From contig OX359191.1 of NCBI GenBank assembly GCA_947172415.1, positions 8,479,130 to 8,543,129 of the forward strand: 64,000 bases of DNA, given 5' to 3'. Shown here piece by piece: positions 1-64,000 of this stretch. The position numbers and the translations under genes were made by a program. The notes beneath the pieces are model-generated. The model was not told where the DNA came from. It worked only from the letters and a program-made list of their open reading frames with translations, and did no database searches. The stretch's first letter is position 1. Each line of letters begins with the position of its first letter. Source of the DNA: Chondrosia reniformis (taxonomy: Eukaryota; Porifera; Demospongiae; Chondrillida; Chondrillidae).

Positions 1-12
1 TAGTTGAGGAGA

Positions 13-3000
13 ATGGCATACCCCAATCAATATCCCAGATACGGAGGTGGAGGGGGGCGTGGCAGAGGGAGGAGGACCCAGCCTCAGTAAGTCCTGCTAA
101 GCTACACTGTATATTGATGCTCTCAAACACTTCTTTTCTCTGCCTCATTTGCAGCATGGCCGCATTGCCTGTCCAACCTCAAGCACCAACTCCTATGGCT
201 AGACAGGTAACTACTATCTGTGTATACAGTCGCTGTTTTGATGACTTGTTACTTTTATGTATGATGTAAAGTTTAGAGATGTGGCTGCTTGTAAAGAGCC
301 CCCACCAGAATTGTTGAGTACTGATTTGTTGGGAATACTACGCAGAGGAGGTAGTTATACAGAGAGAAGAGACGCATTTGGTGGTGGCAAAATGGGAAGA
401 GTAAGTTTGTTAATGTATATTTAAATCTCTATGCATTTCTAGTTGTAATATCCATATGCAGATCTTGTATCGGAGAGGAGTGGATGTAAAGTGCTTGTTG
501 TATGACTCTCCATCTCTCTACTTTAGGGTGTTTCTGGAGGAAAGAGTAGCAACAGAGGAGGGAAAGAGTCACAACGTAAGGTCATTCAGCAGCCAGTGGT
601 AAGTGGATAGTCATTGATTTGAAGTTGGAATATTCTAAAACACACTAGGAACTCTGAATACTATGAGATAACATGCATTCAATTCCTTAATGTTCCTTTT
701 ACTGAAATGCAGTCTTGTTTAGTCTCTTTGGTTAAATGGAACATTTTTCTTGCAGTATAGTGAATTGAGAAAGTCTGAGAATGCCTGGAGGAGACCTGAA
801 GAGGTTTTGAAGGACTTGCCCGAGGAAGAGAAGGAGACACAGGTAATCACTTGTGTAACATTACCTATAGCAATGTACATACATACTTATATAGCTGTCC
901 ATTCTATGGGATACTTTAGGATCTGTATAGAAAGTTTCAAGCTATTTTGAATAAATTAACTCCACAAAAGTTCCAAAACTTAGCTGAACAAGCTAAAGAA
1001 CTCTCTAATAAGATGACAACTGAAGCAAGAATGATGGGATGTATAGAAAAGATATTTTTGGTATTCTTTATGATAGTTCCTTTTTACATGCATTTGAGGT
1101 ATGAATAGGTAGTTCCTACTTACAACCTGATATGTTTTCACTGTACATTCGTAGGCATTGGAGGAGCCTTTATATAGTGTTGCATATGCCAAACTCTGTC
1201 TCACCCTTGCACCAGTAAGTTTGCATTTGTGTTTTAATCTACTCTGTGCTGCTTTGCAATGTCAGCTATATGTTATATATGTATTCCCTTCCACAGTGTA
1301 AGGTGCAGGTTGGTGTAACAGAAGATGGAAACCCAAAGCTGAAGTCTTTCCGTGCACTCCTTCTGAGCAAATGTCAAGAAGAGTTTGAGAAAGACAAAAA
1401 AGAAGATGACGAATTGGAAGGACTTAAAAAGGCTATAGGAGAGTCAAAGACGGTAAGAAGTAAATTATGCAAGATTTTAAGAGATTGTTGTCATACATAA
1501 CTTATGTGTACACTTTCTTTCTCTAACCATTGTATTCCCAGGATGATGAACGGAAGCAGAGACAGGCAGAGTATACTCATGCTGAGTACAAGTCAAGACG
1601 CAGGTCTTTGGGAAATATCAGATTCATTGGAGAATTGTTTAAACTTAAAGTACGTAAGTGAAAACTTTTGTTCAGCAGGTATATTATGGATTTTGACTGA
1701 TAAATGATTGCTGAAGATACTGAATGTGTTATTACACTTGTAGCTTCTTTCTGAGGCAATTATGCATGAATGTATTCAGAGACTGCTAAAGTCAACATCT
1801 GACGAGGAATCACTGGAGTGCTTTGCCAAATTAATGTCCACTATAGGAAAGGAGTTGGACCATGACAAGGGCAAGGTAAAAGTTACAAAGTATTTTTATG
1901 TGACGATGACTATAAAGGATCTTATGATGTAATCTGCTTTTACCAGACCTGGATGTCAAAGTATTTTCTCAGAGTAGATCAAGTCATTGAAGGAAGGAAG
2001 GTTGGATCACGAGTTCGATTTATGTTGCAGGATTTAGTAGAACAGAAACAGGTATGTCACCTAGTGACAACCCATCCTAGTGACTTCTGATACACCTGAA
2101 AGTTACCATGGCAACTGATTTGTATGTATGTAGAACAATTGGGAACTAAGAAAGACAGCAACTGCTAACATGCCGACCACCATTGACAAGATCCATGCAG
2201 AGCAGAAGAAAAAGGATGAAGAGAGAGCACTGACTAGTCATTCTCACACAAGTAGTCGTGCAGGTATGGGTCAGCGAGGCGGAGATCAGCATCACACCAA
2301 GGGACCAGCAGATGACAGGAGACATGCACCGCCACCAGCTCCAGTTGACCCATCTCGAATCAATCTCCTGCTTAATCCTAAAGTAGGTCAACTTTTATTT
2401 TCAATACTAATGCTTCTTTGAAATGCATATGAGCATAATAGGTTTACTACTATCAATACTGATGATCTTCTTTTGTATTAGGATGGAAGAGACGTCAAAC
2501 AGAAGCTTCGCCCCTCACTTGGTCCTGTTTGGCAGAAAGGCAAAGGGTACATATAGATATATCCTATAAATTACACACTAACGCCAACTGTCTGTATAGG
2601 TTGTGTAATTCTGGTGAGATTGAGGATGCCACCCACTCTATTACCAAATGTCCCGTTTTTCACAATTTAAGATGTAAATTATTTAATGAGTGTAATATTA
2701 TTAACCCCTATTTTTATACTCTAAACAATATGCAGAAATGCCTCTATATCCTTTCATACCCTAATAAACAAATCACCAACTGTATTTATCTCATGTACTT
2801 GCAGCACAAATCAGTCACATAGCTTTACTCAACATATACTTTCATAAATGCATACAATTCACTCCCCCCCTCCTCTCCAATCTATCCAGTTCCAGTCAAT
2901 GTCTTTTACTGTGACTTATAAACCCTTGTGGTGTCTTTACTGATTTCAGTTTTGTATAGCATGTCACAATAATAAACAATCATTATGATTGTTATTATAT

Positions 3001-3672
3001 ACAGTGTGACTGTCACTCGCTTAATATACCATCGGATAATAGGCCAAACTGTTTATTATGCCACAATTTTCTGGTGCAAATTTCAGGAAAGTATACACTT
3101 ATTGTGCCAACTGCCAAATCTGCCATCCGCCATTTTTTTACATTAGTACTAGGTAACACTTGTTAGGCCAGAGCTTATCGACTGTTATTACAGAGAGATT
3201 CCAGGTGTTTGTTTTCAAGTGAAGATGGCTAGCAAGTGCAGAAGGACCTCGTAAGTATATACATAATACAGTCATTGTGTTATGTCTGTAGGGGTAAGAA
3301 ATCTGTTGGGCTAGCCCTTCTTGCTGGAAAGAGGTCATCTTCCCAGCCAGTTGATCCAAAGAAGGAACAACAGGACAGGGCTGCTGTAGCTAAGAAAATA
3401 GGCGGTCAGATACCCGAAAAGGATTCCACTCCAGTAGTAGCAGTTAGTGATGTCCTGTCAGAGGAAGCTGTGGAGAAGAAATCAGAAGCCATCATTGCAG
3501 AGCTGTGTTCTAGTAATGACTTTCAAGTTAGTAAGAGCTACGTATACTTTGGGGCATCTTTAGGGTGGCCTATTATCACAGTAGTACACTGACTACTTTT
3601 CTCTTTTAAAATTCCTTTCTCTAGGAAGCTCAGACTTGTGTTTTAGAATTGAGATCTCCTGGCAACTTATGA
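13..3672 (+). CDS. EIF4G: eIF4G-family translation initiation factor, MIF4G domain plus start of MA3 (5' end may lie outside window)
   Basis: Scaffold of the eIF4F cap-binding complex (family knowledge). Exons that join in phase: 13-86, 155-206, 272-400, 527-598, 756-842, 920-1060, 1155-1214, 1297-1452, 1542-1649, 1744-1875, 1947-2051, 2134-2382, 2482-2546, probably 3194-3250 (57 nt, in frame), 3292-3526, 3625-3672. Exons from 920 to 2382 encode the MIF4G domain, with motifs ILNKLTP, EEFEKDK, SLGNIRFIGELFKLK, EAIMHE and RIRF/RVRFMLQD-like; these fit eIF4G1/3 better than DAP5. Exon 3292-3526 starts an MA3 domain (EEAVEKKSEAIIAEL), but the last exon stops after 15 codons (SPGNL then TGA), so most of MA3 and any W2 domain are missing. 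No eIF4E-binding YxxxxL motif is visible; it may lie upstream. A TAG stands in frame just before the ATG at 13, unless that TAG is a splice acceptor. Confidence 0.82.
2549..3000 (+). mobile_element. 3' remnant of a non-LTR retrotransposon (LINE) inside the eIF4G intron
   Basis: An open stretch to a stop at about 2820 carries a C-x2-C ... H-x4-C array (LYRLCNSGEIEDATHSITKC). This is the usual C-terminal zinc-finger-like motif after the reverse transcriptase of many LINEs. An AT-rich tail follows, ending in an ATAATAAACAATCATTATGATTG-like stretch near 2970-2995, consistent with a LINE 3' UTR. It lies in the same orientation as the host gene and begins next to the splice donor at 2547. No reverse transcriptase core is present, so it is a 5'-truncated dead copy. 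Confidence 0.6.
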
Positions 3673-3949
3673 GACTTAATATATACGTACTTCCATCATA
3701 CTGATTAATCCTAACAAGGACACAACAGCTGTCTATGGCTCGACCACCTTTTTGAATAGCATGAGTAGGATGCAAAGGGGAGACTCTGGTTTCCATTTCA
3801 TAGACTTCTGTTCCACTGTTTGCTCATTGCACTCTTTAGTAGACATGTTTAACTTGATCAAATTTTAATTAATACATACATGTAGATTCTAGATGCGGCA
3901 TAATGCCTAGATACATAAATGGTTGTAATAGAGAGGTGGCTGCAATATA

Positions 3950-4135
3950 CAGATGGTCACTGATGAAGGGTGGAATTCCCAGAAATACAGTAGCTGTCTC
4001 TCCCAGTGGAGCTATAGAAGAAAGAAAAGAGAAGATAAAGATTCCTGTATCTTCATCCAAAGCTCTCACCAGGTTTAGTTTACTATAAGCTTTTTTATAG
4101 AGTAGGCATACGTAACATTAAAGAAATGGTATATT
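3950..4135 (+). repeat. Dispersed element, copy A
   Basis: Copy of an element seen five times in this window (also near 19474, 33061, 41384 and 44730). Shared blocks are CTGATGAAGGGTGGAATTCC at 3960, then CTTCATCCAAAGCTCTCACC and GGTTTAGTTTACTATAAGC. It lies between the eIF4G stop and the distal SLC66A1 last exon. Confidence 0.7.
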
Positions 4136-4216
4136 AAATATTTTATAAGTCATTAATACTCTATTAAAGTTATTGGGGAAACAATAACTTAATTGTATAA
4201 CTATCACACACAACTG

Positions 4217-4348
4217 CTAAGAGGTGTCCTTGTCTGTGTGGTTCAGGAGTGGTTCAGTGTCTTCTCCTTTTTGCTGTTGACAACCGCAATCACAAAGACT
4301 TCGCTTGAAGTCTTCTTTAGTGCCAAATACCCAAAACTGGACAAATAT
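4217..4348 (-). other. SLC66A1: Distal alternative last exon of the SLC66A1-like gene
   Basis: 44 codons including TAG. It starts after a GTAG acceptor in the same phase as the proximal copy, and encodes [18 protein letters not shown], a Cys-rich patch and TEPLL. Frame and motif are kept while flanks and the middle differ, which suggests it is still used. Confidence 0.7.
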
Positions 4349-7300
4349 CTACATTATATTTCTATTAAGGCAAATAATTAAATCCTTTCACATTTCAAAT
4401 TCACAACATATTTGATTGGAAATTATGCATTACATTCTAATATTGTGACAGTAAAATGGAAATTATAAATATTCCATCTGTTCTATACTTAAAGATTACA
4501 TTGTCTGTTAATTGAGAGTGGTTTGAGATGGAGCTAGAAGGGGCTCATTCTCATCTTGCTTTGTCTGACAACCGCAATCACACAAGCTCCTCTTAAAGTC
4601 TTCCTTAGTGCCAAATATGCAGAACTGCACAAATATCTACACATCCACTCATTAAGGACCACTGCATTCAGATAGATACCACCTGTCCATCAGGGGGTGC
4701 GGCTAATGGACCACCCGTCCATCAGGGGGTGTGGCTAATGGACCACCTGTCCATCAGGGGTGCGGCTAATGGACCACCTGGGGTGGGGCTAACAGACTAC
4801 CTACTAATATCCATCATCCAACCTAACGCGCACATACACTAGTGACTAATGGCATAATACTTTTCAGTGATTATTTTGCTTGTCACTAGTGACTATATAG
4901 TGTAACATGTCACTACAAGATTATGTGTAAGGATACAGTGAAGTCCAACATGAGAGTTCCAATGCTACAGAGGAATTGGTAAAATATAATAATGTCTGTC
5001 ACATGACTATCACATGATACTTTACTAACACTGAATGTAGTCACATGACTATCACATGATACTTTACTAACACTGAATGTAGTCACATGACTTGGTGAAT
5101 GAGTGAGCCATCAAGCTTACCTCCCCACTATCCAAGGCAGCTTTTGGAGTAAGAACCACCCAGCATCATAGTACAGGAATATCCCCAGGGAGTACGTGAC
5201 ATTTCCCATCACGGCAAAGAAGAACAACAAGATGGAGAGACCCTCCACAGAACGTCTTCGGAACTATTACAGTGCACAGAGAAACATATGTAATAAAATA
5301 ATAATTTCAGACAATGGTTTAATTGTTGTGAGCACGCAAAATCATTAAACTCACATTCTTAAAAATCTGTGGTAACCTGGATACCACATACAGAAATCCA
5401 GAGACGCATCCAATGACATAGCCAATAACATCCTCCAAATTCTAAATAAGCAGTAACAACAATGACTATCCCAGCTTGCTGACACAGGTCACACCTCCCA
5501 AAGAAGTGGGCATGTACTGTAAACTAATTATCAGTCGTTTAAGATGGCCGCTGGAGGCAATTCAGTATGTCATGGCAGGCACAGTCACATGTGCCCAGCA
5601 ATGGCATGTACAGATATGCACCAGCATTTTTTGAGTAATTTGGCCATTTTACCACACAGACTTGCATGAGGTGATAATCAAACCACAAGTCCCTACTATG
5701 TATCCCACTTTGCACCATTCAGTTGATGACTCACATTAACATTCACTACTGGAGGATCTGTAGTTGTTGACATGAGAGAGCGACTCCTGAATCCCATTTC
5801 TGATTTGGAATATTGGAGTTGAAAGTGAGCTATACTAACCATACTGACTCCAGCTAAACCAGTGAATGCTAAAGGAGCTATTATAGTTGGTATTACAGCA
5901 TATGATTTCTTTTTCTTCTGACATGCCTTAGTGCATTGAGCACAAGGAAGGAGTAATCCTACATAAGATGGACAGAGAGTGGGTGGATGGATGGATGGGC
6001 GGATGGATGGGTGGATGGTTGGGTGGATGGTTGGGTGGATGGGTGAATGGTTGGGTGGGTGGGTGGGTGGATGGATGGATGGGTGGGTGGGTGGGTGGAT
6101 GGATGGATGGGTGGGTGGGTGGGTGGATGGATGGATGGGTGGGTGGGTGGATGGAGGGATGGATGGGTGGGTGGGTGGATGGAGGGATGGATGGGTGGAT
6201 GGATGGGTGGATGGATGGGTGGATGGATGGGTGGATGGATGGGTGGATGGATGGGTGGATGGATGGGTGGGTGGATGGGTGGGTGGATGGATGGGTGGAT
6301 GGATGGGTGGGTGGATGGGTGGATGGATGGGTGGATGGATGGGTGGATGGATGGGTGGATGGATGGGTGGATGGATGGGTGGATGGATGGGTGGGTGGAT
6401 GGATGGGTGGGTGGATGGGTGGGTGGATGGGTGGATGGATGGGTGGATGGTATGTACCTTTCACTCCTTTATTCTTAATAGTATAGTAGAGCCATTGACC
6501 CATTAAAACACAGTCCATCAACACAAAATAACCGGCAGTGACCGTCTGTGATGCCACTTGATGAGTCAGTATAGCCCCTACAAGGTTGGTTACATCTCCT
6601 ACCACCCAAATAAGGAGAAACCAGAAGGAGAGAGCTTCGTCTGCCTTTCCAGTTCTGTAATTTGTTATTACTTGTCTGAAAATGGTCATAGATAAGATGA
6701 ATATGAAGAACAGTAGAAATGGAGCTTACAAGTACGTAAACATTTGTGTCCAATGGGGGAAAACACTTCATTATTGGTACGAGTGATACAAAACTCTAGG
6801 ACACAGGGGAACAATGTTTTGGGTTGAGATAAAAACATGTACTTGGCAAGGCAGTTATAGGTAAGTATCTTACATTAAAATGGATAAAGGTGCAAGATGT
6901 GCACAGCTACATAGAACATGTCATACAACTAATGACCCCTCTGCATTAGTTAACCGTAATGATGCAAGCAGGAATTTTTTGAGTCTCACTACAGGTCATT
7001 AACAACTTGCATCATCCTCACATCGACTGCAACCGCACACGCCAGCCAACACACAATACTCAATGTACATGACTCCACCTTTAACGAAAGGCTACAGGCA
7101 GTACTACACTGATTCCTAGCAACATTCAACGTGACCTAGTTACACATGTGAAATGTGACTATAGTCTCCTCACGGTGCCTGGGCGCAGAGCCAACAGAGA
7201 ATTGAGGTTAATCCAATTATAAAACTAGCCCATTGAAGAGGTGTCTCAATGCACTGTCCGAAAGCGTTTTCAATCCATTCTGGTCCACCTGAACATCCAG

Positions 7301-7352
7301 AGGATAAATTACTAAAGTTTGTAGTATTCTGAATCCAGGAGAGTAAATCCAT
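4217..7352 (-). CDS. SLC66A1: PQ-loop lysosomal cationic amino-acid exporter (SLC66A1/PQLC2-like) with two alternative last exons
   Basis: Seven-TM PQ-loop family; PQLC2 exports cationic amino acids from lysosomes (family knowledge). Exons on the minus strand: 7174-7352 (ATG at 7352), 6458-6675, 5845-5926, 5735-5799, 5355-5441, 5121-5263, a 28-nt microexon 4937-4964, then either 4508-4636 or 4217-4348. The first PQ motif (A-P-Q) spans intron 1; the second (RLPQIF) is in 5355-5441. [15 protein letters not shown] and [13 protein letters not shown] are typical TM motifs. Both last exons begin IFVQF, share [17 protein letters not shown] and end with an EPLL dileucine, the known type of lysosomal sorting signal in PQLC2. 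The donor of exon 2 is uncertain (GTACAT at 6457 or an earlier GTGAAA); phase favours the earlier one. Intron 2 carries a large minisatellite. Confidence 0.87.
4508..4636 (-). other. SLC66A1: Proximal alternative last exon of the SLC66A1-like gene
   Basis: 43 codons including TAA. It encodes [18 protein letters not shown], then CDCGC and NEPLLA. The 28-nt microexon 4937-4964 ([10 protein letters not shown] after joining) ends in phase 0 and can splice to this exon or the distal one. Confidence 0.78.
4672..4795. repeat. Short tandem repeat, about 31-bp unit, about 4 copies
   Basis: Unit contains GGACCACCTGTCCATCAGGG and GGTGCGGCTAAT. It lies in the intron before the proximal last exon of the SLC66A1-like gene. 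Confidence 0.8.
4993..5092. repeat. Tandem repeat, about 42-bp unit, 2 copies plus a partial
   Basis: Unit starts GTCACATGACTATCACATGA and ends in ACTGAATGTA. It lies about 28 nt downstream of the splice donor of exon 5121-5263 (minus strand). Confidence 0.8.
5970..6452 (-). repeat. (ACCCATCC)-type minisatellite in SLC66A1 intron 2
   Basis: About 480 bp of GGAT/GGGT tetramers on the plus strand. Read along the transcript it is C-rich (CATCCACCC). It starts only a few bases after the splice donor near 6457. The long open frames through it on both strands come from the repeat and are not genes. The same sequence, also C-rich in transcript sense, fills a CAMTA intron at 51813-52145. Confidence 0.95.
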
Positions 7353-7640
7353 GACTAAATACGATTAGGCTGACGAAATCAGTCTCTTTCATTACGTAAT
7401 AACCAAATCTGATTGGCTAATCCCCTACAGTCTCAAACTCATACACATGGTACATGTATAGACTCTACGTGTGTCTCCTCAATTTGACATGAAAACAAAT
7501 TTGAGTTAAATAATTAAGGGCAACCTTGGGGCTGCAACTAATGAGTGTAAAAGAAACTGAATTTCTGCTTCCTTGTGTCAAGTATATAAATTAAATGATA
7601 TTAGTTGTGATATTGAAAATGATATTTCTGTTTGATGAGG

Positions 7641-10600
7641 CTAAACTGCTATAGGCATATCACCAGTACACACGTCCTTTAGTGTCTCCAGTATTCTAAT
7701 CTGTTGTGTTGTCTGCTCCTCAGGTTGGGAGAGAGCATCTTCAAACTGTTCATCACTCTCCTCTTCCAACAGCAGGTGCATGTCTGCAAATGATACATGG
7801 AACACGTGTATATACATAACAACTAATCCTAATACATTATTGCAAATTACTTGTTCTCACAATTGCAGGCTAAATTCTAAGCAGTACCACAGCCTACATT
7901 TTTAATACATGTCTTTGGGCACTTATTCAGGATGGTCTAGCTAGACTAATCAAGAAGTGTATAATCACTGTAATATATACTTCTTCATCATAGCCTTTGC
8001 ATAGACCTCGGTGCAATTAATTCTCTTAGTCCATTCCATTCTATATAAGGTATCCATATGAATTAGCTCACTTTCAAAGGTAGGATCCTCAATTTTCTTG
8101 AACACTTCTTCCAAGAGCTCCCAAAGACAGTTTCCTTTGACAAAGTCATTGTCCACTAGATTGATTAAGAAATAGGTCTTCTCAAAGACTTCAATGATCT
8201 CCCTCGAGTGCGAATCTTTTGGATAGAGAGACCCCCAGTGCTGGTACCACAAATCAAAGGCCTCATCCTTTAGAGAAAGAGAGAGAACATTTTCCTTAAG
8301 CAATTAAAAATGAACTATTGCTAATGTTAATGAGCATAATTACTATAAAATGAGATTAAAAGAACTTTAGGAAGAATGCAAGTCGTGCAAACAGTGAATT
8401 AGGCCCACAAGCAGGTCTAGTAGCTGATTGATAAATGCCTGCATGTGGTACATGCCCTAAAGGAGTGGTAGACACAGTTAAGGAACGAGGAGACGCACCT
8501 TCCAAACAAGATAGCTAACAGGATCCACTACAGTTGGCTGTACAATCTCTTTGCCTGGAAACACTCCCCACGTGACTGCTATCGCCCGTTGTAAGCAGTT
8601 TGTAACATCACGGGACCCCTACATCCAGTAAATAGTTGTCTATTCTGCAATAATGTGACTGTGGATGGAGTGGGGTGACTGTGGATGGAGTGGGGCAGCT
8701 ATAGATGGAGTGGGGCAGCTGTGGATGGAGTGGGGCAGCTGTGGATGGAGTGGGGTGACTGTGGATGGAGTGGGGTGACTGTGGATGGAGTGGGGCAGCT
8801 GTGGATGGAGTGGGGCAGCTGTGGATGGAGTGGGGCGACTGTGGATGGAGTGGGGCAGCTGTGGATGGAGTGGGGCAGCTGTGGATGGAGTGGGGTGACT
8901 GTGGATGGAGTGGGGCGGTTGTGGATGGAGTGGGGCGGCTGTGGATGGAGTGGGGCGACTGTGGATGGAGTGGGGCGACTGTGGATGGAGTGGGGCAGCT
9001 GTGGATGGAGTGGGGCAGCTGTGGATGGAGTGGGGCGACTGTGGATGGAGTGGGGCGGTTGTGGATGGAGTGGGGCGACTGTGGATGGAGTGGGGCGACT
9101 GTGGATGGAGTGGGGCGACTGTGGATGGAGTGGGGCGACTGTGGATGGAGTGGGGCGACTGTGGATGGAGTGGGGCGACTGTGGATGGAGTGGGGCGACT
9201 GTGGATGGAGTGGGGCGACTGTGGATGGAGTGGGGCGACTGTGAAGTGACTTTCAAGAGGATACATCATTAGCTTACATTCTTGTTAATGATGTGATAGT
9301 TCACTTGTGGATACTTTGGAAGAATGTGCAGTAATCCTTGAACAAATTGAGGACTTGCAAAAAATTCCAAGTAGGCCTACAACACAAGTACAAGTAGATC
9401 ATCAAACAGCCAGCAGAACCACACCCCCTCCCCCCTCCCCCAATATACTACCTGACTATGAATACAATTAAATAGGTACATTATACTCGTAGCAGCTGTC
9501 AAAAGTATCCATTGCTAAATGTAATGATTAGAGAATGTACAAATGAACATATATAAATGTTTTCTCTACTGCTAATGACAAGGCTTACAACAAACAATAC
9601 CACATCAAAGCTTCTTCAACTATTCATTACATCCCACAGTAGCAAAGACAGATGTGCTATACACAGGTCTTGGAACACACCTTCTGATAGACATAACCGT
9701 CCTTAGGACCCCATCCATACACAGAGTGATCTGAGGGAGCACTATTAACATTTGGCTGACTGTTGATAGTGAGTATGCCCCTCTCGTTAAGCTTGGCTAG
9801 ATTTTCCAGTAAGGGGCCAGTCTCCAGAGCCAGCTCTTCCTCATTCCAGGGGAGTGCCTTCACCTTTCAATTGAAAACAAAAGTGAAAATATACACAATT
9901 ACTGTCTGGGAATTAAAAATAGGTGTATATGCAACTGAAAGTTATGCTTTAGTTACTCAAACCATATTTCCTGCAAATACTAAATCTTCACATTCAATAG
10001 ATACTGAAGGCTTGTAACATTTAACAGACACTCAGTAACCAGAGACAACCTACCTTCACTCCATGCTTATTAGATTCGCCAGTGATGTATAGTTTAAACA
10101 CTTCAAATACGTCCCTCTCACATGTAAGCTCCTCCCCCCACATCTTTCGTCGCACTTCTGGCTTCAACTTGCTCTTCAGGTAGAAGAGGTAATAGTCACT
10201 GAGCTCTCCAAAGGCAGGGCTGGAGGAGATCCCCCATCTGCCATTGGGAAATTCGTCCCAAGTTTTCGTGCGATGAATGTAGCTCTTTGGTCTGGAACTC
10301 CAGAATATTGGACGCACTTCCTCAGCTGAACGCTTGTGGTTGGCTGATAGTTTCCATGGTAATGGTTTCTGTATATTTTCACACCACAGTCCAACACCTT
10401 TGGCAATCTCACCAGTTGCCACTTCTCTGTTGAGAGTATAGAAATGGAGCCCATGGACCTATTGCAGAGATCGACTATTCAGCACATTGGTCTACACTGA
10501 CAGCGAAAGATCAGACTCACCACACCAGAGTCAAGAAGCTCTCTGCACATCTCAGTGGCATACTTTATCCCAAACTTCAGAATTGCCTCATCATCATCCT

Positions 10601-12869
10601 TGATTGGTTGAATTTCATCCATTATCTGCTTGGGTGGGCTTAATTTAGAAAGCTTGGTCAGTTGCCGTAGTGATGAATAGCCCTGCAGAAGTACTTTACT
10701 TGTAATACTTACATCTGTGGTTATTATTTTAATCACACTTTCACTAGTTACCACAGCGAGGTATGAATTTCAGCTTCACTCTGTAAACGCTGAATAGCAT
10801 GTTACACACAATTACTAATTTCCTCTACACATATTAGGAAAACTTTGGTCATTTTGGTTTTTGAACAGTTAACAGAAACTGTCAAAACTAATTGACCAAA
10901 GACTTTCCCAATCCCTAATTCAAAGTTCAACACAAATAAACCAGTGGCCAGGTTAACTAGGAATGTTAGACATAGAGGGAGGGGTACCCCACCTGTATGG
11001 GCAGTATTCCAGGTATTATTGGACACTGGATGCCAATACTTCTACAGTCTTCGTAAAACTGCAAGTACTTCTTGGCATCAAAGAAGAGCTGTGTAATGAT
11101 GAAGTCTGCTCCAGCATCTACCTTCTCCTTCAAATGCACCAAATCTTCTTTGTACGTACCACATTCCGGGTGACCATGAGGATAACCTGGGGAGGACCAA
11201 TGGCATTAGCATGTACAAATTAGCATACACCATCATATGGTCTTTCACTTTATATGTATATTACGTATATGTTCTACCAGGGCCAGCTTAATAAATGAAC
11301 CAGGTAGGATAAAATCATATTCATAACACTCAATGAATATCATTAGTATAAAAATACTGGCAGTAAAGATAGAATAATCATCACTGCCTGACAACCACGT
11401 GACTAAAGTATCTGATCTCGGTTGGGAGACTGAAATTAATGGCAACCATCATACCACTGATCCTGCACAGGCTTATATAGTACAATTAACCCCATTAACT
11501 GGCATTAACAATGTGAAGCTGGAAAGAGAATATCTACGTATCTGTATGACAAGCCTTCATGTATAAATGTACAGCAGCTATAGCATTACATAAAATGTAT
11601 CTTTAAAATACGACAGACAGCTGTCTATACATGATACCAGATGAGAATTAGCTTTGTTTTGCAAAAGCAATAAAGTTCTTAGCATTAATGAAGAAAACTT
11701 ATATTTGGTCTGATTTCTATAGACACTAACCAAAACAATTAGTTGTGTTTATTGTCAATTGAAAATAGATATGATCTTTTTAAGTTAGTCAAATTAGCAA
11801 TTACCAAATTACAGTTGGCACACAACTCAAGGTAACTTACCCGCCACACAAATACAAAAGTAGTTCCCAAACACCTCTCGAATGTGCTTCACCAAGTCAG
11901 TTGCATAGTTGAAACCATCTTCCACAAACTCCCAAGTGTCACCATGAAGTGGATCTAAAGGTAAGAAAACAGCAGGTGTACTCCAGTGGAGGCTATTAAC
12001 ACTTGCACGGGTTCACTTGATTGTGGATTGAACACTTGCAACACAAAATGACTAACCCCACCCCCTCCAGCCAGGAAAGATAACTTGAGAATTTTTAGTT
12101 TTTTCCTAAAATTAAGGATTACCTAATCTATACTAAGCCAACCAATAGAGTGTGGCTCCTGATACAGACTGACTCTGTTAATGAACCATATTATTGGTCA
12201 CTATATACGCCTACTAAATAATGCATAAGGTATGTATAGTACATGAGGTACTGATGATGCTGACCACATCAAAAGGATTTTATGTCAGCTAGTTAGTTAC
12301 ACAGCTAACCACAAACATTGCACAGCTGTAACTGCCTCATGCCACAACCCTACCACACATTATAGCAGCATCTAACCTCCTCTCAATGCCAAAATGTTTT
12401 TAATGCCCAATTCCTTGGCCTTCTGCAGGTTCTTCGTAACCTGCTCCTTCGTCTGGTTTGCGCAGGTAAAGTGCAACATGCAGTCCAAACCACAGTAGTT
12501 CAGCGCGCAGTTGGCGATTGCCATGGAGCTGGTTTCACCGTCCCCGCTAGGGTTTCCCGCAGGGTGCCAGGTAATATCCACGAACATTGGTCCGCCCTGA
12601 GCCATTCGCTCAAAGCGGCTAAGCAAGTTTATAGCACCTGCTTCGGTTCGAGGAGGAAAAAATTCCAAAGAAAACCACGTTTCATTATGAGCAATGTTCC
12701 AGTTAATTTTATCAATCAATTTGGCTTCTCGACTGGGCGAGCGATCTCTGGGACTGGAGGACGAGCGACTACATGCACCTGAAGGTTTTTGTCCGGAATC
12801 AGTTCTCTGAAAATATTTAAAGGATGGAGTAGATTGGACTCTCCTCACCGGAGGATCAGCAGAGCTCAT
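7641..12869 (-). CDS. MTHFR: 5,10-methylenetetrahydrofolate reductase (MTHFR)
   Basis: Reduces methylene-THF to methyl-THF with FAD and NAD(P)H, feeding homocysteine remethylation (family knowledge). Exons on the minus strand: 12377-12869, 11841-11954, 10993-11186, 10521-10683, 10054-10458, 9681-9863, 9278-9376, 8499-8618, 8072-8267, 7641-7783. The TIM-barrel catalytic domain shows [25 protein letters not shown] and [12 protein letters not shown]; the linker and SAM-binding regulatory domain show [35 protein letters not shown] and NLVDNDF. A Ser/Arg-rich N-terminal tail resembles the phosphoregulated tail of animal MTHFR. The start is the ATG at 12869; the frame upstream opens only with TTG. 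The last exon is joined by a good donor (A|GTGAGC at 8071). Reading through that donor instead gives a different tail ending at 7965. Confidence 0.95.
8655..9245 (-). repeat. 20-bp minisatellite, about 29 copies, in an MTHFR intron
   Basis: Unit GTGGATGGAGTGGGGCGACT on the plus strand, with GCAGCT, GTGACT and GCGGTT variants. Copies at the 9060-9240 end are nearly identical and those at 8655-8900 are mixed, which suggests recent growth near the splice donor at 9277, about 35 nt away. Its long open frames on both strands are repeat artefacts. Confidence 0.95.
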
Positions 12870-13101
12870 CGTAGCCTGCACTTCTCCACACGTGTATTGC
12901 GCAAGCTGAGTCAAATTAAAGGAATTTACTCATTTGTTTACGTGACACGGAAATAGTTTGCACCAACCCTCTGATCCTTTTTCAGGATGGAGATAATTAA
13001 AAACAACAACAGAATTTGATACATAGTACGGCAGGCCAAATTCTATATAAGCTGTCCATCGAGTAATTTCCGTTAGTCTCACGTTGAACAGGTCCTTCCA
13101 A
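12870..13101. promoter_or_regulatory. Divergent promoter region between MTHFR and the Dispatched-like gene
   Basis: The two start codons face away from each other with 232 bp between them, so both promoters and 5' UTRs must fit or overlap here. No clear TATA box was identified. Confidence 0.6.
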
Positions 13102-16100
13102 ATGTCTTCTGGTCTGTCTGTTACCGCTCCCATTTCAGAACAGGAATGCGATGGCGAAGGAATTGAGGACAACCTACCAAGTACTTTTACAGTGACAGAC
13201 GAAGACAAGTCCAGAATATCCGTGTTGGCGTCTTGTTGTACCCGCTTTCGCAGTCAGTGTAAGCGTTTTGTAAGTTGGACTAGTAGGGTTCTCTTCAGTC
13301 GTACGTGGCCCTCCATTGTCATCTTGCTTTTGGTGTTGGTACACTGTGTCCTTCATCTCCTCCTGGCCATCCTCGTCTATCCACCAACTGTCGACCTGAA
13401 TATGAAGTCCTTCCAAACGCCTCAAGGAGAAGCATCGACAAATTTCGATACACTGCGAGTGCTGTTTTCTGACATTAGCAATTCGAAAAGGGCTTCCCGT
13501 CGGCGAAGAGAAGCAGATACCTCTTCACCCAATCCCAGCTCTGCTCCTGACTGCAAGGAAGCTGGCAGTGGCTACGTAATACAGAATCATCTCTACCTAG
13601 ACCTTGTATTTATGGCACCCACAGGTTCACAAACAAAAAATATATTTACCAAAGAAAGATTACGTGATATTCACAAACTAGAGATAGCAATATTCAACTC
13701 GAGTCAATATCAGGCTTTTTGTCCTAAAAACTATGGCAAATGTCTGCCACTGAATTCTTTATTGACGTATTTTTATCCCTCCATTGGTAAATACAATAAG
13801 GTTGTGTTTGATGGTCAAGGAGATCGGTTGTTTGACATAAATACCACTATGGCGGACATCTTGACACACACAGAGAGCTATTGGTATGTAGACAGGGAAT
13901 TTGGACCTGACAACCCTCAGAGTGCAATACTCCGCACACAGGTACAAGTAGGACTCCCATTGAAGGGTTATTGCAATAGCAAGGATCGTAAAGATGAACA
14001 GCTTGCAAAGGCCAAAACTTACATACTATCTCTTGTTTCATTCATCAAGAGTTCTTTCGCAGAGTAAGAAGCATTAAACAATTTATATGATACAACTAGT
14101 TGCTTTTAATACTCCCATGCTTAATTATTAAACAATACATTCCATGAGTGTATTAAATTATAGTCCTCCCTAATATGGAAAGGTTATTGAGAATTCATGG
14201 CTTATATATATATGTATGACCTATCTTGTATGTATAGGAATGTGAAGGTACTCTATGGAGGACCTGTAGTGATGAAGTATGAGGTGGAGGAGGCTGTGAA
14301 CCATGATGCAAAGTTGGCTGGAATCAGCGGTTCACTGATACTCATTCTACTCTTTATAATGTCTGGATTCTCCTTAAGTGCCACTCTAATGGGGATCACC
14401 ACCATATTGAGTTCCTTTCCACTAGCATTCTTTGTATATCGTATAATATTTAAAGTTGAAACGGTTGGAGCTCTAAATGTGGTATCGCTTTTTGTAATCA
14501 TGGGAATTGGCATTGACGATGTGTTTGTGTTTCTTAATACCTTTAAACAGACATCTGGAATGGAATCTATACCACTAGCTCATGAAAGATTAGCATTTAC
14601 AATCATTCACGCTGGGAAGTCAACATTCTTCACTTCTCTCACAACAGCAGTAGCTTTTTATGCCAACACACTGACAAGTGTAAGTTCACCAATATCCATT
14701 ATACGTATATGTACTGTATATATTATTAGTATTATTATATTTAAGTGCACCATGTGCAAAATAGACACTAGGGCTATATGCCCCATGCAGCACTAAACAA
14801 AAAGTTTATAAACTTGTTAAATAAATTACAGTTCTCAGAAAATATATAATAAATTCATTGAAATCTTTTCTTGCATATATTCTTCATATACGTATATACA
14901 CTATTTGTGGCAATGCTATATATAACATCTCTGTATTGGTTTAACATGCATGTGTGCATTAATGCTTCATTGGAGTAAAACCCAAAATAGTATATACAGT
15001 ACTCTTTGGGTCGGTTGTCCAGACTGGACATTGCAATCAGTAATCAGTTAGCACTCGCAACTACCCTTTGAACCAACTTTCCCACTAGAAAGATGTCAAC
15101 ATGCAGCTAAAACATTTTTACTGATTACCAATTGCAATGTCTGGTCTGGACAACCGACCCAAAGAGTACTGTATATATGCAGCATACATATATACATATA
15201 TAGGATGCAACCATGAGATATTATTATTTTAAGGCATCTATATATAAACCAATATTTAATATAATCAGGAAATGCCCTTTCAAATGGACACCTGAAGCCT
15301 CATGCGCCTGCAGATATCATTGCAACAAGTACCATGCATAGCTATGTCTCTGTAGCAGATCCTAATTACATATGTATAGAGATTCCTTTTCATGCCAAAG
15401 AAAGAAATATGTGTTATCTACAAAATAGTTTGGATTCCAATGTAGAGCATGAAAGGGATTTATTAAGGTAGTAGGTATGGTTAAAGTGATCAAATCAAAC
15501 TTGCACGATTTTTGGTGCAGATGTTTGGTTATGGGTCTCATTCACATTCACAAAGTTTTAGGCTGGTCACGACTAGTTTGCAAGAATTATAGGAGAAACA
15601 AAAAGACATTTAATCTATGCGAAATTTCAAGTGTAATAACTGATTAATTGATGGGCGCTATTACCTAACAACTACTGCTATGCGCAGGTATTCCCAAACA
15701 TTCAGATGCTAGCGAGAGGTGAACTGTTGAAGTTTGAGATACGCCTGCTCTGGCATTGTACTGTCTGAGATGAAGGTGTTGCTGAGCTATCTAGTCTGTA
15801 ACGTTACTAACAAATCAAACGCGGCTTGGTTCATCGGAATGCACATGGAAATGCGCTAAAAATGATGGGAGGCCACTTAGAAAATCGCACGCGCAGACAA
15901 GTTATCACAACTTTCGCAACTTTTATATGAAAAGTAAATAACTTGGCCATGAAAGAGAAAATGGAGGTGGCCTCCCATAGGATTGTGCACACATGTTTGT
16001 AGATTATATATGCCTAGTTTGGTCTTTCCCAGCCATTAATGGCATAACTAGATAGAGTTTTCTTGAAGGTACTTGAGTTTTTCTGAGGAGATATTTTTTG

Positions 16101-19100
16101 ATTTTAAATTACATTATTGCAATAACGGAAGTGTCAATCAATTATATATTTACACCAAATTATAAGAAATTTACTTGACAATCACTCCTGCAATAATCAG
16201 GATGGTTCGTTGTATGGTTTGTGAGTTACAAACCCAGAAGTAATGTACCCTAAAGGAAGCTTTTAGCCATACCTACTACCTTAAAAGGGTACACATTATT
16301 ACCCAAAGAATGGGAGTTAAGTGCTGATCATGAGCCTGTATAAGGCTATGTGGAGATATTGTCAGTGATATTCATTTCACCATATATTATTACACGTATA
16401 CAAACTCACTGAATAAAGTGCTACAATTACAATTACATATATCTAAAGCACTATCTATATATGTTCCAAAAACTATGCTTATCATGTAGTTAGGCTTCTT
16501 TTCCTCATTCTTTACTGCTTCATCAGTAACCCTGAAAGTTTTTGTCTTCTTCCTGGAATTTTGCAAGTCCTATGTATGTACATATTTAATCAACTGCTAA
16601 TAGAATGTTACATAAATTAGAGTTGCACCAAGGTATATATAACTTTCCTCATGCTAAATTAATACCTTTCATCGGTAGCTACAGTTCCTACAAAGTGTCT
16701 CAATATTATGTTCCTTACTTGCCTGTTTTTGCAGATTCCTGCTGTCTGGCAGTTTGGTCTGTTCATGGGAACAGTTGTGCTGGTCTGCTTTGTACAAGTT
16801 CTGGTTGTCATGCCACCATTTCTGCTACTCTGGGAAAAGTACTTTTCAAGGTGACTATATAAGCTGTATATTACAAATACTTTTCAAGGTGACTATATAA
16901 GCTGTATATTACAAAATACTTTTCAAGGTGACTATATAAGCTGTATATTACAAAATACTTTTCAAGGTGACTATATAAACTGTATATTACAAATAAAAAG
17001 AATTGTGTATACATACATATACAAATTATAGCTCTATAGGCATATAACCCCTCAAATTCTAAAGGTTGCATATTAGTTAACCATTCTATATATTTATTTC
17101 ATATACACTAGTCTATATAGAGGAGCTATGTGAATCATTACATTACTATAGTATTGTAAATTGCACTGTATATTACTTGTAGGTGGGTGGGTGAATATCA
17201 CATATTTTTATTTTATAATCTGTTGTAAAACTCTCTTTACTGATGCATCCCTAGAAACGATGGTATATTCTTTCCCTGTAGGATGGAAAGATGTTGCAAG
17301 CTGCCTTTAATGAAATGTGTGTCGTGTATTACAAAGATTGGAAGAGGCAAATATTGCTCAAAGTCTTCTCATGATTCAATTGGAAATGACACCACAAGGT
17401 CCTCCTTGCTCCATCCTGGCAATGATGAAGAGAGTGATGATGAACCTATGCTTCAAATTGGTGATGCAACTACACAGAATGATTGTGAAATATTGAGGAT
17501 TGAAGAGGAACAGCGCTCTTCTGCAGTAGTGACAAATGAAGAGATGTCTACCTCAGAACTGCTAAATAAAAGGTCTAAAGACAGCGGATCAGGAGATGCA
17601 GAAATTGAGAACACTCTCCAAACATCTATTAATTCAAAATCACAGAGTCCCAAAAGTTTGACTGTATTGTTAAAATTTGTAGTTCGTCCACTACTTGCCA
17701 TCCGTTGGTTATCACTGGTAATACTCACTTTGCTGACAGTGGCTGGGATTGTGTGCACTCCATTTATTTCTAAAAGTAGTGGAATGTTGCAAATGTTTGC
17801 AAATGGAACTAATCTACAAAATCTGTTTGACCTTATTGGCATTTTGGCTGATGCAGGTGACATTCCATGCTCCAAATGCTCTGGGTACTGGATGGACCAT
17901 TCACCAGACACGTTTATAGGCAAGGGAACGTAAAACATACCTTTATGCTCTCTGTGTACATTTACACATAAATAAACACTTGTGTAATTAGTATTATAGA
18001 AATATGTGTAATGTATACCCTGTGTACTTAGGAGGTGTTAGCCCTGCCCAAATGCCTTACAATCTACATTGCTGCTATGACAACTATAAGTCATGTCAGA
18101 ATCAGGCTGTGCCTAAACCAGACTACGGAGGAAATACCATTGTTCACTTAGTGTTTGGTGTTAAAGGCTTTCAAAGGAGCTATTCTCCTCTTCGTGTTCT
18201 TCCTAAAGGAACTGAACTGGTGAGTACTCAAGCTATTGCATATATATACGTATAATATTACATACATAGGCTATATATTGTACATATGTGGTTTGTATGC
18301 AAAGATTTATGTAATTCATGTGTACATGTATGTATGTGATTGCATACACAATTTGTGTGCATACATGCAGTATTTCCTTTTATATACTATTTTTTATCTG
18401 ATTTATTTATGTACCTTATATATACTACAGGGAACAATTGTATACGATGACCACTTCAGCGATGCAATGCGCATTCAATTTGATTTCATTTACCGTAAAT
18501 ATCACTACCCCTCCCACATTGTTAATGCCTTGTGCAGAATATGCAGAAGGGCCCAGACCCCCGAGAGGGGCCTCGTTCTCCCCAATGGGGCAAACTGTTT
18601 CCCTAGGGATATGTGGCAGAGACTTTTAAGTGCTGAACCTACAATTGAACTGGAGGAATGTGTCCGATTATTAGAAGAAATGAAAGTAATATCTACCGCC
18701 ATCACCCCTCTGATGTACACACAAGAACTTAGCTATACAACTTGGGAAGTCAAGGCTTATGTGATGCCCTTCAAATCAGTAAGCTGAGTTGGTATATAAT
18801 GCAATACATCTTACAGTGAAATGTCTGGATATATAATGTATGAGCATTCAAGTGGTATGTATAATATCAGTTGATTTGTACGTATTCCTCTTCACATGAC
18901 AGACTGCTGATCCATCCAAATCTGTCTCTGATAACAAAGTGCTGTACCAGAAGTGGAATACATTTATACAAGAAGAACTGGCTTACATAGATGAGCATAG
19001 AGACATCTTCAAGGACTCTCACGAGAGCCTGTTGTACACCTTCCACACAAGTGACTACTGGGTCATAATGGATCTGGAGCTGGAAGCAATGAAAGGAGCC

Positions 19101-20109
19101 CTGAGTAGTATTCTCTTATCAATTGGTCTTTGTTTTCTCATAATGCTTGTCCTCTTTGGTAACTGGAGATCCACACTGACTTTGTATCTCTTGGTCAGCG
19201 GGATTATATTTAACGTTTTGCTCTGTTTCAAGATCCTTGGGTGGAGTATTGGGGTGGTGGAATCTATTTGCTTGTCAATTTTGGTGGGAAATTCTTTGGA
19301 TTATTGTATCCATCTAGTTCAATCATACAACGCCTTGGATCCAGAGCAGCTGGAATTTGTAGAAAGAAATGGAGTAAGCTTTATATACATACAAACTATT
19401 ATTATTACATATATACACATTGGCATACACTGTATATGGGCTAAAGTATGCATCTCACAACAGACCAGGAAATAGACAAAGACCCCTATGGTCACTGATG
19501 AAGGGTAGAATTCCCAGAAACAGCTCTCTGGCCCAGTGGAGAAGAAGAAAAGGAGAAGGAGAAAACTCTTGTATCCTCATCCAAAGCTCTAACTAGGTTT
19601 AGTTCCCTATATAGCTATAGGCCTTTTACTCTAAAGTAGATGTAGCATGAAATATTATATATACTTAATGTATACATATTTATAACTGATATATAGGACA
19701 TATATAGGGTTAAGGATAGCCTCTGTTTAACTACTGTACTACGTATGTAGCTGTATTATTCATCTTATAGGTGAAAGGGTCATTAAGAAAGAGGAAGACA
19801 GTCGCAGCCTTGACCTTCATTAGCCCGTCTATCATCAGTTCATCTCTCACTACTCTCCTTGCCACCCTCCCTCTCCTGGCTGGTAGCCTCCACATGCTAA
19901 TTAGGTTTGGACAGATTATCCTTCTGACTTCTGGGATCTCTATCATTTTTACCTTATTTGGAGGAGCAGGCATTCTCTCTCTCATTGCTGCTAAGCAACC
20001 ATCGTCCTACTGCTGTCCTCCGGAAATAGCCACCTGGATATACAAGAAATACAAAACAACCAGGAAATGTGACACCATTCAACATCATCATGATCAACCG
20101 CATGCATAA
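13102..20109 (+). CDS. DISP: Dispatched-like RND/sterol-sensing-domain transmembrane protein
   Basis: Dispatched proteins are 12-TM RND transporters that release lipid-modified Hedgehog ligands (family knowledge; the substrate here is unknown). Exons: 13102-14063, 14238-14679, 16735-16850, 17282-17919, 18032-18219, 18431-18778, 18903-19373, 19771-20109. The first exon has TM1 (SIVILLLVLVHCVLHLLLAI) and a large extracellular loop. 14238-14679 is the sterol-sensing domain, with GIGIDDVFVFLNTF carrying the RND aspartates. The second half repeats the plan: TM7 near 17700, a Cys-rich loop, then LVGNSLDYCIHL. The start is the ATG at 13102, since the frame upstream opens only with TTG. Intron 4 appears to use a GC donor at 17920. 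The donor of exon 3 is repeated four times. A Patched-related or PTCHD protein is the main alternative. Confidence 0.83.
14991..15177. mobile_element. MITE with about 57-bp terminal inverted repeats
   Basis: The left end TATATACAGTACTCTTTGGG is matched in reverse complement by the right end, and the match continues for about 57 bp with about five mismatches (through GTCGGTTGTCCAGAC...CATTGCAAT). Length is about 187 bp with no coding capacity. It lies in the large intron of the Dispatched-like gene. Confidence 0.85.
15463..16284. mobile_element. About 820-bp non-autonomous DNA transposon with TTAA ends
   Basis: Ends are TTAAGGTAGTAGGTATGG at 15463 and its reverse complement ending at 16284, with inverted repeats of about 20 bp and one mismatch. 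TTAA at both ends would fit a piggyBac-type target duplication, but the inner termini are not checked. It holds an internal hairpin (GGGAGGCCAC near 15865, GTGGCCTCCC near 15970) and no credible ORF. Confidence 0.7.
16840..16992 (+). repeat. Tandem repeat of the exon 3 splice donor, about 43 bp x 4
   Basis: Unit TACTTTTCAAGGTGACTATA followed by TAAGCTGTATATTACAAA. The first copy contains the real exon end (TTTTCAAG, then GTGACT at 16851). Three near-identical copies follow, each with the same CAAG|GTGACT junction. Confidence 0.9.
19474..19655 (+). repeat. Dispersed element, copy B
   Basis: Starts AGACAAAGACCCCTATGGTC and then CACTGATGAAGGGTAGAATT, CTTGTATCCTCATCCAAAGC and GGTTTAGTTCCCTATA. 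It lies in the last intron of the Dispatched-like gene and is close to copy D at 41384. Confidence 0.75.
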
Positions 20110-20772
20110 ATAATTACTCTTCATTTTAACTCAAGAATGATGTATATATATATGTATATTAATATTGATATCTGCACATGAATAATGAATAATGTTTTAC
20201 AATCATTGTCACTGAAGAGGACCTTCAGGGTTGAAATGTCTGACGATTAAGAGAGATAATCTTTAGACGCTCTAAAAGTTGAAGATGATCTTTTCAAAGA
20301 TAATTATTGTTTTTGAGGCAAATTTCCTACTATATAAAAAGATATATCCAGCAAGGATCAGAAAACAACAAAGTGTCATGTTGACAATTAGTACATATCC
20401 TCAAATGGAAACGTTATTAGAATTTTCAAATAATAGTCATGAGTTCGAGCTTGTATATATTCATGATGTTCTTAAATTTGATCATGCCATATCTCCCTTG
20501 TTCATTTTTGGATGGGTCATCTTTCTGAGCATCTAGAAATAGTTATATTAGTAAGTCTTTTGTGGTTGGATGTTTCAACCCTTGCCAACATGATCTGCTG
20601 AAAAGTTGAAAGACGACCTATCTAAATGACAGGTTTGGTGTAGTTAGACGAAATCTTTACTCTATATCAGTTACGTAAGTTGTTGGAAATATAGAGAACA
20701 TAGAATATAGTATAAAGTCAAGGTAATGAATGTACATTAACAAAACAGTGTGATACACAACAAATGAAACGT
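20110..20772. other. Convergent intergenic region, Dispatched-like / GIGYF
   Basis: About 660 bp of AT-rich sequence between two facing stop codons. A weak inverted repeat pairs AGGGTTGAAATGTC near 20228 with GATGTTTCAACCCT near 20570. A GTCACTGAAGAGGACCTTCA block near 20208 resembles mobile-element tails, but no coding sequence is supported. Confidence 0.4.
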
Positions 20773-23700
20773 TTATTTTCGTGTATCATTGATTGTTTGT
20801 ATTTCTCCAATATTAGGCCTTTCAGCCGCATGAACACTAAAACCCAGTAGAAATGGATCCACCTTCTGACCCTTTTTTCCTTTTTTCCCTTTCTTATAAC
20901 TTGCAGCAGCACTAGAACTTGGATAGTTGGCAGATTTGGAACTGTGTCTCTGCACTTTACCACTTCCCCCGTGACCTTGCTTGACCTGATGGTGTTGAGG
21001 CTGGTGATGCTGGGGCTGGTGATGCTGGTGATGCTGGTGATGAGGCTGGTGATGCTGGTGCTGACTACTAGATCGGGATTCATTTGTTCGAACTCCCTAG
21101 AATACGTAAGTACAAGTTAGATTATGTATGTTTGCATATTTGTTAAAATTATGGTTCTGACACTGTAATATACAAGATATTACTTACGTCCATCATCTTC
21201 CTCCTTCTTTCAAGAAACTTTCTAGCAAATTCTCTTGCTTTACTTGCTTCTTCTTCAAATATGGTAAGTATCACGTCTTGGATAGACTCTGCAGTCTCAC
21301 ATTCCTTAAGTGACTCCAAAAACACGGTTGCTAAGGAGCAATAATGGCATTGGATAATACATTACATAGCAACCAGTTTGTGCACACTTACAGTCAGCTC
21401 TCTGTTCAAACTTCCCTAGCTCCGTTTCGCACCAAGTGATAAATTCTTGTGTAGGTCTCCACTCTAAAACCTGTTGACAATATCACATGTGAGTCAGGCA
21501 CAACACAGGAAAATTACTAAGTATATTAACTATATAAAGTAAGTGTATAAGTTAGCTCAACCATAACAAATGAAGATAGCACTGTCACTCCATGAGTTCC
21601 TAGTCACATGAATTGGGTTAGCTCCAAGGGGATAAACTGATTAGAATTGTGTGATGCACATTAAAATATCATACAAAAGTTTCTTACCTCATCCCTTTTG
21701 TAACATTTTGGCAGTGTTTCCTTTACTCTAGCAGGACGAGGCTCTTCTAAACAGTCCTGTTCTTCCCAGAAGGCAGCCATCTCCTGAGTATTGGGCAACA
21801 TCTGCGGCAACTCCTTTGCAGACCAGCCTGGGCTCCTGCTATTCCAGCCAGTTGCACCAAAGGTAGCAGTCTACAGTAAAGAAAAGAGTACAAATATAAG
21901 ATATGCATACAAATTAGAAATAATGAAGGATATATGTACATACGTACGTATCATCATAATGTGTATTACTGTACAGTTGGTAGGATACACTAACTTCTAT
22001 TGGTTGGTAGGATATACTAACTTCTATTGGTTGGTAGGATATACTAACTTCTATTGGTTTGGTTTGGCTGATGCTGGCAGTTGCTCTCTTCATTGCTGCT
22101 TCCTGCTCCAGCTGAATTTCTGCAAATGACTTGCTGCTTGGGGTTACCCTACAAATGAGCAACCGCTAATATGTGCAGTAAGACTCTTTCCACAGACAGA
22201 CCTCCGCCATTTTATCAACCATTTGTAAGTACATGTACGTAACTACATACGTACGTAGGCATGTAAGTAAAGATTATGAATCTACTTACGGTTTCTTTGA
22301 TGAACTGGACCATTTTGGCTTGTTCTGTTGTTGTGTGAGTTTCAATTCCAAATCCTTTCTCTTCTGATCTTCGGCCCTCTAAAATGCATACGTATGTGCA
22401 TTTATATACGTACATAATATCACATATCCAATTAATATATACATTTATATATTTTATATTTTATTATACGTACGTATAAGCTATAATATAAATTGCTACA
22501 TACACTGCAATAGCCAGTCAGTTAAGGACTAGCAATCAAAATGGCAGCATACTCGCTCAAGTCTAATAAAGGATCATATCAAATTAGTACTATGTACATA
22601 CAGTTCATGTATAAAAATCTCACCATTAGTTCCACGTGTTTTGCTTCTTGCTGTTGTATCTCCAGGATGGAAGGGGCCCCTAATGCAGTACCACCAGCAG
22701 TCCACACCCCTCTACCAAGTTCCGCCCCCATCAGCTCCCGCCTGCTGTCCAGTTCACTCTGAAGGACTTTAGCCTCCTCCTGTTGCTGCCTTTTTCTTTC
22801 TGCCTCCAGCTTTTGCTGTAACCTCTCCTCCTCTCTCTGCTCTTCCAGCTCCTTCATCCTTTCCACCTCTAGCCTATACAAATGAGACCAAGGGAGGGCC
22901 CATGTTAGTGGATACATATGTACGTGTGTACATATCAGTGATAAACAACATGCTATTTCCACCTTAAAAGGTTCCAGAACTGCTTCCTTTACTTACGTAC
23001 CTTTTTCTTTCTTCCTCTTCTTTTTGCTTCTGTTCAGCAATTTGTTGCTGCTCTTCTTCTAGTAGCCTTTTAGAATCATCCTCTTTTTGCTCTGACCGGG
23101 GGCCCTTCTTCTTCTGCGCCTGCTTCTTTGTAACTACTGGTTTAAATACATCTTTATCTCCCTCTTCAGACCTGAAGACCACAAAACACATCTTCAAACA
23201 AACACAGACTCATCACTTCAACTGACAACTAATACCACAAGTTAGGGGATACGAAGTACATTAAAGGTTTAAGGGAAGACAGTAGAGGAGTCAATTCATC
23301 CACACTTCATAGAGAAGTCCACTTAGTCCATACCGAGATACACAACAGCAGTACGTACATACGCAAGTATGTTTGCTGGTCTGTTCTGTATATTAGCTAC
23401 ACTAACCCTGAAGATGATCCAAAGACATCCTTGAAGTTTGGCCACTTTGATGGAATAGATGACTCTTCATTCTTTGACTGTACATTCTGACTTGATTTCT
23501 TCTCCTTCTTCTTCGAAAGATGCTGCTTGGAGTGAGCCAGTTCTTGGGGGTCAGTGTTGCTAGGGGTGGTTGCTAAGGAAGGACCGATAGTTTGAACAGT
23601 AGTGGTACTGCTAGTGACCACCTCCTGAGGAAGTGGAGCCTGTGATTGGCTGGTCTGGCCGGCTGCAGCAGCTGGCTGTTGGGACTGCACCAGCGATGGA

Positions 23701-24003
23701 TGTGCCATTCTGGACCACACTGAACTGCCTAACATGGCTACAAGACCAAATGGAACACTAGTCACTTAAATATACGTACAAGGAGCAATGCAACAGTGGA
23801 AAACAAACATGTACATAGAGAGTACGGCACAGTAAAACTTGTGCAGTGACAGTAGGTGACAGTAGGTGACAGTACTACTGAAAGGTGTGTTTCTAACTTG
23901 GCTGCTGTTGCTGTACAGGTCTCTGCTTCAGTATGTTAAACTGGGCGGCAGCTAGCTGCTGCTGATTGATGGGCCGTCCTGGCACAGACATGCCAGCGAG
24001 AGC

Positions 24004-24035
<32 letters not shown>

Positions 24036-27000
24036 GCTGTTGTTGTAACATGATCAGCTGCTGTTGAAACAACATGTTCTGTTGTGTAAACAGTGTCCTC
24101 CAAAACGGTTCGGTAGCCTGAAGTGATTAAAGGAAACAAACACAGTTCTTGAACAAGAAAGAGGCAGCATGTGTATGTACATACATACTTAAAGTGCACT
24201 CTTGAAGGAATAACAGTTTCAAAGCGTTGTGAAAGTACATATTTATGGATACAACCCAATGAATACGAGTACATGTACTAACCTTGATTGGCGGAGGGTG
24301 TTTCTGACTATGACCAAATGGTACACTCCCCCAAATTCTAATAACCTGACCTGGAATATACATAAGATATTTAATTGGTCAAGGACTTGATAATTGCACA
24401 CCATTCCTCTACATACGTACCTAATGGTAGCATTTGGTCATCGCATTCTCTTCTAACTTGAAGGTCTAGTGTAAAGTATCCTTCATCAAACCATTCCTTC
24501 ATGTCTTTTGCCGGAAAGGGTCCTATAAGTGTATATACATACGTAGGTACTTCTCTCCCTCTCTCTCACACACAGTCCTGACATAAGAGTACGGACCTTG
24601 CACTTTGTCCTGAGGGTCCTTATAATACCACTTATTTCTGTCTTCTTCGCTGTACTTTGTCTGCTGCTGAGGCACCTTTGGCTGAAGAGGAAGACCAGCC
24701 AAGAGTGCCTGGTCCTGCTTGGACTCCACTTTGGGGGCACCAAGGGCTACATCACCTTGTGAACCTGTGGAGCGTGACTGCAGTGTCTGGTGCTGGGAAG
24801 CAGAAGGTATCAGACCTAAGGCGAGAGTGCTGGAGTTAGCAGATGTATATTTGGGTCCAGGCTGCTTCTGAAGGTGAGTCTTGAGCTGAGAAAAGTCTTC
24901 GTCCTGAAGATTAAACAGTCACTCATCAGTTGATCATCTCTACTCTATCAACAATATGTACCCTAACCCTAACTCCACTCTATCAACAATATGTACGTAT
25001 AGACAAGTACCCAGCTGTTCAGGAATACTGTTGAGAGTTCGAGAACAGCATGTACTACATTGCTTGTGTGATGAGAATGTAACTACATATGGGTTGGGAC
25101 GTACCTCAGTGGATAGCAAAGCCTCTGTTTCCTATCATGGGATAAAGAGAAATGATACACATCTCCACCTCCCAACATTATCAGTTGACAGGGCATGATT
25201 ACGTACCTTTTCCAACCTGCTTGCCATGTCTTGATCCAGGGTGTCTGTTGTACCAATACCAACACCAACTTGATGCTTTGAGAATGAGGATATGAAATTT
25301 GGTGTGGAAAAGACACTAGCCAAACCTTGTGTGTGTAGTGATCTCTGATTGACAACTGTATCCTGAGTGGCTGGCAATGTTGCAGTGATGGAAACATCAC
25401 CATTATTGTTTGGTCTAGACACATGGTTAGATGGAGCATGTTGGGGGCCAGGGGAAGGTTGCCTAGGGGCTAGTGAGGGGTGTTGCTGAACCAGTGTTGG
25501 GTGCTGGGGAGCCGGTGATTGGTTCTGGAGAGCCGATGATGGGTGCTGGGGAGCCGGTGATTGGTTCTGGGGAGCCAATGATGGGTGCTGGGGAGCCGGT
25601 GATGGGTGCTGGGTAACCGGTGATGGGTGTTGCTGAGCCGGTGATGGGTGTTGGGGAACCAATGATGGGTGCATGGGAGCCGGTGATTGGTTCTGGGGAG
25701 CCGGTGATGGGTGTGATTCAGGTAACTTTCTCTCCTGGACCTACAAATATATATATATATACATATACAAAGGAACATATCACTTCTACCAGTATGGTAT
25801 TGGACTGTCACAATGCAATCTAGAGGTTAAAATATGTTTGTATTGCAGAAGGAGCATTTCTGTGCTATGTACATGTTTACATACATACGTATACCAATGT
25901 ACATATCTGAGAGATGGGTTTATCTTAACAAGTACCACATTAACTGATATGCACATGTTAAATGCACCTTTACTGGTTTAGTGGGTGTGGCAGAGGGTGG
26001 TGCAACCGGAGCAGTAGTAGTGTCAATAGCTGTGCTTGCACTAGGTTGTTGAGGGGGTGTGTCACTCAGTCTCCATGGTGACGTTTTATTAGGTGGTTTG
26101 TCAGTCACTTCCTGGTTAGTGGTTGCCATAGATACGGAGGTAGGTGACGAAGACTCAGTCTCAGTTACAGGAGGTTCATCTTCTAACTTCTGGGGCTACA
26201 AAAAACACAATATTAATATACATGTACACTCTCAAAAGTAAAGAGACCAGTCAATAATAACATCACACGTACGTACGTATGTACAACTTAAAATGGCCCA
26301 CTATGTACGTATATACAAGCATCAGAACAAATACATATTAACTACGAATATAGACAATAGCTTCAGCTTCTTCCAATCATATGTACATACAAACAGAAAG
26401 AGTAAGAGAATATGTGCTCATTCTATAGTGGGAACATTCTCATTACAGGCATAGGAAAAATGATAATTCAAAAAAGAAATTTTGCAACCTGAGCTTAATA
26501 ATACCTTTTCAATATCATCTTCTTCTTCTTCAACTTCGTCCAGCCCAGATCCCGTTCCTCCTTTATTGATAATCTTGCTTGAGTTGGACTCTGGTCCATT
26601 CTCTTTACTGTTACCATGGGAAGCCCAGCCCGGTAGCCACTTGTCCCTAGTCTCCTTCGACTTCCAACTGCTCTTCTGTGAAGTGCCCGGACCTGAACAC
26701 ATCAAAGGGAGGGAAACAAGATACGTATCAATAATGTACCTTCAAACATTAACCTCTGAACCTACCAGGACTGGAGGGCGTGGCCCATCTCCCCTCGTGG
26801 TGGTCCTTACTGGGGCTTCTCCAGTTGGTGTCCTGGTCCCCTCGGGAGTGCTTGTACGTGCCTCCCTCCCAGGAGGGGTTCCAGGTAGGAGTGACGGCAC
26901 TCCGCTGGTTGCTATAGTTGCTATACTCATTCCACTCTGCTTGGTTCTCCATGCCTGATGTTGATTGGCTCCTGGTAAAGTGGCTCTCTCCCCTCCCCCT

Positions 27001-29060
27001 CCCTGTGGGGGAACACGTAGTAAACATGTACATACGTACTTTATCTCAAAAATGAAAAGATCCTATTTTAGTACGTAATTCTGTCCACTTCAATTTGATT
27101 CTCTATTTATATCCACATTTTACAGAGCTCCATTTAATACACACTATTTTTAGGTTGTAACAACAACTTGTATGTGTATTTGCACAAGACTGGAATTCCA
27201 CTATACAATCTTACAACTCACTGTTGACTTGCAACTAACCTCGTAAAGGTCTCCCACCTCTCCCTCTCATTGGTAGACTGTTGGGCGGGGCCCTCTTGAA
27301 TGCCGAGTAACTATTCACAGCACCCGCTAAGATTCTCTACATGCACACAGTAAAACAGCATGCAATGAATGAGGTATGCATTTCTCAATCTAGTGCCACA
27401 TTAGTATGACCATAGACAAATCAAAACTACGTATGCATGACGACATACACACATACTCATAATAGCAGTTATTTATACCTGTGCTAATGTATAGACAGCA
27501 ATGCAAACAAAACCCAATCACTGAAGAGATTACCTATATCTGGTCTACCTACCTACTCAAACATAACTGGCATACACAACATACTAAAGAATGTCCAGTG
27601 GACTTGATCAAATAAACAACAAAATGGCTGACCATGACATCACTACCCTTCTACAGCTTCAGATGGTGATATAATTAAAACTTGAGATATACAACTTAAT
27701 GAAACTCTTCATACTTTCCATTGCATCAAAAGCAGTGGTACAAGGTAATTACTTAATTCATATAAATTACACAGCTGTGAACACCAACTATATACGCTTT
27801 GTCATTACACACCCATGTATACATAATTACTGATGATATTCAAAGTATACAATATTACACATATACAGTATGAGTACACAAAAGTATGAACATACGTACG
27901 TACGTATGACAGTACTACATCTCTGCTGATATGAACAGCTCATGTCACACTGTTCCAAACTCTCTCTTACCTGTTCTTCTTCAGTCAGAGGGAGGAGGGC
28001 GAGGGGTTGGGCTGGCTGGTCAAGGATCAGGCCCTCCACATCTGGATTCACAGGTGGCCTGTCTGGCTTGTCCGGCAGTATGGCTAACATCTCCTCTCTG
28101 CCGTAGCGATATTCAGCCAGGATGAACCGTTTTGTGATGGCAGTCGGTGTGGTAACAGTGCCAAATGTATCAGGTTCATTGCAACTGTTTAATGAGAAGG
28201 GAGAATATTGTCATTAGAGTATTGTTAATATCAGATAATAATTGATCTGATCGATTGTTACAGCTAAGGGGAGCCCAGCACTTGTATATACGTACATCTA
28301 CATATACCATCTGGAGTGATTAATCGTAGGTTAATAGGCAGAGGTAGAGAGATACGTACATACATTTAATAGGATGCATTGAAGAGATACTGATCATATA
28401 CAACAATGTACAATTATAAACAGTAACAGATAAACAGGTACGTATGAAAAAAGTAGACTTTTCAGGTATAGATGTTATCATATATGACATACGTATGTAT
28501 ATAGTAAAGATGGCCTTAAGAACTGAAGGCCTTATAACTCTTACTTTCATCATTACATTGCTAAGCAAATCAAATATTCATGTGCATAGAATGGATATAC
28601 AATAAGAATGGTACACCAGTGATTTATAAGACATGGGCAATACCCAATGAATGATGTACGTATATCTTGGGACTCTATTACCAATTGCATACGCGCACGA
28701 CAACTCTTTAAACGCACAGCAAATGGTTCCAAGCCGTATAGATACAAGTACATAACAACAGTAGTGTATTAAACTTGCAAGGGAGAACCATTTGCCTGTG
28801 ATCTTGGTCAAGCTTATAACAAAATGGCTGGCAGATTAAGCTTTTCGTACTTCCTCTTAGACATGTCTACGTTACAAATGACCTTGTTACCAATAGCGAC
28901 CAGTCCTAAGATGGTGCAATTACAGAAAGAGATTTCGAAAGCTAAACAGTCATACAGTGGCTAGGTTAAGTAAGATGCGCTGGGGCTCTCCGGAGCTGTA
29001 ACAAGGTCACTTAATCGAGCGTTTGTACCTTTTTACTGATCCATTCTGTGAGCTTTCCAT
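20773..29060 (-). CDS. GIGYF: GIGYF (GRB10-interacting GYF protein; PERQ family)
   Basis: GIGYF binds 4EHP and represses or decays selected mRNAs (family knowledge). Twenty minus-strand exons: 29029-29060 (start), 27971-28184, 27240-27336, 26766-27002, 26505-26692, 25968-26195, 25207-25740, 24597-24903, 24421-24522, 24283-24350, 23898-24117, 23407-23737, 23001-23171, 22624-22873, 22290-22378, 22049-22148, 21688-21870, 21392-21470, 21188-21330, 20773-21096. The GYF domain is built from 24597-24350: KWYYKDPQDKVQGPF, EWFDEGYF, QVIRIWGSVPFG. An N-terminal YRYGREEML motif fits the 4EHP-binding region. A glutamine run (24002-24060), charged coiled coil (22624-23171) and a C-terminal DPFLLGFSV...NIGEI motif match GIGYF C-termini. 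Exon 25207-25740 is a Pro/Gln/His repeat (QHPSPAP-like). Confidence 0.92.
21970..22060 (-). repeat. 26-27-bp tandem repeat x 3 carrying a GIGYF splice donor
   Basis: On the transcript strand the unit reads CCAATAGAAGTTAGTATATC then CTACCAA. The GAA|GTTAGT junction ending exon 22049-22148 is present in all three copies. Confidence 0.88.
24001..24060 (-). repeat. CAA/CAG run encoding polyglutamine in GIGYF
   Basis: Fourteen consecutive glutamines, almost all CAA on the coding strand (TTG repeats on plus). It is within exon 23898-24117. Confidence 0.9.
25450..25720 (-). repeat. Coding minisatellite in GIGYF
   Basis: About a dozen imperfect copies of an approximately 24-bp unit (plus strand GGTGATGGGTGCTGGGGAGC-like) encode QHPSPAP / QNQSPAP repeats. 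The frame stays open through the exon. Confidence 0.85.
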
Positions 29061-29454
29061 TTCTTTTCTGATGTAAATACGTGATATCTGATTAGTAGCG
29101 GGAGAAGGCAACGTTCAACTGGAGTAAGGAACGGATTTTTCGGCGTGTTAAATATGGTCACGTGATACCTTTTATATGAATTGTTACGGTGCATAAATTG
29201 CATGTTATCCAAAACATGGACGCGCAGGGTTTATCCCTAAATGGTCTGGCTAGGCCAGAAAAAACAATGGGGGAGAAGAAAGGCAAAGCAAAACTGTTTA
29301 CAATTCCTTTGCGTTTTCATAAACTCAACTACTGAACTTATTAAATTATAAACAATAAAGTATTCCTGCAATTTGTCGTTAAAACCATACTACAAAAATA
29401 CTTATATATATAAAGAGCAACATACAAAAACATATAAGATATATACTGCATAAT
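29061..29454. other. Intergenic region: GIGYF upstream / CARD-NB-ARC gene downstream
   Basis: Both flanking genes are on the minus strand, so this must hold the GIGYF promoter and the 3' UTR of the gene to the right. No coding sequence is seen. Confidence 0.5.
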
Positions 29455-32400
29455 CTAGCTTAGCAAAAGCTCCATGCAAGTCACAGTTAGGTTAAATTGT
29501 GTAACATTATAGTAGCTTGACCAAACTTCCAAATACCATTGAATACCATGTGTTAACAAGCCTGCTGGAATCAATAATAGTGGCAAGGTAAGCATGAAGA
29601 TGAAGCAAAGATTTCGTGAGTATATTCTTTTACTCCTGGAGAATGAATAATTCCAAGCTTGAATATTGCTGGGTTTAAACTTACAATTTCTTACATATGT
29701 GACACACATCTCTCTTCCTATGGCTACATAACTAAATCTGCTAAATACAGAGTATAAGAAAAAATGCATTTCCAAAGTTATAAAAATCAGTGATATTTCC
29801 AATAGTAACATCAGTATAAAAATTATCATTGTTACTGTGTATTCCATGTGAAGAGTACTTATCATAGCATCTTCGAATTCTGCTTTGGAAGAAGGGGAAT
29901 CCTTTAAAATATCAAACATCTGTTTATACAAAGAATATGTCTTTAAAGAAGCTAATCCTGAGGAAGAGATAGATAATCCATATTCTTTTTTTGGATACAA
30001 AATAGCATTTGGTAGTAATACCAATTTCTCATTATTTATTGTTAAAGAACAGTTTTTAAATAATTCTAGAGCTCCAGTTAAATTACCCAGAAGGAATTCA
30101 TAATATGCTAGTTGTAACTGATATTGTATGAAAAAATGGATTTTCTTGTCAATTTCCATATAAGGAAGAAGATCTGAAGCTCTTTGAGTATAAATCTTGG
30201 CTTCTGTAATATTTCCAAAATGATAATACACTGATGCCAGTGTATTTACTAGAGTAAATTGTGACTTTTTGACTCCTTCGAGAATTAGATTTCTTCTCTG
30301 TTCCATTTTTTTGGTCTTAATTTCAATGTCAACATAATTGGCCATGGATAGTACGTTAGCAAACAGTTTGTCTTGCTTCCTTCCAGTTCTTACTATTAAT
30401 GTTACCAAGTCTTTTGGGAGGGGTGTGCAAGATTTTAATCTACTGGAGCAACCCATTGATAATTGTAGCTGTGTAAGTATGTTAAAGTTCATGATCTGCA
30501 CGTCAACAGTGAACAGTAAATCCTTAGAAAGCATCATCTCCGATATACTATGCTGATGCTTAAAATAATTCTTATCATCTAAGAGTACATTTCCTAAACA
30601 GTATAGTCTTGCCTTCTGTATTTCCAAAGTAAGATTACCTTCATAAAGTTGTATAGTTTTATTAAAACCACCAGTAAGATTATCAATAGCCAGGATACCA
30701 CGAAAGGAATCCAATGTGAAGAACATGTCTGAAAATGTTTGCATGTAATCATTATATTCTCTTTCAAACTGCATGAGTTTCTTAGTTTTTGTCCACAACT
30801 TAGCCATACTTGTATTTTTTAAAATAGCTGTTAGTTTTTTATACAATGCCATGTATGTAGAATTTAAAGCAATTAAAATATTTTTTATAGCCTTATCCCT
30901 TTCGTCAATATTAATATAAGCATCTACTAATAACTTTGCTATTGTTAATTCTTCTGAATTGGTAGCTCTGGCTGCTTCTAAGAATGTTATAGCTTCTTTA
31001 TACTCTCCCAGAGCCATAAGAATTGATCCAATCTTAAGATCTGCATCACTTATATCATCTGTCTCATTAGACAGGTTGAGTAAGAATTTCAATGTAGCAT
31101 TATACATTTCACTGTTATTTGCAGCTTTGAAGAACCTTGCCATGTTGACCATGTATTTTGTAAGGTGTACTGAATCTAGTAAACAGCTCTTTAAATGGTC
31201 AATAGAAACATTAGAGTTTAAAAACATTTTTTTTGGCATTGGAAAAGAGTTCCTTAGCCTGGATAGAAGAATTTCCATGGTGATCTAAAACAAAGCTTGA
31301 TAAACGAGAAACAAATTGTAAGCTGGAGCCAGAAGAAGGATAGCATTTCTTTGTTAAAGTGTTAAATAAATTTTCTTCTAAGTACTTGTAAATTTTGAAC
31401 CAAAATTCCTGAACGACTTTTAATGGATACTGAAAGTATAGCAAATCATAAGTTAAGCAGGAAAAGTTGGAAATAGTCTCCAATTGTTCATGTCCCTTTA
31501 AGGAAGGTAAACTTGTAAAGTTCTCCAAAACAAACAAAAAATTTGCACTATTAGCTGACAGAAATTTTGCAAGCTTAAGAGACTCATGCGGCAACTCCGA
31601 ATGAAGTTTAATTGACTCCTTCATATAAAAAATTATAAATATATCAGCAAATGCCATCTTTGTTTTGCTAGGTACTGTCTGCCTTCCATAACTTTGCAGT
31701 AAGGCAGGGAAGTGATACTGCTTGGTATATATACTAAATTGAAGTAGAGAACGTAATTCTAACTCGTGCAGACAGTTAGAATTGACATTAAAATGTCTTA
31801 AGATTGCTTCTGCAGTGTCTTTAGTAAATGAATAAGGAAATAATACGGAAACCTCAAAACAAACTCTATCACTAGACTTAAGGTAGCTAATAGCCAAATC
31901 AAAAACAAGACTTAACTTCTTATTTATATGTTCATGGCTCAGCGTGGGAATTGGATCCTCTTGAAGCTTCAGAATAATTTTATCAACTTCACCTGATATA
32001 GACACATTACCAGATAAAAGAGAAGCAACAATTTTCAGAGCTAGTGGAATGCCTTCAACCGATTCTGCAAGCAGAGTAGCCTTTTCAAGAGGCAAGTCGA
32101 ATTTATGCTGAAGAACAGTAAGTGAAGCATTTAAGGTCAAGTTTGGGAGATGGACCAAAGTAAAATCATCTAAATATTGTTTGTGATATTGTGTGGTTAA
32201 GATTGCATTGACTCCTTTTGATTGTTTGACCAATTGATCTACAAAACTATCAAATTCTTGACTATCATTTCTGTTATTGGAATACATCAGACTATCAACT
32301 CCATCTAAGATAACGACACAGTATTGCTTATATCTAGACCAACTATAAATATCCTCGTTGGAAACAAATTTCACTAAAATTTTACCACGAAGAACACTTA

Positions 32401-34003
32401 GAATTTTAACTCTGGCATCTCGCATAGTGGAAACTTGATCCAGAGGCACAAAATATACACTGTAACCCTTCTCTATGAGTTTATATCCCACAGTGGTTGC
32501 CAAGGCTGTCTTTCCATGTGCAGGTGGTCCTGTTATAGTGACAATATGAGGATTAGACATGCTGCTATTCAGAATGGCAGAAAGTACTTTAAAAAACTCA
32601 TCTTCTCTTCCTACAAAAGGAACTGGCTGTGACGGTAACCCACTTCTAATAAGAGCCTTCTCACTCTGATCTTTAGAGACCATGAATATAGCACTTACTA
32701 TAGCTGCTGTAACTATAGCTACAGCAATACCTATATACGTACAATATACATAAGAAGAAAAATCTACGTACATGCATTGCAAATTGTATTAAATTGTGAG
32801 AACAGAAAAATAACCTTCACATATGTATGTGTGTACAGTGAAATATCATTGCTTCAAACCCATATGCTCCTCATATGTATATTCATTGAGCTCCTCAGGA
32901 GACATGATGGCCAGAGTACAATCCAAAGTCAAATAATGAGATATCACAGCTTTAAGATCGGCTCCAAATTTTTCAGGTTACAATCCTTCAGAAAATTATT
33001 CCTAGGAGAACTTTAATGAGCTACAGTTTCAATGAATGCCTTTGTTTGCTTAACTTAAGTCTAAAAACAGAAACAGCTGTCTGACTTAGTGGAACAAAAG
33101 AAAAAAGAGAAGATTCCTGTATCCTCATCCCAAGCTCTCACCAGGTTTAATTCCCTAAAGGCTTATTAATTTATTACAGAATAAGGATAACATGTAGGAA
33201 AATGATTATTAATGCATCTTACTTCTCTATGGACACCAACCTGGACCCACTAAAAATATTATATATCATACACTTACCGTAATATAGTTTTTCCTGTGTT
33301 AACATGTTTGGTATTTTCCATCTTTGTTTTTCAGATATAATTTGTCCACAAAGCTTGGGAAATGAATCTGAAATATTCGTGGAGCACACATAAACAAAAT
33401 TGTATTAGACAAATATTGTCTGTCTACCTCACCATGTATGGCTACAGGTATGTTTCTGGCCTGAGGTAGCAATGCAAGTACATTGGTAAAGTCCTCAATT
33501 TTATCAGGTTCCTCTTCCAATGTATTTAAAACATCCTCCAAAATGAACTGGCACTTTTCATTCTTTGTGTAATTCATGCGAGACCTCTCTAAACCATTAT
33601 CACGCTTGATTAAATGCTTTGTATATAATGCTGGAGCAACTTCATAGAGTGGCAGCAGACTCAACTGGTCATAGAACTCCTGGATGACCCTGCAAGCAGC
33701 TTGCTTTCTAATGGCTTGTGTGGCAACAGAGAGAAGAATGCATTAAGGCAGGAATATTAGTATAGCATCGGCTTCACACTAAACTAGTTCAACTAATAAA
33801 TTTACCCATACTACAACAAATAGTACTCCATTGGAGAACTTAATTCTACCATAGATATCTATATTTACTTACTATCTACTTACTAATACGAATAATAATT
33901 ATAGTATGCATATTTACTTACTATCTGAGAATTGTAGCGAGAATTGTAGCGAGCTATTATTCGTAGCAGTGATTCGCTTCTTTTTACGGTGCTTCTTTGG
34001 CAT
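29455..34003 (-). CDS. CARD-like / TM / NB-ARC STAND NTPase / helical repeats / C-terminal TM protein, one frame break
   Basis: Not matched to a named gene. Minus-strand exons: 33922-34003 (ATG, basic MPKKHRKKKR start), 33433-33714, and one 3.3-kb exon 29455-32730. Exon 2 encodes a six-helix Death-fold-like, probably CARD, domain (VIQEFYDQLSLLPLYEVAP ... KCQFILEDVLNTLEEEP). Exon 3 starts with a hydrophobic stretch (IAVAIVTAAIVSAIFMV), then NB-ARC signatures in order: FVGREDEF, P-loop GPPAHGKTA, Walker B CVVILDGVD, sensor-like AILTTQYH, GLPL-like EGIPLAL, a winged-helix-like region and an MHD-like HFPALLQSYGRQ. After that come about 450 residues of helical, TPR-like sequence and two strong hydrophobic segments (MIIFILMLLLEISLIFITL; LCFIFMLTLPLLLIPAGLL). 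The frame shifts by one base at a run of eight A (31227-31234). Many Asn-x-Ser/Thr sites sit in the helical part. The large exon is AT-rich and intronless, unlike its neighbours. Confidence 0.72.
31227..31234 (-). other. A8 homopolymer where the reading frame changes
   Basis: The upstream frame (GCC AAA AAA AAT GTT) stops at 31211. The downstream 600-residue frame opens across the same bases in the +1 frame (CCA AAA AAA ATG). The two frames overlap only around this run. One A fewer would give a single frame of about 1,212 codons. Confidence 0.8.
33061..33205 (+). repeat. Dispersed element, copy C (5' part missing)
   Basis: Shares AAACAGAAACAGCTGTCTGA, TTCCTGTATCCTCATCCCAA and GCATGTAGG-like blocks with the other copies and ends in GTAGGAAAATGATT. 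It lies in the second intron of the CARD/NB-ARC gene, antisense to it. Confidence 0.65.
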
Positions 34004-34106
34004 ATCTTCGTTACAAACAAGCTGATTTAAGAAATCTCTCTGGACACGCCCACTCTGTTTCATTAGAGATTTTCCCCATTGCTGATTTCATAAAGGTGGA
34101 GTCGTG
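34004..34106. promoter_or_regulatory. Divergent promoter between the CARD/NB-ARC gene and BTBD10/KCTD20
   Basis: Only 103 bp separate the two start codons. No core promoter motif is evident. Confidence 0.6.
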
Positions 34107-37721
<3,615 letters not shown>

Positions 37722-38241
37722 CTATTTATTGCACCGTTGTAATTTGTCCATTTGCTCTAATTTTAACTTATTCATGAGTTAGTCTATAGCGTTAGCTAAT
37801 CTGTCTGGCTCATTCAAAATTGTAAAAGTTCAATGTTACAGTATAAATCAATCAAGAGCCATGATAGCTTAATAGTATATATAACCATGTGACAAAATTA
37901 CAATACTAAACTTAGCATGTTGAGAGATAGGGCAAATATGAGTGGACATCAAAATTTGCAAAACTCTTTGAATATGTTTTATGGATGTCTGTGAATGCTG
38001 ACACCAAGTTTCAGCTTCATATATCTGTCCATTTGAACTAGTTGCAGCATTAAATGTACATTTGATTCTGGTATACAAACTTAATGTACGTATGGTGAGA
38101 GATATATATAACAAATATGTATAACATCAAAGCAATATTTAATTGTTACCAAAAGTTAAGAGGAAAGTATAAAAAAATATATAGTAAGATTTCTTTGTCT
38201 CTAGTACAACATCCATCCGTCTGACTCGCCTCCAGTGAGCT
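37722..38241. other. Convergent intergenic region, BTBD10 / unrecognised gene
   Basis: About 520 bp holding both 3' UTRs. No credible gene; the short open frame on the minus strand has no splice or coding support. Confidence 0.5.
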
Positions 38242-40965
38242 TTAGCTCTGAAAACTATAGAGAAAAACAGTAATGGTTAAAATGACAGCTTAAAGGTGAC
38301 TTATGCATTGAAATGATACTATACAGATTTGGTGGTGTTTGGAAGAATATATTGTTACTGTACACTAACTCACAGCTTCAGTTGGTAGGACAGTGTCCTT
38401 TGGTGCAAGCTGTCCCACACCTGTGGCAGCGCCTGTCACCACCTCTGGTTCCATGTGTAATGGATTAGTTTTTGTGACACCCCCTATAGGAGCCAGACGG
38501 CCATTTTTCTCAGGAGAACTCTTATGTCCTTTCTTGCTCTTTCCATAGCCAGCTGGTCGCTGGGGCAACGTAGGTGTATCCTTTGGAACTGGACTGCCCT
38601 GATCATGCATGAGACTTGTGTGAATATTATTTCCTCGCTTGGCAAAGTTTCTCTGACTCTCGCCAATGTCTTCATAGATGGGAGATTGCTTGTGATGGGG
38701 TACAGTGTGCTTGTCATCTTTATCTGGAGATTTCCTCCACTCAAATGACTGTGATGCAGGTACATTGCTAGTGTCTCTCTTCCTAGGAACATCCATTGTT
38801 CTTGAGGGCGGCCGGGAGGTCTGGAAAGAGACAGTCTTGTCAGGTCTCTCAGCTCCTTCAACTTGGTCCGATACATTGCCAAGACCTATAGGGGGATTCA
38901 AAGACAAATATTTCTGACAAATTTAAAAATATAGAGAGTTGACAAGGCAAGTTCTATTTAGATTCCTAGTGGCTTGAAAATATAATATGCTATTTTGGTG
39001 GGCTATTACTGTATAGCTAATACATATATACTACGTATACTTGCTTCAGGATCTCCATTATGACAATTAATGGAGAAACAAGCCTTACAGAAAGTGGCAG
39101 AGCACTGGTGGTGATTCCCAGTAATTGCTTCTTTTGTGTACCTACCAAACTTCAACTGAAAAGAGAGAGCCATCTCCAAGTCTTGAGGTGTGAATCTGGT
39201 ATAGGGGCTTTTGGAGGGAAGGGCAAGATGAATCTCCCTTGCAACAAAGGCAACTAGTGAGAGATACTCAATCTCATGCACATGATCCCTCACTTCCAAA
39301 CCCATATTGAGTAACTGAAGTGGAAAAAAAATAAATTGATTCTCATTTTCTGATACACAAACATAGAAGTACGTATGTACACTGACCATGGCTTTTAAGC
39401 TGGCATTTCCTAGAAATGCTTTGATTTCCTGCTCTTTCATTTTATAAGAAAACACAGACTTGACCAGAGGTAACAGTACTGCTTTGTCAATCCAACCTGG
39501 ATATATTTTCACATAAGATTTAAGAATTAGTACCAAAGGCATTAAATTAACTTGATTGGGTATTTAACAAATATATTGCATGGCAAATTACTTACTAGTT
39601 CCATCCATCGAAAACTTATGGAACTCATCCAAAGCAAATCTTATTTCAGTTGGAGTTACCCCTACACAGGTGATTACATCATAAAGAGCACACACATGAA
39701 AGTCATGCACGTTTAATTACCTCTGAGGTTAGCAACAGGTAGCCTCTTCTTGATCTTTTTCAACTTTTTTCCTCTTTTGTCTAAAGGTATTGTTAGCTCC
39801 GTGTCTTGTACAGTTGGTACCTGTACATACGTAGGTATACAGTCCTTGGACAACTCAATGTCTTAAGAGTAAGCTAGTGCTAATCTCCTTTCTCCACTCA
39901 CTAACTTGACAACGCGAGTCTTTATGTTTGACTTACCATGAAGTGATCAATGAAACTATGCTGCATGTAGTTTAACTGGAGACAGAGATCACAGAATTCA
40001 GTTTCCCATATTTTGGTGAACTTGTGTGCTTTATGAGGCATGCCACACAGATTACACCTGCTCAAAGAAAGTGTAGAAAATGAAAAAGTGCTAATTTTAA
40101 ATGTTCTTATAAGGACTTTAATCACCAATTCAGTTATTTAAGATACGATGGCTATTTAAGATTATGAAACAATGACATACCTCTTTCTAGCTCCTCTTGG
40201 GCTAGCCATCAGCTGGGCCTCATCTTGTAGCAATTTCAGTGTCTCACTAGTGACGTAGCCATGCTTCATTGTTGATGCTACAGCTGAGTTTGTGCTCGGT
40301 TCCATAAAGCTATCCTCCAATCCAACTCGCTTCAAGCGATGCAGCTCAGTGAAGGTTAGCAAGTTCGCATTTCTTTTTTGTTGCTGAATTAATTCTGCAG
40401 CCTCCAAGTCCTTTTCAGTATTTTCCACTTCCTTGGCAGAAGGAGCTAAATAGTTGGCAGTAAATCCTGACTTCTGGCCCATCCCAAAGGGGACTCCAGT
40501 CATTGACTTAACATACCCCACCGTACCATACAGGGTAGAGCCGGTAGACACATTGGTTGCATTGCTGGCACTACCGACCATTCCACGCGATGGAAAATTA
40601 CTCACAGATCCGTATATTCTGGTTGAAGGATTCGGTCTGCCTTCCAGAACTGGTCTACCCTGGCTGTTAATTGTAAACCTCATGAGTGGTCCGAAATCTT
40701 GTCCATCGCAGTAAATTCTAGCAATATGCTTGCCAGCTTGCTGCGGATGGAAACTCAGTACTAAACAATCTTTACTCCGATAAACCAGACCTTTTACATT
40801 ATAATGCGATTCTCCGGACATGGAGTAAGGATCTTCGTAGGTTCCACGTATTTTTGCCACTAACGAGCAGTTTGTAATGTTCTGCAATACCTTGGGATTT
40901 TTAAGTCGCATTGGTATAGTAACCTCATCATATAGAGGTAGACTTGCTTGGGAGCCTCGGAGCAT
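38242..40965 (-). CDS. Unrecognised multidomain protein: filamin-like Ig fold, zinc-binding cysteines, EF-hand-like pair
   Basis: I do not recognise this gene. Minus-strand exons: 40181-40965 (ATG at 40965), 39937-40057, 39721-39820, 39596-39661, 39387-39496, 39041-39314, 38374-38913 and a tiny terminal exon at 38247 ending in TAA (38242-38244). Residues about 1-110 look like a filamin/Ig-type beta domain (VLSFHPQQAGKHIARIYCDG). Exon 2 has a C-x2-C ... C-x2-C pair (CNLCGMPHKAH ... FCDLCLQL), with H residues between. Exons 4-5 resemble EF hands (ALDEFHKFSMDGTSWIDKAVLL), but the calcium loop is weak. More cysteines follow (CSATFCKACFSINCH). The tail is Pro/Ser/Lys-rich and probably disordered. 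It is divergent from NIPSNAP with 63 bp between start codons. Confidence 0.72.
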
Positions 40966-41028
40966 TTTTCGTTTGCTATCGTATGGGCGTATCCTCCCCT
41001 ATGACATCATTTGGTAGGAGGGGATTAA
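40966..41028. promoter_or_regulatory. Very short divergent promoter region
   Basis: 63 bp between the ATG of the minus-strand unknown gene and the ATG of NIPSNAP. It contains CCTCCCCTATGACATCA, and TGACATCA is CRE/AP-1-like. 5' UTRs must be tiny or overlap the opposite gene. Confidence 0.5.
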
Positions 41029-42781
41029 ATGGCCTCCAAGACCGGTACAGCACTCTTTAATTTTCTTAAAGGTCCTTTAGGGTCCATCGTTCGCTCCCGA
41101 AGCAGTTCTGCTAAAGCACCATCAGTGTTCGAATGGAGGACGTGCAATGTTGTTCCGGGTAAGATGCAGGATTACTTGGATCTCTCCACAGAGAGTGTCC
41201 CCAGGAAGGCAGAGTTAGCAAAGTTGCACGGATTTTGGGTCAACGAGAACTGGAAAGATGAAGGAGGCGATAATTTTGTCGCCTCCTTGTGGGAATACGG
41301 TAGGTCACCACAGAGGTTCGTATTCCTGTAGTGATAGTATGTGGATACTGACATATATATGTGCCAAGGACTCACAAAAGATCAAGACAAAGACCCCCAT
41401 GGTCACTGATGAAGGGTAGAATTCCCAGAAACGGCTGCCTGGTCCAGTAGAGAAGCCTGAAAAAGGAGAAATTATAAACTCTTGTATCTAAAACTCTAAG
41501 TTTAGTTCCCTACTAGTCTTTTACTCTGAGTAGATGTAGCATGTTGAAGAAGAGTGTGCTAAATTATTCATGCGTATTCCCAGAGAGCTTTGCAAAGAGG
41601 AGTGAAGTTCAAGATGCACTGTTTAAAGACAAGAAGTGGACCAAAGACTATGTTGCTAAGGTTACACCTCTACTCCAATCTTCTGTGAGATAATGGATTT
41701 TCTTACCATACTCAGTGCAGAAGTGACAATGCCATATATTCTATTACTTCAGAATGCAGTGTTCATGTATCCACTCCAATTTTTGCCACTTAAATTGGAG
41801 CCTAATAATACTGGAGGTAAATTTTTGTACATAATTTCTTGATGGACTTAAACAGCAGTGTAAGTGAGTTATTAGTCTTGCCCTGTGCACTGCGGACAGA
41901 ACCAAACCTGACCCTGGTGAACCACAAACTCCCACCAATGAGAATCATCATGTGCACACAATGTAGCTTGGGAACACTGTACACAGACTTTAGCTTATTG
42001 GGATCGTTCAGATCACTTTGCAGTATTGTTTTGTACTAAGCCTTTTGATACCAGTTAACAGTACCAAACTGCATGTGGGGGAATTGAATGTTAGTAAAGC
42101 TTTGTGAATGCTAATATTCCGTGTTTTTAGGTATTTATGAGTTTCGTTGCTATCGCCTGAAGCCTGGTATGTTGGCCCAGTGGACACACAGGTTCTCACA
42201 AGGGATTGAGGATAGGTTAAAGTTCTCCTCTCCCTTAGGTATATGGTGTGCTGAGACTGGACCACTGAATACAAGTATGCACTTATTAATGCAGCTGGTA
42301 TATAGAAGAGTAGCTCATATGTATATAGTTATTTGACTTTGTTAGTAAATTGTTTCCCGCTATTCATTGATTCACTGACGTGATCTATACTATGTCCTGG
42401 TGTCACACAGCTCATTTCTTGTGCATATGTGTAGTGTACCATATTTGGCCTTATGAGTCACTTGATAAGAGAGCGGAAGTAAGGAAGCGAGCCTTAGAAG
42501 ATGAAGTGTGGAAGGAGACAAGTGAGTCAGCAGCCCTTTATTGGAGCTATACCATTCCCTTCTGAAAAGAATTGTATTTGGAAGGTGATGTATGGGACAT
42601 GGCTACTGAAGATTTGGGCTCTAGCTCAGTATACATACACTCATTGTCTCGTGTGGTGCAGAATGTAAAGGTGCTATCATATTTGGCTTATTTCTGCTTT
42701 CCAGTTCGAGATAGTGTGCTTTATTTGGAATATATGGAGTCCAAACTGTTAGTTGGAACTGATTTCTCTCCATTAAAGTGA
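41029..42781 (+). CDS. NIPSNAP: NIPSNAP-family protein
   Basis: NIPSNAP proteins are mitochondrial ferredoxin-like (dimeric alpha-beta barrel) proteins linked to mitophagy signalling (family knowledge). Exons: 41029-41299, 41584-41684, 41753-41816, 42131-42274, 42435-42521, 42662-42781. Two NIPSNAP repeats are visible. The first is VFEWRTCNVVPGKMQDYLDL with GFWVNE and SLWEYG; the second is IYEFRCYRLKPGMLAQWTHR, then VYHIWPYESLDKRAEVRKRA, and a C-terminal MESKLLVGTDFSPLK matching the family's terminal IPLKxSPLQ. The basic, Ser-rich N-terminus fits a mitochondrial targeting signal. Copy D of the dispersed element lies in intron 1. Confidence 0.88.
41384..41555 (+). repeat. Dispersed element, copy D
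   Basis: AGACAAAGACCCCCATGGTC, CACTGATGAAGGGTAGAATT, AACTCTTGTATCTAAAACTC, TTTAGTTCCCTACTAGTC and TAGATGTAGCATG; very close to copy B. Confidence 0.75.
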
Positions 42782-42914
42782 TACTGACTGTTATGGGACA
42801 CACTGTGTGCAGGAATACTGTTTTGTAGCTAGATAATTTATGATTAATTTCAATATTCCTCAATAAAACAAAATGAAAATTCAAATCTGTAATATACGTA
42901 TGTGGTTGATCAGG

Positions 42915-45680
42915 TTACTGAACCATTTCAAAGATTGCCTCTGAATCTCTACTTTTAGAACTTAACAATTCTCTTCTAATTTCAGGAGTTATCTAATATA
43001 CAAGAAATATGCATGGGTGTTACCAGTTGGTTTCCATAGAAACCATCACCATTCTATACACATACAATACATATTGCATTGCGTGCTGATATGGCTAACT
43101 ACAATAGGTACACTACCTACGTATATACAAAGCCTTCATTTAAATTTTGAATATCACAGCTCCACCCCTCTCTCCTCGGCCATAAAACCACACCCCCTTA
43201 CCTGATGGTGGGTTTGCCTCTTGGTCAAGTCTAGTAGGGTTTCCTTCTGCTCTGAGGACATGTCCTCTTTGTAGCGCTGTGTGAAAGTGAGGAAGGACTG
43301 GTGCCAAAGAACTGGTAGCTCTCTTGTCTCGTGCAAGAACCTGACAACACATTTATCACACACAAAGATTAAGCACAACCTTGTAACACACAGTTAATGA
43401 TAGACTTCAGTAACTAACATCAACAGCATTCTTCAAGAATCATATAATTTATTAAAATGTATTGTGTGATATATAAAACATATTGCGTATGCCTAGTATA
43501 TATATAAAACATGGCTCAGGAAGTGGTTACCTCAGGAAGTGATGGACAAGGGTATCGACCACTCTGTAAGGCAGAGCATACTTCTTATCAAGAAGGGTAC
43601 GTATGAACAGGCTGTTTGTACCAGAATAGTCCATTTCAGCTATCTTCAGCAGGGCAGCACTGGAGTGTAGCATTGGTATACTAACTTTAGCCAACACACT
43701 GCTGAGAATCAAGGCCTCTCGCAAGGTACAAGTTCCAGACTAAAATTATAAAATGGAAATGTGAATCAACCAACATCCCATTGTTGCAACTCCTTACCTC
43801 ACAAAGTGGAAGGATTATTCCTTTGAAGAAGGCAGCTGGTTTAAAAACTGCCTTTTTGACTGCCATGTACATGTGGTAGTTAAGTCTCCTGTACTCTGAG
43901 ATGTCGTCTCTTACTCTCGGTAGGAGGACCAGGTTGTAGAACCTCTGAGCCTTTTCAGAGTTCATGTTGGAAGCAAATATTCTGGTTGCCTGGTACATGG
44001 TGCCGGCCGTCCAGTTCTCTGGTTCGGTCAAGTTGAGGACCTACATGCAGCAACAGGGAAGTGGCTCAGCTAATTTGTACAATATGCAAAGCTGTGACCC
44101 ATTTCAAATGCAGTACACACAAAAGGTCATTGAGTGTACTGATGAGATGAGTCTCAGAAATACTGTGTTACTAGCATTTCCAGTTTACCTCTTCCCAGTT
44201 GGATAAGGATGGGATGACTTTGAAGGCTTTGGGTAACTTCCCTGAACGGTATTTAGTGAGTATTTTGCCAACACTAGGAAAATTGGAATAGCAATGAGAA
44301 ATACTTTCCCCATGGAAACACTCGTATTACATATAGCTAGAGTCTACAGTTTTGTTTAATGTGATATTCTACATAATTTGTACCTTTTGAAGACAGTGAC
44401 TACACGATCATCCATTTGAGGTTTTGAAGCAGCTCCACTTTCTACAGAAAATGTACAAATACACATACGTATATGTATGAGGAGGCAGATTATTCAAAAG
44501 AATGTGTTTGGTAATAATTGAAGGAGCAACACTACCTGTCATGACCGTTGATAACTCAGTCTTTTTGTCTCTGATTTTCTCTAAAATTACATCAGCCAAG
44601 GTCTGTCTGACTGGAGGGTTCTGATTCATGAATACACTTATAGCCTTTTCATCATCTTCATCCACCTCAATGGGTTCATCAAAATCTCCTTCACTTTCCT
44701 TCAAAAGACAGACATGACAGACATAACATGAAGGAAGAAAAGACTCCTGTATCTTCATCCAAAGCTCTCTTTAGGTTTAGTTCCCCTATAGGCTCTTTTA
44801 CAGAATAGGCAAAGCATGTAGGAAAATGGTATCTTAGATTTTTCATGTGTATATGATGATCAGTAAGCAATTTATGACTGCCAACTTGTCTTACTTAATT
44901 GTAACATTACAAAAGAACTACCTTTGGATGACTTGGTGATTCCTAATCACACAAACACACAGAGTGTCACAGATAACACATTTCTAAACAGAAATACTGC
45001 TCTGATGACAAAAGGGTTAAATAAATAAATCTGGGTGTGCTACATTTAGAGTATTGTTGAGACCGATACGGTCATTTAAACATGTCTGCTGCTATACAAA
45101 CCTTTTCACTGTCCTCATCACTTGATGCCAAAGGATTGTCTGTCTCCATACTCAGTATAGTCTGTGCACTCGACATGGAGCGTGTCCTTATATAAGGTAA
45201 ACATATACATACATCAAACATGCATATGCCAATTAAATTCAATAATAAAAGTAGCTTTTTCTAACTCCTTGAGAAAAGGAGCACTTTGAGCTATGAAGAT
45301 ACACGTGTAAGTCTCACTTTTTTCTCTCTCGCTTTCCTTCCTGAATATCATCTTGCTGCTCGCGTGCTTGCTCCAAAATCTTCAGAGACAGTTTTGAATC
45401 AATGTACTGCAAAAAAATTAAACAACAAAGATATGCAAACACTAAAATACATCCAAAATAACGACAAGTTGTGTTCAATCTTAATATTATGATCGAGTAA
45501 CCAGCAATATACATTCTCTAGATCTGTTCGACAAAATGATGTACACCTCACATCTTCCGGATCATCCTTTCGCTTCGCTGATCTTTGCTTTTCTCTCCTA
45601 GGTGATTTAAGGGTGTAGGGCTCTAGAATATCTTCAGCTAAAGGACGGTGATTCTGTTTCTTTTTCTTTATCTTCCCCAT
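42915..45680 (-). CDS. BYSL: Bystin (Enp1), 40S ribosome biogenesis factor
   Basis: Needed for 20S pre-rRNA processing and 40S export (family knowledge). Minus-strand exons: 45552-45680 (ATG), 45318-45406, 45102-45186, a probable 21-nt microexon 44922-44942, 44536-44698, 44384-44441, 44189-44273, 43798-44040, 43531-43739, 43202-43340, 42915-42992. The Lys-rich N-terminus ([18 protein letters not shown]) and acidic region precede the bystin domain: [107 protein letters not shown] and a terminal ITPEIRREL. It ends 133 bp from the NIPSNAP stop in a convergent pair. Confidence 0.96.
44730..44837 (+). repeat. Dispersed element, copy E (3' part)
   Basis: Shares AGACTCCTGTATCTTCATCC, AAAGCTCTC, TAGGTTTAGTTCCCCTATAG and GCATGTAGGAAAATGG with copies A and C. 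It lies in a Bystin intron, antisense to the gene. Confidence 0.7.
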
Positions 45681-46078
45681 ATGTAGTGGTCGGCCATTTA
45701 AAAATACCTTTTTGATAATTAAACCACAAGTCTAAACAGTGCGATAATGCGCACATCCTACAGCCGCTGTGGCCTTTTTGGGTCTTTTTGAGGCCTTGCA
45801 TGTATTCCGAATCCAAGCACATTTTCCTACTGAAAATATTGTCTATCTTTTTTGCCATGCTAGATTAGCTCAGTTTTTGAATTTTATTGTCTACAGTATG
45901 TACTAATTAGTGGCACAATGTACATATCAATACAATACGAGTAGATTAGAAATGTACAGAAATATATGCACGACTGACTGGAATAGAATGCAAGGAGTGC
46001 CTACAGTCATAATAAGGGTGATCGGATTGTACTGAGGATTACTTGGGAGAAAAGGTTAAATATCATATCCTGAGCTGG
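45681..46078. other. Bystin upstream region / CNOT6 3' side
   Basis: Both neighbours are on the minus strand. It should contain the Bystin promoter and the CNOT6 3' UTR. The minus-strand open frame across 45634-45858 has no support from splice signals or motifs. Confidence 0.45.
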
Positions 46079-49000
46079 TTAAGTTGAAGTCATTAGTTCC
46101 AACTGAGAGAGAAGTGGAAAGTGGTCCGAGGGGTAGTGAGGGTTGGGACACCCTAGTACCCTCCACTGCTGAAACCACTCCTTGTTCACTGGGCCCAATA
46201 GACCTTGAAGATGCAGGAATTCACTACTATAGAAGATGTAGTCAATTATTCCTTTGAAGTCGTAGGTGTAATTGGAGTATGATATTTGATCAGGCATATA
46301 AGCACTTTTGATGGAAAAGTGATGGACGAGCTCCTTCTTATCAGGACTGGTCGCTGCTATCTGTGAGATGAAGCCATCATATGAGAACTCCTGAAGATCT
46401 GGGTGGGAGACAGGTATTTGTGCGTTGGTTAGGTACTCCACCACACTGGAATCAGGGAGGGAATTGAAATCCCCACATAGGATTAGGGGAATCCCCGGCT
46501 TTGAACCCTTTCCGATACCTCTATCCTGCTGGATGGTGGACACTATCCTGTCCAGTTCGGACATCAACATGACCATTTGGATGAGCTTGACGTCGCGATA
46601 CTCTGGGTCCCAATGAATGTGTGCATTTGAGACTAGTATATGCTGTGGCTGTCCGTCGGAGTTTTCACTGATGGAGGGATCCTTGATCTGAAGAAGAGTT
46701 GATAGTCCAATGTTATCTCTCAGCATTACACGGTTAAGCATGTCAGAAGATCCGTGGGCGTTAGCCATGGCTAGCTGATTAAACTCCACTAAATATTGGT
46801 CCACAAACTGAAACCTACAAAGCATAGTACAAAACATAGTTCCAGTAACTCAAGAGAGCCAAATAAATGACAAGCTAACCAACAGAGAGAGTGGTTCAAT
46901 TATCACAGAATGTACAATGACAGAAACCTTTCCATTGATCCAGACTCACTTTGACTTGTGATAGAAGATTGCACATCCATCCACATACTTCCTCTCGTGC
47001 TCATCCATTGTACGCGCTCTAGACTTTGGCTGGAATATTCCATCATAGCCATGCTGACTCAGTTCAGGATGGAAAAAGTTGTAAAACTGTTCGGTTTCAA
47101 CTTCCTAAAACACAAAAAGAACATGCTACATACACGTATATAGACTTGTGAGAATTCTGTTTCTGTTGCATTGTCAGTTTCAGTGTCATGTGAGGTGAAC
47201 TGACTACATGAACAATCTAACATTTTCTTATTTTACATGCTACGTATGTCTACTTTAGAGAGTTAAGGTCTATAGGGAACTAAACCTTGCGAGAGCTTGG
47301 GAGTAGGTGTATGTAATATTACCTGTAAGGCAACTAAGTCGGCCATGTTCTCCACTATCTCCTTCAGAAGTTGTCCCTTCCGGTACTCCCATCCAAGTGC
47401 CCAGGAGGGGCAGTAGCCATAGACTTGTCGAGTGGCGTAGCGGTCTGACAGGATGTTGTAGCACATGATGGTGAAGCGAACTAGAGGATGTAGCAACTTG
47501 TAACACTTACTGATATATAGCAACTTGCAACACCTACTAATAGGCATATAGCTTGTACTGTAAAACCTACTAAGAAGCATATACCACATCACATGGGGTC
47601 ATCTATATTGCACTTGTGAATACAATATCTCATATTACTGTACTTATGGTTGAGTATTCAATATCGAATAACGTATAATGTACTTACGAACAAATTAACA
47701 CATATAATGTTGATATTACAACGTCCGGTTTTTAAAAACCAGAGCCAATAATTGTGAGACTAGAGTTTAAACATTTAAAATATACCCTATCTACGTAAGT
47801 GACATATTTTTACATTCAGAAGCAATAGATAAGATGTAGGAATAGATCACATGTCTGTCACATGTACCTCTGTGATGGTCCATAGTTTGAGGGTTCAGGT
47901 CTATCCATTCTCTATCAGGAGGTCGCGGATCCACTATAATACACATCAAACAATAATGTAATGCATATACTGTAAATCCCTTATTATTCCCGTGCTATTA
48001 AATTTAGCTACGTATATTAACAATTTGACATTTACCACTAAAATTAGAGTTCACTAAATATGGTACTACTACTATACTGTATTACTGTAATTAACTAACA
48101 AACCTTCCATGCATCTTCTAAGTCGCTAATATTAAATTCCGCTATGTAGGGGTAAAATCCAGTTTCGCTAACTTTTGGTTCCGCTTAAATAAAGGGATTT
48201 ACAGTATACACATAATAGTATGCTTCAATGACTTAGGAAGGACACCATTAACCATATAAACTATAGGAAAGGAGGATTATTTTTCATATGTATTGAATAT
48301 GTACATATTTTAGGCAGCCTTGCAGAAGGAAAGGAGTGAATACAATAGAATGTACGTACTTAATGCCTAAGTGCAAATCACACTCATGAATATGAACCGT
48401 TTTATAGGTTATACAATATATTATAAACAATATACATCAAATGTCGGTGTCTGTGTAACAAGACACTCCTGAATGCAGTGAACTTCATGCTAGTAAACAT
48501 TAGGAAAGCCAAGTGGGTTCACTTGGGAAGTCATAAAGAGGTTGTCAACAATGAAAGAAACACTACATGTTCTCTAAAATACAGAGCAAAAATCAGTGAC
48601 CATTAAATTCACTTACAAACTATTAAGAAATTATACACACAGAGTAATCAATATGAACAATATCTTATATAATGTGAACAATATCTTTTGAGGAATCAGC
48701 AAAAGGCCTCTCTCTCATAGCAAGGCTCACTGACAGTATGGTATCAAAGGCTGAATAAGGCACTCACTTTGGAGGTTGTCCAGTAACCAACTGACCAATC
48801 GGGTAGTCCCACTGTGTTCAGACGTCATAGACAACAGATCTGGGGAGAGGGGATTCCCCGATATCCCTAGCACTTGGAGATGAAAGAGCCTCCCTAGTTC
48901 ATAAGGCAACGCTCGCAGCATATTATCATTAAGCAGAAGTTCCCGTAATTGGACCATATCCCCAAGCTCCACTGGAAGGCTGCGTAACTTGTTACTTGAT

Positions 49001-49218
49001 ATGTCCAGGTGCACAAGGTTGTGCAGCCTTGAGATATCGGGAGGAAGCCTGGAGAGGTGGTTGCCACTGAGAAATAAAGCTGTTAAATGGGTAAACTGCC
49101 ACAATTTGGGGCTAATGTTACGGACTGGTCCACTGATCTCAAGCTCCTCCCACTTGTTTTCCTTTCCCCAAACTTGTGTACGCTTTGGTGGCTCGTAGGT
49201 CTTGTCTAATTTGGGCAT
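46079..49218 (-). CDS. CNOT6: CCR4-NOT deadenylase CNOT6/CNOT6L
   Basis: Catalytic poly(A) nuclease of the CCR4-NOT complex (family knowledge). Minus-strand exons: 48768-49218 (ATG), 47868-47933, 47323-47480, 46950-47104, 46079-46814. Exon 1 encodes leucine-rich repeats (LTALFLSGNHLSRLPPDI, LVHLDISSNKLRSLP, LRELLLNDNMLRALP) that bind CNOT7/8-type CAF1. The rest is the EEP nuclease: FTIMCYNILSDRYAT, catalytic Glu in VALQEVE, WDP, LCGDFNSLPDS and the final SDHFPLL. All metal-binding and catalytic motifs I looked for are present. A MITE lies in intron 1. Confidence 0.96.
47965..48209. mobile_element. About 245-bp MITE with inverted ends
   Basis: Left end TATACTGTAAATCCCTTATT at about 47966 is mirrored by AAATAAAGGGATTTACAGTA ending at about 48206. 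The interior has CGCTAA/TTAGC-rich segments of a kind often seen in invertebrate MITEs. Located in CNOT6 intron 1. Confidence 0.8.
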
Positions 49219-50057
49219 GTCGAACTGTACAAATGCCTTACTGAATCTCGATCACAGGAAATATAAATCTTTTTGTGTAACAGAGGTTTCATAGCCAATT
49301 TTGAAATGAATAGGTTGAAGGACGGGTGGTACTTGCAAAATTAACTAGCAAACTAATGCTTCACCCAAATAGTAGTTAGTTCGATCACCAATCAACAGAG
49401 ATTCACAATAGTGTTAATGCTACAAAGAGGAAACAATACGACAAGTGTGAAATATAAAGATTTAAATTTTAAATTTTAAATTCCATCCTATTGACGCAAC
49501 TTTCACTGGATCTAGCAAGTTGGGTCTCTTACTGACAAATTGAGGTTTTTATTATCTTCCTAGATAATCTATTAAAAGGCTATATCCTTTCAAAAGAAGC
49601 AGCCTTTCTAAATTCAACGTGCAAAGGTAACTTTCACAGCTCAATGAAGGGACGTGTTACGAAAGCTTTTTGTAAAGTAATAAATACAGTATTCTCACAG
49701 TTAAATTGCTAAAGTACAGAGTTCCTATAAAACATGATAATTAACTGTATAAAGTGTGGACAAAATCAATGGATAATAATCTTGTTTACTTACAGTTATC
49801 AAAGAGGCACCATTTTCTTAATTAGTGACGTTTTCAATATGGCGGCAGAGACGGCGACCTGAGATCAACGCCACCGTACACCAGCACTAGAAACGAAGCA
49901 TCACGGGGCACAACAGAGTAGCCCGGGACAGAGTAACGGAATTCAAGCCTACAATCCACCTCCTATAGTTTTGTGTACACTATCTTACACACGGTTGGAG
50001 GAGATTGCTAGTCTTTTCCTCTTTGCGTGATGGTATTCTGGTCGCTATCGGCACACA
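49219..50057. promoter_or_regulatory. Divergent upstream region, CNOT6 / CAMTA
   Basis: About 840 bp between start codons. A TTTCAATATGGCGGCAG stretch near 49830 carries ATGGCGGC, matching the YY1-type motif seen at promoters of housekeeping genes, so transcription may start near 49850 with a CNOT6 5' UTR intron. No coding sequence is seen. Confidence 0.4.
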
Positions 50058-53000
50058 ATGGATACGAATGTTCGAGATAATGATTTAGAGCACTGTATTC
50101 CCTCGAAGTCTAATGGTACGTGAACTGACCGACTTCCTCCCTCTGTACAATCTATGTCTGCTAGAAGTGCTCCGAGGGGTGCTCCTTCCTATCCGCATAC
50201 TAACTGGAAGGACATTTTGAGTAATTTTAGCTTATTTTTGTAGCGCAAGTTAGTAGCTATAGATTAATCAGAGGAGTTTTTTCTGTGATGTTAATATTAG
50301 AGGGAGCTACTTAAGACTGTAGTCTCAATTATAATAGAGTGAGTTAAGCGCGGATGTGTTATTTTGTAGCATTTTCGATTTCTGTTTCATTACGGAGTAG
50401 CCGATTCATTTGTTGGGAAACACGACTTAAATGTACCTGCTCCACGTGTGCTGTACCAACCCATTAGATCAAGCGAATTAGTAACTTTAAGTGATTATTA
50501 ATTAGTAATCACGGGGACTATTAACTTAATGGCCTTCGTTTGTTACTCTTGTAATTTGCTATTTGTTTGAAACGGTTTGTGCATTCACGTGGATCACAAG
50601 ATTGAAGATCCCTTTTTCTTGCATGAAGTGAGATTCACAAATTATGGTTTCACTTGATGATCTAGTTACACCACAGCATGATAGAACATACATGCTTGAT
50701 GTATTATCTATAGTTTAGCGGCACTTGAGTGTCCCTTGTCTGTTGCAGCTTTTCAGTTAATCCATTGCCTCCTGCTATATACACAATGACTTGTGTCTTT
50801 TATATTAGTTTGTATGCTTGCAAATAGTATTACATTAGTGCAGTGGAGGTGAATGTCCTGTATTTTTGCTAGTTTGGGAAGATACTGATAATGTGTGTTG
50901 AATGAAGGAATGGGTTAACTAGATTCATTTGAATGTATATGTAACACTGACACAAATTTATAAACAGGATGTGGCTCAGACAGTTTGAGAGGTGTTATGC
51001 TACCAAAGCTACGCATATAGCTTATTACATATGCTATGCAATGGACCTTAATTCCTAATCTGTTCCCCTTTGGGACCTAGTTTATCTGGCTATTGGTTAT
51101 CAGTTCCAGTAGGCATTATCAGTTTACAAGTATAAAAAACAGCATAGTGTGAATTATTAAAGTGATTACCTTCAGCAAGTGACTTTCCTAGTGTGGCAAC
51201 CATTCGTATAGGCTCCACTATGGCTTGAAAATTTAGCTTTTGTTGTTTTTAGAGTACTACATAACTTGTGTGTGTGTGTTCTAAATGGAACTATAGTAAG
51301 GTTGACAGACACTGTATTGTCCTATGGGAAGTGAACATCACCATGGCAACATGCGACCTGCTATTGTTTGAACAATCACTCCTATGTTGTTACAGGAGAA
51401 CAACTTTCTCTTCAAACTGTGTACATTCCTGCTACCCTGCAACAGTTGAACCCAAAGTTCTCTGCATTTGTCCAAGAGGTTTGCAGCACAAAAGACATAC
51501 ATCTCCCCGACGGCCTCCCGACCAAAAAAGAGAAGGGAATGACACCTGAGGTACATGTGCATGAGGAGCACCTGTTACATGCATATCACCTTCGTTGTGT
51601 AGTAAGAACATCATGTATGACTTGGTGCATTGCACATGCATGCCAAGTGAAGTGTGTGTGTCTGATGAAGTGTGCTCTTGTCTGTAGGAAGTGTTTGGGA
51701 TTCTCATTAATTTCAAGAAACATGACCATTGGTTAACAACATCTCCACCCTACCAGCCTCCTCCTGGCTCTGTGTTCTTGTTCAACAGAAAATCTGTGAG
51801 ACATTACAAGCATTTCAGTATCCACCCATCCGTCCATCCATCCACCCACCCATCCATCCACCCACCCATCCATCCACCCACCCATCCATCCACCCACCCA
51901 TCCATCCACCCACCCATCCATCCACCCACCCATCCATCCACCCACCCATCCATCCACCCACCCACCCATCCACCCACCCATCCATCCATCCACCCACCCA
52001 TCCATCCATCCATCCATCCATCCATCCATCCATCCATCCACCCATCCACCCATCCACCCATCCATCCACCCATCCACCCATCCACCCATCCATCCACCCA
52101 TCCATCCATCCACCCATCCATCCATCCATCCATCCATCCATCCATAATTTTAGCTAACTACTTATCGAAAAGATGGTTATGAATGGTTAAAGAAGAAGAA
52201 AGCTTCAAATGCTACTAGACTTGATCGTCTTACTCTGAAGGTGTTTGGAAAGGACGTTAGTTCCATCCACTTTCACACATTACTTGTATTAACATACACA
52301 CATGCATGCACTTACATACATTCAGTGTTTATGTACAGGCTAGCTACATGAGTATATAGATACGTATGCTAGATATGTATGCTGATATGCCACAATGTAC
52401 AGCCATACATAAGCGGGATAGCACCTCACATATAATGTACATACGTATGTGTGTATATACGTAGGTAGGTAAACATTGATATACGTACATATAAGTTGCT
52501 AACTGTGCATTGTATATGTTTGTAGCTAATACATGCCACTTATTCAAAACATGAGATTGAGGCGAGATTCAAGCGCAGAGTATATTGGATCAATGAGGTA
52601 CATACAAAGTGAATGGGGTATGTATTGAGGGAATGGGGTATGTATTGAGGGAATGGGGTACGTACAAAGTGAATGGGGTATGTATTGAGGGAATGGGGTA
52701 TGTATTGAGGGAATGGGGTACGTACAAAGTGAATGGGGTATGTATTGAGGGAATGGGGTATGTCCTAAGTGAACAGGGTACACATTGTGTACTGATACTA
52801 ATGTTTACTTATTGATACGTATATGTTTGTATACAGTTTTCTTTTTCTATTCTTCATTTTACAGAATCGTAGTATTGTTCTAGTTCATTATCTGTTGGAG
52901 ACACGCTACGAGATATTACCAACTCTCTCTGGTGAGTGATGCCAATTTGAAAATGTGGAACTTTCACTATATACGTATGTATATGGAGCCCTTGTACCCG

Positions 53001-55443
53001 GTGATATAGCAAACAGCAGTAGAATATTAGGAAAATATGAAAAGCAGTTTCAAATTCCCTACTATGTATATCTACAAGGATACGCTGTTAGTCTGTACCA
53101 GTGGTATAATGGCTGTGTTATGTTCATTATCTGTTACTATTTTAAACTGCCTTTGCAGATTCTGTGTGGAAGGAAATGTTGGAGAATTCGTCAAAATCAT
53201 CTGAAACAACATCAGCAGTAAGTTTTGTAATTGATTTAGCAGTTCAAATTTCTGAGGGAACAGTTAGAATTCTTAAACATTTCCTCTTCACAGCAGCCAC
53301 TAAGTGGTGAAGTGTCTGTTCCTTCTCTTGTTGACCTGCTGAAGTTTGATCAGTTGCCAGGAGATTCACTAGTGTCAGCTCTGCAGGCTAATCAAGTCTC
53401 CAACATTTCTCTCACTTCCCCTACTGAGAGGAAGCGTAAGGTGGTCCCTATAGCCCCTGCCCCTCCAGCACCAAGTTGGAATTTCTCCATTATAATTCTA
53501 AAGGGTGGAAATGCTTTAATTATTGCCATTCCTCCACAAGATGGTGGACCAATTATTCCCCTGGGTTGTCTTAGCCTCCCTGGGACAGGCACATCGAAGC
53601 CCCTTGATGCTGGGGACATGTGTCAGACACTATTTGGGAAAGGTAGTAGTGCTACGACAAGGTCGTATAGTGACAGTACTAGACAGCAGCTGACTCAAAT
53701 GCTACTATCTAGGATAGATTTAGTTCAACAAGGATCCACGCCTCAATCCGCTAGTAAAGGAAAACGAAAGTCTACAAATGCAAAACTTACAAAAAGCTGT
53801 TCCAACTCACAAGGTTCCTCCTCTGTGGAAGAGGGAGGCTTATCCGACTTGCCCAACCTGATACATTTCTTGAGCAACAGCAAATCAGTCTCTCCATCTC
53901 CATCTAGTTCACAATCCCAGTCTGCCACTGGTGATTATGATGCAAAGGCCTTCTCCTCCTTTGCTCAGCATCTCAGCAACACCTCAATGGATCCCTTAAA
54001 TCCGGTTTTAAAGCCCAAAAAGTTTCCCAGTCAGTGTTCTGGTAAAGTATTGAGAACAAGAAGTACTCCAACTTCACTAGCTGATGTTAGTAGTTCAAAG
54101 CTTCAGCCAGCATCACTTCCTATGCCCTCAGTGACATTACAGACACCCTCAGTGACATCATTTCAGACGCCCTCAGTGACATCATTACAGACACCCTCAG
54201 TGACATCATTACAGGCACCCTCAGTGACATTACAGACACCCTCAGTGACATCATTACAGACACCCTCAGTGACATCATTACAGGCACCCTCAGTGACATT
54301 ACAGACACCCTCAGTGACATCATTACAGACACCCTCAGTGACAACTCAAATTTCTGAAAATGATTATCTAAGTTGTGTTACTGATGAGCCTCATGGAAAC
54401 CACAGTTCTACAAGTAAGGTGTGCTCTACCAGCTGTAGCAACGAGAATGGATGTCAGTGTATTGGGACTGCACAGCCACTTCCTGTATCTAACACTTCCT
54501 CTTTTTCTTTTTTGCCCATGTCTACACTTCCTGTATCACCTTTTCTAGCTAGTAATCTAAAGAACCCCACTTCTCAAGCTTCAAGAAATTTACAGTTTGT
54601 AGGAGCATCCATCTCTAACTTGCAATCTCCTAAGAATGGTTCCATTTCTGAAATGCACAGTGCTTCATTGCCAACAATATCTAGTGAATTACCTCATGCT
54701 CAGGTATTTGCATCACCTACCCAGCCGCTGTCGTCCAGTACCCAGCCGCTGTCGTCCAGTACCCAGCCGCTGTCGTCCAGTACCCAGCCGCTGTCGTCCA
54801 GTACCCAGCCAGGACCATGCAGTTCTCATTCTGATTTTTCTCCATCTGCCTTATTTGCAGTACCTTTGGATGTATTTCCAAAGAGTGCTGAATACCTTGG
54901 CACTCCTAATAGTCATGCTTCAATGCCAAACCACACTTTTCCTACTTCCGACACCAACATGTACAGTCCTTCCAAAGACAGCTGTGCCTCACTGAAAAAC
55001 CTGAATACTTCAGAACTACTACCTGGCATTCCTCTGTTTAGCAGTCTAGACTCTCTGCTGGACACCATTGCAAATGACTCACAGTTTTTTCAGTTACCTG
55101 ATCTGAAGGAATCTAACGCTGTTAGGACTGGTGATGGCCCGGGACGTATGGATACTGAAGTTGCAAACACTGATAACCCATCTTCGACTTCTCCTCCTTT
55201 GCACTGGAGTACAGCTAGTTCCGGCTCCCAGCATCAGACCTACGAACATGAGATTGATGTTATCTTGGATTCTTTGGCCCAGATGGACCATACTGGCCTT
55301 CCCAACACGTGCAGTAACCCACAGACTGGCCACGAGCACCTCTTTGATTGGTCATCCAGTCAACCAATGGCAAGTGAAGAGTTGGATGTGCAGTTTTCAA
55401 ATGCTAGTTATTCAAATGATCAAGATGCTATACAACCGGTATG

Positions 55444-55498
<55 letters not shown>

Positions 55499-57480
55499 AT
55501 GTCTCATCATGTAGCTCTGTTGTGGTCCGTGTATTACTAACTGAACCATACAGATTCTGTTTCTGTAAATATTTGATGCAAATGTAATGTTTCAATCCTC
55601 TGGTATTCTCAGATTGTAGCTTTTCCACTGTCTAATGAAGAAGAGGTACCACGAGTCACCCCACCACCCCTGGGAAGGGAGTATTCCTCACAAGTTACCC
55701 CACCACCCCTGGGAAGGGAGTATCCATCACAAGTTACCCCACCATCCCTGGGAAGGGAGTATCCATCGCAAGTTACCCCACCACCCCTGGGAAGGGAGTA
55801 TCCATCATTGGAGATGCTATGTTCTACTTCTCTCACTACTTTACAAGATAATGTGGAGAGAACGGAAAGAATTCCACCACGTCTTGATCTCTCAATGTCA
55901 CCTTTAGCCGCTCCATATTGTCTTGACCAGCAAAGGTCATCGCTCACAACTACAATGATTCCTTCTACCAGTGTAGAGACGAGCGATAGTCTGGAAGGAA
56001 GGAATAGTGTTTTAACCCATGGCTCTCAAGGCATTCTTAGCCCTGTACCAGGCCCTTCCTCTTCCCACCTCACACCAAGGTAGAGTTGTGTACAACACTT
56101 GTGGTTCTGAACTATCATCCTAGTGTGATGTATTTGCATGCCCATGTATATAGGTGGCTGCTTTGGTCTAATCAGGTAATCTCAATATTTTCTCATTGCA
56201 GTTACCAGATATTTAGGAGTTACACCCCCATTTCACCTTCAGAATCCACCATCTCATCTCACTCCGCCTCCACACTCTCCCTCCAAGATACCCAGGGAAT
56301 TTTAGACTCTGCTGACCCTCCAATAGTGCAGGAACTCTGTGAACTGCTCGGAGAGTCAAGAAGCATTCAGGACAGGGATTTTGCTGATATGAACTTGTCA
56401 GGTCAGTCTCTTAAAGATGCAATCTGTCCCATCTTAGTGTAACTTTTGAGCAGAACCTCTGAACACAACCCCCAAATGAGCCATTTTTTACACTATAAAT
56501 AAGATAGTGTACGTACATTAAGAGTACAGATTGGGGAAGATGATATGTTAATTTGTGAATGTCTGTACCTTATTCAGATAAGGAGCAGCAGGAGTTACTT
56601 AGAGCTGCAAGAACCATACAGAATGCATTCAGGAAACTGGTAAGTGTAGAGTATCGATATGGAGGCTTATTAATTTCCTGTTTAGGACATTGACCTTTTT
56701 GGATATATGTATATAACCGGTAGTCGTTTTGGATAGAGAGTCTTTCTTGTAGTTGAATTGTTGCTTTTATTGATTGTTATTTGTTGTTCACGAGTGTCTA
56801 GCGCAGTGTGGTATCCTACAGTAAGAGATTACAGGTGTCAATGCTGCTAGTTACGTATTACCTCTCTTGTCCCTTCAATCTCACAGAGACAGAAGAGATG
56901 GGCACAGAAGCAGAAAGAAGCTGCACTTATCATTGAGAAATCTTACAGTAAATATAAAGAAGTAAGTCTAGTTTGTGTATATTAGATGGGTTTTGTTTGA
57001 CTTTTTGAGCATTTATGGGCATAAAATGTGTCCTTTTTATTGAACTTTTCTACCCCGAGGGTCTTCTTCAAGGACTAGTGTGACATGTCTTGTCACAGAT
57101 GTGTGTAGCTATGTATGTACGCACTAGGGGCACGTGGTGTTGTTATGTCGTTTTTTTGTGGATATTCTTTAGCAGAAGCAGAAGGACCATGCAGCCAGGG
57201 TGATCCAGCAGCACTATAGAGCGTACCGTCAGTCCCACATTGCCAGTCACTCGGGTGAACTGGTGGACGCTGTAGATGTAATGGAACGGCTGTGCAGGTA
57301 ACTACCTACCTATAAGTGTAACAATATGATACGTACATTTACTGTAATAATTATGAAACCTTTTTATTGTGTATTATTATGTAGATTGAAGGAGAATGAG
57401 GCAGCTAGAAAGATACAAAGATTTATACGACAGCGTAAAAATAGGGTTAGTAGTGGCATTGCTTTTCATTTTCTGCATCA
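50058..57480 (+). CDS. CAMTA: Calmodulin-binding transcription activator (CAMTA) without visible TIG or ankyrin domains
   Basis: CAMTAs bind CG-core DNA through CG-1 and calmodulin through IQ motifs. Exons: 50058-50115, 51396-51550, 51688-51795, 52154-52255, 52526-52597, 52865-52931, 53159-53217, 53294-55438, 55613-56079, 56202-56401, 56578-56639, 56887-56961, 57173-57297, 57385-57445, with a 3' end that is either read-through to TAG near 57480 or another exon from 57747. CG-1 is clear: [63 protein letters not shown] motifs occur at [23 protein letters not shown] and [13 protein letters not shown]. The 2.1-kb exon 8 is Ser/Pro/Thr-rich with coding repeats. The usual TIG/IPT fold and ankyrin repeats between CG-1 and IQ are not seen in any exon or intron. 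Confidence 0.88.
51813..52145 (+). repeat. (CCATCCACC)-type minisatellite filling a CAMTA intron
   Basis: Nearly the whole 358-bp intron between exons 51688-51795 and 52154-52255 is CATC/CACC tetramers, C-rich in transcript sense. The exon phases across it match the CG-1 domain (FNRKS then LTTYRKDG), so it is spliced out. Long open frames here are repeat artefacts. Confidence 0.93.
52588..52785 (+). repeat. 20-bp tandem repeat starting at a CAMTA splice donor
   Basis: Two variants, GGTACGTACAAAGTGAATGG and GGTATGTATTGAGGGAATGG, alternate in a 60-bp higher-order pattern. The real junction (AATGAG|GTACATACAAAG at 52597) matches the first variant, so each unit carries a donor-like sequence. Confidence 0.9.
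54125..54350 (+). repeat. Coding repeat in CAMTA exon 8
   Basis: Nine to ten copies of a 21/24-bp unit encode PSVTSLQT / PSVTLQ. The frame stays open. Confidence 0.9.
54715..54810 (+). repeat. 21-bp coding repeat in CAMTA exon 8
   Basis: Unit ACCCAGCCGCTGTCGTCCAG encodes TQPLSSS, four to five near-identical copies. It is more GC-rich than its surroundings. Confidence 0.9.
55442..55499 (+). repeat. (GTT)n microsatellite at a CAMTA splice donor
   Basis: About 18 GTT units begin immediately after the donor of exon 8 (CCG|GTATGT at 55439). Confidence 0.93.
55640..55810 (+). repeat. 39-bp coding repeat in CAMTA exon 9
   Basis: Four copies encode [13 protein letters not shown]-like units, with the frame maintained. 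Confidence 0.9.
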
Positions 57481-57896
57481 GTAGTCATTAACCCACACTT
57501 ACGTAGCTGTTCAATGATTAATTGAAAGTGTCCCATGAGCAATATCAATATCCACATCCACATTTGTGTTGTGTCGGACCAATGTTTTTTCCCCTAATCT
57601 TTCATATAGACCTTGGAATAGATTTCAGTAATGCTGTAATTCGGTACTATATGTTTCTGCTGCAACAGTTAATTATTGAAACACTTTTAGTCATTCAATT
57701 TGTGTACGTATGATGTAATATACGATTTTAATATTGTATTTAACAGAAATGTGAGTTTGTCCAGTGTCAGGTGTTTATCAGGTGCTTGTTGGCGGTGCTC
57801 TTAGATTCACTTTCTTGGATAACAATACATGTTTTAAATCACTATAGGCACCATAGATTGGTGCAAGAAGGAAACATTGATGTTTGCTAGAAATAA

Positions 57897-60088
<2,192 letters not shown>

Positions 60089-60398
60089 TTTGCACTGTCC
60101 ACAGCTAGTGGCGTGGAGGGGCGGTGGCTAGAAAAATGACGTCATAAACGGCCTACTGGAATATTTCACCGCGTGACAGGTTTCTAAAGTGCTACTTGGT
60201 CGTTTGTGTGCCTGAGATGGGCACAATGTTTTAGGCTGTCTTACCAACAGTCAAAATTAACGTCGAAAGATAGTTTCTAAAACGTCTCGAATAAAGATAA
60301 TGAATAATCACTGAAATTTATTCTTAATATTATAAGCTTTACACAACCAATGTGATGTGACCACAGAATGTGTACAATGAAATGTGTGGCAGTCACTT
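60089..60398. promoter_or_regulatory. Spermidine synthase upstream region / IFT74 3' side
   Basis: Both genes are on the minus strand with 310 bp between the SRM start and the IFT74 stop. It contains AAAATGACGTCATAAA near 60133, a perfect palindromic CRE (TGACGTCA), a plausible CREB/ATF site for the spermidine synthase promoter. Confidence 0.5.
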
Positions 60399-61533
60399 TC
60401 AGTTTACAACGCTTGTGGTTGACAGGCTTTGGCAGACTAGTTGATTGTAATCTTGAAGCATATCTTTGACAACTTGTGAAGTTTCCTTGTAACTTCCTTC
60501 AGCTGAACGGTTTGCAATATCTAGCAGCTGTTAAGGCCGTGCTAATCAGCAGCAATCAAATCCATATTAATAACATTCCATAAAACAGTTAAATAAAATG
60601 GATTGGTATATCTTTGCAATGCTAAATACATACATTCAACATCAAAGTATTAGGCTTGTAGATAGATGGACTAAGAGATCTGACTTGTCACCTGGCATAT
60701 ATAAAGGATACATTCCTTCACCACAAAATTGTTCTGTTCAAGATGCTGCCACTTTCTGATGAGGTTCCCCAGCTGAGTGTGTGTGTCACTGCCTGTCAGT
60801 TGAGCCTTAGTACTGTCGTACATACGTGATAGCTCATGGGTCCCTACAACATATACATAGTATAGAGACAATCGCTACTCCAGGAGGAGTGAATGAAGAT
60901 CTTCCTCACTTTGCTGTAAAGCTTCTTTTTTCTTCACCAGCATCTCCTTTTCCTCACTAAGAAGCTACAGTACAATATGTATAAGGCGTCATAGTACATA
61001 TGTAGTAATGGATCATCAGCCCATTGCTACATAATGTGTGGACATGAATTTTCTGCGTTTGTGCAATAAAGTATATAAATTGTGTAAATATGTATACTGA
61101 TTGTGCAATAATGGGGCTTCACTGCATATTATACACTTACTATTCTACGTTCTTCTTCCTCCTTTTCAAGCTTGTCAAGATCACTAAACACTCTTATTTC
61201 AGTTGTCATTCTTGATATCCTGGCTTTTAAATTCTTTAGCTCATTAGTAATCTTATCCTCCAACTGCTCAACATTGATAAGATCCCTCTGCAGTCTGGCA
61301 CTATCTTTAAAACCAAATAGAGACTGATTACAGCTAATACGTACATTTCTCAAATATACTGTTGGCTTGGATATAGTCTGGATCAATGAAATTATATGTT
61401 CATATGCATGCAGGTGCTGTACATAAGATGGAAATAATCACTGGGAGATATTACACCTGACCAACCAAGTGACCAAGGTCTTATTTTGGAATTATAGCTA
61501 CCATATTAGTAAGGGAATTCGGAATTCCCATGT

Positions 61534-61580
<47 letters not shown>

Positions 61581-64000
61581 TTGGTAGGTTGGTAGGTACC
61601 TTGTTCTAGAGACTTAACAGTTAGATCTGCCTTCTCCATTTCTAATTCCTTAAAATGGAGATCTGCCTGGAGCTCCATCAGCTGGGCTGGAGACGGCATG
61701 TGCTTAGACTGGACCAGTATCTGAGAGGAGACACTTGGTAATAATCACTCTACGTACATCATACAAACCAGTAGCGCATGATGCCTACGTATTTCAGGGT
61801 GTATATGTGCATATATTATATCAACATACGTACATACTTTACTGGTAGTTGCCATAAGCTGGACAATGCTCGCTTCCAAGTGCTGCTGTTTCTCCTGCAC
61901 TGACGATAGTGCAGGGCTGTATCCTTCCAGGAACTCTAAACAACAATGCAAATCTACTGTTGCTACGCACACTCGTGCATACTTGAGTTTGGAAGGTACG
62001 TACGTACATATAAAGACAATAACTTCATTACTACATACTTCTAAGGAAATGAAACATGTGGACGTACACTACTGACTGCTACATTAGTTATGTAGGTCTC
62101 TCTAAGCCACTCCCAGTACATGTGGCACTCACCATTAATGGCAGCTTCCTTCTTCTTGAGTTCTTTGTATTTAATGCTCCTCTCAGACTGATGTTCCTCG
62201 AGGTCGTTTTCCAGTTGTTGTATTTCGTCATTAACCCTCTCCAGCTTCTCATACATATCTTGAGTTCTGAAAGGAGAGGGCAAGAAAGTCATACACTGTG
62301 CAAAATGTACATACAATCTTCACATCTTCACCATCATCTTGATCAGACCTGAACTATATATGTACATATATACATATACGTACATATATTTATAAACTGT
62401 ATACAGTAACCAAAATGTTAACTAAAAGTACTTCAACATTTGTAATACATGATGAGTGCCCACTGGACCTACTGTCTTTCTAGACTGGCAATCTCCTGGT
62501 TGTCCTCCTTGACTTGTTTGAGGAGTCTGTCCTTCTCATCTTGAGGAGTTTCCTGATCTTTCTGTCTCCATTGGTCTCTTCTGGACAAAGCATCTGCCAA
62601 CTCCTTGTGCAGTTTCACTACAAACATGGACAGTACACCACTCAGCCTATAAATACTGTCATTACTCACTTCTGAGGGAGCAGATGTCAGTTGATACATG
62701 TACTACTAACCTGCTTCCTGTTTGATCTCTGATTGTGCAACTTCATCTTCCAACGCCTTGACTTTAGAGTTGAGCTTCTCTAGTTGCTTCTCTTTGCTCT
62801 CCAGCTCCTTCTTCAGTGAGGAATTCTCAGATTTCAAAAAAGTATATTTCTCTTTAGATTGGTCATCCTGTAAAAGACACAAGTTACACACGCACTTTAG
62901 AATAAAAGGTGGTGTAATGTGTGAATGAGGAAGACCCTATAATAAGGGCTTATACGGCAGTGGGTACACTCCAGAGGCAATCCGATATGAAGATGCAACA
63001 TTTCCTTCAAATGAGGTCACTCTAGAAGTATGTATACCATTTTATTGATAATGTTTTCAGCAATTTCTTCATGGTGTGCTATTTCTGCCACAATTCTCTT
63101 TATTTCTTCCTCTTTCCTGCACCACACAACAGGAACAAGGACGTTAAGTCCAAAACATTAGTCACACAGTAAGGATCAAGTTTAACAGTTATGACAACTT
63201 ACTGAGATTTTTCTGTGAAGAGGTTGTCACATTTCTGTGACTCTAAATCATTTCGTCTAGCTAACTGTAAGTAGATATCCATAAGTACAGGAAGTGCATA
63301 TTAAGTACAGAAAGTGCATATTAAGTACAGGAAGTGCTCCAAACTCACAGCAGAAGCCTCAGCTTGGATCTCTGTCACATCAACATCAGTGTTCACCTTA
63401 TCCATCATCTAACAGAACAATTAGCATCACGTGACTATATAGCTGTAGGTCCACAGGAAGTACAATATCACGTGATTATATAGCTGTAGGTTCACAGGAA
63501 GTACAATATCACGTGACTATATAGCTGTAGGTCCACAGGAAGTACAATATCACGTGACTATATAGCTGTAGGTCCACAGGAAGTACAATATCACGTGACT
63601 ATATAGCTGTAGGTTCACAGGAAGTACAATATTACGTGACTATATAGCTGTAGGTCCACAGGAAGTACAATATCACGTGACTATATAGCTATTTAGTCAT
63701 GTGATATTGTACTTCCTGTGGACCTACAGCAATATCATGTGACTACAATATTGATAGAGTGCAGATCTCAAACTGTTTGCCACTCACAATGTTGTAATCG
63801 CTTAGTTTCTTTCTCAGCTCATCAATTTCAGAAGCAAGACTCTGGGCTCTAGTATGGTACAAATGGGAATGAGGACATTGACTTCACTAGTATGGTACAA
63901 ATGGGAATGAGGACATTGATTTTACTAGTATGGTACAAATGGGAATGAGGACATTGATTTTACTAGCACAAGAAATCCATTTGCTTTATAATTTACTTCT
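60399..64000 (-). CDS. IFT74: Intraflagellar transport protein 74 (5' part outside window)
   Basis: Coiled-coil IFT-B core subunit that pairs with IFT81 and helps carry tubulin in cilia (family knowledge). Minus-strand exons seen: 63788-63848, 63349-63408, 63203-63260, 63038-63116, 62711-62867, 62473-62617, 62133-62266, 61838-61935, 61600-61720, 61141-61304, 60910-60964, 60692-60843, 60399-60527 (stop). Recognition rests on ordered motifs: [86 protein letters not shown], and the diagnostic [18 protein letters not shown] near the end. Almost all heptad, charged sequence. The N-terminal exons lie beyond 64000. Confidence 0.93.
61534..61598 (-). repeat. (CAGG)n microsatellite at an IFT74 splice donor
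   Basis: CAGG/GGTA tetramers run right up to the donor at 61599 (minus: CAAG|GTACCTACCAACC, then CTGC repeats). Confidence 0.9.
63284..63340 (-). repeat. 20-bp repeat x 3 near an IFT74 donor
   Basis: Plus-strand unit AAGTACAGGAAGTGCATATT. It ends about 10 nt from the donor of exon 63349-63408. Confidence 0.88.
63426..63742. repeat. 41-bp tandem repeat, about 6-7 copies, ending in an inverted copy
   Basis: Unit CACGTGACTATATAGCTGTA then GGTCCACAGGAAGTACAATAT. The last unit (63696-63742) is the reverse complement (ATATTGTACTTCCTGTGGAC), so it can form a hairpin with any direct copy. Most copies hold a CACGTG E-box. It fills the IFT74 intron 63409-63787, next to its acceptor. Confidence 0.92.
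63849..63968 (-). repeat. About 36-bp tandem repeat x 3 containing the acceptor of an IFT74 exon
   Basis: Plus-strand unit CTAGTATGGTACAAATGGGA ATGAGGACATTGA. The acceptor of exon 63788-63848 (minus: CCATACTAG|AGCC) is the first unit's CTAG, and the same CTAG recurs in each unit. Confidence 0.88.

Follow-up and report, generated by a model that had tools for sequence, protein, structure and literature searches.

The locus analysed here lies in a 64,000-nucleotide stretch of Chondrosia reniformis DNA (the window) and raises the question of whether this sponge encodes STAND NTPases that are held in a membrane and joined to a CARD. The initial annotation had proposed a membrane-tethered CARD STAND switch for a single gene; we find the same layout in three paralogues, outside the NB-ARC part by position and hydropathy. 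We favour, at a probability of about 0.46, a family with the order CARD, membrane span (TM1), NB-ARC, helical (TPR-like) region, TM2 and TM3, in which the NB-ARC would be exoplasmic and the CARD would signal in the cytosol. This reading draws on NB-ARC homology, on the order of the hydrophobic helices and CARD-like exon in four genes, and on an excess of N-glycosylation sequons.

The window gene and its STAND module

Predicted splicing on the minus strand joins 34003-33922, 33714-33433 and the sequence from 32730 onward into a single open frame starting with an ATG. Putative exon 1 (33922..34003) carries this ATG and a basic N-terminus, and ends at a phase-1 GTAAGT donor; exon 2 (33433..33714), which encodes the CARD-like domain, has the phase-1 donor ATG/GTGAGG. 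The predicted membrane helix TM1 (32678..32731; Kyte-Doolittle 2.41) lies directly 3' of the splice junction, which its first residue spans. It is followed by an NB-ARC-type STAND module with a degenerate MHD position (31680..32620, ends approximate), an extended region (about 31680-29840) that looks mostly helical, TM2 (29779..29835; 2.87), TM3 (29554..29610; 2.47) and a short C-terminal tail ending at a stop at 29455, all on the same strand. The arrangement of one hydrophobic helix ahead of the NB-ARC and two near the C-terminus is as first annotated, and the helical repeats described there correspond in the window copy to a TPR stretch (30883..31038, minus strand) within the helical-looking region, where TPR_14 (29.6 bits, cut-off 23.5) and TPR_19 (26.1 bits, cut-off 25) exceed their Pfam thresholds.

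A search of the C. reniformis genome for paralogues, as the initial annotation had advised, yielded three (L015, L016 and L017), which match the window NB-ARC piece with 27-31% identity (E 3e-27 to 3e-35) and each have an unbroken frame of 941-1021 codons. The motifs previously read as an NB-ARC set (FVGRE, GPPAHGKTA, VVILDGVD, LTTQ and EGIPLAL) are all present in the minus-strand translation of the window, and the Walker A, TT sensor, GxPLA and winged helix that mark NB-ARC-type STAND proteins were found. In the alignment, G78, P80, G83, K84, T188-T189 and P250-L251-A252 are invariant in all four genes, as is one cysteine only within the part covered by all four rows; Walker B is variable (LLLNDAD in L017). 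At the MHD-like position the three paralogues have MH(S/N)L, and the window copy has a degenerate FPAL.

The name NB-ARC is that of the initial annotation: for the window copy Pfam ranks nSTAND3 first (32.4 bits, cut-off 27.2), and NB-ARC falls just under its cut-off (21.6 versus 23.5). Among the paralogues, L015 (32.3) and L017 (23.8) pass the NB-ARC cut-off and L016 (19.2) does not; rival models equal or outscore NB-ARC in every gene (nSTAND3 in the window copy, nSTAND1 in L015, AAA in L017 and AAA_22 in L016). Against the PDB, a profile of the four genes (A1) matched NRC4 (1.8e-7), AfsR (2.8e-6) and NRC2 (2.8e-5). A single-sequence AF2 model of the NB-ARC piece reached a pLDDT of 37 and was set aside. 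Because NACHT scores only 12.7 bits in the window copy and 13.1 in L015 (cut-off 26.7), and Pfam gave no LRR match for either the ORFs of the window or the paralogues, these are not bona fide NLRs in the sense of NACHT plus LRR.

What had been taken for a large single exon 3 of the window gene is two overlapping frames, 32788-31211 (stop at 31211) and 31284-29455, the TPR and C-terminal part being read in the latter, a different frame from that of the NB-ARC part. The reading-frame change within the overlap (31211..31284, minus strand), which includes an A8 run (31227-31234), is a lesion, a small intron or an assembly error. A frameshift-tolerant alignment to the paralogues, with lenient penalties in a diverged region, placed several spurious shifts and did not fix the exact point.

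In our judgment the odds are even that the window copy is decaying, as a pseudogene or null allele, within a family whose other members work. It has two frames where the paralogues have one, and its MHD is replaced, but its P-loop is intact, and 609 codons stay open beyond the break, an event with a chance of 3e-22 at the given base composition. Broken family fragments are also present on C11, C5 and C2. The assembly QV of 69.8, which makes a base error unlikely at the frame change, likewise speaks for decay; on the other side, the primary assembly holds 69% of k-mers, so the other allele may differ at the break. The break could also be bypassed by a candidate in-phase intron (31385-31259, the best of 58 candidates) with a good acceptor and a donor, CAA/GTACTT, that scores 6/9 versus 7/9 for the gene's two other donors; its excision would remove ~42 codons that are apparently exonic in the paralogues. 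The frame change and lost MHD could mean that this copy is a pseudogene, either young or polymorphic, unless splicing removes the break.

Sequons, charges and the side of the membrane

In all four genes a hydrophobic helix precedes the NB-ARC and two more lie C-terminally, each with hydropathy >1.5. The many Asn-x-Ser/Thr sites remarked on earlier proved to be an approximately twofold excess beyond composition, specific to the sequon register. Between TM1 and TM2 the four genes have 50 sequons where 26 are expected (z about 5), comprising 24 N-x-T (9.3 expected) and 26 N-x-S (17.0 expected), and nine control motifs (offset, reversed or other-residue) gave z of -1.4 to 0.74. The excess is uneven, being pronounced in the window copy (21 versus 7.9) and L017 (11 versus 5.2, P 0.009) and weaker in L015 (10 versus 6.2, P 0.08) and L016 (8 versus 7.0, P 0.40). 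As controls, five NACHT-type ORFs had 8 sequons (12.2 expected), another NACHT ORF 1 (2.6 expected) and 24 CARD domains elsewhere in the genome 6 (6.9 expected). An fn3 ORF had 8 (3.0 expected), its reversed motif being raised as well (6 versus 3.0, z 2.0), and the window's 766-codon frame, itself not a clean control, had 11 (8.5 expected).

This pattern, read from sequence, speaks for an NB-ARC region on the exoplasmic side and a CARD in the cytosol, and the TM2 charges disagree with it in three of the four genes. Lysines and arginines were counted within 15 residues of membrane ends set by hand. At TM1 the four genes together tie, with 9 such residues toward the CARD and 7 toward the NB-ARC, and the window copy alone, with 1 and 3, goes against an exoplasmic NB-ARC; at TM2 the NB-ARC side has 12 versus 3 opposite, and at TM3 the count is 7 versus 5.

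In characterised NLRs the NB-ARC and sensor part is cytosolic, and the same proteins could be so disposed here, with TM1 either not spanning the membrane (a hairpin or in-plane helix) or leaving the CARD end outside. We regard this arrangement as possible but somewhat doubtful. The TM2 charges and the conserved P-loop are in its favour, and the family CARD exons are not depleted in sequons (6 versus 3.0 expected). It does not account for the register-specific TM1-TM2 excess, which has no counterpart in the cytosolic-type controls, and it sits poorly with a TM1 that is hydrophobic over its full length in all four genes and with spliced N-termini in which, by eye, no hydrophobic stretch precedes the CARD.

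In the exoplasmic arrangement that we favour, the CARD would lie on the cytosolic side and TM1 would take the chain across the membrane, the NB-ARC and helical region would be glycosylated in the ER or secretory lumen or at the cell surface, and TM2-TM3 would anchor the chain again. The helical region would read a ligand or stress signal that lets the NB-ARC exchange nucleotide and then oligomerise; oligomers would cluster the cytosolic CARDs, and these could recruit CARD partners (a caspase or an adaptor). More tentatively, we propose that a glycosylated switch and helical sensor, located extracellularly or within the secretory lumen, drive the cytosolic CARD from across the membrane, possibly sensing exoplasmic ATP or microbes.

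The CARD-like exon and the coherence of the family

The Death-fold-like N-terminus that had been suggested finds its support largely beyond the window exon, which has no Pfam match. The equivalent exon of L016, alone among the three paralogues, passes Pfam CARD (25.2 bits, cut-off 23.9), and that of L017 matches CARD_2 at 3.2e-4, under cut-off. In a second look with VIA-align (63 chains), 15 of the 22 matches listed for the CARD model, including all of the top ten, were CARDs or CARD-length apoptosome chains, with APAF-1 CARD entries among the top rows. The N-terminus of the window gene is thereby supported, indirectly, as CARD-like.

In each of the four genes the CARD-like exon lies upstream and can be spliced in phase 1 into an open frame at a predicted junction (L016 has two possible donors for it), and exon order and strand are alike at the four loci, which are spread over three chromosomes. 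In the paralogues an ATG is located within the CARD exon itself, versus the separate putative exon 1 of the window copy. Clear sequence similarity among the genes is confined to the NB-ARC part: an alignment of the CARD exons has a single invariant column, neither the window CARD exon nor the window C-terminal frame has another genomic match at E 0.001, and the paralogues have no Pfam TPR match at E 1, so that the shared order outside the NB-ARC rests on position and hydropathy. The window locus is most likely one of at least four C. reniformis genes for membrane STAND NTPases.

The initial annotation had suggested that the large exon is a retrocopy or late-acquired block, a view our analysis does not support: the three paralogues also have it, so it is not a sign of recent retrocopying, and many NACHT matches in the genome likewise sit in open frames of ~550-650 codons. 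That the CARD and NB-ARC exons belong to two different genes is improbable; the intron positions were deduced from DNA and the CARD exons are barely alignable, but order, strand and a workable phase-1 junction agree at four loci on three chromosomes. That a bacterial membrane STAND gene was recently acquired by transfer, as the one large exon and the occurrence of NB-ARC proteins in bacteria might suggest, is very improbable. All four copies have the CARD-like exon and an intron, and one prokaryote scan, seeded with two peptide patterns, gave five loci at 23-25% identity whose matches stop short of the C-terminal part, at query residue 389 at the latest.

Comparison with known systems

To our knowledge, animal STAND switches are regarded as cytosolic. 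If a membrane span separates CARD and NB-ARC, either the switch would have to work at a site poor in ATP or the CARD would be out of reach of its partners, and both outcomes would be unexpected. If the exoplasmic reading is true, an APAF-1-like switch has turned membrane receptor; the sequon result makes the topology question directly testable, and the family has three copies with unbroken frames for such tests. A membrane-borne sensor of microbes or damage would make sense in sponges with dense symbionts.

APAF-1 (CARD-NB-ARC-WD40) is cytosolic. It resembles the sponge family in having a CARD followed by an NB-ARC STAND module, and profile A1 matches it weakly (1z6t, E 0.0084), whereas the sponge family has a predicted TM between the two and two more at the C-terminus, and Pfam shows no WD40 in the window ORFs up to E 5 or in the paralogues up to E 1. 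A supposed absence of canonical APAF-1 was dropped, because a 2760-codon frame on C4 contains a match to APAF1_C. MAVS, a membrane-anchored CARD that signals through clustering, has no NTPase and depends on a separate, RIG-I-like sensor; the sponge family would share the CARD on a membrane anchor and the signalling by clustering.

In placozoan NLR-like proteins an NB-ARC occurs with effector domains (CARD or death-like) and with repeats (WD40 or TPR), a combination akin to the one described here; no TM is mentioned in the accessible part of the source (PMC6321704). The NACHT-LRR NLRs of sponges, also STAND proteins, are described in the available text as predicted membrane-bound (PMC12909245, citing Yuen 2014), but with NACHT and LRR instead of NB-ARC and TPR, and for Halichondria panicea the corresponding excerpt gives membrane-bound forms in all receptor classes (PMC8242945). 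Actiniarian NLRs are likewise membrane-bound STAND receptors of early animals, but their 3-5 TMs are clustered N-terminally, and neither a CARD-TM-NB-ARC order nor a sequon signal appears in the accessible part of PMC5094078. In the literature searched, mostly non-subscription journals, we found no report of the CARD-TM-NB-ARC-TPR-like-TM-TM order and no paper in which "CARD-NB-ARC-TPR" occurs together with "NB-ARC". Membrane-bound NLR-like proteins of sponges and sea anemones are already published; what appears new here is the domain order.

Structure of the window gene

Read from the DNA, the gene joins into one frame through GT-AG sites from three blocks on the minus strand: a putative exon 1 carrying the ATG (34003-33922), a CARD-like exon (33714-33433), each followed by a phase 1 intron, and a third block that starts at 32730 in the same frame as both upstream exons. 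This last block begins with hydrophobic helix TM1, continues through the NB-ARC-type motifs and a stretch of TPR, and then encodes hydrophobic helices TM2 and TM3. The initial annotation described the minus-strand order and motifs correctly, but its single third exon is two frames. The one encoding NB-ARC runs to a stop at 31211, and the one encoding TPR is already open from 31284; they share 74 bases, including an A8 run. Because 609 open codons in the second frame would arise by chance at ~3e-22 at local composition, we infer that selection held that frame open until recently or still does. A live alternative is that the break is bypassed by an in-phase intron of 127 bases (31385-31259), which ranked first among 58 candidates. 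Base error is an unlikely source, given the QV of 69.8 among the assembly statistics in PMC12181767; the primary k-mer completeness of 69% listed there suggests strong heterozygosity, and so the alternate haplotype could differ at this locus.

A BTBD10/KCTD20-like BTB_3 gene (34095-34367, plus strand) starts ~100 bases from putative exon 1, head to head, which suggests a common promoter region. Other exons over Pfam cut-offs in the window are ordinary: Patched/sterol-sensing domain (14191-14793, plus), Exo_endo_phos (46082-46849, minus) and spermine synthase (58605-59234, minus).

A family of four genes

Protein searches of the same genome found three other long loci, 27-31% identical to the window NB-ARC piece: L015 (C3, ~600 kb from the window gene), L016 (C2) and L017 (C11). 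Their frames are open without interruption over 1021, 996 and 941 codons, respectively. Upstream of each, in the same orientation, lies a CARD-like exon with a phase-1 donor, and the joined exons stay open for 1115 residues in L015, 1094 or 1114 in L016 (two possible donors) and 1066 in L017. The CARD-like exon of L016 exceeds the Pfam CARD cut-off, that of L017 matches CARD_2 below cut-off, and those of L015 and the window gene have no Pfam match. By hydropathy, all four genes have a helix just ahead of the NB-ARC and two at the C-terminus, the last being marginal in L015 (1.63). Searched against the whole genome, the window CARD exon and C-terminal frame returned only self-matches, matches between paralogues stop by residue 563 of ~1000, and the window copy is the only one with a Pfam TPR match. 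Sequence therefore supports the family from TM1 through the NB-ARC into the beginning of the region that follows; elsewhere, membership is by position and hydropathy.

Broken family fragments lie at four sites. One, C11:949105-950029, contains stops and is 84-92% identical to L017; the others are at C5:4037683, C2:4076537 and C2:9435307. Beside L017, L059 (C11:946500-952500) is a tandem duplication in which a broken partial CARD-TM-NB-ARC copy sits between two nearly identical membrane-protein ORFs of 324 codons.

The four-gene profile matches two plant NLRs, NRC4 and NRC2, as well as AfsR, a bacterial regulator, and has a weak match to APAF-1. In the alignment, all four rows agree at the P-loop, TT and PLA positions, and the MH of the MHD position is lost in the window copy. 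Single-protein Pfam scans make the NB-ARC identity appear less clear-cut than the profile does: two of the four genes exceed the NB-ARC cut-off, and the best-scoring models are nSTAND3 (window), nSTAND1 (L015), AAA (L017) and AAA_22 (L016). The Walker B of L017 (4879-2057, minus) reads LLLNDAD where other copies have ILD, which may mean that its first acidic residue has been lost.

The genome combines a big NACHT expansion with few NB-ARC matches. At least 101 NACHT matches, all over cut-off (101 scored of 139 candidates), include many clustered in large open frames on C7 (0.9-1.4 and 2.1-2.8 Mb) and others on further contigs. An APAF1_C match (C4:2843499-2843816, minus; 51.5 bits) lies within a 2760-codon open frame, a candidate giant APAF-1-like or NWD-like protein.

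Sequons and membrane topology

A membrane-spanning TM1 would place CARD on one side and NB-ARC on the other. Across the 3,424 residues between TM1 and TM2 of the four genes there are 50 N-x-S/T sequons, compared with an expectation of 26 from shuffled sequences (z ~5). N-x-T, the better acceptor, occurs 24 times (9.3 expected) and N-x-S 26 times (17.0 expected), while nine reversed, offset or other-residue motifs gave z of -1.4 to 0.74. In an alignment of the three full paralogues with the window NB-ARC piece, 34 columns hold the start of a sequon, and in four of these it is common to two or three rows.

Five NACHT-type ORFs of the same genome (three NACHT matches and two NACHT-type by eye, several closely related, drawn from six non-family matches with L008 left out) had 8 sequons against 12.2 expected. 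One further NACHT ORF had 1 against 2.6, and CARD matches elsewhere (24 of 25, leaving out L016's own, one stop removed) had 6 against 6.9. An fn3 ORF, with 8 against 3.0, is a soft control; its terminal repeats carry sequons and the reversed motif was also raised (6 against 3.0).

We judge an exoplasmic NB-ARC, across the membrane from a cytosolic CARD, somewhat likelier than a cytosolic NB-ARC and helical region. Three observations argue against the exoplasmic reading. The excess is uneven, coming mainly from the window copy (21 observed, 7.9 expected) and L017 (11, 5.2), weaker in L015 (10, 6.2) and absent in L016 (8, 7.0); the family CARD exons also have 6 sequons against 3.0 expected; and, with hand-set membrane ends, positive charges at TM2 number 12 on the NB-ARC side versus 3 on the other over the family, a bias seen in three of the four genes. 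Family charges at TM1 (9 on the CARD side versus 7 on the NB-ARC side) and TM3 (7 versus 5) are near ties. In the window copy, TM2 (1 versus 0 on the NB-ARC side) and TM3 (4 versus 0) agree with an exoplasmic NB-ARC, but TM1 (1 on the CARD side versus 3) disagrees.

Comparison with known receptors

What the sequences show is NB-ARC homology, the arrangement of helices and exons, and the sequon excess. In the proposed mechanism, a ligand would drive the NB-ARC switch and thereby cluster CARDs at a membrane. Luminal AAA+ ATPases, torsin for example, provide a precedent for proteins that use ATP inside the ER.

Published work describes membrane-bound sponge NACHT-LRR NLRs (PMC12909245, which cites Yuen 2014), sea anemone NLRs with 3-5 N-terminal TMs (PMC5094078) and placozoan NB-ARC proteins combining CARD or death-like domains with WD40 or TPR repeats (PMC6321704). 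As membrane-bound NLRs are already known, and the order CARD-TM-NB-ARC-TPR-TM-TM was not found described in the limited literature searched, we regard the family as a variant of a known receptor type.
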